Assembly (NCBI GenBank): GCA_016929195.1
Contig: JAFGJG010000044.1
Coordinates: forward strand, 1-48,883
Length of the DNA stretch: 48,883 nt
Direction of reading: 5' to 3'
Origin: Thermoleophilaceae bacterium
GTDB taxonomy: Bacteria; Actinomycetota; Thermoleophilia; Solirubrobacterales; Thermoleophilaceae
The notes under the pieces were generated by a model. That model was not told the DNA's origin and did no database searches. It saw only the letters and a program-made list of their open reading frames with translations. Each line of letters begins with the position of its first letter. The first letter of the stretch is position 1. Below are positions 1 to 48,883 of the stretch, one piece after another. The position numbers were made by a program, and so were the translations under genes.

Positions 1-230
1 CCCACGACGCCGTTGAAGTTGAGCGAGTCGAGCAGCGTGGACTCCTGCGCGGAGAACACGCCCTGGCCCGGCTTGTTCGGGACCCTCCCGGTCTCGGCGA
101 GGTACTGCACGTAGGCGGTGTGGACCGTCTCGTCGGGCACGTGGAACGGCGGCGTGACGAGCGACCACACGAGCGCGTTGACGAACGCCACGAGCGCGCA
201 CCAGCGCGCTGCGCGGGGGATGCGCCTCAC
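1..230 (-). CDS. N-terminus of a DUF2142-like polytopic membrane protein (partial, runs off the left edge)
   Basis: The visible 76 residues begin at a GTG that overlaps the stop of the preceding gene in a GTGA (start 230, stop 229-227), so the two are translationally coupled. A hydrophobic helix at about residues 10-25 is followed by PPFHVPDETVHTAYVQYL, which matches the PPF-x-VPDE-x-x-H signature just after the first membrane helix in DUF2142 predicted membrane proteins. That family is common in actinobacterial and cyanobacterial polysaccharide loci and has a GT-C-like look, but its reaction is not established. Its place downstream of a GT2 gene fits a role in surface-glycan assembly. The rest of the protein lies outside the window. 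Confidence 0.6.
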   Translation of the reverse strand, partial: MRRIPRAARWCALVAFVNALVWSLVTPPFHVPDETVHTAYVQYLAETGRVPNKPGQGVFSAQESTLLDSLNFNGVV

Positions 231-823
231 GCGCGCAGCTCCCGGATCAGGAGCCGCCCGGCGGCCACCCAGGCGAGCAGGAGCAGCAGGCCCGCCACGA
301 AGACCAGGGCCGAGCCGAACGGGTTCGCCTTGCCGTAGCCGAAGCGCCGCGCGACGACCGGCAGGATGTCGAGCCACGTCTCGCTGCCCGGGCGCAGGAA
401 CTCGAGCCGCACGGTCCCGCTCGAGCCGTAGAGGACCGTCGGGCCGCTGCCCCGGACCTCGACGCAGACGCGCCGCGCCCGCGTTTGCGCGTCGACCGGC
501 GCGACCGGCACCGTCACGTGGCCCTCGCGCCCGCCGCCACGGAGCGTGCCCTGGGTGATCGTGCGGCCGCGGTCGGTGGCGCGCACGACGACGGTCGGCG
601 TCGGCCGCCCGTAGGTGCCCAGCAGAAGGCGGACGCTGCTCGTGTCGGCTGGCAGCGTCACGCCGCGCTGGCAGCGCCTCCCGTCGCCCTCGACCTGGGC
701 GACCGGCTCGAGCTCGGCCACGTAGTTGCTGCCCGACTGGCGCGGCTTCGAGTCCGTCAGGACGAGCGCGAGGACCGCGAGCAGCGCCACGGCGCCGGCG
801 GCGACCGCTGCCGCCACGCGCAT
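227..823 (-). CDS. Unknown membrane-anchored protein with one extracytoplasmic domain
   Basis: I do not recognise a family in this 198-residue protein. It has a membrane helix at residues 5-22, a beta-rich region of about 145 residues with two cysteines (51 and 120) that could form a disulfide outside the cell, and a second helix at about 170-190 followed by a short basic tail. The topology is therefore two membrane passes around one exported domain. The ATG at 823 lies four bases after the stop of the GT2 gene, and its own stop overlaps the next gene by GTGA, so the three genes form one minus-strand operon. Context suggests an accessory part of a glycosyltransferase complex; this is inference. 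Confidence 0.6.
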   Translation of the reverse strand: MRVAAAVAAGAVALLAVLALVLTDSKPRQSGSNYVAELEPVAQVEGDGRRCQRGVTLPADTSSVRLLLGTYGRPTPTVVVRATDRGRTITQGTLRGGGREGHVTVPVAPVDAQTRARRVCVEVRGSGPTVLYGSSGTVRLEFLRPGSETWLDILPVVARRFGYGKANPFGSALVFVAGLLLLLAWVAAGRLLIRELRA

Positions 824-827
824 CCGG

Positions 828-2021
828 CTAGCGATCGCGGCGCAGGCCGAGGATCGAGAGGAGGAAGGACGAGAAGAAGATCTGGATCCCGACGATCAGC
901 AGCGTCGCCGCGAGCAGCGCCATCCGCTCCTCGGACAGCGCGCCGAAGCCGCGGTCGAACCAGATGCCGACGATCACCGCGGCGATCGCGAGGCCCGCCA
1001 CGATCAGGACGCCGCCGAGGGCGAGCCCGTGCTCCAGCCGGTAGCGGGCGCGCATCTTGTCGAACCACGGGTCGCGGTCCTCCATGAAGTACGTGCCGTA
1101 CGCGTGCGCGCAGAGCCCGAGCGCCACGACCTGGGTGCCGACGATCATCAGCAGCGAGCCGGCGACCATCGTGTGGAGGTCCCAGGCACGGCCGAGCACG
1201 TTGATCTGGAGCAGCACCGTCAGCGCGATCAGCGTCCCGAGCACCGCCATCACGGCCCCGGGGATCACGAACAGGTGCGTGGGGCTGTGGACCAGCAGGA
1301 AGCGCAGGTGGCGCCAGCCGTCGCGGAAGCTCGACAGCTTCGACTCGCCCGCCCGCGGGTGGTACTCGATCGGGAACTGCCTGATCTCGAGCTCCTCCTT
1401 CGCCGCCCGGATCACCATCTCGGAGGCGAACTCCATGCCGGTCGAGCGGAGGTCGAGCCGCGGCAACACGTCGCGCCGCAGGGCGCGCATGCCGCAGTGG
1501 GCGTCCTTCACGCCGGTCCGGTAGAAGAGGTTCAGGACGCTCGTGAGCACCGGGTTGCCCACGTAGCGGTGCAGCCACGGCATGGCGCCCGGGTGGATGT
1601 TGTCCATCCGGTCGCCGACCACGAAGTCGGCGCCCTCCTCGAGCTCGCGGACGAACCGCGGGATCTCTTTGAAGTCGTAGGTGAGGTCGGCGTCCGCCAT
1701 CACGATGTAGCGGCCCCGCGCGGTCCCGAAGCCCGCGAGGTAGGCGCTGCCGTACCCGCGCCGGCGCTCGTGCACGACGGTGGCGCCGGCGTTCCTCGCC
1801 AGGTCGGCGCTGCCGTCCTCCGAGTTGTTGTCGACGACGATCACCTCGCCGCGGTAGCCGCCCGCCTCGAGCCCCTGGCGCGCCAGCGCCACGCAGCGCT
1901 CGATGTTCTCAGCCTCGTTGAGGCACGGGATCACGACGGAGACCAGGGGCTCGTGCCCGGTCTCGGGAGCAGGACTGCTCGGGAGGTTCGTCGCCTGGGT
2001 GGAGCTCATGCGGGGCGCCAC
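828..2021 (-). CDS. GT2 glycosyltransferase, polyprenyl-phosphate hexose synthase-like, with C-terminal membrane helices
   Basis: The product is about 397 residues. It has a GT-A domain starting VSVVIPCLNEAENIE (residues 27-41) with a DAD metal/nucleotide site at 110-112, then four membrane helices from about residue 245 to the end. This is the layout of DPM1/GtrB-type enzymes, which move a sugar from a nucleotide donor to polyprenyl phosphate on the inner face of the membrane. Such a lipid-linked sugar would suit the DUF2142-like protein downstream. The longest start is GTG 2021; ATG 2009 (residue 5) is an equally good choice because neither has a clear Shine-Dalgarno. It heads a three-gene operon. 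The donor sugar cannot be told from sequence. Confidence 0.85.
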   Translation of the reverse strand: MAPRMSSTQATNLPSSPAPETGHEPLVSVVIPCLNEAENIERCVALARQGLEAGGYRGEVIVVDNNSEDGSADLARNAGATVVHERRRGYGSAYLAGFGTARGRYIVMADADLTYDFKEIPRFVRELEEGADFVVGDRMDNIHPGAMPWLHRYVGNPVLTSVLNLFYRTGVKDAHCGMRALRRDVLPRLDLRSTGMEFASEMVIRAAKEELEIRQFPIEYHPRAGESKLSSFRDGWRHLRFLLVHSPTHLFVIPGAVMAVLGTLIALTVLLQINVLGRAWDLHTMVAGSLLMIVGTQVVALGLCAHAYGTYFMEDRDPWFDKMRARYRLEHGLALGGVLIVAGLAIAAVIVGIWFDRGFGALSEERMALLAATLLIVGIQIFFSSFLLSILGLRRDR

Positions 2022-2061
2022 TGGAACACGCGAGACCTGCGGAAGGCTCGCCCGGGCGGTG

Positions 2062-2067
2062 ATCGTA
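2062..2067 (-). promoter_or_regulatory. Candidate -10 element TACGAT of the GT2 operon
   Basis: Read on the minus strand, TACGAT lies 40-52 bases before the two possible starts of the GT2 gene, in the only gap between it and the FkbM methyltransferase gene. It would give a short untranslated leader. No convincing -35 element is visible. Confidence 0.3.
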
Positions 2068-2085
2068 GCGAACGCCCAGGCGGGC

Positions 2086-2847
2086 TCAGGCGGCGTTTCG
2101 GAGCACGAGCGTGTCGTTCCGGAACGTGGCCGAGAAGGACGGGAGCGGCGGGGCGGAGCGGCGCTCCGTCTCGAGGAACACGACCCTCACGCGCTCGAGC
2201 AGGTCGGGCCGCACGGCCGCGAGCAGCTCGAGCTCGGTGCCCTCGGTGTCGATCTTCAGCACGTCGATCCGGTCCGCCTCGGCGAGCGCCTCCTCCAGCA
2301 CCGAGTCGATCGCCACCGCCTCCACCTCGATCGTGCTGCCGGTCGACACGCCGATGCCGCCGTAGCGGCCGCTGTCCTCCACCCCGAAGGTCACCCGTCC
2401 GGGGGCGGCCGCCACCGCCGCCTCGCGCAGCGTCCAGCGCTCCTCGTAGCCGGCCAGGTTGGCGCGCAGCCGCTCGACGTTGCGCGGGACCGGCTCGTAG
2501 AGGCGCACGCGCGTCGCCGGGCTGCGTGTGAGGAAGTAGAGCGCGCTGATCCCGATGTTCGAGCCCACGTCCACGACCGTGCGGATCTCCGCGGCGGCGG
2601 CGTAGTCCTCGCGGCAGAAGACCTCGTTCACGGTGAACATGTCGTGGCTCGAGTGGATGGTGGGCGCCACGACGCCCGCGGGGGTGCGGACCGGGCATGC
2701 GTACGGATACGGGCCCTTCCCGAGGAAGTAGCGGCGCGCCGCCTCGGCCGGCCTCGGGTAGACGCGGGCCATGCGGGCGAGGGCGCGGTAGTTGCGAGGC
2801 CTGAGCGCCTCGCGCCCGACCATCGAGGCTCTTCGACCGCCCAGCAT
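2086..2847 (-). CDS. FkbM-family SAM-dependent methyltransferase
   Basis: This 253-residue protein has the FkbM hallmarks: motif I VVDVGSNIGISALYF at residues 91-105 and a second conserved block DVLKIDTEGTELELL near 195-209. FkbM enzymes O-methylate hydroxyl groups on sugars, polyketides or similar compounds, and several act on surface glycans, so methylation of a sugar in this locus is likely. ATG 2847 is the first start and lies nine bases after a minus-strand TAGCCT hexamer; ATG 2823 (residue 9) is an alternative. It is divergent from the GT4 gene at 2873 with only 25 bases between them. The acceptor is not predictable. Confidence 0.85.
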   Translation of the reverse strand: MLGGRRASMVGREALRPRNYRALARMARVYPRPAEAARRYFLGKGPYPYACPVRTPAGVVAPTIHSSHDMFTVNEVFCREDYAAAAEIRTVVDVGSNIGISALYFLTRSPATRVRLYEPVPRNVERLRANLAGYEERWTLREAAVAAAPGRVTFGVEDSGRYGGIGVSTGSTIEVEAVAIDSVLEEALAEADRIDVLKIDTEGTELELLAAVRPDLLERVRVVFLETERRSAPPLPSFSATFRNDTLVLRNAA

Positions 2848-2856
2848 CGGCCGGTC

Positions 2857-2862
2857 AGGCTA
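2857..2862 (-). promoter_or_regulatory. -10-like TAGCCT, near-leaderless promoter of the FkbM gene
   Basis: TAGCCT on the minus strand ends nine bases before ATG 2847, which predicts a leader of only two or three bases. On the other strand the overlapping TATATC (2861-2866) lies six bases before ATG 2873, so two divergent promoters appear to share the same few bases. Confidence 0.4.
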
Positions 2863-2872
2863 TATCTCTCGG

Positions 2873-4042
2873 ATGCGGATCTGCCTCGTCTACGACTGCC
2901 TCTTCCCGCACACGGTCGGCGGCGCCGAGCGCTGGTACCGCAATCTCGCGGAGCGGCTGGCGGCCGACGGGCACGACGTGACATACCTCACCCTGCGCCA
3001 GTGGGACCGCGGCGAGCCACCGGACGTGCCGGGGGTCCGCGTGATCGCCGTGGGGCCGCGGATCGGCCTCTACACCAGGGACGGGCGCCGCCGCATCTGG
3101 CCGCCGCTCGTGTTCGGCGCGGGCGTGCTCGCGCACCTTGCCCGGCACGGCCGCCGCTACGACGTCGTCCACACCGCCTCGTTCCCCTACTTCTCCCTGC
3201 TCGCCGCCGCGGCGGTCAGGCGGCGGGGGCGCTTCGCGCTCGTCGTGGACTGGCACGAGGTCTGGTCGAGCGATTACTGGCGCGAGTACCTCGGCCGCGC
3301 GGGCCGGGTGGGGCACTCGGTGCAGCGCCTCTGCGCGCGCGTGCCGCAGCGCGCCTTCTGCTTCTCGCGGCTGCACGCCCGCCGGCTCGTGGACGAGGGG
3401 CTGCGCGGAGAGCCGACCGTGCTGGAGGGCGAGTACGCCGGCAGCCTGGAGCCGCCGGTCCCCGAGCGGGCGGGCACGAGCGTGGTGTTCGCGGGCCGCC
3501 ACATCCCCGAGAAGCGGGTGCCCGCGCTCGTCGAGGCCATGCCGGCGCTCCGCGAGCGGGCGCCCGAGCTGCACCTCGACGTCTACGGCGACGGGCCGGA
3601 GCGCACGCTGGTCGCCTCGCGGGTCGCCGAGCTCGGCCTGGCCGACGCGGTGACGCAGCACGGGTTCGTGGACGCCGGCGAGGTGGACCGCGCGCTCCGC
3701 CACGCGGTCTGCATGGTCCTGCCGTCGAGTCGCGAGGGCTACGGCATGGTCGTCGTCGAGGCGGCTGCGGCGGGCACGCCGAGCGTGGTCGTGGCGGCCC
3801 CCGACAACGCGGCGGTGGAGCTCGTGGAGGAGGGCGAGAACGGCTTCGTCGCGCCCTCGGCACGGCCCGAGGACCTCGCCGCGGCGATCGTCCGCGTCCG
3901 TGACGCCGGGCCCGCCCTGCGCGAGTCCACCGCGGCCTGGTTCGCGCGCAACGCGCGGCGCCTGTCGCTCGGGTCGTCGCTCGACCGTGTGGCCGAGGCC
4001 TACGCCAGCTCGCGGAACAGCGCGTCCATCGACGCGAGGTAG
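2873..4042 (+). CDS. GT4 glycosyltransferase
   Basis: This is a 389-residue GT-B enzyme. The N-terminal half opens with MRICLVYDCLFPHTVGGAE, typical of retaining GT4 enzymes that bind an acceptor beside a Gly-rich loop. The C-terminal half has VVFAGRHIPEKRV, the nucleotide-sugar loop VYGDGPE and the E-x7-E signature in SREGYGMVVVEAAAAGTP. It would add a sugar from a nucleotide donor to a growing lipid-linked glycan in the cytoplasm. ATG 2873 is preferred over upstream in-frame codons because the protein homology begins there and a TATATC hexamer lies just upstream. The 3' end overlaps the convergent GT4 gene by 43 bases. Donor and linkage are unknown. Confidence 0.87.
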   Translation: MRICLVYDCLFPHTVGGAERWYRNLAERLAADGHDVTYLTLRQWDRGEPPDVPGVRVIAVGPRIGLYTRDGRRRIWPPLVFGAGVLAHLARHGRRYDVVHTASFPYFSLLAAAAVRRRGRFALVVDWHEVWSSDYWREYLGRAGRVGHSVQRLCARVPQRAFCFSRLHARRLVDEGLRGEPTVLEGEYAGSLEPPVPERAGTSVVFAGRHIPEKRVPALVEAMPALRERAPELHLDVYGDGPERTLVASRVAELGLADAVTQHGFVDAGEVDRALRHAVCMVLPSSREGYGMVVVEAAAAGTPSVVVAAPDNAAVELVEEGENGFVAPSARPEDLAAAIVRVRDAGPALRESTAAWFARNARRLSLGSSLDRVAEAYASSRNSASIDAR

Positions 4043-5019
4043 CGCTCCGTCGAGAACTCGCGCAGGACGCGCTTGCGCCCGAGCGCGCCGAGCCGGGCGC
4101 GCTCGGCGCGGTCGCCCGCCAGCCGGGCCATCGCGGCGGCCAGCCCGTCCACGTCGCCGACCGGGACGACCACGCCGGCCTCGCCGGCGGCGTCCGGGTT
4201 GCCGGGGCCGTCCGAGACCACCACCGGGCGCCCGTGGGCCATCGCCTCGAGCACGGACATCGGGAGCCCCTCGCGCTCCGAGGGCAGCACCAGCAGGTCC
4301 GCGGCCGCGAGCAGCGCGTCCGAGTCGGAGCGGAAGCCGAGCGGCCGCACGGCGGGCCCGGCACGCTCGGCCACGGCGCCGGACAGCGGCCCCTCCCCCG
4401 CCAGGAGCAGAACCAGCGGCGCGCCGGCGGCCGCCGCGCGCTCGGCGGCCGCCACCGCGTCGAGCGGGCGCTTGCGCTCCTCGAGCTGACCAAGGAACAC
4501 GGCTGCGACCTGGCCCGCGTCGAGCCCCAGCGCCGCCCGCGCCGCGTTGCGGGCCTCCGGATCGGCGGGCGCCAGCGGCGTGCCGTTGGGAACCAGCCGC
4601 AGGCTCGCCCGCGGGTCGAGCGCCGCAAGCTCGTCGAACTCCGTCTGCGAGCTGCACACCACGATCCCCGCCGCGCCCAGCACGCCGCGCATGCGGGCCC
4701 GCACCACGGCGCCCACGGGGCCGCTCGCCCTCCGCAGCAGATGGAGGCCGTGGGTGCCCACGAGCGCGGGCCGGCGGCGGAGGGAGGGCAGCGCGATCAT
4801 CGCGGCGGCGTCGCCCACCACATGCAGGACGTCGGCGCGCTGCGCGCGGCCGCGGAGCTCGATCCTGCTGCGCGCGATCGACGGCGCTCCGCGGAGCGGC
4901 GAGCGGTCGGCGCTGAGGTGGATGCGCTCGTGCTCATAGCCCGCGAGGCGGCCGAGGAGGTCGACGAGCGCCTCGCCCCCGCCACCCTCGTGGGGAAGGA
5001 TGTGGAGGACTCGCGTCAT
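4000..5019 (-). CDS. GT4 glycosyltransferase
   Basis: This 339-residue GT-B protein starts MTRVLHILPHEGGGGEALVD; the open frame continues upstream but without homology. The C-terminal domain shows FLGQLEERKRPLDAV, a donor-binding loop LAGEGPLSG and the E-x7-E signature within SEREGLPMSVLEAMAHG. It is expected to be a cytoplasmic retaining glycosyltransferase of the surface-glycan pathway. Its stop lies inside the coding region of the convergent GT4 gene (43-base overlap), and its start is only 22 bases from the divergent flippase gene. No Shine-Dalgarno is visible; TAGCCT eleven bases upstream of the ATG is a likely -10 element. Confidence 0.85.
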   Translation of the reverse strand: MTRVLHILPHEGGGGEALVDLLGRLAGYEHERIHLSADRSPLRGAPSIARSRIELRGRAQRADVLHVVGDAAAMIALPSLRRRPALVGTHGLHLLRRASGPVGAVVRARMRGVLGAAGIVVCSSQTEFDELAALDPRASLRLVPNGTPLAPADPEARNAARAALGLDAGQVAAVFLGQLEERKRPLDAVAAAERAAAAGAPLVLLLAGEGPLSGAVAERAGPAVRPLGFRSDSDALLAAADLLVLPSEREGLPMSVLEAMAHGRPVVVSDGPGNPDAAGEAGVVVPVGDVDGLAAAMARLAGDRAERARLGALGRKRVLREFSTERYLASMDALFRELA

Positions 5020-5030
5020 CCCTGTAGGGC

Positions 5031-5036
5031 AGGCTA
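5031..5036 (-). promoter_or_regulatory. -10-like TAGCCT before the GT4 gene that starts at 5019
   Basis: TAGCCT on the minus strand ends eleven bases before ATG 5019. The 22-base divergent spacer also holds the interrupted inverted repeat GTAG(6)CTAC at 5024-5037, and it must contain the promoters of both flanking genes. Confidence 0.35.
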
Positions 5037-5041
5037 CCTGC

Positions 5042-6382
5042 GTGAGCGACGACGGAGGCGGCGGTTCCGGCGCGCGCGTGAGCATCGCGCGCGGCACCTT
5101 CATCGGCCTCCGGGCGGATGTCGCGACGGCGGTCTCGGCGCTTCTGATGAGCGTGATCGTGTCGCGGGGGCTCGGACCCGAGAACCGGGGCGTGTTCTTC
5201 CTCGCGCTCCTCGTGGCGTCGATGATCGCGCTCGTCGGGAACCTCGGGCTGAGCACCGCGAGCATCGTGTTCGCCGCCACGCGCGAGATCTCGCTCGCGC
5301 AGCTTCACGGCATCGCGATCCTGCTGAGCACCCTTGCCGCGGCGGTGGGCGCCGCCGTGCTGCTCGGCGCCGAGGGCTTCTGGACCTCCGAGGTCCTGAA
5401 GGGGCTCGACACCGTCACGATCGTGCTGCTCTGCCTGGGAATCGCGCCCACGCTCTACGCGCAGATCTCGCAGGCGCTCCTGACGGGACTGGGACGGATC
5501 CCGTACGTGTCGGCCGTCCGCGTGGCGGTGGCGATCGCGAACCCGCTGGTGCTCGCGCCGGTCGTGATCGTCACCAACGACCCGCAGTGGGCGGTCGGCG
5601 CCTGGCTCGCCGTGATGGCGGGGAACGCCCTGGCGCTCGCGGTCTACCTCTGGCTGCGCGTGGGCCGCCCGCTGCGCCCGCGCTGGTCCGTGCTTCGCGA
5701 GGTGGTCTCCTTCGGCATTCGCGGCTACGTCGGGACCGTCGCCCATCAGGGCTTCCTCCGGGTGGACGTGTTCTTCATCAGCGCGCGCTCCGGGCCCGGC
5801 CTCGTGGGCATCTACTCGCTCGCCTCGGTGTTCGCCGAGCAGATCTCGCTGCTCGGCAAGGCGGTCTACGGCGCGAGCGCGCGCAGCATCGGCGAGCTGG
5901 ACCGCGAGAGCTCGGCCCAGCTCACGGCCCGGATCGTGCGGCTGCTGGTGGCCCTGATGGTGCCGGTGGCGGTCGTGGCCGGGCTGCTGGCGGAGCCGCT
6001 CTTCCCGCTCGTGTTCGGCGAAGACTTCGACCAGGCCGCGCTCCCGTTCGTCCTGCTGCTGCCGGGCACGATCTGCCTGGCGCTCTGGTACGTCGTGGGG
6101 CTCTACATCGTGTCCTCGCTGCGGCGGCCCGGCACAACGACTCTGATCCAGGGCGGCGCTCTGCTTGCCAGCCTGCCGCTCTACTACTTCGCCATCAAGG
6201 CCTGGGAGATGACGGGCGGGGCGATCGTCTCCTCCGCCACCTACGTGTCGGTGCTTGCCTGCGGCGTGGCCGTCCTGGTGGCGAACTCCGGCGTGCGTGT
6301 CCGCCAGCTCGTGCCGGGCCCCGCGGACCTCCGCTCGCTCGCCCAATTCGGCCGGACCGCGATCGGCAGGCAGAGTGGCTGA
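5042..6382 (+). CDS. Wzx-like polysaccharide/lipid-linked oligosaccharide flippase
   Basis: The product, about 446 residues and almost wholly hydrophobic with roughly 12 membrane segments, matches the polysaccharide-biosynthesis (Wzx/RfbX, MOP superfamily) type. It has paired charged motifs near the N-terminus (SRGLGPENRGVFFLALLVA) and between the two halves (GQ/GSARSIGELDRESS). It would move the undecaprenyl-linked repeat unit across the membrane. GTG 5042 is the start chosen; GTG 5078 in frame is possible. It is followed with an 8-base overlap (GTGGCTGA) by a GT4-like gene, so both are one operon. A second, dissimilar flippase lies at 18987. Confidence 0.8.
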   Translation: MSDDGGGGSGARVSIARGTFIGLRADVATAVSALLMSVIVSRGLGPENRGVFFLALLVASMIALVGNLGLSTASIVFAATREISLAQLHGIAILLSTLAAAVGAAVLLGAEGFWTSEVLKGLDTVTIVLLCLGIAPTLYAQISQALLTGLGRIPYVSAVRVAVAIANPLVLAPVVIVTNDPQWAVGAWLAVMAGNALALAVYLWLRVGRPLRPRWSVLREVVSFGIRGYVGTVAHQGFLRVDVFFISARSGPGLVGIYSLASVFAEQISLLGKAVYGASARSIGELDRESSAQLTARIVRLLVALMVPVAVVAGLLAEPLFPLVFGEDFDQAALPFVLLLPGTICLALWYVVGLYIVSSLRRPGTTTLIQGGALLASLPLYYFAIKAWEMTGGAIVSSATYVSVLACGVAVLVANSGVRVRQLVPGPADLRSLAQFGRTAIGRQSG

Positions 6383-7532
6383 GCCGGCGCTCCTGCTGCT
6401 GCATGCGCTCGCGCCGCCCACGCCCGGCGGCACGCCCGTGATCCTCCACCGCCTCCTCGGCGGGCTCGACCACACCAGGCTCGAGGTGCTGACCGACAGG
6501 GCGCTGGAGGAGCGCGTGCGGGCGGGGGGCGCGCTCGTGCTGCCGGCGCGCTACCGCTGGTTCCGCAAGCTGCGGGCGCCGAGGGTGCGGCGGCTGGCCG
6601 GCCCGGTCGCGTACGCGAACGCCCTGCTGGCCGTGGTCGCGGGCGTCCAGGGCGGCCTCGCCGCGCGGAGCCGCGACACGCGCTGGATCCTCTCCGTGGT
6701 CGACGGCGGCTTCTCGCCGATCGCGGGCGCGGTCGCCGGGCGGCTGTCCGGCCGCCCCCACCTCGTGATGGCGTTCGATCTCTGGGAGGAGAACGCCTAC
6801 GCGCCCGCGGAGCGCCGGCTGGCAGGCCTGCTCGAGCGGCGCATCATGCGCGAGGCGGCCTCGATCGTCGTCTACTGCGAGAACGCGGCCGAGCACTATC
6901 GCCGGAAGCACGGCGCGACCTGCGCCGTGATCGCGACCCCGATCGACGTGCCGGACGAGGTGGCCGACCCCGGCATGGCCGTCCCCGACCCGTCCGAGGT
7001 GCTCGTGGCCGGCGCCGTCTACTGGGCGCAGGAGGACGCCGTGCGGCGCCTCGTCCGGGCAGCGCACGCGGCGGGCGCGACCGTGACGATCCTCGGCGAC
7101 GAGCAGGACCTGCGCCGGCGCGGGATCCACGCCGACCGCTACGAGCCGCCGCTCGAGGCGGGGGCTTTCCGCGAGCGGCTGCGGCGGGCGGGCACGCTCT
7201 TCCTGGGGCTGAGCCTCGACTCGCCGCACCCTGAGGTGATCCGCACGGCCACGCCGGCGCGGCTCGTGGAGTACATGGCCTCGGGCAGGCCGCTGCTCGT
7301 GCACGCGCCGCGCGGCTCGCACGTGGCCGAGTACGCGCGCTCGGAGGACTTCGCCGAGGTGGTCGACGTGGCGAGCGACGAGGCGCTCGCCGCCGGGATC
7401 CACGCGGTGATGGCGGACCCGCTGCGGGCGGCGGAGCGCGCCGGGCGGGCGCGCGGGCTGGCCGAGGAGCGGCACGCGGCGCCGGTCGTGCGGCGGCAGT
7501 TCCGCGAGCTGCTCGAGTGGCTCTGGGGCTAG
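6375..7532 (+). CDS. GT4-like (GT-B) glycosyltransferase
   Basis: This 385-residue protein starts at a GTG inside the end of the flippase gene. The N-terminus ALLLLHALAPPTPGGTPVI and the C-terminal TPARLVEYMASGRPLLVHAPRGSHVAEY are the two ends of a GT-B fold in which the latter binds the donor nucleotide. The canonical E-x7-E is replaced by a weaker arrangement (about residues 290-312), as in many actinobacterial GT4-like enzymes. Coupling to the flippase points to the same repeat unit. It ends at a CTAG palindrome shared with the convergent methyltransferase gene. Acceptor and donor are unknown. Confidence 0.75.
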   Translation: MAEPALLLLHALAPPTPGGTPVILHRLLGGLDHTRLEVLTDRALEERVRAGGALVLPARYRWFRKLRAPRVRRLAGPVAYANALLAVVAGVQGGLAARSRDTRWILSVVDGGFSPIAGAVAGRLSGRPHLVMAFDLWEENAYAPAERRLAGLLERRIMREAASIVVYCENAAEHYRRKHGATCAVIATPIDVPDEVADPGMAVPDPSEVLVAGAVYWAQEDAVRRLVRAAHAAGATVTILGDEQDLRRRGIHADRYEPPLEAGAFRERLRRAGTLFLGLSLDSPHPEVIRTATPARLVEYMASGRPLLVHAPRGSHVAEYARSEDFAEVVDVASDEALAAGIHAVMADPLRAAERAGRARGLAEERHAAPVVRRQFRELLEWLWG

Positions 7533-8173
7533 GGGTCCTTCCAGGCCACGATCGCGTCCACCGGGTCGGCGCCCGCGCCGAAGGCCTCCACGAACGAGCT
7601 GTTCCAGGGCCCGTGCATCCCCTCGATCACGATCACGCTGTAGCCGCGCTCGCGGAAGTCCTCGGGCTCCCACGAGGAGCGGTGCCTCTGGAGCTCCTCG
7701 CCGCCCAGCTCGAAGGCGTCGTAGCCGCTCTGCGGGAAGTGGCCGCGCGGGGTGAACAGCGCCACGCGCCTGCGCGCGACGCTCTCGGACTGGCGGAGGA
7801 GCTCGAGGGCGTCGTCCTTCTCGAAGTGCTCGATCACGTCGATCATCGTCACGAGGTCCACGGCCCCGGGTACGAACAGCTCCTCGAGCCTCAGCGCCGG
7901 GGCGTTGATCGGCACCGCGCCGGGCACGCGCCGCTGCTCCAGGTAGGGGCGGTGGGCGTCCAGCCCGAGCCGCACCCTGCAGCGCGACTCCTCCAGCGAG
8001 TGCATGAGCCCGGTGCCCACGTCGAGGACGCTCTCGCAGCCGCCCTGGAGGCGCCAGACGATCGCGCGGTAGGCCAGGCGCGGGGCCTTCGCGATGCCCT
8101 CACGCTCGGCCTCCAGCACGGCCCGGCGCGCCGCCGGCCAGTGACGAAGCCTCAGCTGGGCCTGGCGGGACAT
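7529..8173 (-). CDS. Class I SAM-dependent methyltransferase
   Basis: The protein is 214 residues from ATG 8173. Motif I is VLDVGTGLMHSL and the post-II/III region is DLVTMIDVIEHFEKDDALELL, with FTPRGHFPQ following; this is the type-11/UbiE-like Rossmann methyltransferase pattern. In this locus it probably methylates a glycan or its lipid-linked precursor. ATG 8173 is preferred to ATG 8185 because TAATGT, a perfect TANNNT hexamer, lies eight bases upstream and would be destroyed as a leader by the earlier start. The stop TAG is shared head-on with the stop of the plus-strand gene (CTAG at 7529-7532). Confidence 0.75.
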   Translation of the reverse strand: MSRQAQLRLRHWPAARRAVLEAEREGIAKAPRLAYRAIVWRLQGGCESVLDVGTGLMHSLEESRCRVRLGLDAHRPYLEQRRVPGAVPINAPALRLEELFVPGAVDLVTMIDVIEHFEKDDALELLRQSESVARRRVALFTPRGHFPQSGYDAFELGGEELQRHRSSWEPEDFRERGYSVIVIEGMHGPWNSSFVEAFGAGADPVDAIVAWKDP

Positions 8174-8181
8174 CGGTCCCG

Positions 8182-8187
8182 ACATTA
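8182..8187 (-). promoter_or_regulatory. Leaderless promoter TAATGT-N8-ATG for the methyltransferase gene
   Basis: TAATGT on the minus strand is followed by eight bases and ATG 8173. The 31-base spacer to the divergent reductase gene leaves no room for a leader with a ribosome-binding site on either side. Confidence 0.5.
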
Positions 8188-8204
8188 CGGAATACTGCGC
8201 CCGG

Positions 8205-9077
8205 TTGAGCGCGGCACTCGATCGAATCCTCGTGCTGGGCGGCACCGGGATGCTCGGCCACGAGGTGGTCCGCGGACTGGCAGAGCGCCACGAGGTGCAC
8301 GCGACGGTCCGCGACGAGGAGGCGGCCCGGCGCCACGGCGTGGGCGGCGAGCTGCACACGTTCGACGCCGGCCGGCCAGAGGGGCTCGGCGACCTGCTCG
8401 GGGCCGTCCGCCCGGCGGCCGTCGTGAACTGCATCGGCCTCGTGAAGCAGCTCGAGGAGGCGGCGCGGCCGGCCAGCGCCGTGGCGCTGAACGCGCTCTT
8501 CCCGCATCAGGCCGCCGAGGCCGCGGCCCAGCACGGCGCCCGCTTCGTTCACGTCAGCACCGACTGCGTGTTCGCGGGCGACCTGGCGCCGCCCGGCCGC
8601 TACACGGAGGACGACGCGCCCGACGCGCGCGACCTCTACGGCCTCAGCAAGCTGCTCGGCGAGGTGAGGGCTCCCGGAGCGCTCACGATCAGGACCTCGA
8701 TCATCGGCTGGGAGCTGGAGCGCGCCTCGGGGCTGCTCGAGTGGCTCGCCTCGCAGACCGGCAAGCCGGTGCGCGGGTTCGCCAACGCCTGGTTCTCGGG
8801 TCTCACGACACGCGCGCTCACGGGCGTGATCGAGGCGCTGCTCCGCGATCACCCTAGTCTCGAGGGCCTGTTCCACGTGGCCTCCGAGCCGATCAACAAG
8901 TACGACCTCGTGGTGGCGCTGAACGAGGCGCTCGGGCTCGGCTGCACGGTCGAGCGCTCGGAGGAGCCGCGCATCAACCGCTCGCTCGACCCGGCGCGCT
9001 TCCGCGCGGCCACGGACATCGAGCCGCCCTCATGGGCCGACATGATCGACAGCTACAGGACGGAGCGCGTGGCATGA
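8205..9077 (+). CDS. RmlD-like SDR sugar-nucleotide reductase (WbvR-type, UDP-deoxy-L-hexosamine pathway)
   Basis: This 290-residue extended SDR has the NAD(P) loop GGTGMLGHE at 12-20, the STDCVFAGD block and the catalytic YGLSK at 145-149, typical of RmlD-related 4-keto reductases. It lacks the C-terminal cupin that the WbjC/FnlB/CapF enzymes of the UDP-L-FucNAc pathway carry, and so resembles WbvR, which reduces the 4-keto sugar toward UDP-L-RhaNAc. It overlaps the following 4,6-dehydratase gene by ATGA. The TTG at 8205 is used because later starts would cut into the first beta strand. The pathway assignment rests on family knowledge and on the three-gene context. Confidence 0.7.
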   Translation: MSAALDRILVLGGTGMLGHEVVRGLAERHEVHATVRDEEAARRHGVGGELHTFDAGRPEGLGDLLGAVRPAAVVNCIGLVKQLEEAARPASAVALNALFPHQAAEAAAQHGARFVHVSTDCVFAGDLAPPGRYTEDDAPDARDLYGLSKLLGEVRAPGALTIRTSIIGWELERASGLLEWLASQTGKPVRGFANAWFSGLTTRALTGVIEALLRDHPSLEGLFHVASEPINKYDLVVALNEALGLGCTVERSEEPRINRSLDPARFRAATDIEPPSWADMIDSYRTERVA

Positions 9078-10135
9078 GCGGGGACCTCGAGGGCGCCAAC
9101 GTCCTCATCACCGGCGGCACCGGCTCGCTTGGCCAGACGCTCGTCCGGCGGCTCCTGCTGGGGGACCTCGGCCAGCCCGAGCGGGTGATCGTCTTCTCCC
9201 GCGACGAGGCGAAGCAGTACGCGATGAAGACCACCTGGAAGCACGCGTACGCGGCCACCGACGACATCATCTACAACAACTTCGACGAGGTCATCGAGTT
9301 CTGGATCGGCGACGTCCGCGACCAGAACAGCGTCGAGGCCGCCGTCGTGAACGCGGACGTGGTCTTTCACGCCGCGGCCATGAAGCAGGTCCCCACCTGC
9401 GAGTACTTCCCGGCCGAGGCCACCGCGACGAACGTGCTCGGCGCCGCGAACCTCGCCCGCGCCGTGCGCGGCTCCGACCGGACGCACACGCTGATCGGCG
9501 TCTCGACGGACAAGGCCTGCAAGCCCATCAACGTCATGGGCATGACCAAGGCGCTCCAGGAGCGCATCCTCGTCGAGGCGAACCTGCCGCTCGAGTCGGG
9601 CGGCTGCCGGATGGCGTGCGTGCGCTACGGGAACGTCGTGTCCTCGCGCGGCTCCGTGATCCCGCTGTTCCGCCGCCAGATCGCGAACGGAGGTCCGGTC
9701 ACGATCACGCTGCCCGAGATGACGCGCTTCCTGCTCAGCCTCGACCGCGCCGTGGACACCATCTTCGCGGCCTACCGCGAGGCCCGGCCCGGCGAGATCT
9801 TCGTGCCGCACTGCCCGGCGGCCCGCATCCCGGACATCGCGGCGGCGATGATCGGCGAGCGCGACATCGAGATCGTGGAGACCGGCATCAGGCCCGGCGA
9901 GAAGATCCACGAGATCCTCGTCTCGGAGGAGGAGGCGCCGCGCACCACCGAGCGCGCCGGGCACTACGTGATCGAGTCGGTGCTGCCCGAGCTTCAGCTG
10001 GAGGACGCCCCGCGGCCGCTCAGCGGCGAGTACTCGTCCGCGGACGCGGTCGTGCAGGGACAGGACCTCCTCGACCTCGTCGCGCAGGCCGACTTCGTCG
10101 ATCCCGCCGCCGGAGACGTTCCCGTGGGCACGTGA
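9074..10135 (+). CDS. UDP-GlcNAc 4,6-dehydratase (5-inverting), CapE/WbjB/FnlA-like
   Basis: The 353-residue product has the Rossmann loop GGTGSLG at 14-20, GDVRDQNS, and the active-site segment STDKACKPIN (144-153) followed by MGMTK at 155-159 where ordinary SDRs have YxxxK; a Met at this place is a mark of the CapE/FnlA subgroup. RPGEKIHEIL near the end is also conserved. The enzyme would dehydrate and epimerise UDP-GlcNAc to a 4-keto-6-deoxy-L-sugar in the cytoplasm. It overlaps the reductase gene upstream (ATGA) and the 2-epimerase gene downstream (GTGA), so the three are one translationally coupled operon. Confidence 0.85.
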   Translation: MSGDLEGANVLITGGTGSLGQTLVRRLLLGDLGQPERVIVFSRDEAKQYAMKTTWKHAYAATDDIIYNNFDEVIEFWIGDVRDQNSVEAAVVNADVVFHAAAMKQVPTCEYFPAEATATNVLGAANLARAVRGSDRTHTLIGVSTDKACKPINVMGMTKALQERILVEANLPLESGGCRMACVRYGNVVSSRGSVIPLFRRQIANGGPVTITLPEMTRFLLSLDRAVDTIFAAYREARPGEIFVPHCPAARIPDIAAAMIGERDIEIVETGIRPGEKIHEILVSEEEAPRTTERAGHYVIESVLPELQLEDAPRPLSGEYSSADAVVQGQDLLDLVAQADFVDPAAGDVPVGT

Positions 10136-11217
10136 AGGTCATGACCGTGGTCGGGACGCGGCCGGAGCTGATCCGGCTGAGTCTCGTCTTCGAGCAGCTC
10201 GCCGCCGCGGGCGTGGAGCACCACCTCGTCCACACCGGCCAGAACTACGACCCGCGGCTGTCGGACATCTTCTTCGAGGAGCTCGACCTGCCCGCCCCCG
10301 ACGCCTATCTGGGCATCCAGGAGACGACGGTCGGAGCTCAGATCGGCGCGGTCATCTCGCGCAGCGAGCGGGAGCTGCTCTCGTTCCGCCCCGACGCGCT
10401 CCTGATCCTCGGCGACACGAACAGCGGCCTCTCGGCCGTCGCCGCCGCCCGCAACGAGATCCCGATCTTCCACATGGAGGCGGGCAACCGCTGCTTCGAC
10501 TGGCGCGTGCCCGAGGAGAAGAACCGCAAGCTGATCGACCACATCTCGGACTGGCTCCTGCCGTACACGCCGCGGTCACGCGAGTACCTGCTCGCCGAGG
10601 GCCTCTCGCCGCACAGGATCCTGACCTCGGGGAACCCGATCACGGACATCCTCGAGCGCTTCCGGCCCAGGTGGGAGGAGTCGGACGTGCTGGAGCAGCT
10701 CGACCTCGGGGAGCGCGGCTACGTGCTCGTGACGGCCCACCGGCAGGAGACCGTGGACTTCCCGGAGCGGCTGCGGGTGATCTGCACGGGCCTCGGCATG
10801 GTGGCCGACGAGACCGGCCTGCCGGTGGTCTGGAGCCTCCACCCGCGCACCCGCGGGAAGCTCGACGACGCGGGCGTCGATCTGCACCCCGCGATCCAGG
10901 TCCACGAGCCCTTCGGGTTCCACGACTTCGTCCGGCTCGAGTCGAGCGCGGGCATCGTGATCTCGGACAGCGGGACCGTGCAGGAGGAGTGCAGCCTCAT
11001 GCACGTGCCGACCGTGACCTGCCGCGACACCACCGAGCGGCCCGAGACCGTCGAGTGCGGGTCGAACGTCCTCTGCGGCACGAGCGACCCGCAGCGGATG
11101 CTCGACTGCGTGCGCGTGGCGCTCTCGTTCCCGCCCGAGTGGGAGTCGCCCTACGAGGGCCCGGCCCACCGCGGCGTGGCCGAGAAGGTCGTGAAGTTCA
11201 TCTTCGCGAACGCCTGA
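10132..11217 (+). CDS. UDP-GlcNAc 2-epimerase family enzyme, FnlC/WbjD/WbvD-like
   Basis: This 361-residue GT-B-fold epimerase starts MKVMTVVGTRPELIRLS and contains HMEAGNRCFDWRVPEEKN (114-131) and SDSGTVQEE near 280. The MEAGNRCFD...PEE-NR block is characteristic of the C2-epimerases acting on 6-deoxy-L-HexNAc nucleotides (FnlC, WbjD, CapG, WbvD) rather than of WecB itself. With the two preceding enzymes it would complete synthesis of UDP-L-QuiNAc (if the reductase is WbvR-like) or UDP-L-FucNAc. GTG 10132 overlaps the preceding stop (GTGA); ATG 10141 is a less likely start. Its 3' end overlaps the convergent methyltransferase gene by 20 bases. Confidence 0.85.
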   Translation: MKVMTVVGTRPELIRLSLVFEQLAAAGVEHHLVHTGQNYDPRLSDIFFEELDLPAPDAYLGIQETTVGAQIGAVISRSERELLSFRPDALLILGDTNSGLSAVAAARNEIPIFHMEAGNRCFDWRVPEEKNRKLIDHISDWLLPYTPRSREYLLAEGLSPHRILTSGNPITDILERFRPRWEESDVLEQLDLGERGYVLVTAHRQETVDFPERLRVICTGLGMVADETGLPVVWSLHPRTRGKLDDAGVDLHPAIQVHEPFGFHDFVRLESSAGIVISDSGTVQEECSLMHVPTVTCRDTTERPETVECGSNVLCGTSDPQRMLDCVRVALSFPPEWESPYEGPAHRGVAEKVVKFIFANA

Positions 11218-11986
11218 GGACCATCATCTCCGTCGAGGGGCCCTCGCGGACGGTCGACGCCAGGGCCAGCTCCACCGGGTAGAGCAGCGGGCCGACCACG
11301 CCTCCGAGCGCCGGGCGGCGCGTCAGGGCGCGAGTCGTCAGCCCCCAGGTGGAGCGGAGCACGCGGCTGTCCGAGTCGGCGGGGCCGTTCATCAGGAAGA
11401 AGACCGGCCGGCGCTCGACGACCTCGAGGCCCTGCGCGCGCACCAGCCCCTCGATCGTGGCGAGCGTCCGGCTGACCTGGCGCTCAGAGCGCAGCGGCTC
11501 GCCGTGCACGAAGTTCTCGGTGAGCACCAGCAGGCCGCCCGGCCGCAGCATCGCGGCGAGGTTGGCGATCGCCCGCTCGTACTTCGCGTCGTCCGTGATG
11601 TGGAAGAGCACGTCCATGGCGGAGATCGCGTCGAAGTCGCGGCCGTCCACGCGCGCGCCGGGCTCGCTCAGGTCGAGCCGGTGGAAGTCGAGCGCCGGGA
11701 AGCGCTCGCCCAGGCGGCCGACGGCCGTCTCCGTCAGGTCCGAGCCCGTGACCGATCCGGCGCCCAGCTCGAGCCAGCGCTCGACGTAGAAGCCGGTGCC
11801 GGAGCCCACGTCGAGCACGTCGGGCGCGCGGCCCTCCACGAGCGGGCGCAGCCGGCTGAGGAAGAGGCGGCGGCGGACCCGGTACATCCAGCGGTTGAAG
11901 GGTTCGCCGAGGCCCTGCCAGCCCACCCCGTCGAGCGAGTAGGCATCGCTCAGGCGGCCCTCCCAGTAGGTGCGCTCCTCGGACAC
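11198..11986 (-). CDS. Class I SAM-dependent methyltransferase
   Basis: The 262-residue protein carries motif I VLDVGSGTGFYVERW at 57-71, an acidic post-I residue (TGSDLTE), DAISAMDVLFHI and a LRPGGLLVLTENF strand, all standard for Rossmann methyltransferases; the C-terminal 70 residues are not assignable. The frame is open far upstream, but homology begins at the GTG at 11986, which is preceded by a textbook leaderless signal. Substrate is unknown; it sits between two glycan-enzyme operons. The coding end runs 20 bases into the convergent 2-epimerase gene. Confidence 0.8.
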   Translation of the reverse strand: MSEERTYWEGRLSDAYSLDGVGWQGLGEPFNRWMYRVRRRLFLSRLRPLVEGRAPDVLDVGSGTGFYVERWLELGAGSVTGSDLTETAVGRLGERFPALDFHRLDLSEPGARVDGRDFDAISAMDVLFHITDDAKYERAIANLAAMLRPGGLLVLTENFVHGEPLRSERQVSRTLATIEGLVRAQGLEVVERRPVFFLMNGPADSDSRVLRSTWGLTTRALTRRPALGGVVGPLLYPVELALASTVREGPSTEMMVLRRSRR

Positions 11987-11993
11987 GGCGGCG

Positions 11994-11999
11994 ATTCTA
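11994..11999 (-). promoter_or_regulatory. Leaderless promoter TAGAAT-N7-GTG for the methyltransferase gene
   Basis: TAGAAT on the minus strand, five of six matches to TATAAT, is followed by seven bases and GTG 11986 with no Shine-Dalgarno. This is the closest match to a consensus -10 in the window. Confidence 0.6.
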
Positions 12000-12025
12000 G
12001 GTGTGCCCCTGGGACACTGCGGGCC

Positions 12026-13141
12026 ATGCAGAACGCGGTCCGGGGCCGGGCGGTCCTCATGCTCCCGACCTGGTATCCGGGCCCCGGCGACCCGGTTGCC
12101 GGGGTGTTCGTGCGCGACCAGGCGCTCGCGATCGCCGCTCACAACGACGTGACGGTGCTGGTTCTGGAGGCCACGACGCCGTCCCGGGGGCGGAGCGAGG
12201 TGACGGTCGCGGACGACCACGGGCTGCGCACGGTGCGGGTGCGTGCCGCGCACGGCCCGCTGCGGAAGCTGTGGCTCACGCTGGCGCTGGCGCGTGGGCT
12301 GCGCGTGGCCGGCCGGCCGGACCTGGTCCACGGCCATGTCTTCCGGGTGGGGGCGGTGGCCGCCGTGCTCGGGCGGCTGATGCGGGTCCCGGTCGTGGTG
12401 AGCGAGCACCACTCGCTCTTCCCGCGCCGGCTCGCGACTCGCACCGACCTGCTGCTGGCACGGATCGCCTTTCGCGGCGCGCACGTGGTCGCGCCGGTGT
12501 CGGAGAGCCTGCGCGAGGCGATCGAGGCATACGGGATCCACGCGCGCTTCCGGGTGGTGCCGAACCCGGTTGACACTGAGCTCTTCCACCCCGGCCCGCG
12601 CGCGCCCGGCGACGAGCCCGTGCTGCTCTACGTCGGGCGCATGGCTCCGGTCAAGGGCGTGCCGCGGCTGCTCGAGGCCGCCGCCGAGCTCGCCCGCCGC
12701 GGGCGCCGGTTCCGGCTGGTCCTCGTGGGCGACGGACCCGAGCGCGCCCATCACGAGGCGCTCGCCGCGCGGCTCTCGCTGCCCGCCGAGTTCGCCGGAT
12801 CGCTGGAGCGCGCGGAGGTGGCCGCCCGGATGCGCGCCGCCGACCTGCTGGTGCTGGCCAGCGACTGGGAGACGCTCTCCTCGGTGCTGCTCGAGGCGCA
12901 GGCGAGCGGCCTGCCGGCCGTGGCGCCGCGTGTGGGCGGTATCCCCGAGGCCCTGCCCGAGGCCGCGGGCGTGCTCGTGGCGCCCGCCGACGTGGCGGCG
13001 CTCGCACGCGGGATCGAGGAGGCGCTCGGCCGGGACTTCGACCGCGAGGCGATCGCGCGCGCGGTGCGCGAGCGCTTCGGCGCGGAGGCCGTCGCGGCGC
13101 GCTGGGACGAGGTCTATGCCGAGGCGGAGCGGGTCGCGTGA
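12026..13141 (+). CDS. GT4 glycosyltransferase
   Basis: This 371-residue GT-B enzyme starts MQNAVRGRAVLMLPTWYPG, with the PGDPVAGVFVRDQA loop common to GT4 N-domains. The C-domain has LLYVGRMAPVKGV, LVGDGPERAH and the E-x7-E signature in WETLSSVLLEAQASG. It is the first gene of a three-gene operon of glycosyltransferases (GTGA then ATGA overlaps). ATG 12026 lies seven bases after GACACT, a near match to TANNNT, and only 39 bases from the divergent methyltransferase gene. It should act in the cytoplasm on the lipid-linked glycan; donor unknown. Confidence 0.87.
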   Translation: MQNAVRGRAVLMLPTWYPGPGDPVAGVFVRDQALAIAAHNDVTVLVLEATTPSRGRSEVTVADDHGLRTVRVRAAHGPLRKLWLTLALARGLRVAGRPDLVHGHVFRVGAVAAVLGRLMRVPVVVSEHHSLFPRRLATRTDLLLARIAFRGAHVVAPVSESLREAIEAYGIHARFRVVPNPVDTELFHPGPRAPGDEPVLLYVGRMAPVKGVPRLLEAAAELARRGRRFRLVLVGDGPERAHHEALAARLSLPAEFAGSLERAEVAARMRAADLLVLASDWETLSSVLLEAQASGLPAVAPRVGGIPEALPEAAGVLVAPADVAALARGIEEALGRDFDREAIARAVRERFGAEAVAARWDEVYAEAERVA

Positions 13142-14274
13142 GCCGAGTGCTCGTCATCTCGTTCTCGGACCTCGGCCGCGACGCGCGCGTGGATCGCCAG
13201 ATCGGCTTCCTGCTCGAGCGCCACGAGGTGGTGGCGGCCGGTCTCGCGCCGTCGCGGCACGCCGTCGACTTCGTGGACCTCGCCCTGCCACCCGCCACGG
13301 GGCTGCGCCGGCGCACGAACCAGGCCCTGCTGGCGGCGCGCCTCGCCGCGCGGCGCCGCGCCGGCGCCTACTGGGGCGTGCCCCTGCACTCCACGGCCGC
13401 TACGCGCCTGGGCGACACGCGCGCGGACCTCGTGCTCGTGAACGACGTGGAGGCGCTGCCGCTCGGCATGCGGGTGGCGGGCGGGGCGCCGGTGCTGTTC
13501 GACGCCCACGAGTGGGCGATCGCCCAGTACGAGCACATCGCGTGGTGGCGTCTCCTCGGGAGGCCGCAGGCGGACGCCCTGCTCCGCGCCCACCTGCCGC
13601 ACGTGGCGGGGATGATGACCGTCGCGCCCGGGATCGCCGAGCTGTACGAGCGCCGCTACGGGGTGCGCTGCGCCGTCGTGACGAACGCCGCGCCGTGGGC
13701 CGACCTGGAGCCGTCGCCCGTCGGCCATCCGATCCGGCTGCTCCACCACGGCGCCGCCAACCCGGTGCGCAGGCTCGAGCTGATGATCGAGGCGGCCGGC
13801 CGCGTGGGCGCCGGCGTGACGCTCGACCTCGCCCTGCTCCGCAACGACCCCGCCTACCTCGCGAAGCTCGAGGCGCTCGCCGCCGCAGCGCCGAACGTCA
13901 GGGTGCTCGAGCCGATCGCGCTCCCGGAGCTCGTCACCGCGGCCAACGCGTACGACGCCGGGATCGTCTTCTTCCCCCCGCTCACCGCGAACCTGGAGCA
14001 CGCCCTGCCCAACAAGTTCTTCGACCTGATCCAGGCGCGCGTGGCGATCGTGACCGGGCCGTCGCCGGAGATGGCCGGCATCGTGCGCGAGTTCGACGCC
14101 GGCGTCGTGGCCGACGGCTTCACGGTCGACGCGCTCGTCGCGGCGCTGCGGCAGCTCACCCCCGAGCGCATCGCGGCGATGAAGGCGGGCGCGGGCCGCG
14201 CCGCGGCGGTCCACAACGCCGAGCGGAACCGGGACACGCTGCTCGGCCTGGCCGAGGAGGCGCTGGCGCGATGA
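13138..14274 (+). CDS. GT4-like glycosyltransferase
   Basis: The 378-residue product has SRVLVISFSDLGRDARVDRQI at its N-terminus, a GT-B opening seen in GT4-like enzymes of actinobacterial polysaccharide loci, FDAHEW in mid N-domain, and a C-domain donor site ALPNKFFDLIQARVAIVTGPS. The classic E-x7-E is degenerate. It is bracketed by 4-base overlaps (GTGA at 13138, ATGA at 14271) with two other GT4 genes, so these three probably add consecutive sugars to one repeat unit. Function beyond that is inferred. Confidence 0.78.
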   Translation: MSRVLVISFSDLGRDARVDRQIGFLLERHEVVAAGLAPSRHAVDFVDLALPPATGLRRRTNQALLAARLAARRRAGAYWGVPLHSTAATRLGDTRADLVLVNDVEALPLGMRVAGGAPVLFDAHEWAIAQYEHIAWWRLLGRPQADALLRAHLPHVAGMMTVAPGIAELYERRYGVRCAVVTNAAPWADLEPSPVGHPIRLLHHGAANPVRRLELMIEAAGRVGAGVTLDLALLRNDPAYLAKLEALAAAAPNVRVLEPIALPELVTAANAYDAGIVFFPPLTANLEHALPNKFFDLIQARVAIVTGPSPEMAGIVREFDAGVVADGFTVDALVAALRQLTPERIAAMKAGAGRAAAVHNAERNRDTLLGLAEEALAR

Positions 14275-15533
14275 CGACGCAGAGCTTCCTCGTGATCGTG
14301 CACCCCTACCCGCCCACGCCGTCGTCGGGCGCCCACCGCTGGGGAGCGATCGTGAAGTACCTGCGCCGAGCCGGGCACGACGTGCGGGTGGTCACGAGCG
14401 GCGCCTTCGGAGCGCTCGACCCCGAGCAGGAGCGCGGCGTGACCCGGACCGCGGACCTGATGGCCTCGGCGCGGCTGCGCCGTCTCGCCGGGATCGCGCC
14501 GCTGGCGGCGCCGGACGGCAGGGCCGGACCCGGCGCCGGCGCGGACCCGGAGCTGCCCGCCGTCCTGACCCGCGTGCTCGTGCCGGATGCCTTCCTCGCC
14601 AGCTGGGCGCCGATGGCGCTCCGGGCCGCCTGGCGCTCCCTGCGCGAGCGCCCCGCCGACTGCGTGATCACGAGCTCCCCGAACGAATCCACCCACCTGG
14701 TCGGGCTGGCGCTCCGGCGCAGGCTGGGCCACGCCTGGATCGCAGACCTGCGCGACGGCTGGACCTTCGAGCGCTTCCTGCCCGAGTTCCCGACGGCCGC
14801 CCAGCGGTCGCTCAACCGCGCCCTCGAGCGGCGCGCGCTCACCGGCGCGGACGCCGTGATGGCCGCGACCGAGCCGATCGCGGCCGACCTGCGGGGGCGG
14901 CTCGGAATCGACGTGGCGCACGTTCCGAACGCGTGGGACCCGGACCTGGACGCGGGCATCGCCCCGCCGGAACCGCACGACGGGGCCGGCGTGGAGCTCG
15001 TGCACACCGGCAAGCTCAGCGGCGGCTGGGGACGCGACCCGCGGCCGCTGCTGCACGGCCTGCGCCGCGTGCTGGACGAGCAGCCCGGGCGGCTGCGGCT
15101 GAAGCTGGCCGGCCGGCTCGACGAGGAGGACGCACGGCTGATCGCCGAGGCGGGCCTCGGCGACGCGGTCGAGCACGTGGGCCAGCTCGGGCGCGCCGAG
15201 GCGGTCCGCCTTCAGAGGGGCGCCGGCGTCCTCCTGCTCGTCACCTCGCGCCACTCGGGCGAGGCCACCGGCAAGCTGTTCGAGTACCTCTCCTCCGGGC
15301 GCCCGATCCTGGCGGTCGGCGGCATGAACGAGGCGGCGCGGATCGTGACCGAGACCGGCACCGGGGTGGCGGTGGACTCGCGCGACGAGGAGGCGGTCGC
15401 GGCGGCGCTGCGGACGGCCGCGTCCGGACGGCTTCCCTACGCCCCCCGCGGCCTCGAGCGCTACCGCTACCCGTGGCCGGCCGAGCGTGTGAGCGAGCTT
15501 GCGGAGGTCGCTGCGGCCCGGCGCGGGCGCTAG
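14271..15533 (+). CDS. GT4-like glycosyltransferase
   Basis: This 420-residue GT-B protein begins MTTQSFLVIVHPYPPTPSSG, with ADLRDGWTFERF in the N-domain and GEATGKLFEYLSSGRPILAVG in the C-domain, a common donor-site variant of GT4 enzymes. The ATG overlaps the previous gene (ATGA). Its stop codon TAG (15531-15533) is also the first three bases of the TAGCTT hexamer that precedes the lhgO gene. The same frame is open for 1.7 kb upstream, but that is a high-GC artefact because the upstream genes lie in other frames. Confidence 0.78.
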   Translation: MTTQSFLVIVHPYPPTPSSGAHRWGAIVKYLRRAGHDVRVVTSGAFGALDPEQERGVTRTADLMASARLRRLAGIAPLAAPDGRAGPGAGADPELPAVLTRVLVPDAFLASWAPMALRAAWRSLRERPADCVITSSPNESTHLVGLALRRRLGHAWIADLRDGWTFERFLPEFPTAAQRSLNRALERRALTGADAVMAATEPIAADLRGRLGIDVAHVPNAWDPDLDAGIAPPEPHDGAGVELVHTGKLSGGWGRDPRPLLHGLRRVLDEQPGRLRLKLAGRLDEEDARLIAEAGLGDAVEHVGQLGRAEAVRLQRGAGVLLLVTSRHSGEATGKLFEYLSSGRPILAVGGMNEAARIVTETGTGVAVDSRDEEAVAAALRTAASGRLPYAPRGLERYRYPWPAERVSELAEVAAARRGR

Positions 15534-15536
15534 CTT
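15531..15536 (+). promoter_or_regulatory. Leaderless promoter TAGCTT-N7-GTG for lhgO, built on a stop codon
   Basis: TAGCTT begins with the stop codon of the GT4 gene and is followed by seven bases and GTG 15544. A GGAGG sequence is present in the spacer but is only two bases from the GTG, too close to serve as a Shine-Dalgarno. Confidence 0.5.
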
Positions 15537-15543
15537 GGAGGCG

Positions 15544-16734
15544 GTGACCGGCCAGGCCAACGCGCCCGCCGAGTGCGACCTGGCGGTCGTCGGCGGCGGC
15601 ATCCTCGGGCTCGCCGTCGCCCGTGAGCTGAAGACCCGCCACCCCGGGCTCAGCACCGTCGTGCTCGAGGCCGCGGACCGCGTGGGCACCGGCCAGACCG
15701 GCAGCAACAGCGGCGTGATCCACGCCGGGATCTACTACGCCCCGGGGTCGCTGAAGGCGCGGATGTGCGTGGCGGGCGCCGGCGCGATGTACGAGCTGTG
15801 CGAGCGGCGCGGCATTCCATACGACCGCTGCGGCAAGCTGATCGTGGCCCGCGACGAGAGCGAGATCCCGGCGCTCGACGAGCTCGAGCGGCGCGGGCGC
15901 GAGAACCAGGTGCCGGGGCTGCGGCGCCTCGGCCCTGACGAGATCGCGGAGGTCGAGCCGCACTGCGTGGGCGCATCCGCCCTCCACTCGCCCGCCACGG
16001 GGATCGTGGACTTCGCGGAGGTGGCGCGGGCGCTCGCGGAGGACCTCGGCGAGCAGGAAGTGCCGGTGATGACCGGGGCTGGGGTGGACGGAATCGCCGA
16101 TTCAGGCGGCCGTTTGAGGCTCAGCCACGCCAAGGGCGAGACGCGCACGCGCTTCGCGGTCTTCGCGGCGGGCGCCGCCGCCGACCGGCTCGCGCTCCTG
16201 GCGGGCGCTCCCGCGGACCCGCGGATCATCCCCTTCCGCGGGAGCTACCTGAAGCTGAGCCCCGAGCGCCGGCAGCTCGTGCGCGGGATGATCTACCCGG
16301 TGCCCGACCCGTCGCTGCCGTTCCTGGGCGTGCACCTGACCCGGCACATCGACGGCGAGGTCTCGCTCGGCCCAACCGCCCTGCTGGCGCCGCGCGGCGC
16401 GCTGGCCCGCACCGCCGCCTGGCCCGGCACGTGGAGGATGGCGCTGCGCTGGTGGCGGACCGGCCTGACCGAGATGCATCACGCGCTGAGCCGCCGCTCG
16501 CTGGCGAAGGAGGCCGCCGAGTACGTGCCGGAGCTCGAGCCCGGCGACTTCGAGCCCTACTTCTCGGGCGTCCGCGCTCAGGCGCTCGGCCGCGACGGCT
16601 CGCTCGTGGACGACTTCGTCGTGTCCGAGACCGAGCGCGCGATCCACGTCCGCAACGCGCCCTCCCCCGCGGCCACCTCGTCGCTCGCCCTGGCCGGCCT
16701 GATCGCCGACCGCGCCGAGCCGGGCCTCACCTAG
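15544..16734 (+). CDS. lhgO: L-2-hydroxyglutarate oxidase LhgO
   Basis: The 396-residue flavoprotein matches LhgO/YgaF: DAO-type FAD fold with GGGILGLAVARELK at 17-30, GTGQTGSNSGVIHAGIYY at 48-65 and RCGKLIVA. It oxidises L-2-hydroxyglutarate to 2-oxoglutarate, passing electrons to the membrane quinone pool, and is a metabolite-repair or lysine-catabolism enzyme. The GTG start is supported by the TAGCTT-N7 signal and by the N-terminal homology. It has no evident tie to the surrounding polysaccharide genes and has its own promoter, so it may simply be an embedded housekeeping gene. The gene downstream is convergent. Confidence 0.9.
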   Translation: MTGQANAPAECDLAVVGGGILGLAVARELKTRHPGLSTVVLEAADRVGTGQTGSNSGVIHAGIYYAPGSLKARMCVAGAGAMYELCERRGIPYDRCGKLIVARDESEIPALDELERRGRENQVPGLRRLGPDEIAEVEPHCVGASALHSPATGIVDFAEVARALAEDLGEQEVPVMTGAGVDGIADSGGRLRLSHAKGETRTRFAVFAAGAAADRLALLAGAPADPRIIPFRGSYLKLSPERRQLVRGMIYPVPDPSLPFLGVHLTRHIDGEVSLGPTALLAPRGALARTAAWPGTWRMALRWWRTGLTEMHHALSRRSLAKEAAEYVPELEPGDFEPYFSGVRAQALGRDGSLVDDFVVSETERAIHVRNAPSPAATSSLALAGLIADRAEPGLT

Positions 16735-16857
16735 CCGTAACTCACGTCACTGGGCCGTAACGGTCGCCAAGGGGGCTTCGTCACCTGTGCACCCTATGGA
16801 TGCAGAAGTGACCGAACCCCCCGGCCGAGCGTCCCGAGGGCAGGCCGACCGTTACGG
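16734..16857. repeat. Three CCGTAAC repeats, two of them CCGT-N-ACGG dyads
   Basis: GCCGTAAC occurs at 16734-16741 and 16754-16761 (20 bases apart), and its complement GTTACGG at 16851-16857. Two copies sit in 9-base dyads, CCGTAACGG (16755-16763) and CCGTTACGG (16849-16857), and the longer arms CCGTAACGGTCG / CGACCGTTACGG form a 12-base inverted repeat across 79 bases. The region lies between two convergent genes, so a promoter operator is not expected here. Confidence 0.6.
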
Positions 16858-16871
16858 GAGAGCTCTCCCGT
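16854..16871. repeat. 18-base perfect palindrome
   Basis: ACGGGAGAGCTCTCCCGT is its own reverse complement with no loop. It lies in the 170-base gap between the convergent lhgO and oxidoreductase genes. It could fold as a transcript hairpin with a forced small loop or bind a dimeric protein; there is no following T-run. Confidence 0.6.
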
Positions 16872-16904
16872 GACAGGACCCGGCCGCCTTCACTGCAAGG
16901 CAGT

Positions 16905-17900
16905 TCAGGCCGGCGCCCGCGCGCCGGCCTTCAGCGAGCTCTGCAGCTCCTCCAGCACGCGCACCACGCGCAGGCCGCTCTCGCCGTCAGAGCGCGGCCG
17001 CGTCCCGTCGCGGACGCACTCGAGGAAATGCGCGCACTCGAGCCGCAGCGGCTCGTCGTTGGGGACGCTCGGCGACCAGACGTCGCCCGAGCGGGCGATG
17101 TACTCGCCGTAGCTCGAGTAGGGCTGGTCGACGGTCTTGTCGTACACGGTCAGCTTCTGCTCGATCGCCATGTCGTCGAAGGTGGCCATCTTCTTCGAGC
17201 CCACGACCGTGAAGCGGCGCTCCTTGTGCGGGTCGAGCCAGGACAGGTGCAGATGCGCGGAGACCCCGGAGGGGAAGCGCAGGAAGCAGAAGACCACGTC
17301 CTCCACTCCGTCGCGCACATACGACTCGCCGAAGGCGTGGCACTCGGCCGGCTCCTCGCCCGCGAGCCGCAGCAGCACCGAGACGTCGTGCGCGCCGAGC
17401 GACCAGAGCGCGTTCTCGTCCGCGCGCACCTTGCCGAGGTTGACGCGGTTGCCGTAGATGTAGTGGACCTCGCCGAGGTCGCCGGCGTCGACCAGGTCCT
17501 TCAGCCGCACGAGCCCGGGGTGGTACTCGAGCAGGTGGCCGACCATAAGCGTGCGGTCGCTCGTCGCGGCCGCTGCCACGACCGCCTCGGCGTCTGCGAC
17601 CGACTGCGCGAGCGGCTTCTCCACGAACACGTGCTTGCCCGCCTCTAGCGCGCGGCGCGCGAGCTCGGCGTGCGTGGGCACCGGCGTGGCGATCACCAGG
17701 GCGTCGAGGTCGTCGTCGGCGAGCAGCTCGTCGAAGCTCGAGCTCCCGCGGGCGCCCGGGAAGGAGGCGGCCAGCCGCTCGACCCGGTCGGAATCGCCGT
17801 CGCAGAGCCAGGTCACGCGCGAATCCGGCAGCGCCCCGAAGTTCCGCGCCAGGTTCGGGCCCCAGTAGCCGAGGCCCACCACGCCGACGGAGACGCTCAC
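16905..17900 (-). CDS. Gfo/Idh/MocA-family sugar-nucleotide 3-dehydrogenase (WlbA/WbpB-like)
   Basis: The 331-residue oxidoreductase has the dinucleotide loop GLGYWGPN at 10-17, EKPLAQS at 94-100 and a catalytic-type GAHDVSVL segment. GLGYWGPNLARNF and the VNLGKV/GAHD blocks are typical of WlbA/WbpB enzymes, which oxidise C3 of UDP-GlcNAc(A) before transamination. GTG 17900 overlaps the stop of the DegT/DnrJ aminotransferase gene (GTGA), which would use its 3-keto product. The C-terminal codons form a 10-bp hairpin that may help end transcription. The exact substrate (UDP-GlcNAc, UDP-GlcNAcA or a dTDP-sugar) is not resolved. Confidence 0.8.
   Translation of the reverse strand: MSVSVGVVGLGYWGPNLARNFGALPDSRVTWLCDGDSDRVERLAASFPGARGSSSFDELLADDDLDALVIATPVPTHAELARRALEAGKHVFVEKPLAQSVADAEAVVAAAATSDRTLMVGHLLEYHPGLVRLKDLVDAGDLGEVHYIYGNRVNLGKVRADENALWSLGAHDVSVLLRLAGEEPAECHAFGESYVRDGVEDVVFCFLRFPSGVSAHLHLSWLDPHKERRFTVVGSKKMATFDDMAIEQKLTVYDKTVDQPYSSYGEYIARSGDVWSPSVPNDEPLRLECAHFLECVRDGTRPRSDGESGLRVVRVLEELQSSLKAGARAPA
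16907..16930 (-). terminator. Strong 10-bp hairpin at the end of the oxidoreductase gene
   Basis: AGGCCGGCGC (16907-16916), loop CCGC, and GCGCCGGCCT (16921-16930) form an uninterrupted stem overlapping the stop codon. There is no T-run, so it is only a terminator-like structure; T-poor terminators are usual in such GC-rich genomes. Confidence 0.4.
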
Positions 17901-18976
17901 GCCGCCGCCCTCGCGCCGCAGGCCGCGACGACCGCGGCGGCCTGGTCGGCCCCGAGCTCGGGGCCCATCGGCAGCGCGATGATCGTCCGGGCCAGCTCGT
18001 CCGTGGCCGGCAGGTCGCCGGACGCGTACTCGCGCATCGGGGCCTGCCGGTGGCAGGGGGTGCGGTAGTAGCCGCGCGCGCCGATCCCGCGCTCGCTCAG
18101 GGCGGCCGCCAGGTCGTCGGCGTCGTCGCTGCGGGCGACGTACAGGTGGTAGACGTGCTCGGCGCCCTCGACCGGCCGCAGCGGAGTGACGAACTCGCCG
18201 ATCCCGGCCCGCTCGTAGGCCTCGGCGGCGGCACGGCGGCGCTCGTTCCAGCCGTCGAGCTCCGGGAGCAGCAGCCGCAGGACGGCCGCCTGGACCGAGT
18301 CCAGGCGCGAGTTGTAGCCGACCTCGGTGTGCGTCTTCTTGTCGCGCGACCCGTGGAAGCGCAGCGTCCGGGCCCGCTCGGCCACCTCGTCGGAGTTCGT
18401 CGTGACCGCGCCGCCGTCACCGATGCAGGGCAGGTTCTTGGACGGGAAGAAGCTGAACGTGGCGGCGTCGCCGAGCGCGCCGGCCCGCGCCCCTCCGAGC
18501 GTCGCGCCGGCGGCCTGCGCGGCGTCCTCGAGCACCGGCACGCCCAGATCGCGCAGCTCGGGCACGGGCGCCACGTTGCCGAACAGGTGCACCGGCACGA
18601 TCGCCTTCGTGCGCTCGCCGACCAGCGGCCGGACGGTCTCGGCCGTGACGCACGCGGTCTCAGGGTCCACGTCGCAGAACACCGGCCGCGCGCCCGCGTT
18701 CACGATCGCCTCGGCCGTGGCGTAGAACGTGAGCGACGGGCAGACCACCTCGTCGCCTGGGCCCACGCCGAGCGCGCGCAGCGCGATCGTCAGCGCGTCC
18801 GTGCCGTTGCCCACACCGATCACGTGGCCGACCCCGAGGTACTCGGCGAACTCGCGCTCGAACGCGTCGAGCTCGGGACCGAGGATGTAGCGGCCAGAGG
18901 CGGTCACCTCGGCCACGCGCTCGGCGATCCGCTCGTGGTAGGGCGCCAGGCTGGTTGCGAACAGGGGTACCTGCAC
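17897..18976 (-). CDS. DegT/DnrJ/EryC1 (WbpE-like) PLP sugar-nucleotide aminotransferase
   Basis: This 359-residue enzyme has the fold-type I signatures of the family: GNGTDAL (57-63), SLTFYATAEA, VLEDAAQ (148-154) and the PLP lysine in FFPSKNLPCIGDGGA (Lys180). It would transaminate a 3- or 4-keto sugar nucleotide; with the adjacent WlbA/WbpB-like dehydrogenase the likely product is a UDP-3-amino-GlcNAc(A). No matching N-acetyltransferase is seen nearby. GTG 18976 is chosen over the longer frame because homology starts at VPLF and TAGGGT-N7 precedes it. Its last codon overlaps the dehydrogenase gene (GTGA). Confidence 0.87.
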   Translation of the reverse strand: MQVPLFATSLAPYHERIAERVAEVTASGRYILGPELDAFEREFAEYLGVGHVIGVGNGTDALTIALRALGVGPGDEVVCPSLTFYATAEAIVNAGARPVFCDVDPETACVTAETVRPLVGERTKAIVPVHLFGNVAPVPELRDLGVPVLEDAAQAAGATLGGARAGALGDAATFSFFPSKNLPCIGDGGAVTTNSDEVAERARTLRFHGSRDKKTHTEVGYNSRLDSVQAAVLRLLLPELDGWNERRRAAAEAYERAGIGEFVTPLRPVEGAEHVYHLYVARSDDADDLAAALSERGIGARGYYRTPCHRQAPMREYASGDLPATDELARTIIALPMGPELGADQAAAVVAACGARAAA

Positions 18977-18983
18977 CGCCGGA

Positions 18984-18989
18984 ACCCTA
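18984..18989 (-). promoter_or_regulatory. Leaderless promoter TAGGGT-N7-GTG, built on the flippase stop codon
   Basis: The TAG at the end of the upstream flippase gene (18989-18987) is the first half of TAGGGT, which lies seven bases before GTG 18976. The aminotransferase gene can therefore be transcribed by itself as well as with the flippase gene. Confidence 0.5.
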
Positions 18990-20513
18990 GCTCCGCGACA
19001 AGAGGCCTCGGACGAGCGCGCGCTCGCCATGGTCGAGGAACACCGCGTAGTAGGCGATCCAGTAGCCGGCCACCCCCGCGAGCCCCGTGGCCGTTACCGC
19101 CGCGAGCCCGGTGGGGTCGGCCATGAGCCGCACCGCCACGAGCGCCCCGGCCAGCGCCGCGCCCAGCGAGTAGGCGGGGAGCCACGCCGCGCGGGCGAGC
19201 TCACCGAGCCGCACCGACGCAGTGGTCAGCCCCAGCCTGAGCAGGAACGGATAGGCGAGGAGGAATGCCGCGGTCGTGGCGAGAGCGGGTCCCTCGAGCC
19301 CCAGCCCGGGGGTCAGGGCGAGCGAGAGGGCGATGTTCAGCCCGGCCGCCGACGCCATGATCAGCGCCACCTCGCGCGCTCGCCCGGCGCCGACCAGGAA
19401 CCCCGGCGTCACGACCAGCGCGCCGTAGAGCAGCCAGTACGAGACGAGCAGCGTGAGCGCGGTGGCGCCGTCGCCGTAGCGGTCGCCCAGCCAGGCGCGG
19501 AGCAGCGGCTCGGCCAGCGCCATCAGCGTCACGCAGACGGGCACGAAGAGCGCGAGCGTGTAGCGGCTGCCGCGCAGCACGAGCTCGCGGAGCCGGCGAT
19601 CGTCGCCGGTCGCGACGTAGCGGGAGGCCGTGGGCACGGTCGGCACGGCGAGGGCCCCGTTCAGCGCGTACAGGAGGTTGTGGGCCCGCAGCGGCCCCTC
19701 GTAGAGCCCCACCTGCGCGGGCGACTTGATCGCGCCGAGGATCACCCGCTGGAACGCGTAGCTCACGAGGTTGGAGAGCTCGACGACCAGCAGCCAGCCC
19801 GCGGTCGGCACGATCGCGTGGACCCGGCCCGAGCCGGCCCGCAGCCGGAACGGGAGCCCCAGGCGGCGAACGGCGACGGCTGAGATCAGGCCGCTGAGCA
19901 GCGGCATCGCCCCGCTCGCCGCCATCACGGCCCCGAGCCCGGCGCCGCCGAGGATCAGGGCGAGCATGAGACCGAGCCAGATCGCAACGGCGGCGATCTC
20001 GTTGAGGGCGGCGCGCACGAGCAGCCGCTGCGCGCGCAGGCCGTCCAGGTAGACGCTCGCGGAGATGCCGGCCGCCGTCACGGCGCCGAGGCCGAGGCCC
20101 CCGATCCACGCGTCCTCGGCGAGCCGCCCGTCGAGCAGGAGCTCGGCGATCGCGAACGCGGCCGCGGCGATCAGGACGCCGGTGACCGCCCCCACGCGCA
20201 GGTAGAGCTGAGAGGCCGCGGCGAAGGTGCGGGACCGGTCCGCGACGACCGTCGCGCCGGCCATCGCCCGCACGGCCGCCGCGGCGACGCTGTTCCGCAG
20301 CACGAGCAGGTAGCCGGCCAGCGACGCGACCAGCCCGTAGGCGCCCAGCTCGGTCACGCTCAGGCGACGCGCTAGAACGGTCACGACCACGAGCAGGGCG
20401 ATCAGGCCGCTCGCCTGGGCGGCTTGCTGGACGAGCGCGCCGGAGGCGAGCAGGCGCGCCTCGCCGGGCTCTGGCGCGCCGGACCCGGACTGCGCAACTC
20501 CGGCCAGAGTCAC
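18987..20513 (-). CDS. Second Wzx-like oligosaccharide flippase (MOP superfamily)
   Basis: This 508-residue protein has about 12-14 membrane helices, a charged N-terminal motif RRLSVTELGAYGLVASLAGY and a mid-protein VGLYEGPLRAHNLLYALN that is typical of polysaccharide flippases. It would export a lipid-linked glycan unit. It shares little visible similarity with the flippase at 5042, suggesting two different glycans are exported from this locus. The GTG at 20513 follows TAGGGT-N8 with no Shine-Dalgarno. The gene ends eleven bases before the start of the aminotransferase gene. Confidence 0.78.
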   Translation of the reverse strand: MTLAGVAQSGSGAPEPGEARLLASGALVQQAAQASGLIALLVVVTVLARRLSVTELGAYGLVASLAGYLLVLRNSVAAAAVRAMAGATVVADRSRTFAAASQLYLRVGAVTGVLIAAAAFAIAELLLDGRLAEDAWIGGLGLGAVTAAGISASVYLDGLRAQRLLVRAALNEIAAVAIWLGLMLALILGGAGLGAVMAASGAMPLLSGLISAVAVRRLGLPFRLRAGSGRVHAIVPTAGWLLVVELSNLVSYAFQRVILGAIKSPAQVGLYEGPLRAHNLLYALNGALAVPTVPTASRYVATGDDRRLRELVLRGSRYTLALFVPVCVTLMALAEPLLRAWLGDRYGDGATALTLLVSYWLLYGALVVTPGFLVGAGRAREVALIMASAAGLNIALSLALTPGLGLEGPALATTAAFLLAYPFLLRLGLTTASVRLGELARAAWLPAYSLGAALAGALVAVRLMADPTGLAAVTATGLAGVAGYWIAYYAVFLDHGERALVRGLLSRS

Positions 20514-20521
20514 GAGTTGGG

Positions 20522-20527
20522 ACCCTA
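20522..20527 (-). promoter_or_regulatory. Leaderless promoter TAGGGT-N8-GTG for the second flippase gene
   Basis: TAGGGT on the minus strand is followed by eight bases and GTG 20513. It faces the TAGTCT element of the divergent GT26 gene 41 bases away. Confidence 0.5.
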
Positions 20528-20568
20528 CGACACGGCACGGCGAACCCCCGTCGGGCCGGGTGCACGGC

Positions 20569-20574
20569 TAGTCT
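20569..20574 (+). promoter_or_regulatory. -10-like TAGTCT for the GT26 gene
   Basis: TAGTCT lies eleven bases before GTG 20586, predicting a leader of about four bases. No Shine-Dalgarno is visible. Confidence 0.4.
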
Positions 20575-20585
20575 CCAGCGTTCTC

Positions 20586-21398
20586 GTGACGACACAACCC
20601 GAACCTCAGCGTCCCCTGACGGCTCGCCTGCCCCGCTCCGTCGGGGCGGTTCGGAGCCACGAGCTGCTCGGCGTGCCCATCTCCATGACTGACTACGAGG
20701 GGGCCATGGAGGTCATGGACAACCTCGTGGAGACGCGCGAGCGCGGGTACGTCTGCGCCACGCCGGTGCACGCGCTGATGGTCGCCCAGGACGATCACGA
20801 GATGATGTCCGCGCTGCACGGCGCCACGATGGTCGTGCCCGACGGCATGCCGCTCGTGTGGGCGTCGAACCTGCTCGGCGAGTCGCTCGAGGACCGTGTC
20901 TACGGCCCGGAGCTGATGCGCCGCTACTGCCAGCGCTCCGCCGAGCGCGGCCACCGCGTCTGGCTCTACGGCGGCCGCGACCAGGGCACGCTCGTCCAGC
21001 TCGCGCTGAGCCTGCGCCGCAACCACCCCGACATCCAGATCGTCGGGGGCTACTCGCCGCCCTTTCGCCCGCTCGGCGACCAGGAGGAGAGCGAGATCGT
21101 CGACCAGATCAACGAGGCACGCCCCGACGTGCTCTGGGTCGGGATCGGCGTTCCGAAGCAGGAGAAGTGGATGGCGCACATGCGCGACCGCCTCGACGTG
21201 CCCGTGATGTGCGGCGTCGGAGCGGCGTTCGACTTCCACGCCGGGCGGATCCCGATGGCGCCGCGCTGGATGCAGGACAACGGGCTGGAGTGGGCGTACC
21301 GGATCGCGCAGGAGCCGGGCCGGCTGCTGCCGCGCTACCTGTACTACAACCCGCGCTTCCTGGTCTCGTTCGCCCGCCAGTACCTCGCCGAGCGCTAG
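20586..21398 (+). CDS. WecG/TagA/CpsF-family (GT26) glycosyltransferase
   Basis: The 270-residue protein matches GT26: LLGVPISMTDYEGAMEVMDN (27-46), catalytic PDGMPLVWASNLLG (85-98), GIGVPKQEKWM and the C-terminal GVGAAFDFHAGR...RAPRWM-type block. These inverting enzymes add ManNAc, ManNAcA or a related sugar to an undecaprenyl-PP-linked GlcNAc and act at the membrane surface early in teichoic-acid, ECA or capsule assembly. Its natural partner here is the priming transferase at 31524. GTG 20586 is chosen because of the TAGTCT element; about 25 residues precede the family core. The donor may be one of the nucleotide sugars made in this window. Confidence 0.87.
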   Translation: MTTQPEPQRPLTARLPRSVGAVRSHELLGVPISMTDYEGAMEVMDNLVETRERGYVCATPVHALMVAQDDHEMMSALHGATMVVPDGMPLVWASNLLGESLEDRVYGPELMRRYCQRSAERGHRVWLYGGRDQGTLVQLALSLRRNHPDIQIVGGYSPPFRPLGDQEESEIVDQINEARPDVLWVGIGVPKQEKWMAHMRDRLDVPVMCGVGAAFDFHAGRIPMAPRWMQDNGLEWAYRIAQEPGRLLPRYLYYNPRFLVSFARQYLAER

Positions 21399-21415
21399 GC
21401 CGACCGGCCTGCTCG

Positions 21416-21421
21416 TAGACT
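21416..21421 (+). promoter_or_regulatory. Leaderless promoter TAGACT-N7-ATG for the UDP-sugar dehydrogenase operon
   Basis: TAGACT is followed by exactly seven bases and ATG 21429, in a 30-base gap after the GT26 gene. No ribosome-binding site is visible. Confidence 0.55.
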
Positions 21422-21428
21422 GACCCGC

Positions 21429-22664
21429 ATGCCCGGAAGCGTCGCGGTCGTGGGTCTCGGGCGCGTGGGCCTGCCGCTCGCCCTGTCATTCGCCGACCGC
21501 GGGCTCGACGTGATCGGGGTCGAGCGCGAGGCCGCGATCCTCGACGCCGTGAACGGCGGACGCATGCCGTTCCACGAGACCGGCACCCAGGAGCTGCTCG
21601 AGCGCGTCCTCCCCACGGGCCGCCTGCGGACCACCACGTCGGTCCCGGACGCCGCCGCGGCGGACCACATCGTCCTCACGCTCGGCACGCCCGCCTACGA
21701 GCACATTGAGATCGACATGTCGCAGGTGCGCGCGGTGATCGACGACCTGCTGCCGGTGCTGCGGGAGGGCCAGTCGGTGGTGCTGCGCTCCACGGTCGCG
21801 CCGGGCACGACGGAGTGGGTCGCCGGCTACGTGGAGCAGGCGCGCGGCTTCCGCGCCGGCGAGACGCTCTTCGTCTCGCACGTTCCGGAGCGGATCGCGG
21901 CGAACCGGTTCCTCGACGAGATCGACTCGCTGCCGTGCATCGTCGGCGGAGTGGGCGAGGAGTCCGGCGTGCGCGCCGCCGAGCTGTTCTCCGTGTTCGG
22001 CACCGACATCGTGCAGACCACGCCCGAGCAGGCCGAGCTCACGAAGATCTGGACCAACATCCTCCGCTACACGCAGTTCGCGCTCCCGAACCTGCTGATG
22101 ATGGAGTGCGAGCAGTACGGCGCGAACGTGTTCGAGGTGATCGACCTGATCAACCACGAGTATCCGCGCGGCGGGATCGCCACGCCCGGGCTGACCGCCG
22201 GCGCGTGCCTGCGCAAGGACTTCGCGTTCTCGGAGGAGCGCTCGAGCGCGCCGGGGATGCTGCTCGCCGTCTCGAGGGTCCACGAGACCGTGCCGCTGTT
22301 CCTCGTGAAGGGGCTGCGGGCACGGCTCGGCGGGTCGCTGCGCGACCGCAAGGTGGCGGTGCTCGGGCTGACCTTCAAGCGCGACTCCGACGACGTGCGC
22401 GACTCGCTCTCCGGAAAGCTCGTGCGCCTGCTGGAGCGCGAGCTGGCGACGGTGAGCCGGCACGACCCGAACGTGAGCGAGGGGTCCGAGCCGCTCGAGT
22501 CCGCCCTGCAGGGGGCGGACGCCGTCGTGATCGCGACGAACCACACCGCGTTCGAGGGCATCGCGGAGCGGCTGCCGGCCGGGCTCCTGCTCGTGGACCC
22601 GTGGAACGTGTCCGGGAGCAGCGAGGTGTTCGCCCAGGTGCGGGCGCCCGCCTCCGTCCGGTGA
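21429..22664 (+). CDS. UDP-glucose/UDP-HexNAc 6-dehydrogenase family enzyme
   Basis: This 411-residue protein has the three-domain layout of UDP-sugar dehydrogenases: Rossmann loop VVGLGRVGLPLAL at 7-19, RSTVAPGTTE (120-129), the catalytic Cys260 in GLTAGACLRKDF, and the C-terminal LGLTFKRDSDDVRDS. It performs the NAD-dependent four-electron oxidation of a UDP-hexose to the uronic acid. The context with WlbA/WbpB- and WbpE-like genes favours UDP-GlcNAc or UDP-ManNAc as substrate, but UDP-glucose cannot be excluded. It overlaps the next epimerase gene by GTGA and has a clear leaderless promoter. Confidence 0.85.
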   Translation: MPGSVAVVGLGRVGLPLALSFADRGLDVIGVEREAAILDAVNGGRMPFHETGTQELLERVLPTGRLRTTTSVPDAAAADHIVLTLGTPAYEHIEIDMSQVRAVIDDLLPVLREGQSVVLRSTVAPGTTEWVAGYVEQARGFRAGETLFVSHVPERIAANRFLDEIDSLPCIVGGVGEESGVRAAELFSVFGTDIVQTTPEQAELTKIWTNILRYTQFALPNLLMMECEQYGANVFEVIDLINHEYPRGGIATPGLTAGACLRKDFAFSEERSSAPGMLLAVSRVHETVPLFLVKGLRARLGGSLRDRKVAVLGLTFKRDSDDVRDSLSGKLVRLLERELATVSRHDPNVSEGSEPLESALQGADAVVIATNHTAFEGIAERLPAGLLLVDPWNVSGSSEVFAQVRAPASVR

Positions 22665-23626
22665 GCGGGCGCGTCCTCGTCACCGGCGGCGCGGGCACGA
22701 TCGGCGCCGCCGTCGTCCGCCGCCTCGCGGGCGATCCCGACTGGGATGTGCGCGTGTCGGACGAGCGCCCGGCCCCGGGCTGGATGCGCGAGGAGTGCGA
22801 GATCCACACAGGCGACCTGCGCGACGTGGCGGTCGCGCGGGCGGCGGCCACGGGCTGCAGCCACGTGATTCACCTGGCCGCGATTGTCGGCGGGATCGCG
22901 AACTTCCACCGGCTGCCGCACACGCTGCTCGAGGTGAACAACGGCCTCTACAACTCGGTCTTCCGCGCGGCGCTCGACGAGCGCGTGGAGCGGCTCGTAT
23001 ACGTGTCGTCGTCGATGGTGTTCGAGCGCGCCACCGAGTTCCCGACGACGGAGGAGCACGTGCTCGAGTGCCCGGCGCCGCGGTCCGCATACGGGTTCTC
23101 GAAGCTGGCGGGCGAGGTCTACTGCCGGGCGCTGCACGACGAGCACGGGCTGCCGTACACGATCTGCCGCCCCTTCAACGCCTATGGGCCGGGCGAGCTT
23201 CCCGACGCCGAGCCGGGCATCGCCCACGCGGTGCCCGACCTGATCCGCAAGGTGCTCTCAGGCCAGCACCCGCTGCAGATCTTCGGCTCCGGCGAGCAGA
23301 CGCGCACGCTCACCCACGTGGACGACATCGCCGCGGGGATCGTCGCCGCGATGGCCCACGACGCGGGCGAGAACGAGGACTTCAACGTCTCGGCGTCCGA
23401 GGAGATCACGATCGCCGAGCTGGCCGCGCGGATCTGGGCCGCGTGCGGCGAGGACCCGGGTGCGCTCGAGCTCGAGCACCTGCCGAGCTTCGAGGTGGAC
23501 GTCCAGCGCCGCTGGCCGTCGGTTGAGAAGGCGCGCCGCCTTCTCGGCTGGGAGACGCGGATCTCGCTGGACGACGGCCTGGCCTCGACTGTCGAGTGGC
23601 TGCGCGCCCAGGCCGCGGCGTCCTGA
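22661..23626 (+). CDS. NAD-dependent sugar-nucleotide epimerase/dehydratase (extended SDR)
   Basis: The 321-residue SDR has GGAGTIG at 9-15, HLAAIVGGIANFH, VSSSMVFE and the catalytic YGFSK at 144-148, then ICRPFNAYGPGE and TRTLTHVDDIA. It resembles GDP-mannose 3,5-epimerase/GDP-L-fucose synthase-like and related NAD-dependent epimerases, but the substrate is not clear. GTG 22661 overlaps the stop of the UDP-sugar dehydrogenase (GTGA), so it may well act on that enzyme's uronic-acid product. The next gene is convergent, with a 107-base gap. Confidence 0.78.
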   Translation: MSGRVLVTGGAGTIGAAVVRRLAGDPDWDVRVSDERPAPGWMREECEIHTGDLRDVAVARAAATGCSHVIHLAAIVGGIANFHRLPHTLLEVNNGLYNSVFRAALDERVERLVYVSSSMVFERATEFPTTEEHVLECPAPRSAYGFSKLAGEVYCRALHDEHGLPYTICRPFNAYGPGELPDAEPGIAHAVPDLIRKVLSGQHPLQIFGSGEQTRTLTHVDDIAAGIVAAMAHDAGENEDFNVSASEEITIAELAARIWAACGEDPGALELEHLPSFEVDVQRRWPSVEKARRLLGWETRISLDDGLASTVEWLRAQAAAS

Positions 23627-23681
23627 CCGTGCGCATCCCGTAGCACTCGCCGCCGTCGGCCTCGAAGCAAGCCCGACTCAG

Positions 23682-23696
23682 GGGTGCATAGCACCC
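23682..23696. terminator. Small hairpin between convergent genes
   Basis: GGGTGC-ATA-GCACCC forms a 6-bp stem in the 107-base gap between the epimerase gene and the convergent GT4 gene. A TTTT follows only at 23731, so its role as a terminator is uncertain. Nothing else is evident in this gap. Confidence 0.3.
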
Positions 23697-23733
23697 ACAA
23701 TCCCGGTTTGCCCGATCGCGCGACCGACGATTT

Positions 23734-24891
23734 TCACTGCGGCCGTTCGGCCGCGCCCGCATCCGCGTAGATGGCGAGCAGCCGAGCCACGTACGCCCGC
23801 TCCGAGTGCCGCTCCGCCGCGCGGGCGCGCAGCGCCTCCCCCTCCGAGCGGCGCAGCTCCGGGTCGTCCCAGAGCGCCCGCAGGCGGCGGGCCAGGGCCT
23901 CCGCGTCCCCGGTCGGGACGCAGCGGCGGGGCTCGATCAGCTCGGGCAGCCCGCCGAGGCGGGACGCCACCACCGGGAGGCCCGCGGCCATCGCCTCGAG
24001 CGCCGAGTAGGGCGCGAACTCGTGGTAGCGCGAGGGCATGACGAGCGCTCCTGCGCCTGCCAGGAGCTCCGACATCCGGGCACGGTCGGCGCGGCCCACC
24101 AGCTCGGCCGGGGCGCCGAGGCTCGCCGCCAGCTCGCGGAGCGCTCCCTCCTCCGGCCCCTCGCCCGCGATCACCAGCGGGACGCCGGACGCGGCCGACG
24201 CCCGGACGGCCGTGTCGATCCCCTTCTCGACCGACAGCCGCGACGCCACCAGCGCATAGCCGCCGCCGGCCCGCGACGAGGAGGCGAAGGCCTCCGCCGG
24301 CAGGTAGTGCGGGAGGACGTCGATCCGGTCCGCGGGCAGACCGTGCCGCGCAAGCTGGCCGGCGGCCCAGTGGCTCGGCGCGACGAAGCGGTCGACCGCG
24401 TCGAGCACGGCCGGCTGGTGCAGCGCCAGCGCGGTCGCGTAGGCGGCCGACTCGGGCAGCGAGCCGCGGCAGTTGAGCGCGAGGCCGGGCAGGGTGAGCC
24501 GGCCGCGGCAGCGGAAGCAGGGGCCCCCGTCGCGCGAGGCCACCCCGATCGCGCAGAACAGGCGCAGGTTGTGGAGGTGGAGCACCACCCGGGCGCCGGT
24601 GTCGCGCGCGGCGGCCAGCCCGCGCGGCCCGATGGACGGCAGCATGTTGTGCACGTGCACGACGTCCGCGTGCAGCGCGCCCGCGGCGGCCGCCAGGCCG
24701 GCGGGGTCGGCGCCGCCGCGGAGCAGCGCGGTGGCCGCGCGGGCGCGGCCGACACCGGACGAGCTGCGCTCGAACAGGCCGTGCTCCACCCCCGCGGCGG
24801 CGAGGGCCCGTACCTGGAGCTCGACCGAGCGCTCCTCGCCGCCCTCCACCCGGTAGCGGTTGTGAACGACGAGGACGCGCGGGCCCGGCAT
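23734..24891 (-). CDS. GT4 glycosyltransferase with a four-cysteine insert
   Basis: The product is a 385-residue GT-B enzyme beginning MPGPRVLVVHNRYRVEGGEE. Its N-domain carries a cysteine cluster at 113, 125, 128 and 141 (C-x11-C-x2-C-x12-C) that looks like a small zinc knuckle, known from a subset of GT4 proteins. The C-domain has ASRLSVEKGIDTAV, IAGEGPEEGA and E-x7-E in HEFAPYSALEAMAAG. It should act in the cytoplasm on a lipid-linked acceptor. The frame allows GTG 24900, but ATG 24891 is preferred since TAGCGT lies exactly seven bases before it and overlaps the longer start. It is divergent from the coiled-coil gene at 24928. Confidence 0.85.
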   Translation of the reverse strand: MPGPRVLVVHNRYRVEGGEERSVELQVRALAAAGVEHGLFERSSSGVGRARAATALLRGGADPAGLAAAAGALHADVVHVHNMLPSIGPRGLAAARDTGARVVLHLHNLRLFCAIGVASRDGGPCFRCRGRLTLPGLALNCRGSLPESAAYATALALHQPAVLDAVDRFVAPSHWAAGQLARHGLPADRIDVLPHYLPAEAFASSSRAGGGYALVASRLSVEKGIDTAVRASAASGVPLVIAGEGPEEGALRELAASLGAPAELVGRADRARMSELLAGAGALVMPSRYHEFAPYSALEAMAAGLPVVASRLGGLPELIEPRRCVPTGDAEALARRLRALWDDPELRRSEGEALRARAAERHSERAYVARLLAIYADAGAAERPQ

Positions 24892-24898
24892 CGCGGGC

Positions 24899-24904
24899 AC
24901 GCTA
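24899..24904 (-). promoter_or_regulatory. Leaderless promoter TAGCGT-N7-ATG for the GT4 gene
   Basis: TAGCGT on the minus strand is followed by seven bases and ATG 24891. The opposing TACCCT element of the divergent gene begins only ten bases away, so polymerase could hardly bind both at once. Confidence 0.5.
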
Positions 24905-24913
24905 ACGCGCGAC

Positions 24914-24919
24914 TACCCT
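24914..24919 (+). promoter_or_regulatory. Leaderless promoter TACCCT-N8-ATG for the coiled-coil gene and GT fusion
   Basis: TACCCT is followed by eight bases and ATG 24928. The whole divergent spacer is 36 bases. Confidence 0.5.
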
Positions 24920-24927
24920 GTCAGCCC

Positions 24928-25209
24928 ATGTCCGAGCCCCACGGGACCGCTGCGGGCAGCGACGCCGAGGAGCTCCGGCGCGAGCGCCTCGCGCTCGCGC
25001 GGCTCGAGGAGGCCGAGCGCGAGCTCGCGCTCGTGCGCCATCACCAGGACGCGAAGATCGCGGAGCTGGAGGAGCGCGTGGGCTGGTTCGAGGAGAACGA
25101 GCTGGACTTCAGGTCCGCCGCCGAGCGCCGGCCCTGGCTCGCGTCGGCGCTCCGTGCCTGGGCGCGCGCCGTGCGCTTCGCGCGGCGCGTCCGGCGCGTG
25201 ATCGGTTGA
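24928..25209 (+). CDS. Small coiled-coil protein coupled to a glycosyltransferase gene
   Basis: This 93-residue protein matches no family I know. Residues 14-55 are a charged heptad-like coiled coil rich in Glu, Arg and Leu, and residues 67-93 (RRPWLASALRAWARAVRFAR and on) form a strongly basic amphipathic helix that could lie on the inner membrane face. Its stop overlaps the TTG start of the GT2-GT4 fusion (TTGA), so the two are co-translated. A scaffold or membrane tether for that enzyme is a reasonable guess. The ATG is supported by TACCCT-N8. Confidence 0.65.
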   Translation: MSEPHGTAAGSDAEELRRERLALARLEEAERELALVRHHQDAKIAELEERVGWFEENELDFRSAAERRPWLASALRAWARAVRFARRVRRVIG

Positions 25210-27302
25210 CGGTCTCCGTCGCCATCCCCGTCCTCGACGGCGAGCGCCACCTCGGAGAGGTCCTGACCGCGGTCTCCGCGCAGCGCCTCGACGACGCCGT
25301 CGAGGTGCTCGTGATCGACTCGGGCTCCAGCGACCGCTCCGTCGAGATCGCGCGCGCCGCCGGCGCGCGCGTCGTCGAGATCCCGCCCGCGGAGTTCGGC
25401 CACGGGCGCACTCGCAACCTCGCGATGGCCGAGACGAGCGGCGAGCTCGTGGCGTTCCTGACGCAGGACGCGACGCCCGCGGACGACGGCTGGCTCGCCG
25501 CACTCGTCGCGAGCTTCGGGATGGCCGAGCACGTGGGAGCCGCCTTCGGCCCGCACCTCCCGCGCCCCGGCGCGAGCCCGCTCACGAAGCGCCTCCTCAC
25601 CGACTTCTTCGCCGAGTTCTCTCCCGACGGCCGCCCCGCCGTTCACCGGCGCGGCGACAGCACGTACCTCTCGAGCAACAACCTCTGCGTGGCGCGAGCC
25701 GCCTGGGAGCAGGTCCCGTTCCGCGACATCCCGTACTCCGAGGACCAGGCGCTCGGCGCGGACCTCCTCGCCGCCGGCTGGGCGAAGGTCTTCAACCCCG
25801 AGGCGCGCGTGGTCCACTCGCACGACCTCGGCCTGATCGCGGGCTTCCGGCGCTACTTCGACGAGTACCGCGGCCTGCGCGACAGCGTCGGCCAGAAGAC
25901 CGAGGGCTCGGCCGGACGGGCGATCGGGATCGTGCGGAGGTCGGTGGCCGCGGACCGCGCCTGGCTCGCCCGCGAGGAGCCGTCCCTGCCCGCGCGGGCG
26001 CGCTGGACGGCTCAGAGCGCCGTGCACCACACCGGGCGCGTGGTGTTCGGCGGGCTCGGGGAGCGCGCCGACCTGATCGGCGGTCCGCTGCGCGCGGCGC
26101 TGTCGCTCGACCGCCGCGGCGACGGCGTGACCCGGCGGGTCGCTCCGGCGGGGGCGGGCGAGTACCGCGACGCGCTCCGGGTGCTGGCCGACGGGCCGGA
26201 GCCGCTCGCCGCTCCGTCACCGCTCGACGCCGATCGCGACCAGCTCGAGCTCGCCTGGGTCGTGCCCCCGTTCGGCGTCGGCAGCGGCGGCCAGATGACG
26301 ATCTTCCGCGTGATGCGCGAGCTCGAGCGGCGCGGGCACCGCTGCTCGCTCTGGCTGCACGACCCGGAGGGCAGGGAGCCGCACACGAGCGCCGGGCTGC
26401 GCCGCCGGATCGCGGCCGAGTTCTTCCCCTTCGCCGGGCAGATCGAGGTGGGCTTCGACCGCTGGACCGGCTGCGACGTGGCCGTCGCGACCGGCTGGCA
26501 GACGGCCTACCCGGTGCTCGGCCTGCCCGGCTGCCGGGCGCGCGCGTATTTCGTGCAGGACCACGAGCCCGACTTCTACGCCGCCTCGACGAAGCAGCTG
26601 CTCGCCGAGCGCACCTACGGGCTCGGCATGCCGTGCATCGCGGCGAGCCCGTGGCTGGCCGCGCTGCTCGAGCACCGCCATGGCGCCTCGGCGGCGGCCT
26701 TCGAGCTCGGCGTCGACCCGGCGGAGTACCACCCCGAGCCGGGCATCCCTCGCCGCGCCGACACCGTCGTCTTCTACGCCCGCGACTTCACCCCGCGGCG
26801 GGCCCTCGAGCTGGGCCTGCTGGCGCTCGAGCGGGTGGTCGAGGAGCGCCCGGGGCTGCGCGTCGTGCTCTTCGGGACGCACAACCGCGTGCGCGCCCCG
26901 TTCCCGTTCGAGCAGCTCGGCGTGGAGTCGGCCGAACGGCTGCGGCGGCTCTACTCGGAGGCGACCGTCGGCCTCAGCCTGTCACTCACGAACTACTCGC
27001 TGATCCCCAACGAGATGCTCGCGTGCGGGCTCCCGGTGGTGGAGCTCGCGGGCCGCGCCGGCGAGGGCGTCTACGGGATGGACGGCTCGGTGATCACGCT
27101 CGCCGAGGCGGATCCGTACGCGATCGCCCGGGCGCTGAGCGGCCTGCTCGCGGACCCGGACCGCCGCGCGCGGCTCTCGCAGGCCGGGCTCGAGTTCGTG
27201 CGCAACCGCACGTGGGAGCGCTCGACCGACGCGATCGAGGAGGCGCTCCTCGGCGCGCTGCGGGCGCAACTTCCCGCCTGGGCCCGGGATGAACACGTTT
27301 AG
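25206..27302 (+). CDS. Bifunctional GT2-GT4 glycosyltransferase fusion (rhamnosyltransferase-like)
   Basis: The 698-residue protein joins two glycosyltransferases. Residues 1-290 are GT2: SVAIPVLDGERHLGEVL, VIDSGSSDRS, a TQDAT metal site, and SEDQALGADLLAAGW, resembling bacterial rhamnosyltransferases. Residues about 345-695 are GT4-like with VVPPFGVGSGGQMTIFRVM, YFVQDHEPDFY and SLTNYSLIPNEMLACGLPVV, as in the WsaF-type S-layer glycan rhamnosyltransferase. It probably adds two successive sugars to one chain in the cytoplasm. The start is TTG 25206 in a TTGA overlap with the coiled-coil gene; no closer start leaves the first beta strand intact. No dTDP-rhamnose genes are in the window. Confidence 0.82.
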   Translation: MTVSVAIPVLDGERHLGEVLTAVSAQRLDDAVEVLVIDSGSSDRSVEIARAAGARVVEIPPAEFGHGRTRNLAMAETSGELVAFLTQDATPADDGWLAALVASFGMAEHVGAAFGPHLPRPGASPLTKRLLTDFFAEFSPDGRPAVHRRGDSTYLSSNNLCVARAAWEQVPFRDIPYSEDQALGADLLAAGWAKVFNPEARVVHSHDLGLIAGFRRYFDEYRGLRDSVGQKTEGSAGRAIGIVRRSVAADRAWLAREEPSLPARARWTAQSAVHHTGRVVFGGLGERADLIGGPLRAALSLDRRGDGVTRRVAPAGAGEYRDALRVLADGPEPLAAPSPLDADRDQLELAWVVPPFGVGSGGQMTIFRVMRELERRGHRCSLWLHDPEGREPHTSAGLRRRIAAEFFPFAGQIEVGFDRWTGCDVAVATGWQTAYPVLGLPGCRARAYFVQDHEPDFYAASTKQLLAERTYGLGMPCIAASPWLAALLEHRHGASAAAFELGVDPAEYHPEPGIPRRADTVVFYARDFTPRRALELGLLALERVVEERPGLRVVLFGTHNRVRAPFPFEQLGVESAERLRRLYSEATVGLSLSLTNYSLIPNEMLACGLPVVELAGRAGEGVYGMDGSVITLAEADPYAIARALSGLLADPDRRARLSQAGLEFVRNRTWERSTDAIEEALLGALRAQLPAWARDEHV

Positions 27303-27354
27303 AGACCCGGCGGAGCTGGAACACCGACAGAACGGCCGCGGCCAGGGGCGTTGC

Positions 27355-27360
27355 TAGCCT
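27355..27360 (+). promoter_or_regulatory. -10-like TAGCCT upstream of the secreted-protein/polymerase operon
   Basis: TAGCCT lies 47 bases before GTG 27408, so this transcript would have a leader of about 40 bases, unlike most neighbours. GGCCGCGGCC, a 10-base palindrome, lies at 27334-27343 just upstream. Confidence 0.35.
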
Positions 27361-27407
27361 GCGCCGGGCCCGCCATCCGCGTTTCCACGCGCAGAGAGAC
27401 ACACGAA

Positions 27408-27989
27408 GTGGCTCGACTCCGACACCCAGTCGCATTGCTTGCAGCGCTCGCTGCGCTGCTCGTGCTGCCCGCGCTCGCCGCGGCCTCGCCCGAGGCCGTG
27501 ATCCGCGACTGCTCGAAGGACGAGCAGCTCGACGGCACGTACTCGAACGCGGACCTGCGCTACGCGCGCGACCACCTGCCCTCGGACCTCGAGGAGTACA
27601 GCTCGTGCCGTGAGGTGATCGGTGCGGCGATCGGGGGCTCGGGCGACGGCGAGAAGGACACCGCCGCCGCGGCCGCCTCGAGCGGCAAGGCGAGCCAGAG
27701 CGAGAACACGGCTCGCGCGGGCGACCGTGCCGCGCTGGGCGAGATGGCGAAGGAGAACTCCGACCCCGGCTCGATCGCCGTCGGGGGCGACGAGGTGAGT
27801 CCCGGCTCCGACGGCCTGCTCGACGCCGCCAGCGCCTCCAACGGCATGCCGGTGCCGCTGATCCTGGCGCTCGTCGGTCTCGCTCTGCTGACGCTCGCGG
27901 GCACGTTCGTGGCCCTCCGCTCGCGGATCCCTCTGCTTGCGCGGATATCACTCCCTTCGCGTGTCCGCTTCCCGCGCTTCCGCCGCTAG
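27408..27989 (+). CDS. Secreted, membrane-anchored protein of unknown function
   Basis: The 193-residue product has a signal peptide (residues 1-26, ending ALAAAS), a small exported domain with two cysteines (35 and 67) in a DCSKDEQLDGTYS...DLEEYSSCREV setting, a low-complexity Ala/Gly/Ser linker, a membrane helix at 148-170 and a short very basic cytoplasmic tail. I recall similar two-Cys domains in small exported actinobacterial proteins but cannot name a family. Its end overlaps the start of the polymerase gene by 29 bases, so the two are co-translated and it may be a partner of that enzyme. The start is GTG 27408. Confidence 0.65.
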   Translation: MARLRHPVALLAALAALLVLPALAAASPEAVIRDCSKDEQLDGTYSNADLRYARDHLPSDLEEYSSCREVIGAAIGGSGDGEKDTAAAAASSGKASQSENTARAGDRAALGEMAKENSDPGSIAVGGDEVSPGSDGLLDAASASNGMPVPLILALVGLALLTLAGTFVALRSRIPLLARISLPSRVRFPRFRR

Positions 27990-30009
27990 TGCCATAGCCC
28001 TCGGGGGCGCGCTGGCCGCCCTCGCCTTCGGAGCCGCCGGCGGGACCTCGCTCGGGCGCACCGCGACGACCGAGGTCCTGGCCGTGCTGGCGGCCGGCGC
28101 CATCGTCGGCCTCGCGGCGTTCCGCGGCCTGACGCGCGGCGCGGGCGGGACGGCGGTGGCGCTGTTCGCGCTCTTCGCCGGTCTCACCGCGCTGTCGGTC
28201 ACCTGGTCGATCGTGCCGGGAACGAGCTACGTCGAGGCGGGCCGGACGCTCACCTACCTGGCGATCTTCACCGCGGCTGTGGCCGCGGCCCGGCTGGCGC
28301 CGCGAGCCCCCGGGGTGGTGCTGGCGGGGATCGCCGCGGCGGCGGTCGCGGCGGTCGGGTACGCGCTGGCCTCACGGGTGTGGCCCGGCACGCTGGCCGA
28401 GAACGAGCTGTCGAACCGCATCGGCGCGCCGTTCCAGTACTGGAACGCCGTCGCAACCACGGCGGCGCTGGCGGTCCCCGCGCTTCTCTGGCTCGGCTCC
28501 CGGCGGACGGGCAGCGGGATCGGGCGCGCGCTCGCCTATCCCGCGATGGGCGTCTGCACCCTCGGCATGCTGCTCACGCAGTCGCGCGGCGCGGTCGCGG
28601 CGGCCGCCATCGCGGCGATCGCGTGGTTCGCCTTCGTGCCCCTGCGGCTGCGCAGCCTGCCGGTCCTGCTCGTGCCGGCCGCCGCGGCCTCCGCGCTCGG
28701 CGCCTGGGCGCTCTCGAAGGACGCCTTCTCGAAGACGCTTCAGCCGCTGTCGGCCCGGGAGAGCGTCGCCGGGGACTTCGGGCTTCTGCTGCTGATGATG
28801 CTCGTCCTGCTGCTGCTCGTGGGCGTCGCCGTGAGCATGGGGCTGGCGCGCGCGCCCGCGTCCATGGGCACGCGCCGGCGCATCGGAGTGGCCGCGGCCG
28901 TGCTGGCGGTCGCCGCGCCGCTCGCGGCCTTCACGTCGGCGGCCATGAGCGGCGGCGGCATCAGCGGGTCGATCTCCGACCGCGTGGACGAGCTCGTGAG
29001 CGAGACGGACACGGCGCCGGAGCAGGGCGCCGGCCGGCTGACGGCCGCCTCCTCCACGCGCGGGAAGTACTGGCGCGAGGCGGGCCGCGTGCTCGGCGAC
29101 CGGCCGGTTCTCGGGGTGGGCGCCGGAGCGTTCGAGGTGGCGCGGCTGCGCCACCGCACGGACGCCGCGAGCACCCGCCACGCCCACGGCTACGTGATGC
29201 AGACGCTCGCCGACCTCGGGATCGCCGGCCTCGTGCTGTCGCTTGCGCTGCTGGGCGCCTGGCTCGTGGCGGCGCTCCGCACCACCGGCCTGCACCCGCG
29301 CAGGCTGCCCTTCCAGAGCCGCGCGGGCCCGCTCGGGCGCCGCGACTGGGACGGCGAGCGGGTTGCCTTCGTGGCGCTCTTCCTGGTGGCCGTGACGTTC
29401 GGCCTCCAGTCCGCGATCGACTGGACGTGGTTCGTGCCCGGCCCGACGGCCATGGCGCTCGTGGCCGCCGGCTACGTCGCCGGCCGCGGCCCGGTGGCGG
29501 CCCTCGCCGCGCCCGGCGTTGGCCCCGTGGCCACCCGGCGCCCGCCGCTCGACGCGGCGCGCGTGGCCGCCACCGCGGGCGTCGCGCTGGCCGCGCTCCT
29601 CGTGGCCTGGGCGATCTGGCAGCCCGAGTCGTCGGCCAATTCCGTCGGCCGGGCGCTCGATCTCGCCGACCAGGGCCGCTACGAGGAGGCCTACGAGAAG
29701 ACGGAGGACGCGGCCGGCGCGGACCCGCTGTCCCCCGCTCCGCTGATGGCACGCGCGCAGGTGGAATCGCAGGCCGGGCTCGACCGGCAGGCCGCGCGGA
29801 CGCTCGAGCGGTCCGTCCTCGAGTTCCCCGGCGACCCCGACACGTGGACGGAGCTCGCCCGCTTCCAGCTGTTCACGCTCGACCGGCCGCGCCGGGCGCT
29901 CGAGACGCTGCGCGGCGCGCTGTATCTCGACCCGTACTCGCCGCTGGCGGGCGCGCTCTGGCTGCACGCCCGCTCGGCGGTGCGGGCCGCGGATCGCGAA
30001 CGCGGCTAG
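27961..30009 (+). CDS. O-antigen ligase/Wzy-like polymerase with C-terminal TPR region
   Basis: The protein is about 682 residues with 11-13 membrane helices. LLTQSRGAVAAAAIAAI (205-221) and the exported loop with GKYWREAGRVLGDRPVLGVG and HAHGYVMQTLADLGIAG (407-423) are the Wzy_C/O-antigen-ligase signature. Residues about 570-682 are TPR-like helices (RALDLADQGRYEEAYEKTED; ARTLERSVLEFPGDPDTWTE). It would polymerise or transfer undecaprenyl-linked glycan on the outer membrane face. GTG 27961 is preferred; TTG 27937 is possible. It ends at a CTAG shared with the convergent epimerase gene. Confidence 0.82.
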   Translation: MSASRASAASAIALGGALAALAFGAAGGTSLGRTATTEVLAVLAAGAIVGLAAFRGLTRGAGGTAVALFALFAGLTALSVTWSIVPGTSYVEAGRTLTYLAIFTAAVAAARLAPRAPGVVLAGIAAAAVAAVGYALASRVWPGTLAENELSNRIGAPFQYWNAVATTAALAVPALLWLGSRRTGSGIGRALAYPAMGVCTLGMLLTQSRGAVAAAAIAAIAWFAFVPLRLRSLPVLLVPAAAASALGAWALSKDAFSKTLQPLSARESVAGDFGLLLLMMLVLLLLVGVAVSMGLARAPASMGTRRRIGVAAAVLAVAAPLAAFTSAAMSGGGISGSISDRVDELVSETDTAPEQGAGRLTAASSTRGKYWREAGRVLGDRPVLGVGAGAFEVARLRHRTDAASTRHAHGYVMQTLADLGIAGLVLSLALLGAWLVAALRTTGLHPRRLPFQSRAGPLGRRDWDGERVAFVALFLVAVTFGLQSAIDWTWFVPGPTAMALVAAGYVAGRGPVAALAAPGVGPVATRRPPLDAARVAATAGVALAALLVAWAIWQPESSANSVGRALDLADQGRYEEAYEKTEDAAGADPLSPAPLMARAQVESQAGLDRQAARTLERSVLEFPGDPDTWTELARFQLFTLDRPRRALETLRGALYLDPYSPLAGALWLHARSAVRAADRERG

Positions 30010-30938
30010 CCGACGGCCGCGGCCGCGTGGGCGGCCTGAAGCGCGAGGCCGTCGGGCAGAGCGGTGACCGGCTCCCAGCCGAGCTCGACCCGGGCGCGCG
30101 TCAGGTCCGCCCCGGTGCTGCGCGGGTCGCGGCCGTCGGCCGGCAGCCGCTCCAGCTCCGGCGTCCGGCCCAGTTCGTGCGCCAACAGCGAGAACGCCTC
30201 GGCCAGCGTCGCCGGGGCGCCGCCGGCCACGTTGAAGGTGGCGCCGTCGCGGCCGCTCTCGAGGGCGAGCGCGGTCGCCTCGGCGGCGTCGCCGACGTAG
30301 GTGAAGTCGCGCACCTGACGACCGTCGCCGAGCAGCCGCATCGGCTCCCCGCCGAGCGCCGCGTCCACGAAGCGGGCGAAGGCCATGTCCGGCCGCTGGC
30401 GCGGCCCGTAGACGGTGAAGTAGCGGAGCACCACGAGCTCGATGCCGAGCGCCGCGGCCTCCACGCGCGCGAGCCGCTCGGCCGCGCGCTTCGAGCGGCC
30501 GTACTCCGACAGCGGCCGCAGCGGCGCGTGCTCGGGCACGCGCCCGTCGGTGCGCCCGTAGACGGACGACGACGACGCCAGCAGAACGCGCCGCACCCCG
30601 GCGCTGTGGGCCGCGCCGAGCACGGCCGCGGTGGTCTGCACGTTGCCCGCTGCGTAGACCTCTGTCGTCCCGCGCCTCACGCCCGGCCGGCCGGCCAGAT
30701 GACAGACGGCGTCGAGCCCGATCAGGGCGGGTGCGAGCCCGGTCTCGTCGAGCACGTTCAGCTCGACCAGCTCGAAGCCGGGGGCCGAGCGGAGCGCGGC
30801 CACGTTCGCCTCCTTCAGCTCGCGGCCGTAGAAGCGCGTGAACGCGTCGATGCCGACCACCTCGTGACCGCGCGCGAGCAGGCGCTCGCACACGTGCGAG
30901 CCGATGAAGCCGGCGGCTCCGGTAACTCCGATCCGCAT
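30006..30938 (-). CDS. NAD-dependent epimerase, UDP-glucuronate 4-epimerase-like
   Basis: This 310-residue extended SDR has GAAGFIGSHV at 7-16, ASSSSVYG and the catalytic YGRSK at 146-150, with YFTVYGPRQRPDMAF, a block typical of UDP-glucuronate 4-epimerases and related enzymes. It would interconvert UDP-GlcA and UDP-GalA or act on a similar sugar. ATG 30938 lies seven bases after TAGAAA, whose TAG is the stop codon of the methyltransferase gene upstream. Its own stop interlocks with the polymerase stop in a CTAG. It is the last gene of a five-gene minus-strand run. Confidence 0.82.
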   Translation of the reverse strand: MRIGVTGAAGFIGSHVCERLLARGHEVVGIDAFTRFYGRELKEANVAALRSAPGFELVELNVLDETGLAPALIGLDAVCHLAGRPGVRRGTTEVYAAGNVQTTAAVLGAAHSAGVRRVLLASSSSVYGRTDGRVPEHAPLRPLSEYGRSKRAAERLARVEAAALGIELVVLRYFTVYGPRQRPDMAFARFVDAALGGEPMRLLGDGRQVRDFTYVGDAAEATALALESGRDGATFNVAGGAPATLAEAFSLLAHELGRTPELERLPADGRDPRSTGADLTRARVELGWEPVTALPDGLALQAAHAAAAVG

Positions 30939-30945
30939 GGTCGGA

Positions 30946-30951
30946 TTTCTA
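30946..30951 (-). promoter_or_regulatory. -10-like TAGAAA-N7-ATG built on a stop codon
   Basis: The TAG stop of the methyltransferase gene begins TAGAAA, seven bases before ATG 30938. It differs from TANNNT only at the last base. Confidence 0.4.
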
Positions 30952-31530
30952 TCGGGTCGCGAGCGCCAGCAGCGTGCCTGCGCTGCGGCGCATGATGCGG
31001 ACGTCGAATCCCATCGCCTCGAGCAGGCCGCGCAGCGAACGGCGCGTGAGGAAGCGGAGATGCGGCGAGAGCGGGTCGAACGCCTGCTCGAAGCCGCGCG
31101 TGAGGATGGCGAGGCCGTCCGCGCGCCCGTGGGCGGGGGTGGTGATCGCGAGCGCGCCGCCCGGCCGGAGCACGCGGCGCGTCTCCGAGAGGAGCAGCTG
31201 GACGTCGCGCACGTGCTCGAGGACCTCGGCGCAGAGCACGAGATCGAAGCTCGAGTCCTCGAAGGGGAGCGGCGCGTCGGGCGTCAGCTCGGCCCGCTCG
31301 GCATGCGGCACCTGCCGTGCGGCACGCTCGAGCGCCACCGCGGACACGTCGGCCACGGTGAGCTCGCGTGCCCGGAGGAGGCCGGACACGAGCCCGTCGC
31401 CGCAGCCCAGGTCCAGCGCGCGATCGACGGGCTCGAGCGATCGGACGAAGCCGGCTCTCGGCTCCGGCGGACCGTGCGAGTGGCCCGGCGCGAGCTCCCA
31501 GAGCTCGTCGTCGTAGCGGCTGGCTACCAG
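30949..31530 (-). CDS. Class I SAM-dependent methyltransferase with no canonical start codon
   Basis: The homologous region SRYDDELWELAPG...DRALDLGCGDGLVSGLL...DLVLCAEVLEHVRD...LRPGGALAITTPAH is a complete type-11 methyltransferase of about 190 residues. No in-frame ATG, GTG or TTG exists between the end of the sugar transferase gene and motif I; the first is GTG 31389, which would remove the SAM-binding loop. A CTG at 31530, overlapping the stop of the preceding gene (CTGGTAG), gives the full domain, so translation may start at CTG by reinitiation. The substrate is unknown. Its stop codon is part of the promoter of the next gene. Confidence 0.7.
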   Translation of the reverse strand: MVASRYDDELWELAPGHSHGPPEPRAGFVRSLEPVDRALDLGCGDGLVSGLLRARELTVADVSAVALERAARQVPHAERAELTPDAPLPFEDSSFDLVLCAEVLEHVRDVQLLLSETRRVLRPGGALAITTPAHGRADGLAILTRGFEQAFDPLSPHLRFLTRRSLRGLLEAMGFDVRIMRRSAGTLLALATR

Positions 31531-33089
31531 GCGCCCTTCGCCCTGATGACCGCGGGCACGGTCTTCAGGAGGATCGAGAGGTCGAGGAAGACCGACCAGT
31601 GCTCGAGGTAGAGGAAGTCGAGCCGGACCAGCTCGTCGAAGTCGAGCTCCGATCGGCCGGAGACCTGCCAGAGGCCCGTCATGCCGGGCAGGACGAGGTA
31701 GCGCTTGCGGTGCCAGTCCTCGAGCCTCGCGTAGTCGCGCTGCGGCAGGGGCCGCGGGCCCACGAGCGACATCTCGCCGCGCAGGACGTTGAGGAGCTGC
31801 GGGAGCTCGTCGAGCGACCAGCGGCGCAGGAAACGGCCGACCGGGATCACGCGCGGGTCGGTGCGCATCTTGAAGATCGCGCCGCCCACCTCGTTGCTCG
31901 GCTCGAGCTCGTCCTGGAGGTCGTCGGCCCCCTCGACCATCGTGCGGAACTTCACGCAGGCGAAGGGCTTGCCCCCGATGCCGGGCCGGATCGACCGGTA
32001 CAGCACCGGCCCGCGCGAGGTGACCTTGATGACGATCGAGACCAGGAGCAGGAGCGGCGACAGCAGAAGCAGGAGCAGCGTGGCCCCCACCAGGTCGAAG
32101 GTCCGCTTGATCGCGAAGTCCACGCCCTCGAAGACCGGCGGCTTCAGCTCGAACAGGGGCAGCGACTGGCCGGGCACGAACTCGACCCGGTCCATGAGGA
32201 TCTCCATCGTCGACGGGGCCACGCGCACGCGCACGCCGTGCCTGTGACAACGATCGACCAGCTCCACGGCCTCGTCCTGCGGGAAGTCGGCGTCGGTGAT
32301 CAGGACCTCGTCCACGGCGTCGAAGTGGCGCTCCAGCTGCTCGAGCGAGCGGAAGTCGAGCAGGCCGTTGGCGTCGTGCCCGGGGGTGCGCGCCACGAAC
32401 CCGTAGGGCTCGATCGCCTTGCTGTCGCTCAGCGCGTCCGACACCGCGGCGATGTTCGCCGAGGAGCCCACGAGCACGGCCCGGCGGCGATAGCCGGCCG
32501 CGCGCAGGACCACTCCGCTGATGCGCTCGAACACCCAGCGCGCCGCCGAGACGTACACGAGCGCGAAGACCAGCGAGCCGTAGAAGATGTAGTACGAGTT
32601 GAACGAGTGGCCCTCGATCTCCGCGTAGATCAGGACCACGAGCACCACCTCGAAGAGCGCCGAGATGATCTTTGCGAGGCCGGGGCGCTGCGCCCGGTCG
32701 CGGTAGAGGCCCGAGCGCGCGAACAGCAGCACCATCACGAGGCAGGCGAGCGGCGCGTACTCCTTGGCCGTGCCCCAGGCGTGCTGGAGGGTGTCCGGGT
32801 TCTGGATCGCGGCCTTGAGCGCGAGCGCCGTCCAGATGGCGAAGACGAGGCACGCGATGTCCAGCGCCGCGAGGATCGCGATGCGGCTGAGCGTCCGGAT
32901 CGTGTCGAAGCGGAGGACGCTTCGGAGCAGGAGCGGCTTGGCCGCGCGCACGTCGCGGTCGGGGAGGGAGAGCGGCTGTACCTCCCTCAGTTCTTTTACT
33001 AGGCCGTTCGGCACTTCGATGGGGCGGTCTCCGGCGGATGTAAACCGCGACCGGGGCGAATGTAGCGGGGTGTCGGGTCGGTCGCTCAC
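31524..33089 (-). CDS. Polyprenyl glycosylphosphotransferase (WbaP/PssY-type priming enzyme)
   Basis: The 521-residue protein has four membrane helices (about 68-90, 112-126, 142-158, 166-182), a Rossmann-like CoA-binding middle domain, a reentrant helix at about 333-355 and a C-terminal bacterial sugar transferase domain with KFRTM (380-384), DELPQLLNVL...SLVGPRP (427-447) and GLWQVSGRS (472-480). It transfers a sugar-1-phosphate from a UDP-sugar to undecaprenyl phosphate and so begins the repeat unit. It is the only priming enzyme in the window. GTG 33089 overlaps the stop of the propeller gene upstream (GTGA), which ties the two together. Confidence 0.9.
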   Translation of the reverse strand: MSDRPDTPLHSPRSRFTSAGDRPIEVPNGLVKELREVQPLSLPDRDVRAAKPLLLRSVLRFDTIRTLSRIAILAALDIACLVFAIWTALALKAAIQNPDTLQHAWGTAKEYAPLACLVMVLLFARSGLYRDRAQRPGLAKIISALFEVVLVVLIYAEIEGHSFNSYYIFYGSLVFALVYVSAARWVFERISGVVLRAAGYRRRAVLVGSSANIAAVSDALSDSKAIEPYGFVARTPGHDANGLLDFRSLEQLERHFDAVDEVLITDADFPQDEAVELVDRCHRHGVRVRVAPSTMEILMDRVEFVPGQSLPLFELKPPVFEGVDFAIKRTFDLVGATLLLLLLSPLLLLVSIVIKVTSRGPVLYRSIRPGIGGKPFACVKFRTMVEGADDLQDELEPSNEVGGAIFKMRTDPRVIPVGRFLRRWSLDELPQLLNVLRGEMSLVGPRPLPQRDYARLEDWHRKRYLVLPGMTGLWQVSGRSELDFDELVRLDFLYLEHWSVFLDLSILLKTVPAVIRAKGAW

Positions 33090-35578
33090 AGGAGGCGCGA
33101 CAGCACCGGGAACACGTCGGCGATCACGTACGCGCGAACAGTCGTGGGAAGGATTGTGCCCGCCGGGACACGCAGGCGCACCTCATGCAGGTTCCCACGC
33201 GCGTCGGAGCGGGTACGAAGCGCCCGTCTGTAGTCCAGCGAGACGGGCGCGCCGGTGGCGGCATCGGTGAGCAGGATCGCCAGCGAGTGGCTGCGCGCGG
33301 GCAGCCGTGCGCCCCGCGCGAGCCGCAGCCGCGCGACCGCCTCGCCGGGCGCGGCCGGCGTCGGCCGCGTGAGCTCGAGGCTCGCCACGCCGACGCCCTG
33401 CGGGCGCTCGCCGGCCCGGCCGCGCCGGTCGTATCGCCGTGTCACGAACGTGCCGCTCGCGGGCAGCGTGAGGCTGTCGTTGCAGAGCCCCAGCGCGATG
33501 AAGGCCTGCCCGTACACGGGCACGTCGGGGCAGCTGACCTCCACGAACAGCCCGCCGCCTCCGCGCGAGCGGAGCCGCCGGTCGAGCTGCATGCGGAGGT
33601 CGAAGCGCCGCAGCGGCACGTCGCCGAAGCTGAAGGTCAGGTTCAGCCCGCGCTGGGACACCATCACGGCGTCGTCGCGGTAGCGGCCGGCGAGCGGGAA
33701 GGCGAACGCGCCGCGGCGGTCCGCCACGGGCGCCCCGTTCGGCCCGCGCTTCGTCGAGACCGCCCAGAGAAGCAGGGAGCCCTCGCCGTCCGCGTCCGGC
33801 TTCGAGACCGACAGGGCGCCCACGACCATGTCGTAGCTGTCGAAGCCGATCTGGTTGAGGCTCGGGATGATCGGCGGGAGCGGTACGGCCAGCCGGCTGA
33901 GCTCGAAGGCGGACACGCGGTTGCGCCCGGTGGCGAGCGGCGGGCCGCGGCGGAGCACCGGAGCGGTGCGGAAGCGGATCGCGCCGTCGACGGTCCCCCG
34001 GGCGCCGTCGGCCTCCCACGGGCCGGCCACCCGCACCGTGTAGGCAGTGTCGGGGCGGAGGAAGCCCTCCGGCACGACGTGCAGATACCCCCCGTCGCCG
34101 GACAGCTGCGTTGTGCTCGCGAACGGCGGGTCGGCGCTCACCGCGGGAGCGGCCAGGCCGGCCCTCAGCGTCCGGCCGCCGCGGCGCACGAGCAGGCGGG
34201 TCCCCAGCGCGGTGGCGGCGGGCACGCGCCCGCGCGGACCCGAGAGGCGGGTCGAGCCGCCCGGCGTGACGAACGCGATCGTGGTGAGACCGGGAGCGAA
34301 GGCCTGGCCGGGCCGGCGGTCGCAGCGCGGGTCGCGATGCCGGAGGCACCAGTCGTAGGGCACGTGGACGATCAGGCCGTGCTCGCCGCCGACGTAGATG
34401 CCGCGGCGGCCCAGCGCCGGCGAGCCGTTCACGTCGTTGCGGTCGCGCAGGACGGGGTCGCGCGGGGTCGTGTCGTACGACCAGCGCCGTCTGCCCGTCT
34501 CGGCGTCGAGCGCGTAGAGGCTCCCGTTGGACGAGCCGACGTAGAGGATCCGCCCCGGCCCCCGCGGCGCGCGGCCGAGGACCGGGGACGAGCGGACCGG
34601 CTCCCCGGTCTCGTAGCGCCAGCGGAGCCTGCCCGCGCGGTCGAGCGCGTACACGGACCCGTCCGTCGAGGCGAAGTAGACGAGCCGTGGGCCCAGCGCC
34701 GGGGAGGAGTACACGTGCTCGTCGGTCTGGAAGCGCCAGCGCACCTCGCCGTCGTCCGGGTCGAGCGCGTACAGGGCGCCGTCGAACGATCCGATGTAGA
34801 CGGTGCCGTCGCTGCCGAGGGCGGGCGACGACGCCACGAAGTGCCCGGCGCCCCGCTGCCACCTCAGCTTCCCGCGGGGCGTCACGGCGCGCACCGACAG
34901 GTCGAGCGAGCCGAAGTAGACGGTGCCGTCGTCGCCGATCGCGGCGTTCGACCAGACCGAGTTGCCGGCCGGGTGCACCCAGCGGAGCTTCCCACGCGGG
35001 GTGAGCGAGTACTCGGCGCCCCCCGTGTTGCCGGCGAACAGGTTCCCGCCGAAGCCCATCGTCACGTTGCCCTCCCACCAGTTCACGAGCTGGCCCTCGG
35101 CGGGCCTGCGGGTCGCGCGGAAGCGCCATAGCGTCCGGGCGGAGCGGCTGAGCGGGCGCGCGGCGCTGCGCAGGCGGTAGATGTGCTCGTCGCCCGACCC
35201 GAAGGTCACGGTCCCGCGGCCGAGCACTCCGGCGGAGTCGATGATCTCGCCGGTCTTGTAGCGCCAGCGGAGCCGGCCCCCGCGGCCGAGCACGTAGAAC
35301 CACGTGTCGGCCGACCCGGCGTAGACGGTCTCGTCCCGGCCGATCACGGGCGTGCTGAACACGCCCTTGCCGGTACGGAACCGCCACGGGCGGTCGCCGC
35401 GGTGGTAGCGCCCGCGGACCGGGCTGCTGCCGGTGTTGCGGCGGTCATGGCGCATCGAGGGCCACGGCGAGCCGGGCTCGGTCGGCACCGCGCGGCTCTT
35501 CCCGGGCGCGGCCACGGCGGCCCCGGCCGGCAATGCGAGGAGGGCTACGAGCGTGGTGGTGACGGCCGCCCTGCGCAC
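33086..35578 (-). CDS. Secreted PQQ-type beta-propeller protein
   Basis: This 830-residue protein has a signal peptide (1-23, ending AAVAAP). Residues 40-400 are PQQ/BamB-like propeller repeats, seen as recurring GTVYFGSLD, GTVYIGSFDGALYALD and YVGSSNGSLYALDAETG blades separated by RWRYKTG-type strands. Residues about 450-830 are a beta-rich region without clear family. It would sit outside the membrane, as a binding or scaffolding protein rather than an enzyme, since quinoprotein dehydrogenase residues are not evident. GTG 35578 follows TAGGCT-N6. The end overlaps the priming transferase gene (GTGA), and the gene lies 22 bases after the membrane regulator. Confidence 0.78.
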   Translation of the reverse strand: MRRAAVTTTLVALLALPAGAAVAAPGKSRAVPTEPGSPWPSMRHDRRNTGSSPVRGRYHRGDRPWRFRTGKGVFSTPVIGRDETVYAGSADTWFYVLGRGGRLRWRYKTGEIIDSAGVLGRGTVTFGSGDEHIYRLRSAARPLSRSARTLWRFRATRRPAEGQLVNWWEGNVTMGFGGNLFAGNTGGAEYSLTPRGKLRWVHPAGNSVWSNAAIGDDGTVYFGSLDLSVRAVTPRGKLRWQRGAGHFVASSPALGSDGTVYIGSFDGALYALDPDDGEVRWRFQTDEHVYSSPALGPRLVYFASTDGSVYALDRAGRLRWRYETGEPVRSSPVLGRAPRGPGRILYVGSSNGSLYALDAETGRRRWSYDTTPRDPVLRDRNDVNGSPALGRRGIYVGGEHGLIVHVPYDWCLRHRDPRCDRRPGQAFAPGLTTIAFVTPGGSTRLSGPRGRVPAATALGTRLLVRRGGRTLRAGLAAPAVSADPPFASTTQLSGDGGYLHVVPEGFLRPDTAYTVRVAGPWEADGARGTVDGAIRFRTAPVLRRGPPLATGRNRVSAFELSRLAVPLPPIIPSLNQIGFDSYDMVVGALSVSKPDADGEGSLLLWAVSTKRGPNGAPVADRRGAFAFPLAGRYRDDAVMVSQRGLNLTFSFGDVPLRRFDLRMQLDRRLRSRGGGGLFVEVSCPDVPVYGQAFIALGLCNDSLTLPASGTFVTRRYDRRGRAGERPQGVGVASLELTRPTPAAPGEAVARLRLARGARLPARSHSLAILLTDAATGAPVSLDYRRALRTRSDARGNLHEVRLRVPAGTILPTTVRAYVIADVFPVLSRLL

Positions 35579-35584
35579 CCGCCG

Positions 35585-35590
35585 AGCCTA
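35585..35590 (-). promoter_or_regulatory. Leaderless promoter TAGGCT-N6-GTG for the propeller/priming operon
   Basis: TAGGCT on the minus strand is followed by six bases and GTG 35578, inside the 22-base gap after the regulator gene. It would allow transcription independent of the regulator. Confidence 0.5.
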
Positions 35591-35600
35591 TCCGCGGCCG

Positions 35601-38600
35601 CTACCCCTTGTTCGAGCTGTCGGTCAGGCTCGCGGGAACCGTGAGGACGTCGTCGACGACGGCTCCCTCGAACCAGGGATAGCCGCCGGGGACCGGCGCC
35701 GCGCGGTCCGCCACCCGGTAGACCGCGACCGTCGCCGGCGCGATGTCTCCGCCGCGGTCGAAGCGGAACGTCCCGAGGAGGCCGTCGCGGACCCGGGCCG
35801 CCCTGAGGTTCTCGAGCACCGACTCGCGCGACCCGTCGGAGCGGGCGATGGCGCGCATCACGACCTCGGCGGCCTGTGCCGCGGCAAGCGCGAACTGGGC
35901 CGGATCATCGAGGGCGCCGAAGCCGCGGGCAAAGCTCTCGCCGGCCGGGCTCAGTTCGCGGGCGGCGGGCGGGACGTCGGCGGCCCCGATGTAGATGCCG
36001 CGGGCGGCCGGGCCGAGCATCTCGATCAGCTCGGGGACGGACGCGAAGGGCTCCATCAGCATGATCCGGAGCCGGTCGCTCCGAGCGCGGAGGGCCTTCA
36101 CCAGCCCCGCCCCGCCGTCCCAGGCGGTGCCCGCGACGAACACCGCCTGCGCTCCGGAGCGGGCCACGGCGTCGGCGAGCGCCGCGTAGCTCTCCGCGGC
36201 CGGATCGAACAGCTCCGGGCCGACGACGTCGAGGCCGAGCCGCTCGGCCGCCCTCCGGAACGGGTCGGCGTGCTCCGCCCGCCAGTCCGAGCGGGGCTCC
36301 TGGAGCACGTTCACGCGCTCGAGCCCGATGCGCCGCGCATGCAGGGCGAGCGCGGCGGCCTGGACGTCCTCGCGCGGCGCCACGCGCACGAAGTTCCTGA
36401 CGCCGGTCGGGTAGTACACGCCCGGCTCGCCCCTCTTCAGCGCAAGCGGGCCGCCGCGCGTCAGGCCGGACCCAGTGTTCGACGGGCTGATCATCCCGAG
36501 CGGCCCGCCGGGCGCGCGGTTCAGGATCGGGATCTCCACCTCGGCGCAGAACGACGAGTAGGTGCCGATCACCGCGACAAGCTCGGTCGCGTGCGCGTAC
36601 GCGTTGGCGTTGGCGGCGCACCTGCGGAACTCGAAGCCGCCGGTCTCGACCGTCGAGACGTCGCACGACTGGTAGCCCACCACGTGATCGCCCGCCCTGA
36701 ACCGGCGCCGCTCGAGCACGTAGCGGATGGCGCCCGCCAGCGCGCGCGGGTCGCCGCTGTTCGGCCCCTGGAGCGGGAAGTCCGACGCGATCAGGACGTC
36801 GGGCCGGGCGCCGCCCGAAGCGACCTCGCCGCACACGGATGCGCGCAGCGGTCCCTCGGTGGTCCGGCCCGCCACGCTCACCCACGCGCCGCCGGGGCCG
36901 GCGGCAAGCGCCTGCGGCGCGCCGATCGAAGTTCGCCTCGTGACGTCGTTGGTCCTCGGATCGATCCGCGAGACCGTCCCGTCGATGTAGTTGCCCGTCC
37001 ACACCGCCCCTCCGCCGGATGCCACCGCGGTCACGCCGGTGCCCACGTCGATCGTCCGGCTCACGGGATTGCGGCCGGGCTCGATCCGCCAGAGCAGGCC
37101 GTCATCGCGAGCGGTCGCCCACACGGAGCCATCGCCCACCGCCAAGCCCCAGAGGCCCTGTGTGCCCACCCGCACGGTCTGCCCGACACGGTTCGTGCGC
37201 GGGTCGATGCGGGTGACCGTGTCGCCGAAGCTCAGGAACCAGACCCCCTCGCGACCGGCCGCGAGGGTCCAGGCGGCTTCCCGGAGCTCGATCCGTGCCT
37301 CGATCTCGCCGGTATCCCGATCGATGCGCGAGATACTGCCGTCAGGGTTGATCGCCCAGACCGCGCCGGCGCCCGCGGCCACCCGTGGCAGGCCGGCGGT
37401 CGGGAGCACGCCCTTGCCGCCGCCGGGCAGCCGCGCGGTGGCGGTGACCCGCCCGGAGCGCGGGTCGAGGCGCGCCACGCCCACGAGCGAGTTCGTGTCG
37501 CCGCTGCCGCCGACGAGCCCGACCCAGACCGCCCCCTCGCCGGCCGCGATCTCCGCCGGTAGACCGCCGGTCTCGAACGTGCCGGTCAACTCGCCCGTAC
37601 GGGGATCGATGCGCGACACGGTCCGCTCGCCGCCGGTGTTGAGGACCCAGACGGCGCCCTCCCCGGCGGCCACGTTCCCGGGGACCGCCTCCGTGTCGGT
37701 GAACGAGGCGACGTCGCCGCTCGCCCTGTCGAGCGCGGCGATCCCGTCGCCGAGCGGATCGGAGCCGGACCCGTCGCCGCCGTCGATCGCGATGACGGCC
37801 GCGACGGCCGCGGCCAGCAGCACGGCACCTCCCGCGACGACGAGCCCGCCGCCGCGCCGCCGGCGCCCGACCAGCGCCGGCCCGGGCTTCGTGGGCGCAC
37901 CGAGCGCGGGATCCTGGCGCAGGATCGCGGTCTCGAGCTCGCGCAGCGCGGGCCCGGGCTCGAGGCCGCGCTCGTCGAGCAGCGCGCGGCGGCCGGCCTG
38001 GTAGGCATCGAGCGCCTCTGCCTGGCGGCCCGAGCGGTAGAGCGCGAGCATCAGCTGGGAGCGCATCCGCTCACGGAGCGGGTGCTCGCCCACGAGCCCG
38101 GTGAGCTCCGCCACGAGATCGGCGTGGCGGCCGAGCGCGAGGTCGGCGTCGATGCGCTCCTCCACGGTGGCCAGCCGAAGCTCCTCGAGACGGCCGATCT
38201 CCTCCTGTGCAAAGTCCTCGTAGGCGAACTCGGAGAGGGCCGGGCCGCGCCAGAGGCCGAGCGCCTCGCGCAGGCTCCGCGCCGCTCCGGCGGCGTCGCC
38301 CTCCGAAAGGCTCCGCCTGCCCTCCTCGAGCAGGTGCTCGAAGCGCTCCGAGTCGGTGCGCGAATCGCCCGGGACGAGCACGTAGGCCCGCCCGCGCGTC
38401 TCGACCACGCCCTCCCCGAGAGCCTTCCGGAGGCCGGACACGTAGACCTGAAGGCTCTTCGCCGCGGCCTGCGGCGGCTGGGCCCCCCACAACTCGTCCA
38501 CCAGCCGATCGCTCGGCACGACCTCGCCGCGGTGGAGCAGGAGGAGCGCGAGCACCGCGCGCTGCTTGGGCGCGCCGAGCTCGAGGCGCTCGTCGCCGCG

Positions 38601-38654
38601 CCAAGCCTCGAGCGGACCGAGAAGGCGAAACTCGAGGGCCTGGGGAGCCTTCAC
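35601..38654 (-). CDS. Membrane-spanning SARP/BTAD regulator with extracytoplasmic propeller and ligand-binding domain
   Basis: The 1017-residue protein is an unusual one-component sensor. Residues 8-95 are an OmpR-type winged helix (FRLLGPLEAWRGDERLELGA, then VPSDRLVDELWG and SLQVYVSGLRKAL), 98-245 the BTAD helical domain of SARP regulators, and 268-290 a single membrane helix preceded by RRRR (264-267), which puts the DNA-binding part inside. Outside follow seven repeats of the GEGAVWV...SRIDPRTG type (about 325-625), a virginiamycin-B-lyase-like propeller, and a type I periplasmic-binding-protein domain (about 640-1010, DVLIASDFPLQGP). It should couple ligand binding outside to promoter control. 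It is divergent from 38759 and heads the run to 30006. GTG 38654 follows TAAATT-N6. Confidence 0.85.
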   Translation of the reverse strand: MKAPQALEFRLLGPLEAWRGDERLELGAPKQRAVLALLLLHRGEVVPSDRLVDELWGAQPPQAAAKSLQVYVSGLRKALGEGVVETRGRAYVLVPGDSRTDSERFEHLLEEGRRSLSEGDAAGAARSLREALGLWRGPALSEFAYEDFAQEEIGRLEELRLATVEERIDADLALGRHADLVAELTGLVGEHPLRERMRSQLMLALYRSGRQAEALDAYQAGRRALLDERGLEPGPALRELETAILRQDPALGAPTKPGPALVGRRRRGGGLVVAGGAVLLAAAVAAVIAIDGGDGSGSDPLGDGIAALDRASGDVASFTDTEAVPGNVAAGEGAVWVLNTGGERTVSRIDPRTGELTGTFETGGLPAEIAAGEGAVWVGLVGGSGDTNSLVGVARLDPRSGRVTATARLPGGGKGVLPTAGLPRVAAGAGAVWAINPDGSISRIDRDTGEIEARIELREAAWTLAAGREGVWFLSFGDTVTRIDPRTNRVGQTVRVGTQGLWGLAVGDGSVWATARDDGLLWRIEPGRNPVSRTIDVGTGVTAVASGGGAVWTGNYIDGTVSRIDPRTNDVTRRTSIGAPQALAAGPGGAWVSVAGRTTEGPLRASVCGEVASGGARPDVLIASDFPLQGPNSGDPRALAGAIRYVLERRRFRAGDHVVGYQSCDVSTVETGGFEFRRCAANANAYAHATELVAVIGTYSSFCAEVEIPILNRAPGGPLGMISPSNTGSGLTRGGPLALKRGEPGVYYPTGVRNFVRVAPREDVQAAALALHARRIGLERVNVLQEPRSDWRAEHADPFRRAAERLGLDVVGPELFDPAAESYAALADAVARSGAQAVFVAGTAWDGGAGLVKALRARSDRLRIMLMEPFASVPELIEMLGPAARGIYIGAADVPPAARELSPAGESFARGFGALDDPAQFALAAAQAAEVVMRAIARSDGSRESVLENLRAARVRDGLLGTFRFDRGGDIAPATVAVYRVADRAAPVPGGYPWFEGAVVDDVLTVPASLTDSSNKG

Positions 38655-38660
38655 GAGGCG

Positions 38661-38666
38661 AATTTA
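38661..38666 (-). promoter_or_regulatory. Leaderless promoter TAAATT-N6-GTG for the membrane regulator
   Basis: TAAATT on the minus strand is followed by six bases and GTG 38654. It is the most AT-rich hexamer of the set, in the 104-base divergent region that is also the likeliest site for autoregulation. Confidence 0.5.
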
Positions 38667-38746
38667 CCGCCACTTAGGCGTTCTTTGCCGGTCGCGAACC
38701 AACCGCGCCCATGCTGCCCCGCAGATCGATCCCGATCCCCACCGAC

Positions 38747-38752
38747 AGGAGG
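38747..38752 (+). promoter_or_regulatory. Strong Shine-Dalgarno AGGAGG
   Basis: AGGAGG lies six bases before ATG 38759 and fixes that start. It is one of only two perfect ribosome-binding sites I see in the window, where most monocistronic genes have none. Confidence 0.75.
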
Positions 38753-38758
38753 CACGCA

Positions 38759-39142
38759 ATGCGCAAGACCAAGCTGACCACCGGACTGCTGATCGCAGCG
38801 GCCGCGCTCCCGGTCGCGGCCCAGGCAGCGACCCCGCCGTACCACACGGACCTGCGCTCGCCCGACGCCCGCGACGCCGCGGCCAATCCGCAGTACGTGA
38901 ACGAGGCGCGCCACTACACGGACCTGCGCTCGCCGGACGCTCGCGACGCCGCCCTGGCCTCCGCTCGGAACGAGCCCAACCGGGTGCCGCCCGTCGCACG
39001 AGTCGCGACCGCCTCGGACGGCTTCGACTGGGGCGACTCGGCGATCGGCGCCACGGCGATGCTCGGCCTGCTCGCCGTCGGCACGGGCGCCTTCGTGGTG
39101 CTGGGCGGCCAGCGTCATCGACGGACCGTCACGCCGAGCTAG
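38759..39142 (+). CDS. Small exported repeat protein with C-terminal membrane helix
   Basis: The 127-residue protein has a signal peptide (1-23, ending AAQAA), two copies of a YxTDLRSPDARDAA motif (residues 28-42 and 53-66, 24-residue period), a membrane helix at about 93-115 and a basic tail. I recall LRSPDARDAA-type motifs in small exported proteins of high-GC actinobacteria, but their function is unknown. The ATG is fixed by AGGAGG at 38747 and a strong hairpin follows the gene, so it is a single-gene unit. It lies directly opposite the membrane regulator gene and could be a target of it. Strong translation suggests an abundant envelope protein. Confidence 0.72.
   Translation: MRKTKLTTGLLIAAAALPVAAQAATPPYHTDLRSPDARDAAANPQYVNEARHYTDLRSPDARDAALASARNEPNRVPPVARVATASDGFDWGDSAIGATAMLGLLAVGTGAFVVLGGQRHRRTVTPS
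38844..38952 (+). repeat. Two 37-base direct repeats, 72-base period, inside the small repeat protein
   Basis: The copies at 38844-38880 and 38916-38952 differ at two bases only and encode the duplicated TDLRSPDARDAA motif. Such close DNA identity in coding sequence points to a recent duplication or gene conversion. Confidence 0.75.
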
Positions 39143-39160
39143 ACGCGACCGCAGGCGAGG

Positions 39161-39205
39161 AGCGCGGGGGACGCCGGCGACCAACAAGCCGGCGGCCCCC
39201 GCGCT
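39161..39205 (+). terminator. Long GC-rich hairpin after the small repeat-protein gene
   Basis: AGCGCGGGGG (39161-39170) pairs with CCCCCGCGCT (39196-39205), and an inner CGCCGGC pairs with GCCGGCG, giving about 17 bp with one mismatch and a 9-base loop. There is no T-run, but this is the strongest hairpin between genes in the window, placed between a stop codon and a new promoter. Confidence 0.6.
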
Positions 39206-39222
39206 CGTCTGCGGCGCGCCGA

Positions 39223-39228
39223 TAGCCT
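39223..39228 (+). promoter_or_regulatory. Leaderless promoter TAGCCT-N7-GTG for the GH94-like gene
   Basis: TAGCCT is followed by exactly seven bases and GTG 39236, just downstream of the strong hairpin. Confidence 0.55.
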
Positions 39229-39235
39229 GCCGCCC

Positions 39236-41875
39236 GTGATCGGGCTTGCCCGATGGAGGCTCGCGGCCGGCGCGCTCGCGCTCGCCGCTCTGGGCGTGCC
39301 GAGCGCCCTCGCCGCCGCCCCCGCGCCGCTCTCGGGCGACCGGTCGCCGGCGGACGTGGACTCGAGGTTCGGCAGCGGGGCGTTCGGCCGCTGGACCGTG
39401 GACCGCCTAGGCCTGCCGGGGTTTCGCTACGTAGTGGACCAGGAGACGTTCCGGCCCGCGCGGCAGCCGGAGCTCGCCGGGGGCACCGAGGCCCAGCACC
39501 AGCTGGGCAACGACAGCATCGTGGCGGCCGCCTTCAACCACGGGTACACCCAGCTCTGGAGCCAGGCAAGGCTGGCGCAGTGGGCCAACCGGTGGGACCC
39601 GGCGGGCGGCCACTACGGGGGCGGCTTCGGATACCTGAACGTGGACGGGCGCGTGCTCAGCACGCTCTACCTCGACCGCCCGCGCGGGGGAAGGACCGAG
39701 CGGCTGTTCGGGACCGGCTACTTCGCGCACCGGCTGCGCGCCGCCGGGCTCGACGTGAGCGAGCGGGTGTACGCCCCGTTCGGCGACGACCCGCTGCTCC
39801 TCCACGACGTGACGATCCGCAACCGCGCGGGGGCGCCGAGGCGGGTGTCGTGGTTCGAGTACTGGGACGTGAACCCGTGGCTCGAGGCGGCCGACCGGAG
39901 CAGGGCGACGGGAGCGGCCGCGTGGCGCCCGGCCTCGCGCACGCTCGCCGTGCGGCAGGCCTCCGGCGACCTCGGCGACCGGCGGCCGCTCAGCATCTTC
40001 GCCGCGGCGCTGCGCGGCCCCGTGGCCGGCCGCGAGACCTCGGCGGCAAGGTTCTTCGGCACCGGCACGCGAGCGGCGCCGGCGGCCGTCGCGGCCGACC
40101 GCCTGGGCGGAGGCGCCGCACCACCGGGCCCGAAGCTGTTCGCGTTCCGGGCGCCGCTCCGGCTCCGCCCCGGCGCCTCGGTCACGCTGCGCTACGCCTA
40201 CGGCATGGCGCACGCCCGGCGCGTGGACGGGCTCGTGCGCAGGTACCGGCGCGAGCGCGATCCGTACGCACGCAGCCAGCGCCGCTGGGCCGCGTGGCTC
40301 CCGCGGGCGGACTTCGGGCGGCGCAACGCCTGGGTCGCGCGCGAGCTCCAGTGGGACTCGTACCTGCTGAGGTCGGCGGCGGTCTACGAGGAGGAGTGCG
40401 GCCACCACACGATCACGCAGGGCGGCTACTACCAGTACAGCTCCGGCGCCAACCTCGGCTCGCGGAGCTGGCTGCACTACCTCCTCCCCATGGTCTACGC
40501 CGAGCCCCGGCTGGCGCGCGAGATCCTGCGCTTCACGGTGAGCGTCCAGTCGAAGGCACGCGGCGACCTCCCCTACGGGCTCAGCTCACTGTGCGAGCAC
40601 TTCGATGCGCTCGGCACGTCCAGCGACCTCGACTTCTGGCTCCTTCTGGCCGCCGCCGAGTACGGGCTCGGAGCCCGCGACGTGCGCTTCTTCGGCGAGC
40701 CGCACCCGTTCGCCGACTCGCGCGAGCGGGCGAGCGTCTGGGAGCACGTGAAGATCGCCTACCGCCACCAGGAGTCGCTGCGCGGGCCGCACGGCGGCTA
40801 CCTGTCCGGCACCAACGGCGATTGGTCGGATTTCGCGACGGAGTTCCTGAGCATGTCCGAGACCACGCTCGTCGCCGCCCAGCTCGCCTACGCATACCCG
40901 CGGCTCGCCGACCTGGCGGAGCTGCGCGGCGATCGCGCGTTCGCGGCGCAGCTCCGCCGCCGGGCGCGCGAGCTGCGACGTGTGGTCGCCCGCGAGTGGG
41001 TCGGCCGCGGCTGGTACTCGCGCGGCTACGACGGCGGGTCGCAGATCGGCACCGGCGCGATCTTCGGAGAGCCTCAGCCGTGGGCGCTGCTGGCCGGCGT
41101 GCCGGGTCCGCGCCGGTCGCGCACGCTCGTGGCGAACATCCGCCGCTTCCTCACCGGCGTGGGCGCGCCCGCCGGTCTCGGAGGGCCGGCGCGGATCGGG
41201 TCGGCGATGTCGCCGGCGGAGCGCGACCCGCTCGTGACCGAGGCCCCCACCAGCCCGGGGCTGAAGTCGGACGGCGCGTCCCAGTGGCCGGGAGGGGTCT
41301 GGTTCGACATCAACGGCTGGCTGACCTGGGCGCTCGCCGACCTCGACGGGGTGGTCCCCGGCGCGGCCCGCCACGCCTGGGACGAGTACACGCGCAACAC
41401 GCTCGCGGCGCACGCGAACGCCTTCCCCCGGCACTGGGACGGCACGATCTCGGTCGACGACGCGTGCAACGCGTTCTACGCGCGGTCCCCCGCCCGCTGC
41501 GGGATAGCCCTCTACGACGACTACCAGGGCCAGATCACCGAGCAGCCCACCTGGATGCTGATGAACGCGGTGAACCTCGCCGGCGTCCGGGCCACGCGGA
41601 CCGGCTTCGAGGTCGACCCGCACCTGCGCGGGCGGTTCTCGCTCCGCCTGAGGCGCGTGGGCGTGGCCCGCGGGGCCGGCGCACTCCGCGGCTACCTGCG
41701 CGTGGAGCGCCGCGAGCGGCTGCGGCTCAGGGTGCGGGTGCCGGCCGGCGCCCGCGGGGTGACCGCCTGGGCCGGCGGACGAGCGGTGGCCCACCGCCGC
41801 GCGGGGCGATCCGCGGTGTTCACGCTGCCGGCGCGCCCCGGGCGGGCCGCCGACTGGGCCCTCACGTGGCGCTGA
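39236..41875 (+). CDS. Secreted GH94-like (cellobiose/chitobiose phosphorylase superfamily) enzyme
   Basis: The 879-residue protein has a signal peptide (1-27), an N-terminal beta-sandwich region (about 60-330, with EYWDVNPW and YRYAYGMAHA-like strands) and an (alpha/alpha)6 barrel (about 360-790). GTNGDWSDFATEFLSMSE (525-542) corresponds to the GDWND segment that carries the general acid in GH94, and QITEQPTWMLMNAV lies near the end of the barrel. Known GH94 enzymes are phosphorolytic and mostly cytoplasmic; an exported member may instead be a hydrolase or transglycosidase acting on a beta-glucan-like polymer. GTG 39236 is supported by TAGCCT-N7. The stop overlaps a possible ATG of the next gene (TGATG). 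Confidence 0.75.
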   Translation: MIGLARWRLAAGALALAALGVPSALAAAPAPLSGDRSPADVDSRFGSGAFGRWTVDRLGLPGFRYVVDQETFRPARQPELAGGTEAQHQLGNDSIVAAAFNHGYTQLWSQARLAQWANRWDPAGGHYGGGFGYLNVDGRVLSTLYLDRPRGGRTERLFGTGYFAHRLRAAGLDVSERVYAPFGDDPLLLHDVTIRNRAGAPRRVSWFEYWDVNPWLEAADRSRATGAAAWRPASRTLAVRQASGDLGDRRPLSIFAAALRGPVAGRETSAARFFGTGTRAAPAAVAADRLGGGAAPPGPKLFAFRAPLRLRPGASVTLRYAYGMAHARRVDGLVRRYRRERDPYARSQRRWAAWLPRADFGRRNAWVARELQWDSYLLRSAAVYEEECGHHTITQGGYYQYSSGANLGSRSWLHYLLPMVYAEPRLAREILRFTVSVQSKARGDLPYGLSSLCEHFDALGTSSDLDFWLLLAAAEYGLGARDVRFFGEPHPFADSRERASVWEHVKIAYRHQESLRGPHGGYLSGTNGDWSDFATEFLSMSETTLVAAQLAYAYPRLADLAELRGDRAFAAQLRRRARELRRVVAREWVGRGWYSRGYDGGSQIGTGAIFGEPQPWALLAGVPGPRRSRTLVANIRRFLTGVGAPAGLGGPARIGSAMSPAERDPLVTEAPTSPGLKSDGASQWPGGVWFDINGWLTWALADLDGVVPGAARHAWDEYTRNTLAAHANAFPRHWDGTISVDDACNAFYARSPARCGIALYDDYQGQITEQPTWMLMNAVNLAGVRATRTGFEVDPHLRGRFSLRLRRVGVARGAGALRGYLRVERRERLRLRVRVPAGARGVTAWAGGRAVAHRRAGRSAVFTLPARPGRAADWALTWR

Positions 41876-41892
41876 TGGGTAAGACTCTGGCC

Positions 41893-42759
41893 ATGCGCAG
41901 GCTCCTGCTCCTCCTCGCCGGCGCCGCCTTGCTGGCCGGCTGCACCCTCCCCGCCCCCCCGGGCGCCGCCCCGCTTCGCTACCGCGACGTCGTCTTCAGC
42001 TCGGCCACCAAGACCGCGGACGTTCAGTACGGGACCGCGCCGGACCTCCAGGGCAACCAGGTGGCGCTCCGGTTCGACGTCTACCGGCCGGCCGGCGACA
42101 CCGTGGCCCGCCGCCCGGCGATCATCTGGGTGCACGGCGGGGGCTTCAGCGGCGGCAACAAGGGCGACGGCACCGACTGGGCGTCCGCCTTCGCCCGTCG
42201 CGGCTACGTGGCGGTCTCGCTCGGCTACCGGCTGCTCGCGACGGGCCCGTGCGGCGGCACGGGGCCCGTGCCCGAGTACTGCTACACGGCGGCGGAGGCT
42301 GCCCAGCACGACGCCCAGGCGGCGGTGCGCTACCTGCGCCGAAACGCGGACACGCTCGGCGTGGACCCGGAGCGGATCGCGATGGCCGGCGAGTCGGCCG
42401 GGGCCGTGACCTCCCTGCTCGTCGGGTGGCGCCGCGACGACCCGGGCACGAGCGGCAACCCGGGCTACCCGTCCGACATTCGCGCCGCCGTCTCGGTCGC
42501 CGGCGGCCTGCCGGTCAACGACTACATCGGCCCGGGCGACAGCCCGGCCTTCTTCTTCCACGGGGACGCGGACACGACCGTGCCGTTCTCCTGGGCGACG
42601 TCCAACGTGAACGCGATGGCGCAGGACCACCTGGTGGTCGGCATCCATCCGTACAGCGGAGCGGGCCACAACCTCTTCAACTCGTATCGCAACGAGATCC
42701 ACCAGCAGAGCTCGTACTTTCTCTACTTCATGATGGATCTCGAGCACGCCTCGCGCTGA
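41893..42759 (+). CDS. Lipoprotein alpha/beta-hydrolase (carboxylesterase-like)
   Basis: This 288-residue protein has a lipoprotein signal (MRRLLLLLAGAALLAGC, lipidated Cys17), the oxyanion motif HGGGFSGG at 81-88, the nucleophile elbow GESAG (Ser168), an Asp in HGDADTTVP and a His in GAGHNL (259). It is an esterase of the BD-FAE/hormone-sensitive-lipase-like group, expected on the outer membrane surface and suited to removing acyl groups from polysaccharide. An earlier in-frame ATG at 41875 overlaps the stop of the GH94-like gene; ATG 41893 gives a classic MRR start and lies seven bases after TAAGAC. Together with the GH94-like gene it looks like a glycan-processing pair. Confidence 0.78.
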   Translation: MRRLLLLLAGAALLAGCTLPAPPGAAPLRYRDVVFSSATKTADVQYGTAPDLQGNQVALRFDVYRPAGDTVARRPAIIWVHGGGFSGGNKGDGTDWASAFARRGYVAVSLGYRLLATGPCGGTGPVPEYCYTAAEAAQHDAQAAVRYLRRNADTLGVDPERIAMAGESAGAVTSLLVGWRRDDPGTSGNPGYPSDIRAAVSVAGGLPVNDYIGPGDSPAFFFHGDADTTVPFSWATSNVNAMAQDHLVVGIHPYSGAGHNLFNSYRNEIHQQSSYFLYFMMDLEHASR

Positions 42760-42780
42760 GCGCAATTTGCGGGCAAACGG

Positions 42781-42796
42781 TCGCCCGCGGGGGCGA
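42781..42796 (+). terminator. Hairpin before the sigma factor gene
   Basis: TCGCCC-GCGG-GGGCGA forms a 6-bp stem in the 70-base gap between the esterase and sigma genes; the smaller dyad TTTGC-GG-GCAAA lies just before it (42766-42777). Either could end the esterase transcript or serve as a regulatory site. Confidence 0.3.
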
Positions 42797-42829
42797 ATCC
42801 GTGCAGTATCGGCGCTGAACGACGTGTCG

Positions 42830-44032
42830 ATGGCGGGGACGAGAGCACCGCGAGAGGAGCGCGAGGTGGCCGCGCTCGCGATCGTGCGCCGGCACGGGCG
42901 CGCCGTGATGGCCACGGCGCGCCGCTACTCGGCCACCCCGGAGGACGCCGAGGACGCCTACCAGCGCGGCCTCGAGATCCTGCTGACGAAGGCGCCGACC
43001 ACCGACGAGGACGAGCTGGTCCCGTGGCTGCGCACCGTCGTGAAGCACGAGGCGTTCGCGCTCCGGCGCCAGCGCGAGCGCCACTCGCCCGTGACCGACG
43101 ACGGCGAGCTGTCGGACACGGGCACGCCGGCGGGCGCCACGCACGAGCAGGCGGAGCGCTGGGAGCGGCTGCGCCACGGAGCCGAGGCGATCCGGCGGCT
43201 GAAGCCGCAGGAGCTGCGCGCGCTGCTGCTGAAGGCCGAGGGGTACTCGTACCGCGAGATCTGCGAGATCACCGGGTGGACCTACACGAAGGTGAACCGC
43301 TGTTTGACGGAGGGCCGCCGCGCCTTCTCCGAGCGGCTCGAGGAGATCCACGCCGGAGCGGAGTGCGAGCGGCTGGCGGGGACGCTTTCCGCGCTCGCCG
43401 ACGGTGAGGCGAGCGCCGAGGACCTGGCGCTGCTGAGGCCGCACCTCCGGAGCTGCCTGACCTGCCGGACGCGGCTGCGCGAGTTCCGCGCGACCCCGGC
43501 TCGCGTGGCGGCGCTCGCGCCGCCCCTTGCGGCCGCCGCGTCGGACGGTGGCGGCCTGCGCGGCTTCGTCGAGTCGCTGCTGGGCGCGGTCCAGCACAAG
43601 ACCGCCGCGCTGGGCGAGCGCGCGCACGCGGCCGCCGAGCTCGCGGCGGGCCAGAAGGTCGCCGCGGTGGCGGCGTCCGCGGCGGCGCTCGCCGGCGGCG
43701 GCGCGGCGGTGGAGCAGCTGGCGCTGCCCGAGGCGCGCCCGCGGCCGCCCGTCGCGGCCGACACCCGCCCGGTCGCCGAGCGCGTGGCCGCGTCCGAGCC
43801 AACGCCCGCCCCGCCACCGGTCGAGGCCGCGCCGGCGCCGGCGCCCACACCGGTCTCCGAGCCGGCGCCCGAGCCCGACCCGCCCGCGCCCGGCCCCGCG
43901 CCGGAGTTCGACCCCGTGGCCGCCCAGGGCCCCACGCCGGAGGCCGCGCCGGCCGACGCCGCCTTCGCACCCGGCGGCGCCCCGGCGAGCGGCGCCTCCG
44001 GGAACGGGGGCGGCGGCGAGTTCGCTCCCTAG
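42830..44032 (+). CDS. ECF sigma factor fused to a zinc-finger anti-sigma-like domain and Pro/Ala-rich tail
   Basis: The 400-residue product has sigma region 2 at about 14-80 (AIVRRHGRAVMATARRYSAT, EDAEDAYQRGLEIL, PWLRTVVKHEA) and region 4 at about 118-172 (LKPQELRALLLKAEGYSYRE, CEITGWTYTKVNRCLTEGRR). It continues into a zf-HC2-like motif, C179...H205-x3-C209-x2-C212 (HLRSCLTC), a weakly hydrophobic stretch at about 272-298 and a 100-residue Pro/Ala/Glu-rich tail. It thus combines sigma and anti-sigma-like elements in one chain, perhaps membrane-tethered. No separate anti-sigma gene is adjacent. ATG 42830 is chosen; GTG 42824 is possible. No Shine-Dalgarno is clear. Confidence 0.83.
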   Translation: MAGTRAPREEREVAALAIVRRHGRAVMATARRYSATPEDAEDAYQRGLEILLTKAPTTDEDELVPWLRTVVKHEAFALRRQRERHSPVTDDGELSDTGTPAGATHEQAERWERLRHGAEAIRRLKPQELRALLLKAEGYSYREICEITGWTYTKVNRCLTEGRRAFSERLEEIHAGAECERLAGTLSALADGEASAEDLALLRPHLRSCLTCRTRLREFRATPARVAALAPPLAAAASDGGGLRGFVESLLGAVQHKTAALGERAHAAAELAAGQKVAAVAASAAALAGGGAAVEQLALPEARPRPPVAADTRPVAERVAASEPTPAPPPVEAAPAPAPTPVSEPAPEPDPPAPGPAPEFDPVAAQGPTPEAAPADAAFAPGGAPASGASGNGGGGEFAP

Positions 44033-44047
44033 CCCCGGCCGGTGCGT

Positions 44048-44053
44048 TAGGTT
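44048..44053 (+). promoter_or_regulatory. Leaderless promoter TAGGTT-N5-ATG
   Basis: TAGGTT is followed by five bases and ATG 44059, in the 26-base gap after the sigma factor gene. Confidence 0.45.
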
Positions 44054-44058
44054 GCCCC

Positions 44059-44859
44059 ATGGCCTCTCTCCTGGCCCTGGCCATGGTGCTGGTCCTCGCG
44101 ACCGCAGGAACTGCGGCGGCCCATCACGGTGACGCCGCCGCGGTGGCGGCCGGCCCGGGCACGAAGGTCTCGCTGCGCAGCTGCTTCCTCACCGCCGTGT
44201 TCGTCCCCCGCGAGGCCGCCGCGCTTCAGCCGTTCCTCCGCCGGCCGGTCGACCTGAGCATGACCTTCTACGGGCCCGATCCGCTGCTCGGGCTGTGGGG
44301 GTTCTCGTGCGAGGGCGCGCGGGTCGCGGGGAAGCCGGTTGGCCGCGTCACCGCCTCGCTCGTGAGCGTCCCCACCGGCCTCACGAGCGCCGAGGCGCTT
44401 CCGCTCGCCAACAACTTCGCCAGCGCGCTCGTCCGGATGGACACCACGTCGAGACCGCTGGCGCGCGCCTTCAGGAAGGCCCGGCTGCGGGCGCGCGTGG
44501 TGCGGAAGGCCTCGTACCGGCACTCCCCCGCGGCGGCGGTCCCGTGGCACGGCCGGCTGGCGGTGCGGGACGGCTACACGATCGCGGTCAGGGCCCGCGA
44601 GCTCGACCCCACGAACCCGCACGACCACGCCAACCGCTTCGACCACCTCTCCGCGCAGGGCCGGGCGGGCACGATGAGCCTCGCGATCCAGAACGCGCTC
44701 GACCGCTTCTGCCTGCCCGAGGGCGGTTCGTGCACCGCCTCGGTGAAGGCCGAGCGCGGCTCGCTCGTCGCGCGTCTGATCGGCGGCCGCGAGGCCCCGG
44801 TGCGGGCCGGGTTCGACCATTCGAAGCTGCCGCGCGTGACGCTCGTGCTGCGCCGCTAG
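44059..44859 (+). CDS. Exported protein of unknown function
   Basis: I do not recognise this 266-residue protein. It has a signal peptide (1-21, cleavage near TAAA-HHGD), a central LRRPVDLSMTFYGPDPLLGL block, a conserved-looking ANRFDHLSAQGRAGTMSLAI segment and cysteines at about 42, 80, 216 and 226 that could pair outside the cell. The mature protein has no further membrane helix. It follows the sigma factor gene by 26 bases but has its own TAGGTT element, so it may or may not be in that sigma factor's regulon. A hairpin follows it. Confidence 0.65.
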   Translation: MASLLALAMVLVLATAGTAAAHHGDAAAVAAGPGTKVSLRSCFLTAVFVPREAAALQPFLRRPVDLSMTFYGPDPLLGLWGFSCEGARVAGKPVGRVTASLVSVPTGLTSAEALPLANNFASALVRMDTTSRPLARAFRKARLRARVVRKASYRHSPAAAVPWHGRLAVRDGYTIAVRARELDPTNPHDHANRFDHLSAQGRAGTMSLAIQNALDRFCLPEGGSCTASVKAERGSLVARLIGGREAPVRAGFDHSKLPRVTLVLRR

Positions 44860-44875
44860 ACGCCGCCGCGGCGAC

Positions 44876-44899
44876 GCGAGCCTGGCTTCAGGCACTCGC
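44876..44899 (+). terminator. Hairpin after the exported-protein gene
   Basis: GCGAGCCTG, loop GCTT, and CAGG-CA-CTCGC give a 9-bp stem with a two-base bulge, 17 bases after the stop codon at 44859. There is no T-run. Confidence 0.35.
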
Positions 44900-44919
44900 C
44901 GGACGGGTATCCGGTTCAC

Positions 44920-45333
44920 GTGACCGGTCGGGGGTCCCATCCGTGGGGCGCGGCGCTCGCCGTGGCGGCGATCTCGCTCTTGCTCGCGGCCTGCGCGCCG
45001 GGACCGGCGGAGGAGGACAGCGAGCGCGTGGTCGGGCGCTTCCAGCACGCGCTCGCCGACGGGGACCTGTTCGAGGCCTGCGACCAGCTGACCGACCACC
45101 TCAAGGACTCGCTGGCCCGGGAGGACGGCGACACCTGCCCCGAGTCGCTCGCCGAGCTGCGGCTGAGCGGCCTCGGGCGGCCGCAGCGCAGCCGCGTCTT
45201 CACGACCTCGGCGATCGTCACCGTGCGCGGCGGCGGCGATGCCTTCCTCGACGAGACGCCCAGCGGCTGGCGCATCTCGGCCGCCGGCTGCACGCGCTCG
45301 GGCGACCGTTACGACTGCCGGCTGGAGGACTGA
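44920..45333 (+). CDS. Small lipoprotein of unknown function
   Basis: The 137-residue product has a lipoprotein signal, AISLLLAAC with lipidated Cys25, then about 110 residues with four further cysteines and an alpha+beta look (VVGRFQHALADGDLFEACDQ; TVRGGGDAFLDETPSGWRIS) that resembles the NTF2-like/DUF4878 sort of small exported domain, though I cannot assign it. GTG 44920 lies six bases after TATCCG. The next gene, a 27-residue peptide, starts two bases after its stop, so it heads a three-gene operon with two membrane proteins. Confidence 0.68.
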   Translation: MTGRGSHPWGAALAVAAISLLLAACAPGPAEEDSERVVGRFQHALADGDLFEACDQLTDHLKDSLAREDGDTCPESLAELRLSGLGRPQRSRVFTTSAIVTVRGGGDAFLDETPSGWRISAAGCTRSGDRYDCRLED

Positions 45334-45334
45334 C

Positions 45335-45418
45335 GTGCGCGTCCTCTTCTACGGCTACCTGGCGCTGATCTTCGGGGGCATCGCGCTGTTCATCGTCATC
45401 GGCCTGCTGCACGGGTGA
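45335..45418 (+). CDS. 27-residue single-pass membrane peptide
   Basis: Starting at GTG 45335, one base after the stop of the lipoprotein gene, the frame reads a 27-residue peptide that is nearly all one membrane helix: MRVLFYGYLALIFGG, then IALFIVIGLLHG. Its stop overlaps the GTG of the DUF6766-like gene in a GTGA, the same coupling used by the large operons here. This placement and its clean hydrophobic profile make it a real gene although it is too short for usual gene callers. It may be a subunit or assembly factor of the following protein; function is unknown. Confidence 0.7.
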   Translation: MRVLFYGYLALIFGGIALFIVIGLLHG

Positions 45419-46095
45419 GCATGCGCCGCTTCGTCCGCGAGAACAGCCTGGCGCTCGCGTTCCTCGCGCTGTTCCTCGCCGCGGTCGTCGCCCAGGCGAT
45501 CGCCGGCCACGCCGAGTTCAACAACGACCAGGCCGACCACGGCGGCTCGCCCATCTCCTTCTGGCGCTACGTCGTGTCGTCGTCGTACGGCGTGGCGGTG
45601 ATGGAGAACTGGCAGTCGGAGTACCTCCAGTTCACGCTCTTCATCCTGCTGACCGTCTTCCTGGTCCAGCGCGGCTCGCCGGAGTCGAAGGAGGTCGGCA
45701 AGGAGGGCACCGAGTCGGACGCGGCCCAGCGCGTCGGCCCGCACGCGACCGAGCACTCGCCGCGCTGGGCGCGCGACCGGGGCCTGAGACGGCGGATCTA
45801 CGAGAACTCGCTGCTCATGGTGATGGGCGCCGCCTGGGTCGGCACCTGGGTGGCCCAGGCCTTCACCGGCGTCGTGGAATACAACGCCGAGCGGCTCGAC
45901 CACCTGTCCGAGCCGGTGTCTGTCGGGCAGTACGTCGGGACCGCCGCGTTCTGGGAGCGGACCCTCCAGAACTGGCAGTCGGAGTTCCTCGCGGTGGGCT
46001 CGATGGCGATCCTCGCCGTCTACCTGCGACAGCGCGGATCGCCTGAGTCGAAGCCGGTGGGCGCGCCCCACGACGCCACGGGCGTCGAGGGCTGA
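45415..46095 (+). CDS. DUF6766-like membrane protein with internal duplication
   Basis: The 226-residue protein is two copies of one unit, residues 4-92 and 125-213. Each has an N-terminal helix (RRFVRENSLALAFLALFLAA / RRRIYENSLLMVMGAAWVG), a polar exported loop, ENWQSEYLQF / QNWQSEFLAV and a second helix ending QRGSPESK, giving four membrane passes. ENWQSEYLQF and QRGSPESK are what I associate with DUF6766 proteins, which are widespread in actinobacteria and alphaproteobacteria and of unknown function. Exact repetition of QRGSPESK suggests these cytoplasmic ends are important. GTG 45415 overlaps the 27-residue peptide gene. Confidence 0.75.
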   Translation: MSMRRFVRENSLALAFLALFLAAVVAQAIAGHAEFNNDQADHGGSPISFWRYVVSSSYGVAVMENWQSEYLQFTLFILLTVFLVQRGSPESKEVGKEGTESDAAQRVGPHATEHSPRWARDRGLRRRIYENSLLMVMGAAWVGTWVAQAFTGVVEYNAERLDHLSEPVSVGQYVGTAAFWERTLQNWQSEFLAVGSMAILAVYLRQRGSPESKPVGAPHDATGVEG

Positions 46096-46115
46096 GCGCG
46101 GCCAGGCGCAACGAC

Positions 46116-46271
46116 CTAGGCGCGATGGCGCCGGAAGAACCGCCGACGGCCGGCGCGCGCATTGCGGCGGGCCTGTTCAGGGTCCGCCATCAACGACACG
46201 AGCAGGGCCCCGGGGGCTGCTCCAAGCCCTGGTGAGGGTCGTGAGGTATGCGGGCGCTGGCCGTCGGACAT
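46116..46271 (-). CDS. 51-residue basic peptide with strong ribosome-binding site
   Basis: ATG 46271 is preceded by AGGAGG (46279-46284) at a 7-base spacing, the best translation signal on this strand. The peptide begins MSDGQRPHTSRPSPGLG, has a short hydrophobic middle (APGALLVSLMADPEQ) and ends in a very basic tail (RRNARAGRRRFFRRHRA). Both halves could bind nucleic acid or membrane; no family is recognised. It lies 46 bases downstream of the GH31 gene on the same strand and ends 20 bases from the DUF6766-like gene. The other bases of the 46096-46317 gap show nothing else. Confidence 0.5.
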   Translation of the reverse strand: MSDGQRPHTSRPSPGLGAAPGALLVSLMADPEQARRNARAGRRRFFRRHRA

Positions 46272-46278
46272 GTTCTCT

Positions 46279-46284
46279 CCTCCT
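46279..46284 (-). promoter_or_regulatory. Strong Shine-Dalgarno AGGAGG for the 51-residue peptide
   Basis: On the minus strand AGGAGG lies seven bases before ATG 46271. It is the second perfect ribosome-binding site noted in the window. Confidence 0.6.
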
Positions 46285-46317
46285 GTGCGAGTCCTGCGGT
46301 TGGCTGCTGGGAGACAG

Positions 46318-48669
46318 TCAACCGCCGCGGCGGCCATGCGTGTGTGCGCTTGCGCACGCGCGCACAGAGAGCTCGCCGCGGCGCGCCCCGAAGCGCGCCG
46401 ACAGGACGCCCCGGGCGGCGTCGTAGCTCCACGGAACGCGCCTTCCGTCGAGCCGGACGTCGCACGGGCGGAAGGGACGGCGGAGCGTCGAGAGCGAAGC
46501 CTGCAGGTCCCAGCTCACGTGCGAGCGTGCCCGCAAGGACAGGCGCCAGCGGCCGTGGCGCTCCGACGAGCGCAGCTCGCCGCCGTCCTCGAGCCGGGCC
46601 GAGGAGTCCCCGCGCGGGAACGCCACCAACACCCGCCGGCCGGCGCGCTCGGCCAGTGAGGTGACCGGTGCCGAGTCCCCGTACGAGGCGAGCGTGTCTA
46701 CTTCCGGAGGCAGCAGGGTGAGGAGGGTCCCGGCCCGTGCGAGCAGCGGCAGCTCGCCCAGCGGCGCGGGCAGCGTCACGTCGCGCCCGCCCGAGAGCAG
46801 CCGCGCCCTGCCGAGCGTGAGGCCACCGTCCGACTCGCGGTACGAGGCCGAGCGCCAGAGGTCCACCCAGTCGCCGCGCGGCAGGTAGACCGAGCGTTCC
46901 GCGGCGCCCTCGTCGAGCACCGGCGCGGCCAGCAGGTCGGGCCCGAACAGGAACGCGTCCTCCACGGCGGTCGCGGACGGGTCGGCGGGATACGCGAGCA
47001 CCAGGTGGCGCATGATCGGCAGGCCGCTCCGGCGGTACTCGGCGTCCGCCGCGGCGAGATAGGGATATAGCTGCGTGCGCAGCTTCGCCCAGCGGCGCCA
47101 GTGCGGCAGCACGTCGTCGTCCCAGATCTGCGCGCGCGGCGCGTCCGGGATCACGATGCCGTTCGCCTGCGTCCGCATCACGCCGGACACGGCACCGAGC
47201 TCGATCCAGCGGACCAGCAGCTCGGGCGTGAGCTCGTTGCCGAAGAGCGCGAAGAAGCCGCCGATGTCGGAGCCCCAGGTGCTGACCCCGGAGAGGCCCA
47301 TCGTGAGGCCGTTCGTCACCACCGAGCGCAGCCCGTCGAAGCCCCAGCCCACGGTCGGGTCGCCGCCCCACACGATCGGCGAGCAGCGCGCGCTGCCGGT
47401 CCAGCCCGAGCGCACGAAGCGCGCGAGGCCGCGCGGCGATCCCGCCACGCCGCCGAAGGCGCTGCAGTGGTACTGGCGCGGGTAGGCGTTGTGCAGGGCC
47501 GTGCCGGTGGTGCCGTCCGCGGCGCGCGCGTCGAGCGGCGTGTACTCGCCGAAGTCCTCCATCCAGCCGTCGTGCCCGTGGCTCACGGCCTCGCGCAGAA
47601 GCGCGCCGTAGAGGTCGCGCCCCGCGCGCGCCGTGAAGTCGAACTGGGCGACGTCGAAGCTCGTGAGCGTGCTGTAGCGGTACTCGTACGGGTCCCCGGC
47701 GGGGTCCTTCGCCAGTGCGCCGGAGGCCGTCGCGTCGGCGTAGCGCGGGTGGGTCGTGCAGATCATCGGGTTGAAGTAGGTGGTGATCGCGACGCCGGCG
47801 TCGTGGAAGCGCCGCACCCGCGCACGCTCGGCGTCCTCGCGGCCCGTCTGGGAGGCGCAGGGCAGGTAGTGCGTGTAGGTCTGCGCGACCGACAGCGGCG
47901 CGTCGCGCGCCACGAGCCGCGTGAGCACGTCCTGCTCGTCTGCGCCGGTCGGCTGGTACCAGGGCCCGAAGAAGAACGGCTCGGCCGCCGCCGGCTGCCG
48001 GCCCACGCGCTCGCTGAAGCGCCGCAGCACGTCGGCCGGGCGGGGGCCGGCGAACACGCGCAGGTCGATGCGCGCCGCCTCGACGGCCACGCTCCAGGTT
48101 CCCGAGCCGTCCTGGTCGAGCCTGAAGAAGCTCGTCTCGGGGTTGTCCACGAGCACGCCGTAGCCGGCCGTCGAGAGCAGCCAGGGGATGGGGAAGTAGG
48201 TCGCGTCGGGGCGCGGGTGGTAGCCCCACGGCGGGACGAAGACGGGGATCACCGCCTGATCGTCTTCCTCGTACGGGCCCTCGGCCACGTAGCTCTCCAC
48301 CTCGCCGCCGCGCTGGTCCACGCGGTTCGAGCGCTCGCCGAAGCCGAGGTAGCGCTCCCCCGGGCGGGCCCGGAAGCCGATCTCCGTGGACGTCACGGGA
48401 TCGCCGCCCGAGCCCACCACCTTGACGTGGAGCTCCGTCACCCCGCGGCCGTCGGGCTCGCTCCACACGGCCAGCCGCCGGCCGTCCGGGTCATCGGTGG
48501 CGAACAGCGTCCGGGTGATCGCCCGGGTGGCGTGGAAGCTCCCGGCCTCCGTCGTGAAGCCCAGCTCTCCCGGCACGCGCTCGGGCACCGTCGCGGCGGC
48601 GCTCGCCGGAAGGGCCAGCGCGAGGGCCAGGGCGGTCGCCGCCAGGCGGGGGAGCACGGCCGCGACCAT
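46318..48669 (-). CDS. Secreted GH31 alpha-glycosidase
   Basis: This 783-residue protein has a signal peptide (1-26), an N-terminal beta-sandwich with RYLGFGERSNRVDQRG, and a GH31 barrel. The nucleophile is Asp372 in GWMEDFGEYTP and the acid/base Asp437 in WGGDPTVGW, with GSDIGGFFALFGNEL at 466-480 and C-terminal beta domains. WMEDFGEY and SDIGG place it near the GH31 subgroup that includes sulfoquinovosidases, but the Tyr in SDIGGY is Phe here and the QDW-type sugar-binding segment is replaced by QTYTHY, so an ordinary alpha-glucosidase or another alpha-glycosidase is as likely. ATG 48669 is chosen; the frame upstream lacks homology. It acts outside the cell. Confidence 0.85.
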   Translation of the reverse strand: MVAAVLPRLAATALALALALPASAAATVPERVPGELGFTTEAGSFHATRAITRTLFATDDPDGRRLAVWSEPDGRGVTELHVKVVGSGGDPVTSTEIGFRARPGERYLGFGERSNRVDQRGGEVESYVAEGPYEEDDQAVIPVFVPPWGYHPRPDATYFPIPWLLSTAGYGVLVDNPETSFFRLDQDGSGTWSVAVEAARIDLRVFAGPRPADVLRRFSERVGRQPAAAEPFFFGPWYQPTGADEQDVLTRLVARDAPLSVAQTYTHYLPCASQTGREDAERARVRRFHDAGVAITTYFNPMICTTHPRYADATASGALAKDPAGDPYEYRYSTLTSFDVAQFDFTARAGRDLYGALLREAVSHGHDGWMEDFGEYTPLDARAADGTTGTALHNAYPRQYHCSAFGGVAGSPRGLARFVRSGWTGSARCSPIVWGGDPTVGWGFDGLRSVVTNGLTMGLSGVSTWGSDIGGFFALFGNELTPELLVRWIELGAVSGVMRTQANGIVIPDAPRAQIWDDDVLPHWRRWAKLRTQLYPYLAAADAEYRRSGLPIMRHLVLAYPADPSATAVEDAFLFGPDLLAAPVLDEGAAERSVYLPRGDWVDLWRSASYRESDGGLTLGRARLLSGGRDVTLPAPLGELPLLARAGTLLTLLPPEVDTLASYGDSAPVTSLAERAGRRVLVAFPRGDSSARLEDGGELRSSERHGRWRLSLRARSHVSWDLQASLSTLRRPFRPCDVRLDGRRVPWSYDAARGVLSARFGARRGELSVRACASAHTHGRRGG

Positions 48670-48685
48670 ATACCCCCCGGAGGCT

Positions 48686-48763
48686 TCACCCGACGATCGT
48701 GCTCTGCTCGCGCATGAACTGCGGCAGGTAGTACGGGCCCAGCCCGCCCTTGCCGGTCGAGCC
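48686..48763 (-). pseudogene. C-terminal fragment of an aldehyde dehydrogenase (P5C-dehydrogenase-like)
   Basis: The minus frame ending at TGA 48686 reads GSTGKGGLGPYYLPQFMREQ and six more residues. This matches the conserved C-terminal tail (SG-T-GKG-G-YYL-QFMREQ) of 1-pyrroline-5-carboxylate dehydrogenase-like aldehyde dehydrogenases. Immediately upstream of the GST (beyond 48763) the frame reads GAERLRH instead of the expected FGG-K-SG segment, so homology stops abruptly. It is either the remnant of a broken gene or one side of a chimeric join. Confidence 0.45.
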
Positions 48764-48883
48764 GTGGCGAAGGCGCTCGGCGCCGGGCTGCCCACCGGCT
48801 GTGGCTGGCCAACCGCGGCATCTTCACGACGCCGGGCCGCGAGCAGGAGTGGAACGTGACGGTCGCCCACGACGAGGCGGCCG
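48764..48883 (+). pseudogene. Fragment resembling a class III aminotransferase/GSA-aminomutase C-terminus (runs off the right edge)
   Basis: In the plus frame from about 48766 the translation AAHRLWLANRGIFTTPGREQ, then EWNVTVAHDEAA, resembles the LYLANRG...VS-AHT-EDVD region near the C-terminus of glutamate-1-semialdehyde aminomutase-like aminotransferases. The upstream part of such a gene is not present: the homology begins where the opposite-strand dehydrogenase fragment ends. The gene end lies outside the window. Confidence 0.35.

Follow-up and report, generated by a model that had tools for sequence, protein, structure and literature searches.

SARPs are familiar as soluble proteins that activate antibiotic clusters. 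Members of this family, including AfsR, PimR, ActII-ORF4, and EmbR, share a head that consists of an N-terminal OmpR-type winged helix followed by a BTAD domain, and their operators are direct-repeat heptamers with an 11-bp period. The known large SARPs carry additional soluble parts of the NB-ARC/TPR, AAA/LuxR, or FHA type. AfsR binds DNA as a side-by-side dimer (PMC10936776). The heptamers bound by SARPs are separated by 4-bp spacers; PimR, which has the consensus CGGCAAG, also provides a precedent for a spacer of 3 nt (PMC3367932). The word "membrane" is absent from the text of a 2024 SARP review.

ToxR-like transmembrane regulators, such as CadC and TcpP, have been reviewed (PMC5936718) and surveyed (PMC10269533). 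In these proteins, a cytoplasmic N-terminal OmpR-type winged helix is connected by one membrane helix to a C-terminal sensor on the outside. The main text of the 2023 survey does not mention SARP/BTAD, propellers, or Actinobacteria (PMC10269533). Receptor Ser/Thr kinases also place a binding-protein or propeller sensor on a signaling protein, but their head is a kinase and not a transcription factor. Kinases with Glu/Gln or ANF-type domains occur in Streptomyces and Nostoc, and AfsK has PQQ repeats (PMC1262709). In the literature consulted, largely the main texts of freely accessible papers, regulators of the ToxR kind and binding-protein kinases were described, and a SARP with the build reported below was not found.

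Architecture and predicted topology of the regulator

The window, that is, the whole stretch of 48,883 nucleotides that was analyzed from a Thermoleophilaceae genome, encodes a regulator that joins these elements in one chain. Its features are as follows.

35601..38654 (-), regulator of 1017 aa with a SARP head, a membrane helix, a propeller of seven blades, and a LivJ-like binding domain (Pfam, AlphaFold2, Foldseek, single-frame relatives)
38373..38636 (-), OmpR-type winged helix, residues 7-94 (Trans_reg_C; AfsR structures 8k60/8hvr)
37920..38357 (-), BTAD, residues 100-245 (Pfam, 6.3e-48)
37785..37841 (-), one transmembrane helix at residues 272-290, predicted N-in/C-out (positive-inside rule; KD 2.69; counterparts in homologues)
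36870..37745 (-), seven-bladed propeller, residues 304-595 (DUF6923/DUF5074 matches; 28 modeled strands)
35625..36839 (-), type I (LivJ-like) binding domain, residues 606-1010, with all four cysteines (Pfam, AlphaFold2, Foldseek)

The frame runs uninterrupted from 38654 to 35601 on the minus strand over 1017 aa. An in-frame stop lies four codons 5' of the GTG at 38654, which fixes this GTG as the start; it is the sole canonical start near the conserved beginning. No Shine-Dalgarno-like sequence is evident 5' of the GTG, and a -10-like TAAATT is positioned 6 nt before it. Together, these features suggest that the regulator transcript is leaderless. Is the frame really one gene? Relatives in four genomes (G266, G299, G075, and G215) and at locus L141 are single frames, indicating that the regulator is one gene; a pair of genes with an internal start is ruled out by several such uninterrupted full-length relatives. 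The AlphaFold2 model, built from 22 alignment rows, had a mean pLDDT of 86.5, and values <50 were confined to the linker/membrane stretch 258-298, two short loops, and the C-terminus. Thus, the proposal of the initial annotation that a single 1017-aa protein carries a SARP head, a propeller, and a binding-protein domain was confirmed by Pfam, AlphaFold2, Foldseek, and single-frame relatives. The domain matches that it anticipated (Trans_reg_C, BTAD, propeller-type, and Peripla_BP_6) were all found by Pfam, and the structure prediction gave a 28-strand propeller and a type I binding-protein fold.

The head (residues 1-250) is AfsR-like, with an OmpR-type winged helix at the N-terminus and a BTAD behind it, the order seen in SARPs. 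Trans_reg_C matched at residues 28-92 (1.2e-10, Pfam), and the match to the AfsR SARP domain extended across residues 6-253 (E about 1e-52). A Foldseek search of solved structures returned AfsR with a TM-score of 0.90 by target, and also EmbR. The positions matching W74, P79, R94, and K95 of AfsR are conserved in the head. T88 and R92 of AfsR, which make base contacts (PMC10936776), are V70 and G74 in the regulator, in keeping with the different heptamer sequence at this locus.

The only strong hydrophobic segment in the regulator is 272-290 (KD 2.69), flanked by RRRR before and DGGDG after. A membrane helix is thus predicted where one had been placed (268-290), and a comparable hydrophobic segment follows the head in every examined SARP-propeller homologue long enough to include the region. 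The cysteines (608, 664, 679, and 703) all lie in the outer domain and none in the inside part. Three standalone relatives lack both Cys679 and Cys703, a pattern that fits a disulfide pair outside the cytoplasm. The predicted topology and the architecture support a ToxR/CadC-like layout. In other words, a cytoplasmic DNA-binding head, one TM helix, and an outside sensor are predicted to reside in a single chain. Unlike ToxR-like regulators, this chain has a BTAD in its head, a propeller and a binding protein as its sensor, and a host in the Actinomycetota. Unlike the known large SARPs, it has a membrane helix and an outside receptor in place of soluble parts.

How would a signal reach the head? 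One proposal is regulated proteolysis: in response to an outside signal, the chain would be cut within or close to the membrane helix, and a soluble SARP head would be freed. The long low-confidence linker 258-298 between head and propeller would suit such a mechanism, as would the finding that the SARP domain of AfsR is active alone (PMC10936776). However, cyclase and kinase heads on the same kind of sensor favor a dimerization switch within the membrane, and release by cleavage appears improbable.

On the outer side, residues 304-595 form 28 strands in the AlphaFold2 model, that is, seven four-stranded blades, with propeller-type Pfam matches at residues 389-573. Residues 606-1010 adopt a type I binding-protein fold whose Foldseek matches are Leu/Ile/Val-binding proteins, and Peripla_BP_6 matched at residues 753-982 (1.2e-17, Pfam). 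The domain therefore belongs by fold and family with HAAT-type LivJ/LivK (3td9, 4mlc, 2liv, and 4n0q), and it is about 38-42% identical to standalone binding proteins of the class. Three standalone relatives (L054, L059, and L060) adjoin ABC-transporter genes, as read from translations, and the LivJ-like genes of the regulator's own genome are accompanied by ABC genes on contig C50. HAAT binding proteins are secreted or lipoproteins co-encoded with a permease and an ATPase. In contrast, the regulator domain has no lipoprotein signal and is fused behind a TM helix, and no permease or ATPase gene was found among the examined neighbors, which are genes for polysaccharide synthesis and for exported proteins. 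For these reasons the regulator is not filed as a transporter component. A separate observation concerns 6-phosphofructokinase-like genes (RIGILTGGGDVPGLN), which lie near LivJ-like binding-protein genes at five loci (L054, L055, L056, L060, and L062); this neighborhood recurs in several Thermoleophilia genomes, including on contig C50.

In LivJ, Ser/Thr loops hold the ligand carboxylate. These loops align with TYSSFC (698-703) and SPSNT (723-727) of the regulator, and positions around the presumed pocket (S701, P724, and N726) are conserved. The acidic residue that LivJ uses for the ligand amino group aligns with E868, not D, and the pocket Y of LivJ aligns with W791. These two replacements indicate that ligand specificity may have moved. 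From such alignments, an amino acid or a similar compound is at best a reasonable guess for the ligand.

The heptamer array and its neighboring genes

Two features lie upstream of the regulator.

38662..38700 (-), putative SARP operator, four heptamers: GGTTCGC 38700-38694, GGCAAAG 38689-38683, GCCTAAG 38679-38673, GGTAAAT 38668-38662
38759..39142 (+), divergent gene for a 127-aa exported protein with a signal peptide, a pair of DLRSPDARDAA repeats, and a C-terminal part made up of GFDWGDSAIGA, a TM, and an RRHRR tail; proposed target

The array sits between the regulator and the divergent gene, with its heptamers oriented towards the regulator and the last one, GGTAAAT, overlapping the -10-like TAAATT. 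By sequence, it conforms to the 11-bp-period direct repeats of SARPs, with one spacer of 3 rather than 4 bp, and its heptamer GGCAAAG resembles the PimR consensus. The operator model arose from visual inspection before it was put to the test, and the test loci are in part related to one another. Without a motif assumption, repeated heptamers in 19 regulator upstream regions were most in excess at lag 11 (25 versus 6.5, z 4.9), and lag 22 gave z 3.1. A heptamer matrix was built from five training loci, the window not among them, and then used to score fourteen further loci. The fourteen test loci scored above 171 control upstreams (Mann-Whitney p 2e-5), a conservative test because the controls still contained the regulators' own upstreams, and 6 of the 14 fell within the top 4.1% of controls. 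The window array scored 17.4 (p<=0.003 versus shuffles), a value reached by 1.8% of controls. No convincing heptamer array was present at L037, L043, L050, or L034. Clear examples elsewhere are GGTTGCC-aaag-TGCTAAC-caac-GGTAAAT upstream of L124 and GGTTGCT-cggg-CGCTAAT-cgcc-GGTAAAT upstream of L125. Likewise, L141 and L046 share GGCTACA/AGCTACA, CCCTAAG/CGCTAAG, and GGCTAAT/GACTAAC in exact 11-bp steps just 5' of the start. An excess of repeated heptamers at lag 32 (z 4.2) in the 19 upstream regions is unexplained.

Genome-wide, the strict pattern GSYWAARN4GSYWAAR had no match, and a looser RSYWAAD pair had three in 3.46 Mb, one of them at the window array. Because pattern sites are so few, a regulon beyond the local site is not claimed. 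Sigma-70 consensus promoters and terminators across 30000-39300 were at chance level, and RNA structure at the gene junction gave no signal (z 0.39).

The 127-aa exported protein had no Pfam match; similar tails occur at four loci (L037, L042, L049, and L169). No clear -10 element was identified for its gene. Within 200 bp, a divergent ORF that has a ribosome site and a signal-like N-terminus accompanies 8 of 19 regulators versus 1 of 129 other genes of the same loci (Fisher p 1.3e-7, with criteria fixed after the pattern was noticed and loci partly related). Besides the window's own, homologues of the protein were found three times in 199 class genomes (G041, G087, and G195), and two of the three adjoin sensors of the regulator family. 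The G041 homologue is divergent from a SARP-propeller-SBP5 regulator, and the G087 homologue follows a frame with a propeller and a lipoprotein-like PBP6. The G195 homologue, a weak match, has no such sensor within 13.5 kb. Furthermore, L141 and L046 have two homologous exported genes in common on the divergent side. In G087, GGTAAAG-gcc-GGTAAAG precedes the exported gene on the same relative strand as in the window. A search of the regulator's own genome for the GFDWxD coding pattern, at one codon spelling, found none. The recurrence of a divergent exported gene with SARP-type repeats in between makes this gene the better-supported first target. Beyond it, a 1168-aa frame (39253-42759) matches carboxylesterases in its last 230 residues; the frame is probably composite, and its first part seems to shadow a gene that lies in a different frame (39236-41875).

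How might these parts work together? The favored reading, to which we assign a probability of roughly two in three, is that of a ligand-driven, dimerizing transmembrane one-component regulator whose paired heads bind the heptamers and switch on the divergent exported gene. The outer domain would be closed by a small molecule, probably an amino acid or a similar amino-carboxylate, and closure would alter the pairing of two subunits. The paired heads would then bind the tandem heptamers at 38662-38700 and bring RNA polymerase to the exported-protein gene. Head binding may also restrain the regulator's own operon, because the last heptamer overlaps the -10-like element. The propeller would probably act as a rigid spacer or contact protein or the cell wall.

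The initial annotation had linked the regulator to polysaccharide synthesis through the genes downstream of it.

33086..35578 (-), exported PQQ/BamB-like propeller protein (PQQ_2 and Beta-prop_ACSF4, Pfam), 22 nt downstream of the regulator
31524..33089 (-), polyprenyl glycosylphosphotransferase for exopolysaccharide priming (Bac_transf 1.1e-63, TIGR03025), with a 4-nt overlap with the PQQ/BamB-like gene
30006..30938 (-), NAD-dependent sugar epimerase/dehydratase (PF01370, 3.2e-54)

The co-directional run itself is real: the regulator is followed by the PQQ propeller gene, the glycosylphosphotransferase gene, a methyltransferase-like gap, and the epimerase gene, and the regulator and the PQQ/BamB-like gene are probably co-transcribed. 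The link to polysaccharide is weak, however, as tblastn found none of these genes beside the relatives in G266, G299, and G215, and weak epimerase matches, about 30% identical, appeared near G075 and G279 only. Does the regulator mainly control this operon, tying an outside ligand to polysaccharide synthesis? The close spacing of the genes (the 22-nt gap and the 4-nt overlap) would fit, and so would the orientation of the heptamers towards the regulator and their overlap with its -10-like element. Against this stand the missing downstream genes in the three relatives and the G087 repeat pair, which precedes an exported gene and has no regulator promoter on its opposite side. Primary control of the operon thus seems improbable, and the polysaccharide genes could respond through operon autoregulation. 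The region 5000-33089 contains a polysaccharide cluster with flippase-like, O-antigen-ligase-like, glycosyltransferase, UDP-sugar dehydrogenase, aminotransferase, and oxidoreductase genes.

Relatives and the exchange of heads

Full-length single-frame relatives are 49% (G266), 47% (G299), 46% (G075), and 38% (G215) identical to the regulator; L141 is a further one. G266 and G299 are both of the other genomes examined from the same genus. G075 has a second copy interrupted by a contig end, and a copy in G153 is apparently split across two contigs. Among the genomes sampled, the family was found only in Thermoleophilia-type Actinomycetota, with hosts in Thermoleophilaceae, Thermoleophilia, and unplaced Actinomycetota. 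A scan of 396 phylum-wide genomes at E<=1e-50 returned standalone binding proteins and no fusion beyond the window's own genome, a count that is a lower bound because two candidates were scored per genome. A contig scan with the single protein as query found no relative, and relatives were recovered with an alignment as query. Where the chain is naturally split (L158, L120, and L169), the split falls between propeller and binding protein and never at the membrane helix. L158, for example, has a SARP-TM-propeller and a lipoprotein PBP6 as adjoining genes. At L120 (394-3147), a partial kinase with a propeller is followed by a PBP6 in the same reading frame with one TAG between; the gene may be split, the fusion may have decayed, or the TAG may be an error of sequencing. 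L145 resembles a fusion at first sight but is more probably a binding protein that stands alone, preceded by a non-coding open stretch.

The sensor occurs in several forms. The class contains SARP-TM-propeller proteins with an SBP_bac_5 tail, and at two loci (L044 and L116) SARP-propeller forms end after the propeller. These forms bear on an explanation with the same topology in which the signal is not a small ligand, and the propeller and binding domain dock an envelope protein or polymer, possibly the neighboring exported protein feeding back. The forms that lack a binding domain suggest that the propeller alone may suffice for sensing, and the repeated pairing with exported proteins and the W791 in the LivJ pocket point in the same direction. 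However, the type I fold is complete with conserved presumed-pocket positions, and the presence of the unrelated Peripla_BP_6 and SBP_bac_5 at the same place suggests small-molecule sensing. Docking appears possible but unlikely, and a small ligand is preferred.

The head is exchanged as well. The propeller lies behind class III cyclase domains at L119, L115, and L117 and behind a Ser/Thr kinase at L122. The complete propeller and PBP6 half lies behind class III cyclase domains at three loci (L131, L137, and L139/L041); the Pfam cyclase match of L131 was under cut-off and L041 ends at a contig end, and both were assigned by BLAST to the family cyclases. In trees of the sensor half, monophyly was rejected for the SARP rows (p-AU 2.4e-54) and likewise for the cyclase rows (p-AU 1.1e-10). 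A single origin of either head is thus rejected, indicating that heads were exchanged. The regulator itself clusters with the cyclase proteins L131 and L137 (97/98). In the binding-domain tree, fused domains are apart from most standalone ones (96/100); one standalone row lies inside the fused group, and three rows labeled as fused lie outside it, of which L145 is probably mislabeled.

SARP heads, class III cyclases, and receptor-type Ser/Thr kinases work as dimers. The simplest reading would therefore be that the outer half controls pairing. We give about even chances to a broader model in which Thermoleophilia possess a plug-in family of single-helix receptors, with one outside sensor lineage (a propeller, in some members joined by a recruited uptake-type binding protein) and interchangeable SARP, class III cyclase, or Ser/Thr kinase heads, all probably paired by ligand. 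In this model, the SARP form would directly switch on a dedicated neighboring exported protein via its own heptamer array, without a phosphorelay or second messenger. A membrane-spanning SARP would show that the SARP head is used for direct outside sensing and would give this group of soil Actinomycetota, most of which are uncultured, a further type of receptor. Exchange of heads on one sensor lineage would also allow the demands of signaling through a single helix to be tested in natural proteins, and one chain of binding protein, helix, and DNA-binding head with a predicted operator would be a ready scaffold for a ligand-responsive biosensor.

Two further arrangements were observed. At L157 (1740-3641), a cyclase-like N-terminus is followed by a TM segment and a PBP6, without a propeller, and the binding domain falls outside the main fused clade. 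At L154 (1236-7173), roughly 2 kb separates a SARP gene (527 aa) from two PBP6-type frames, and in the tree one of these frames clusters with the binding domain of the kinase-type sensor.
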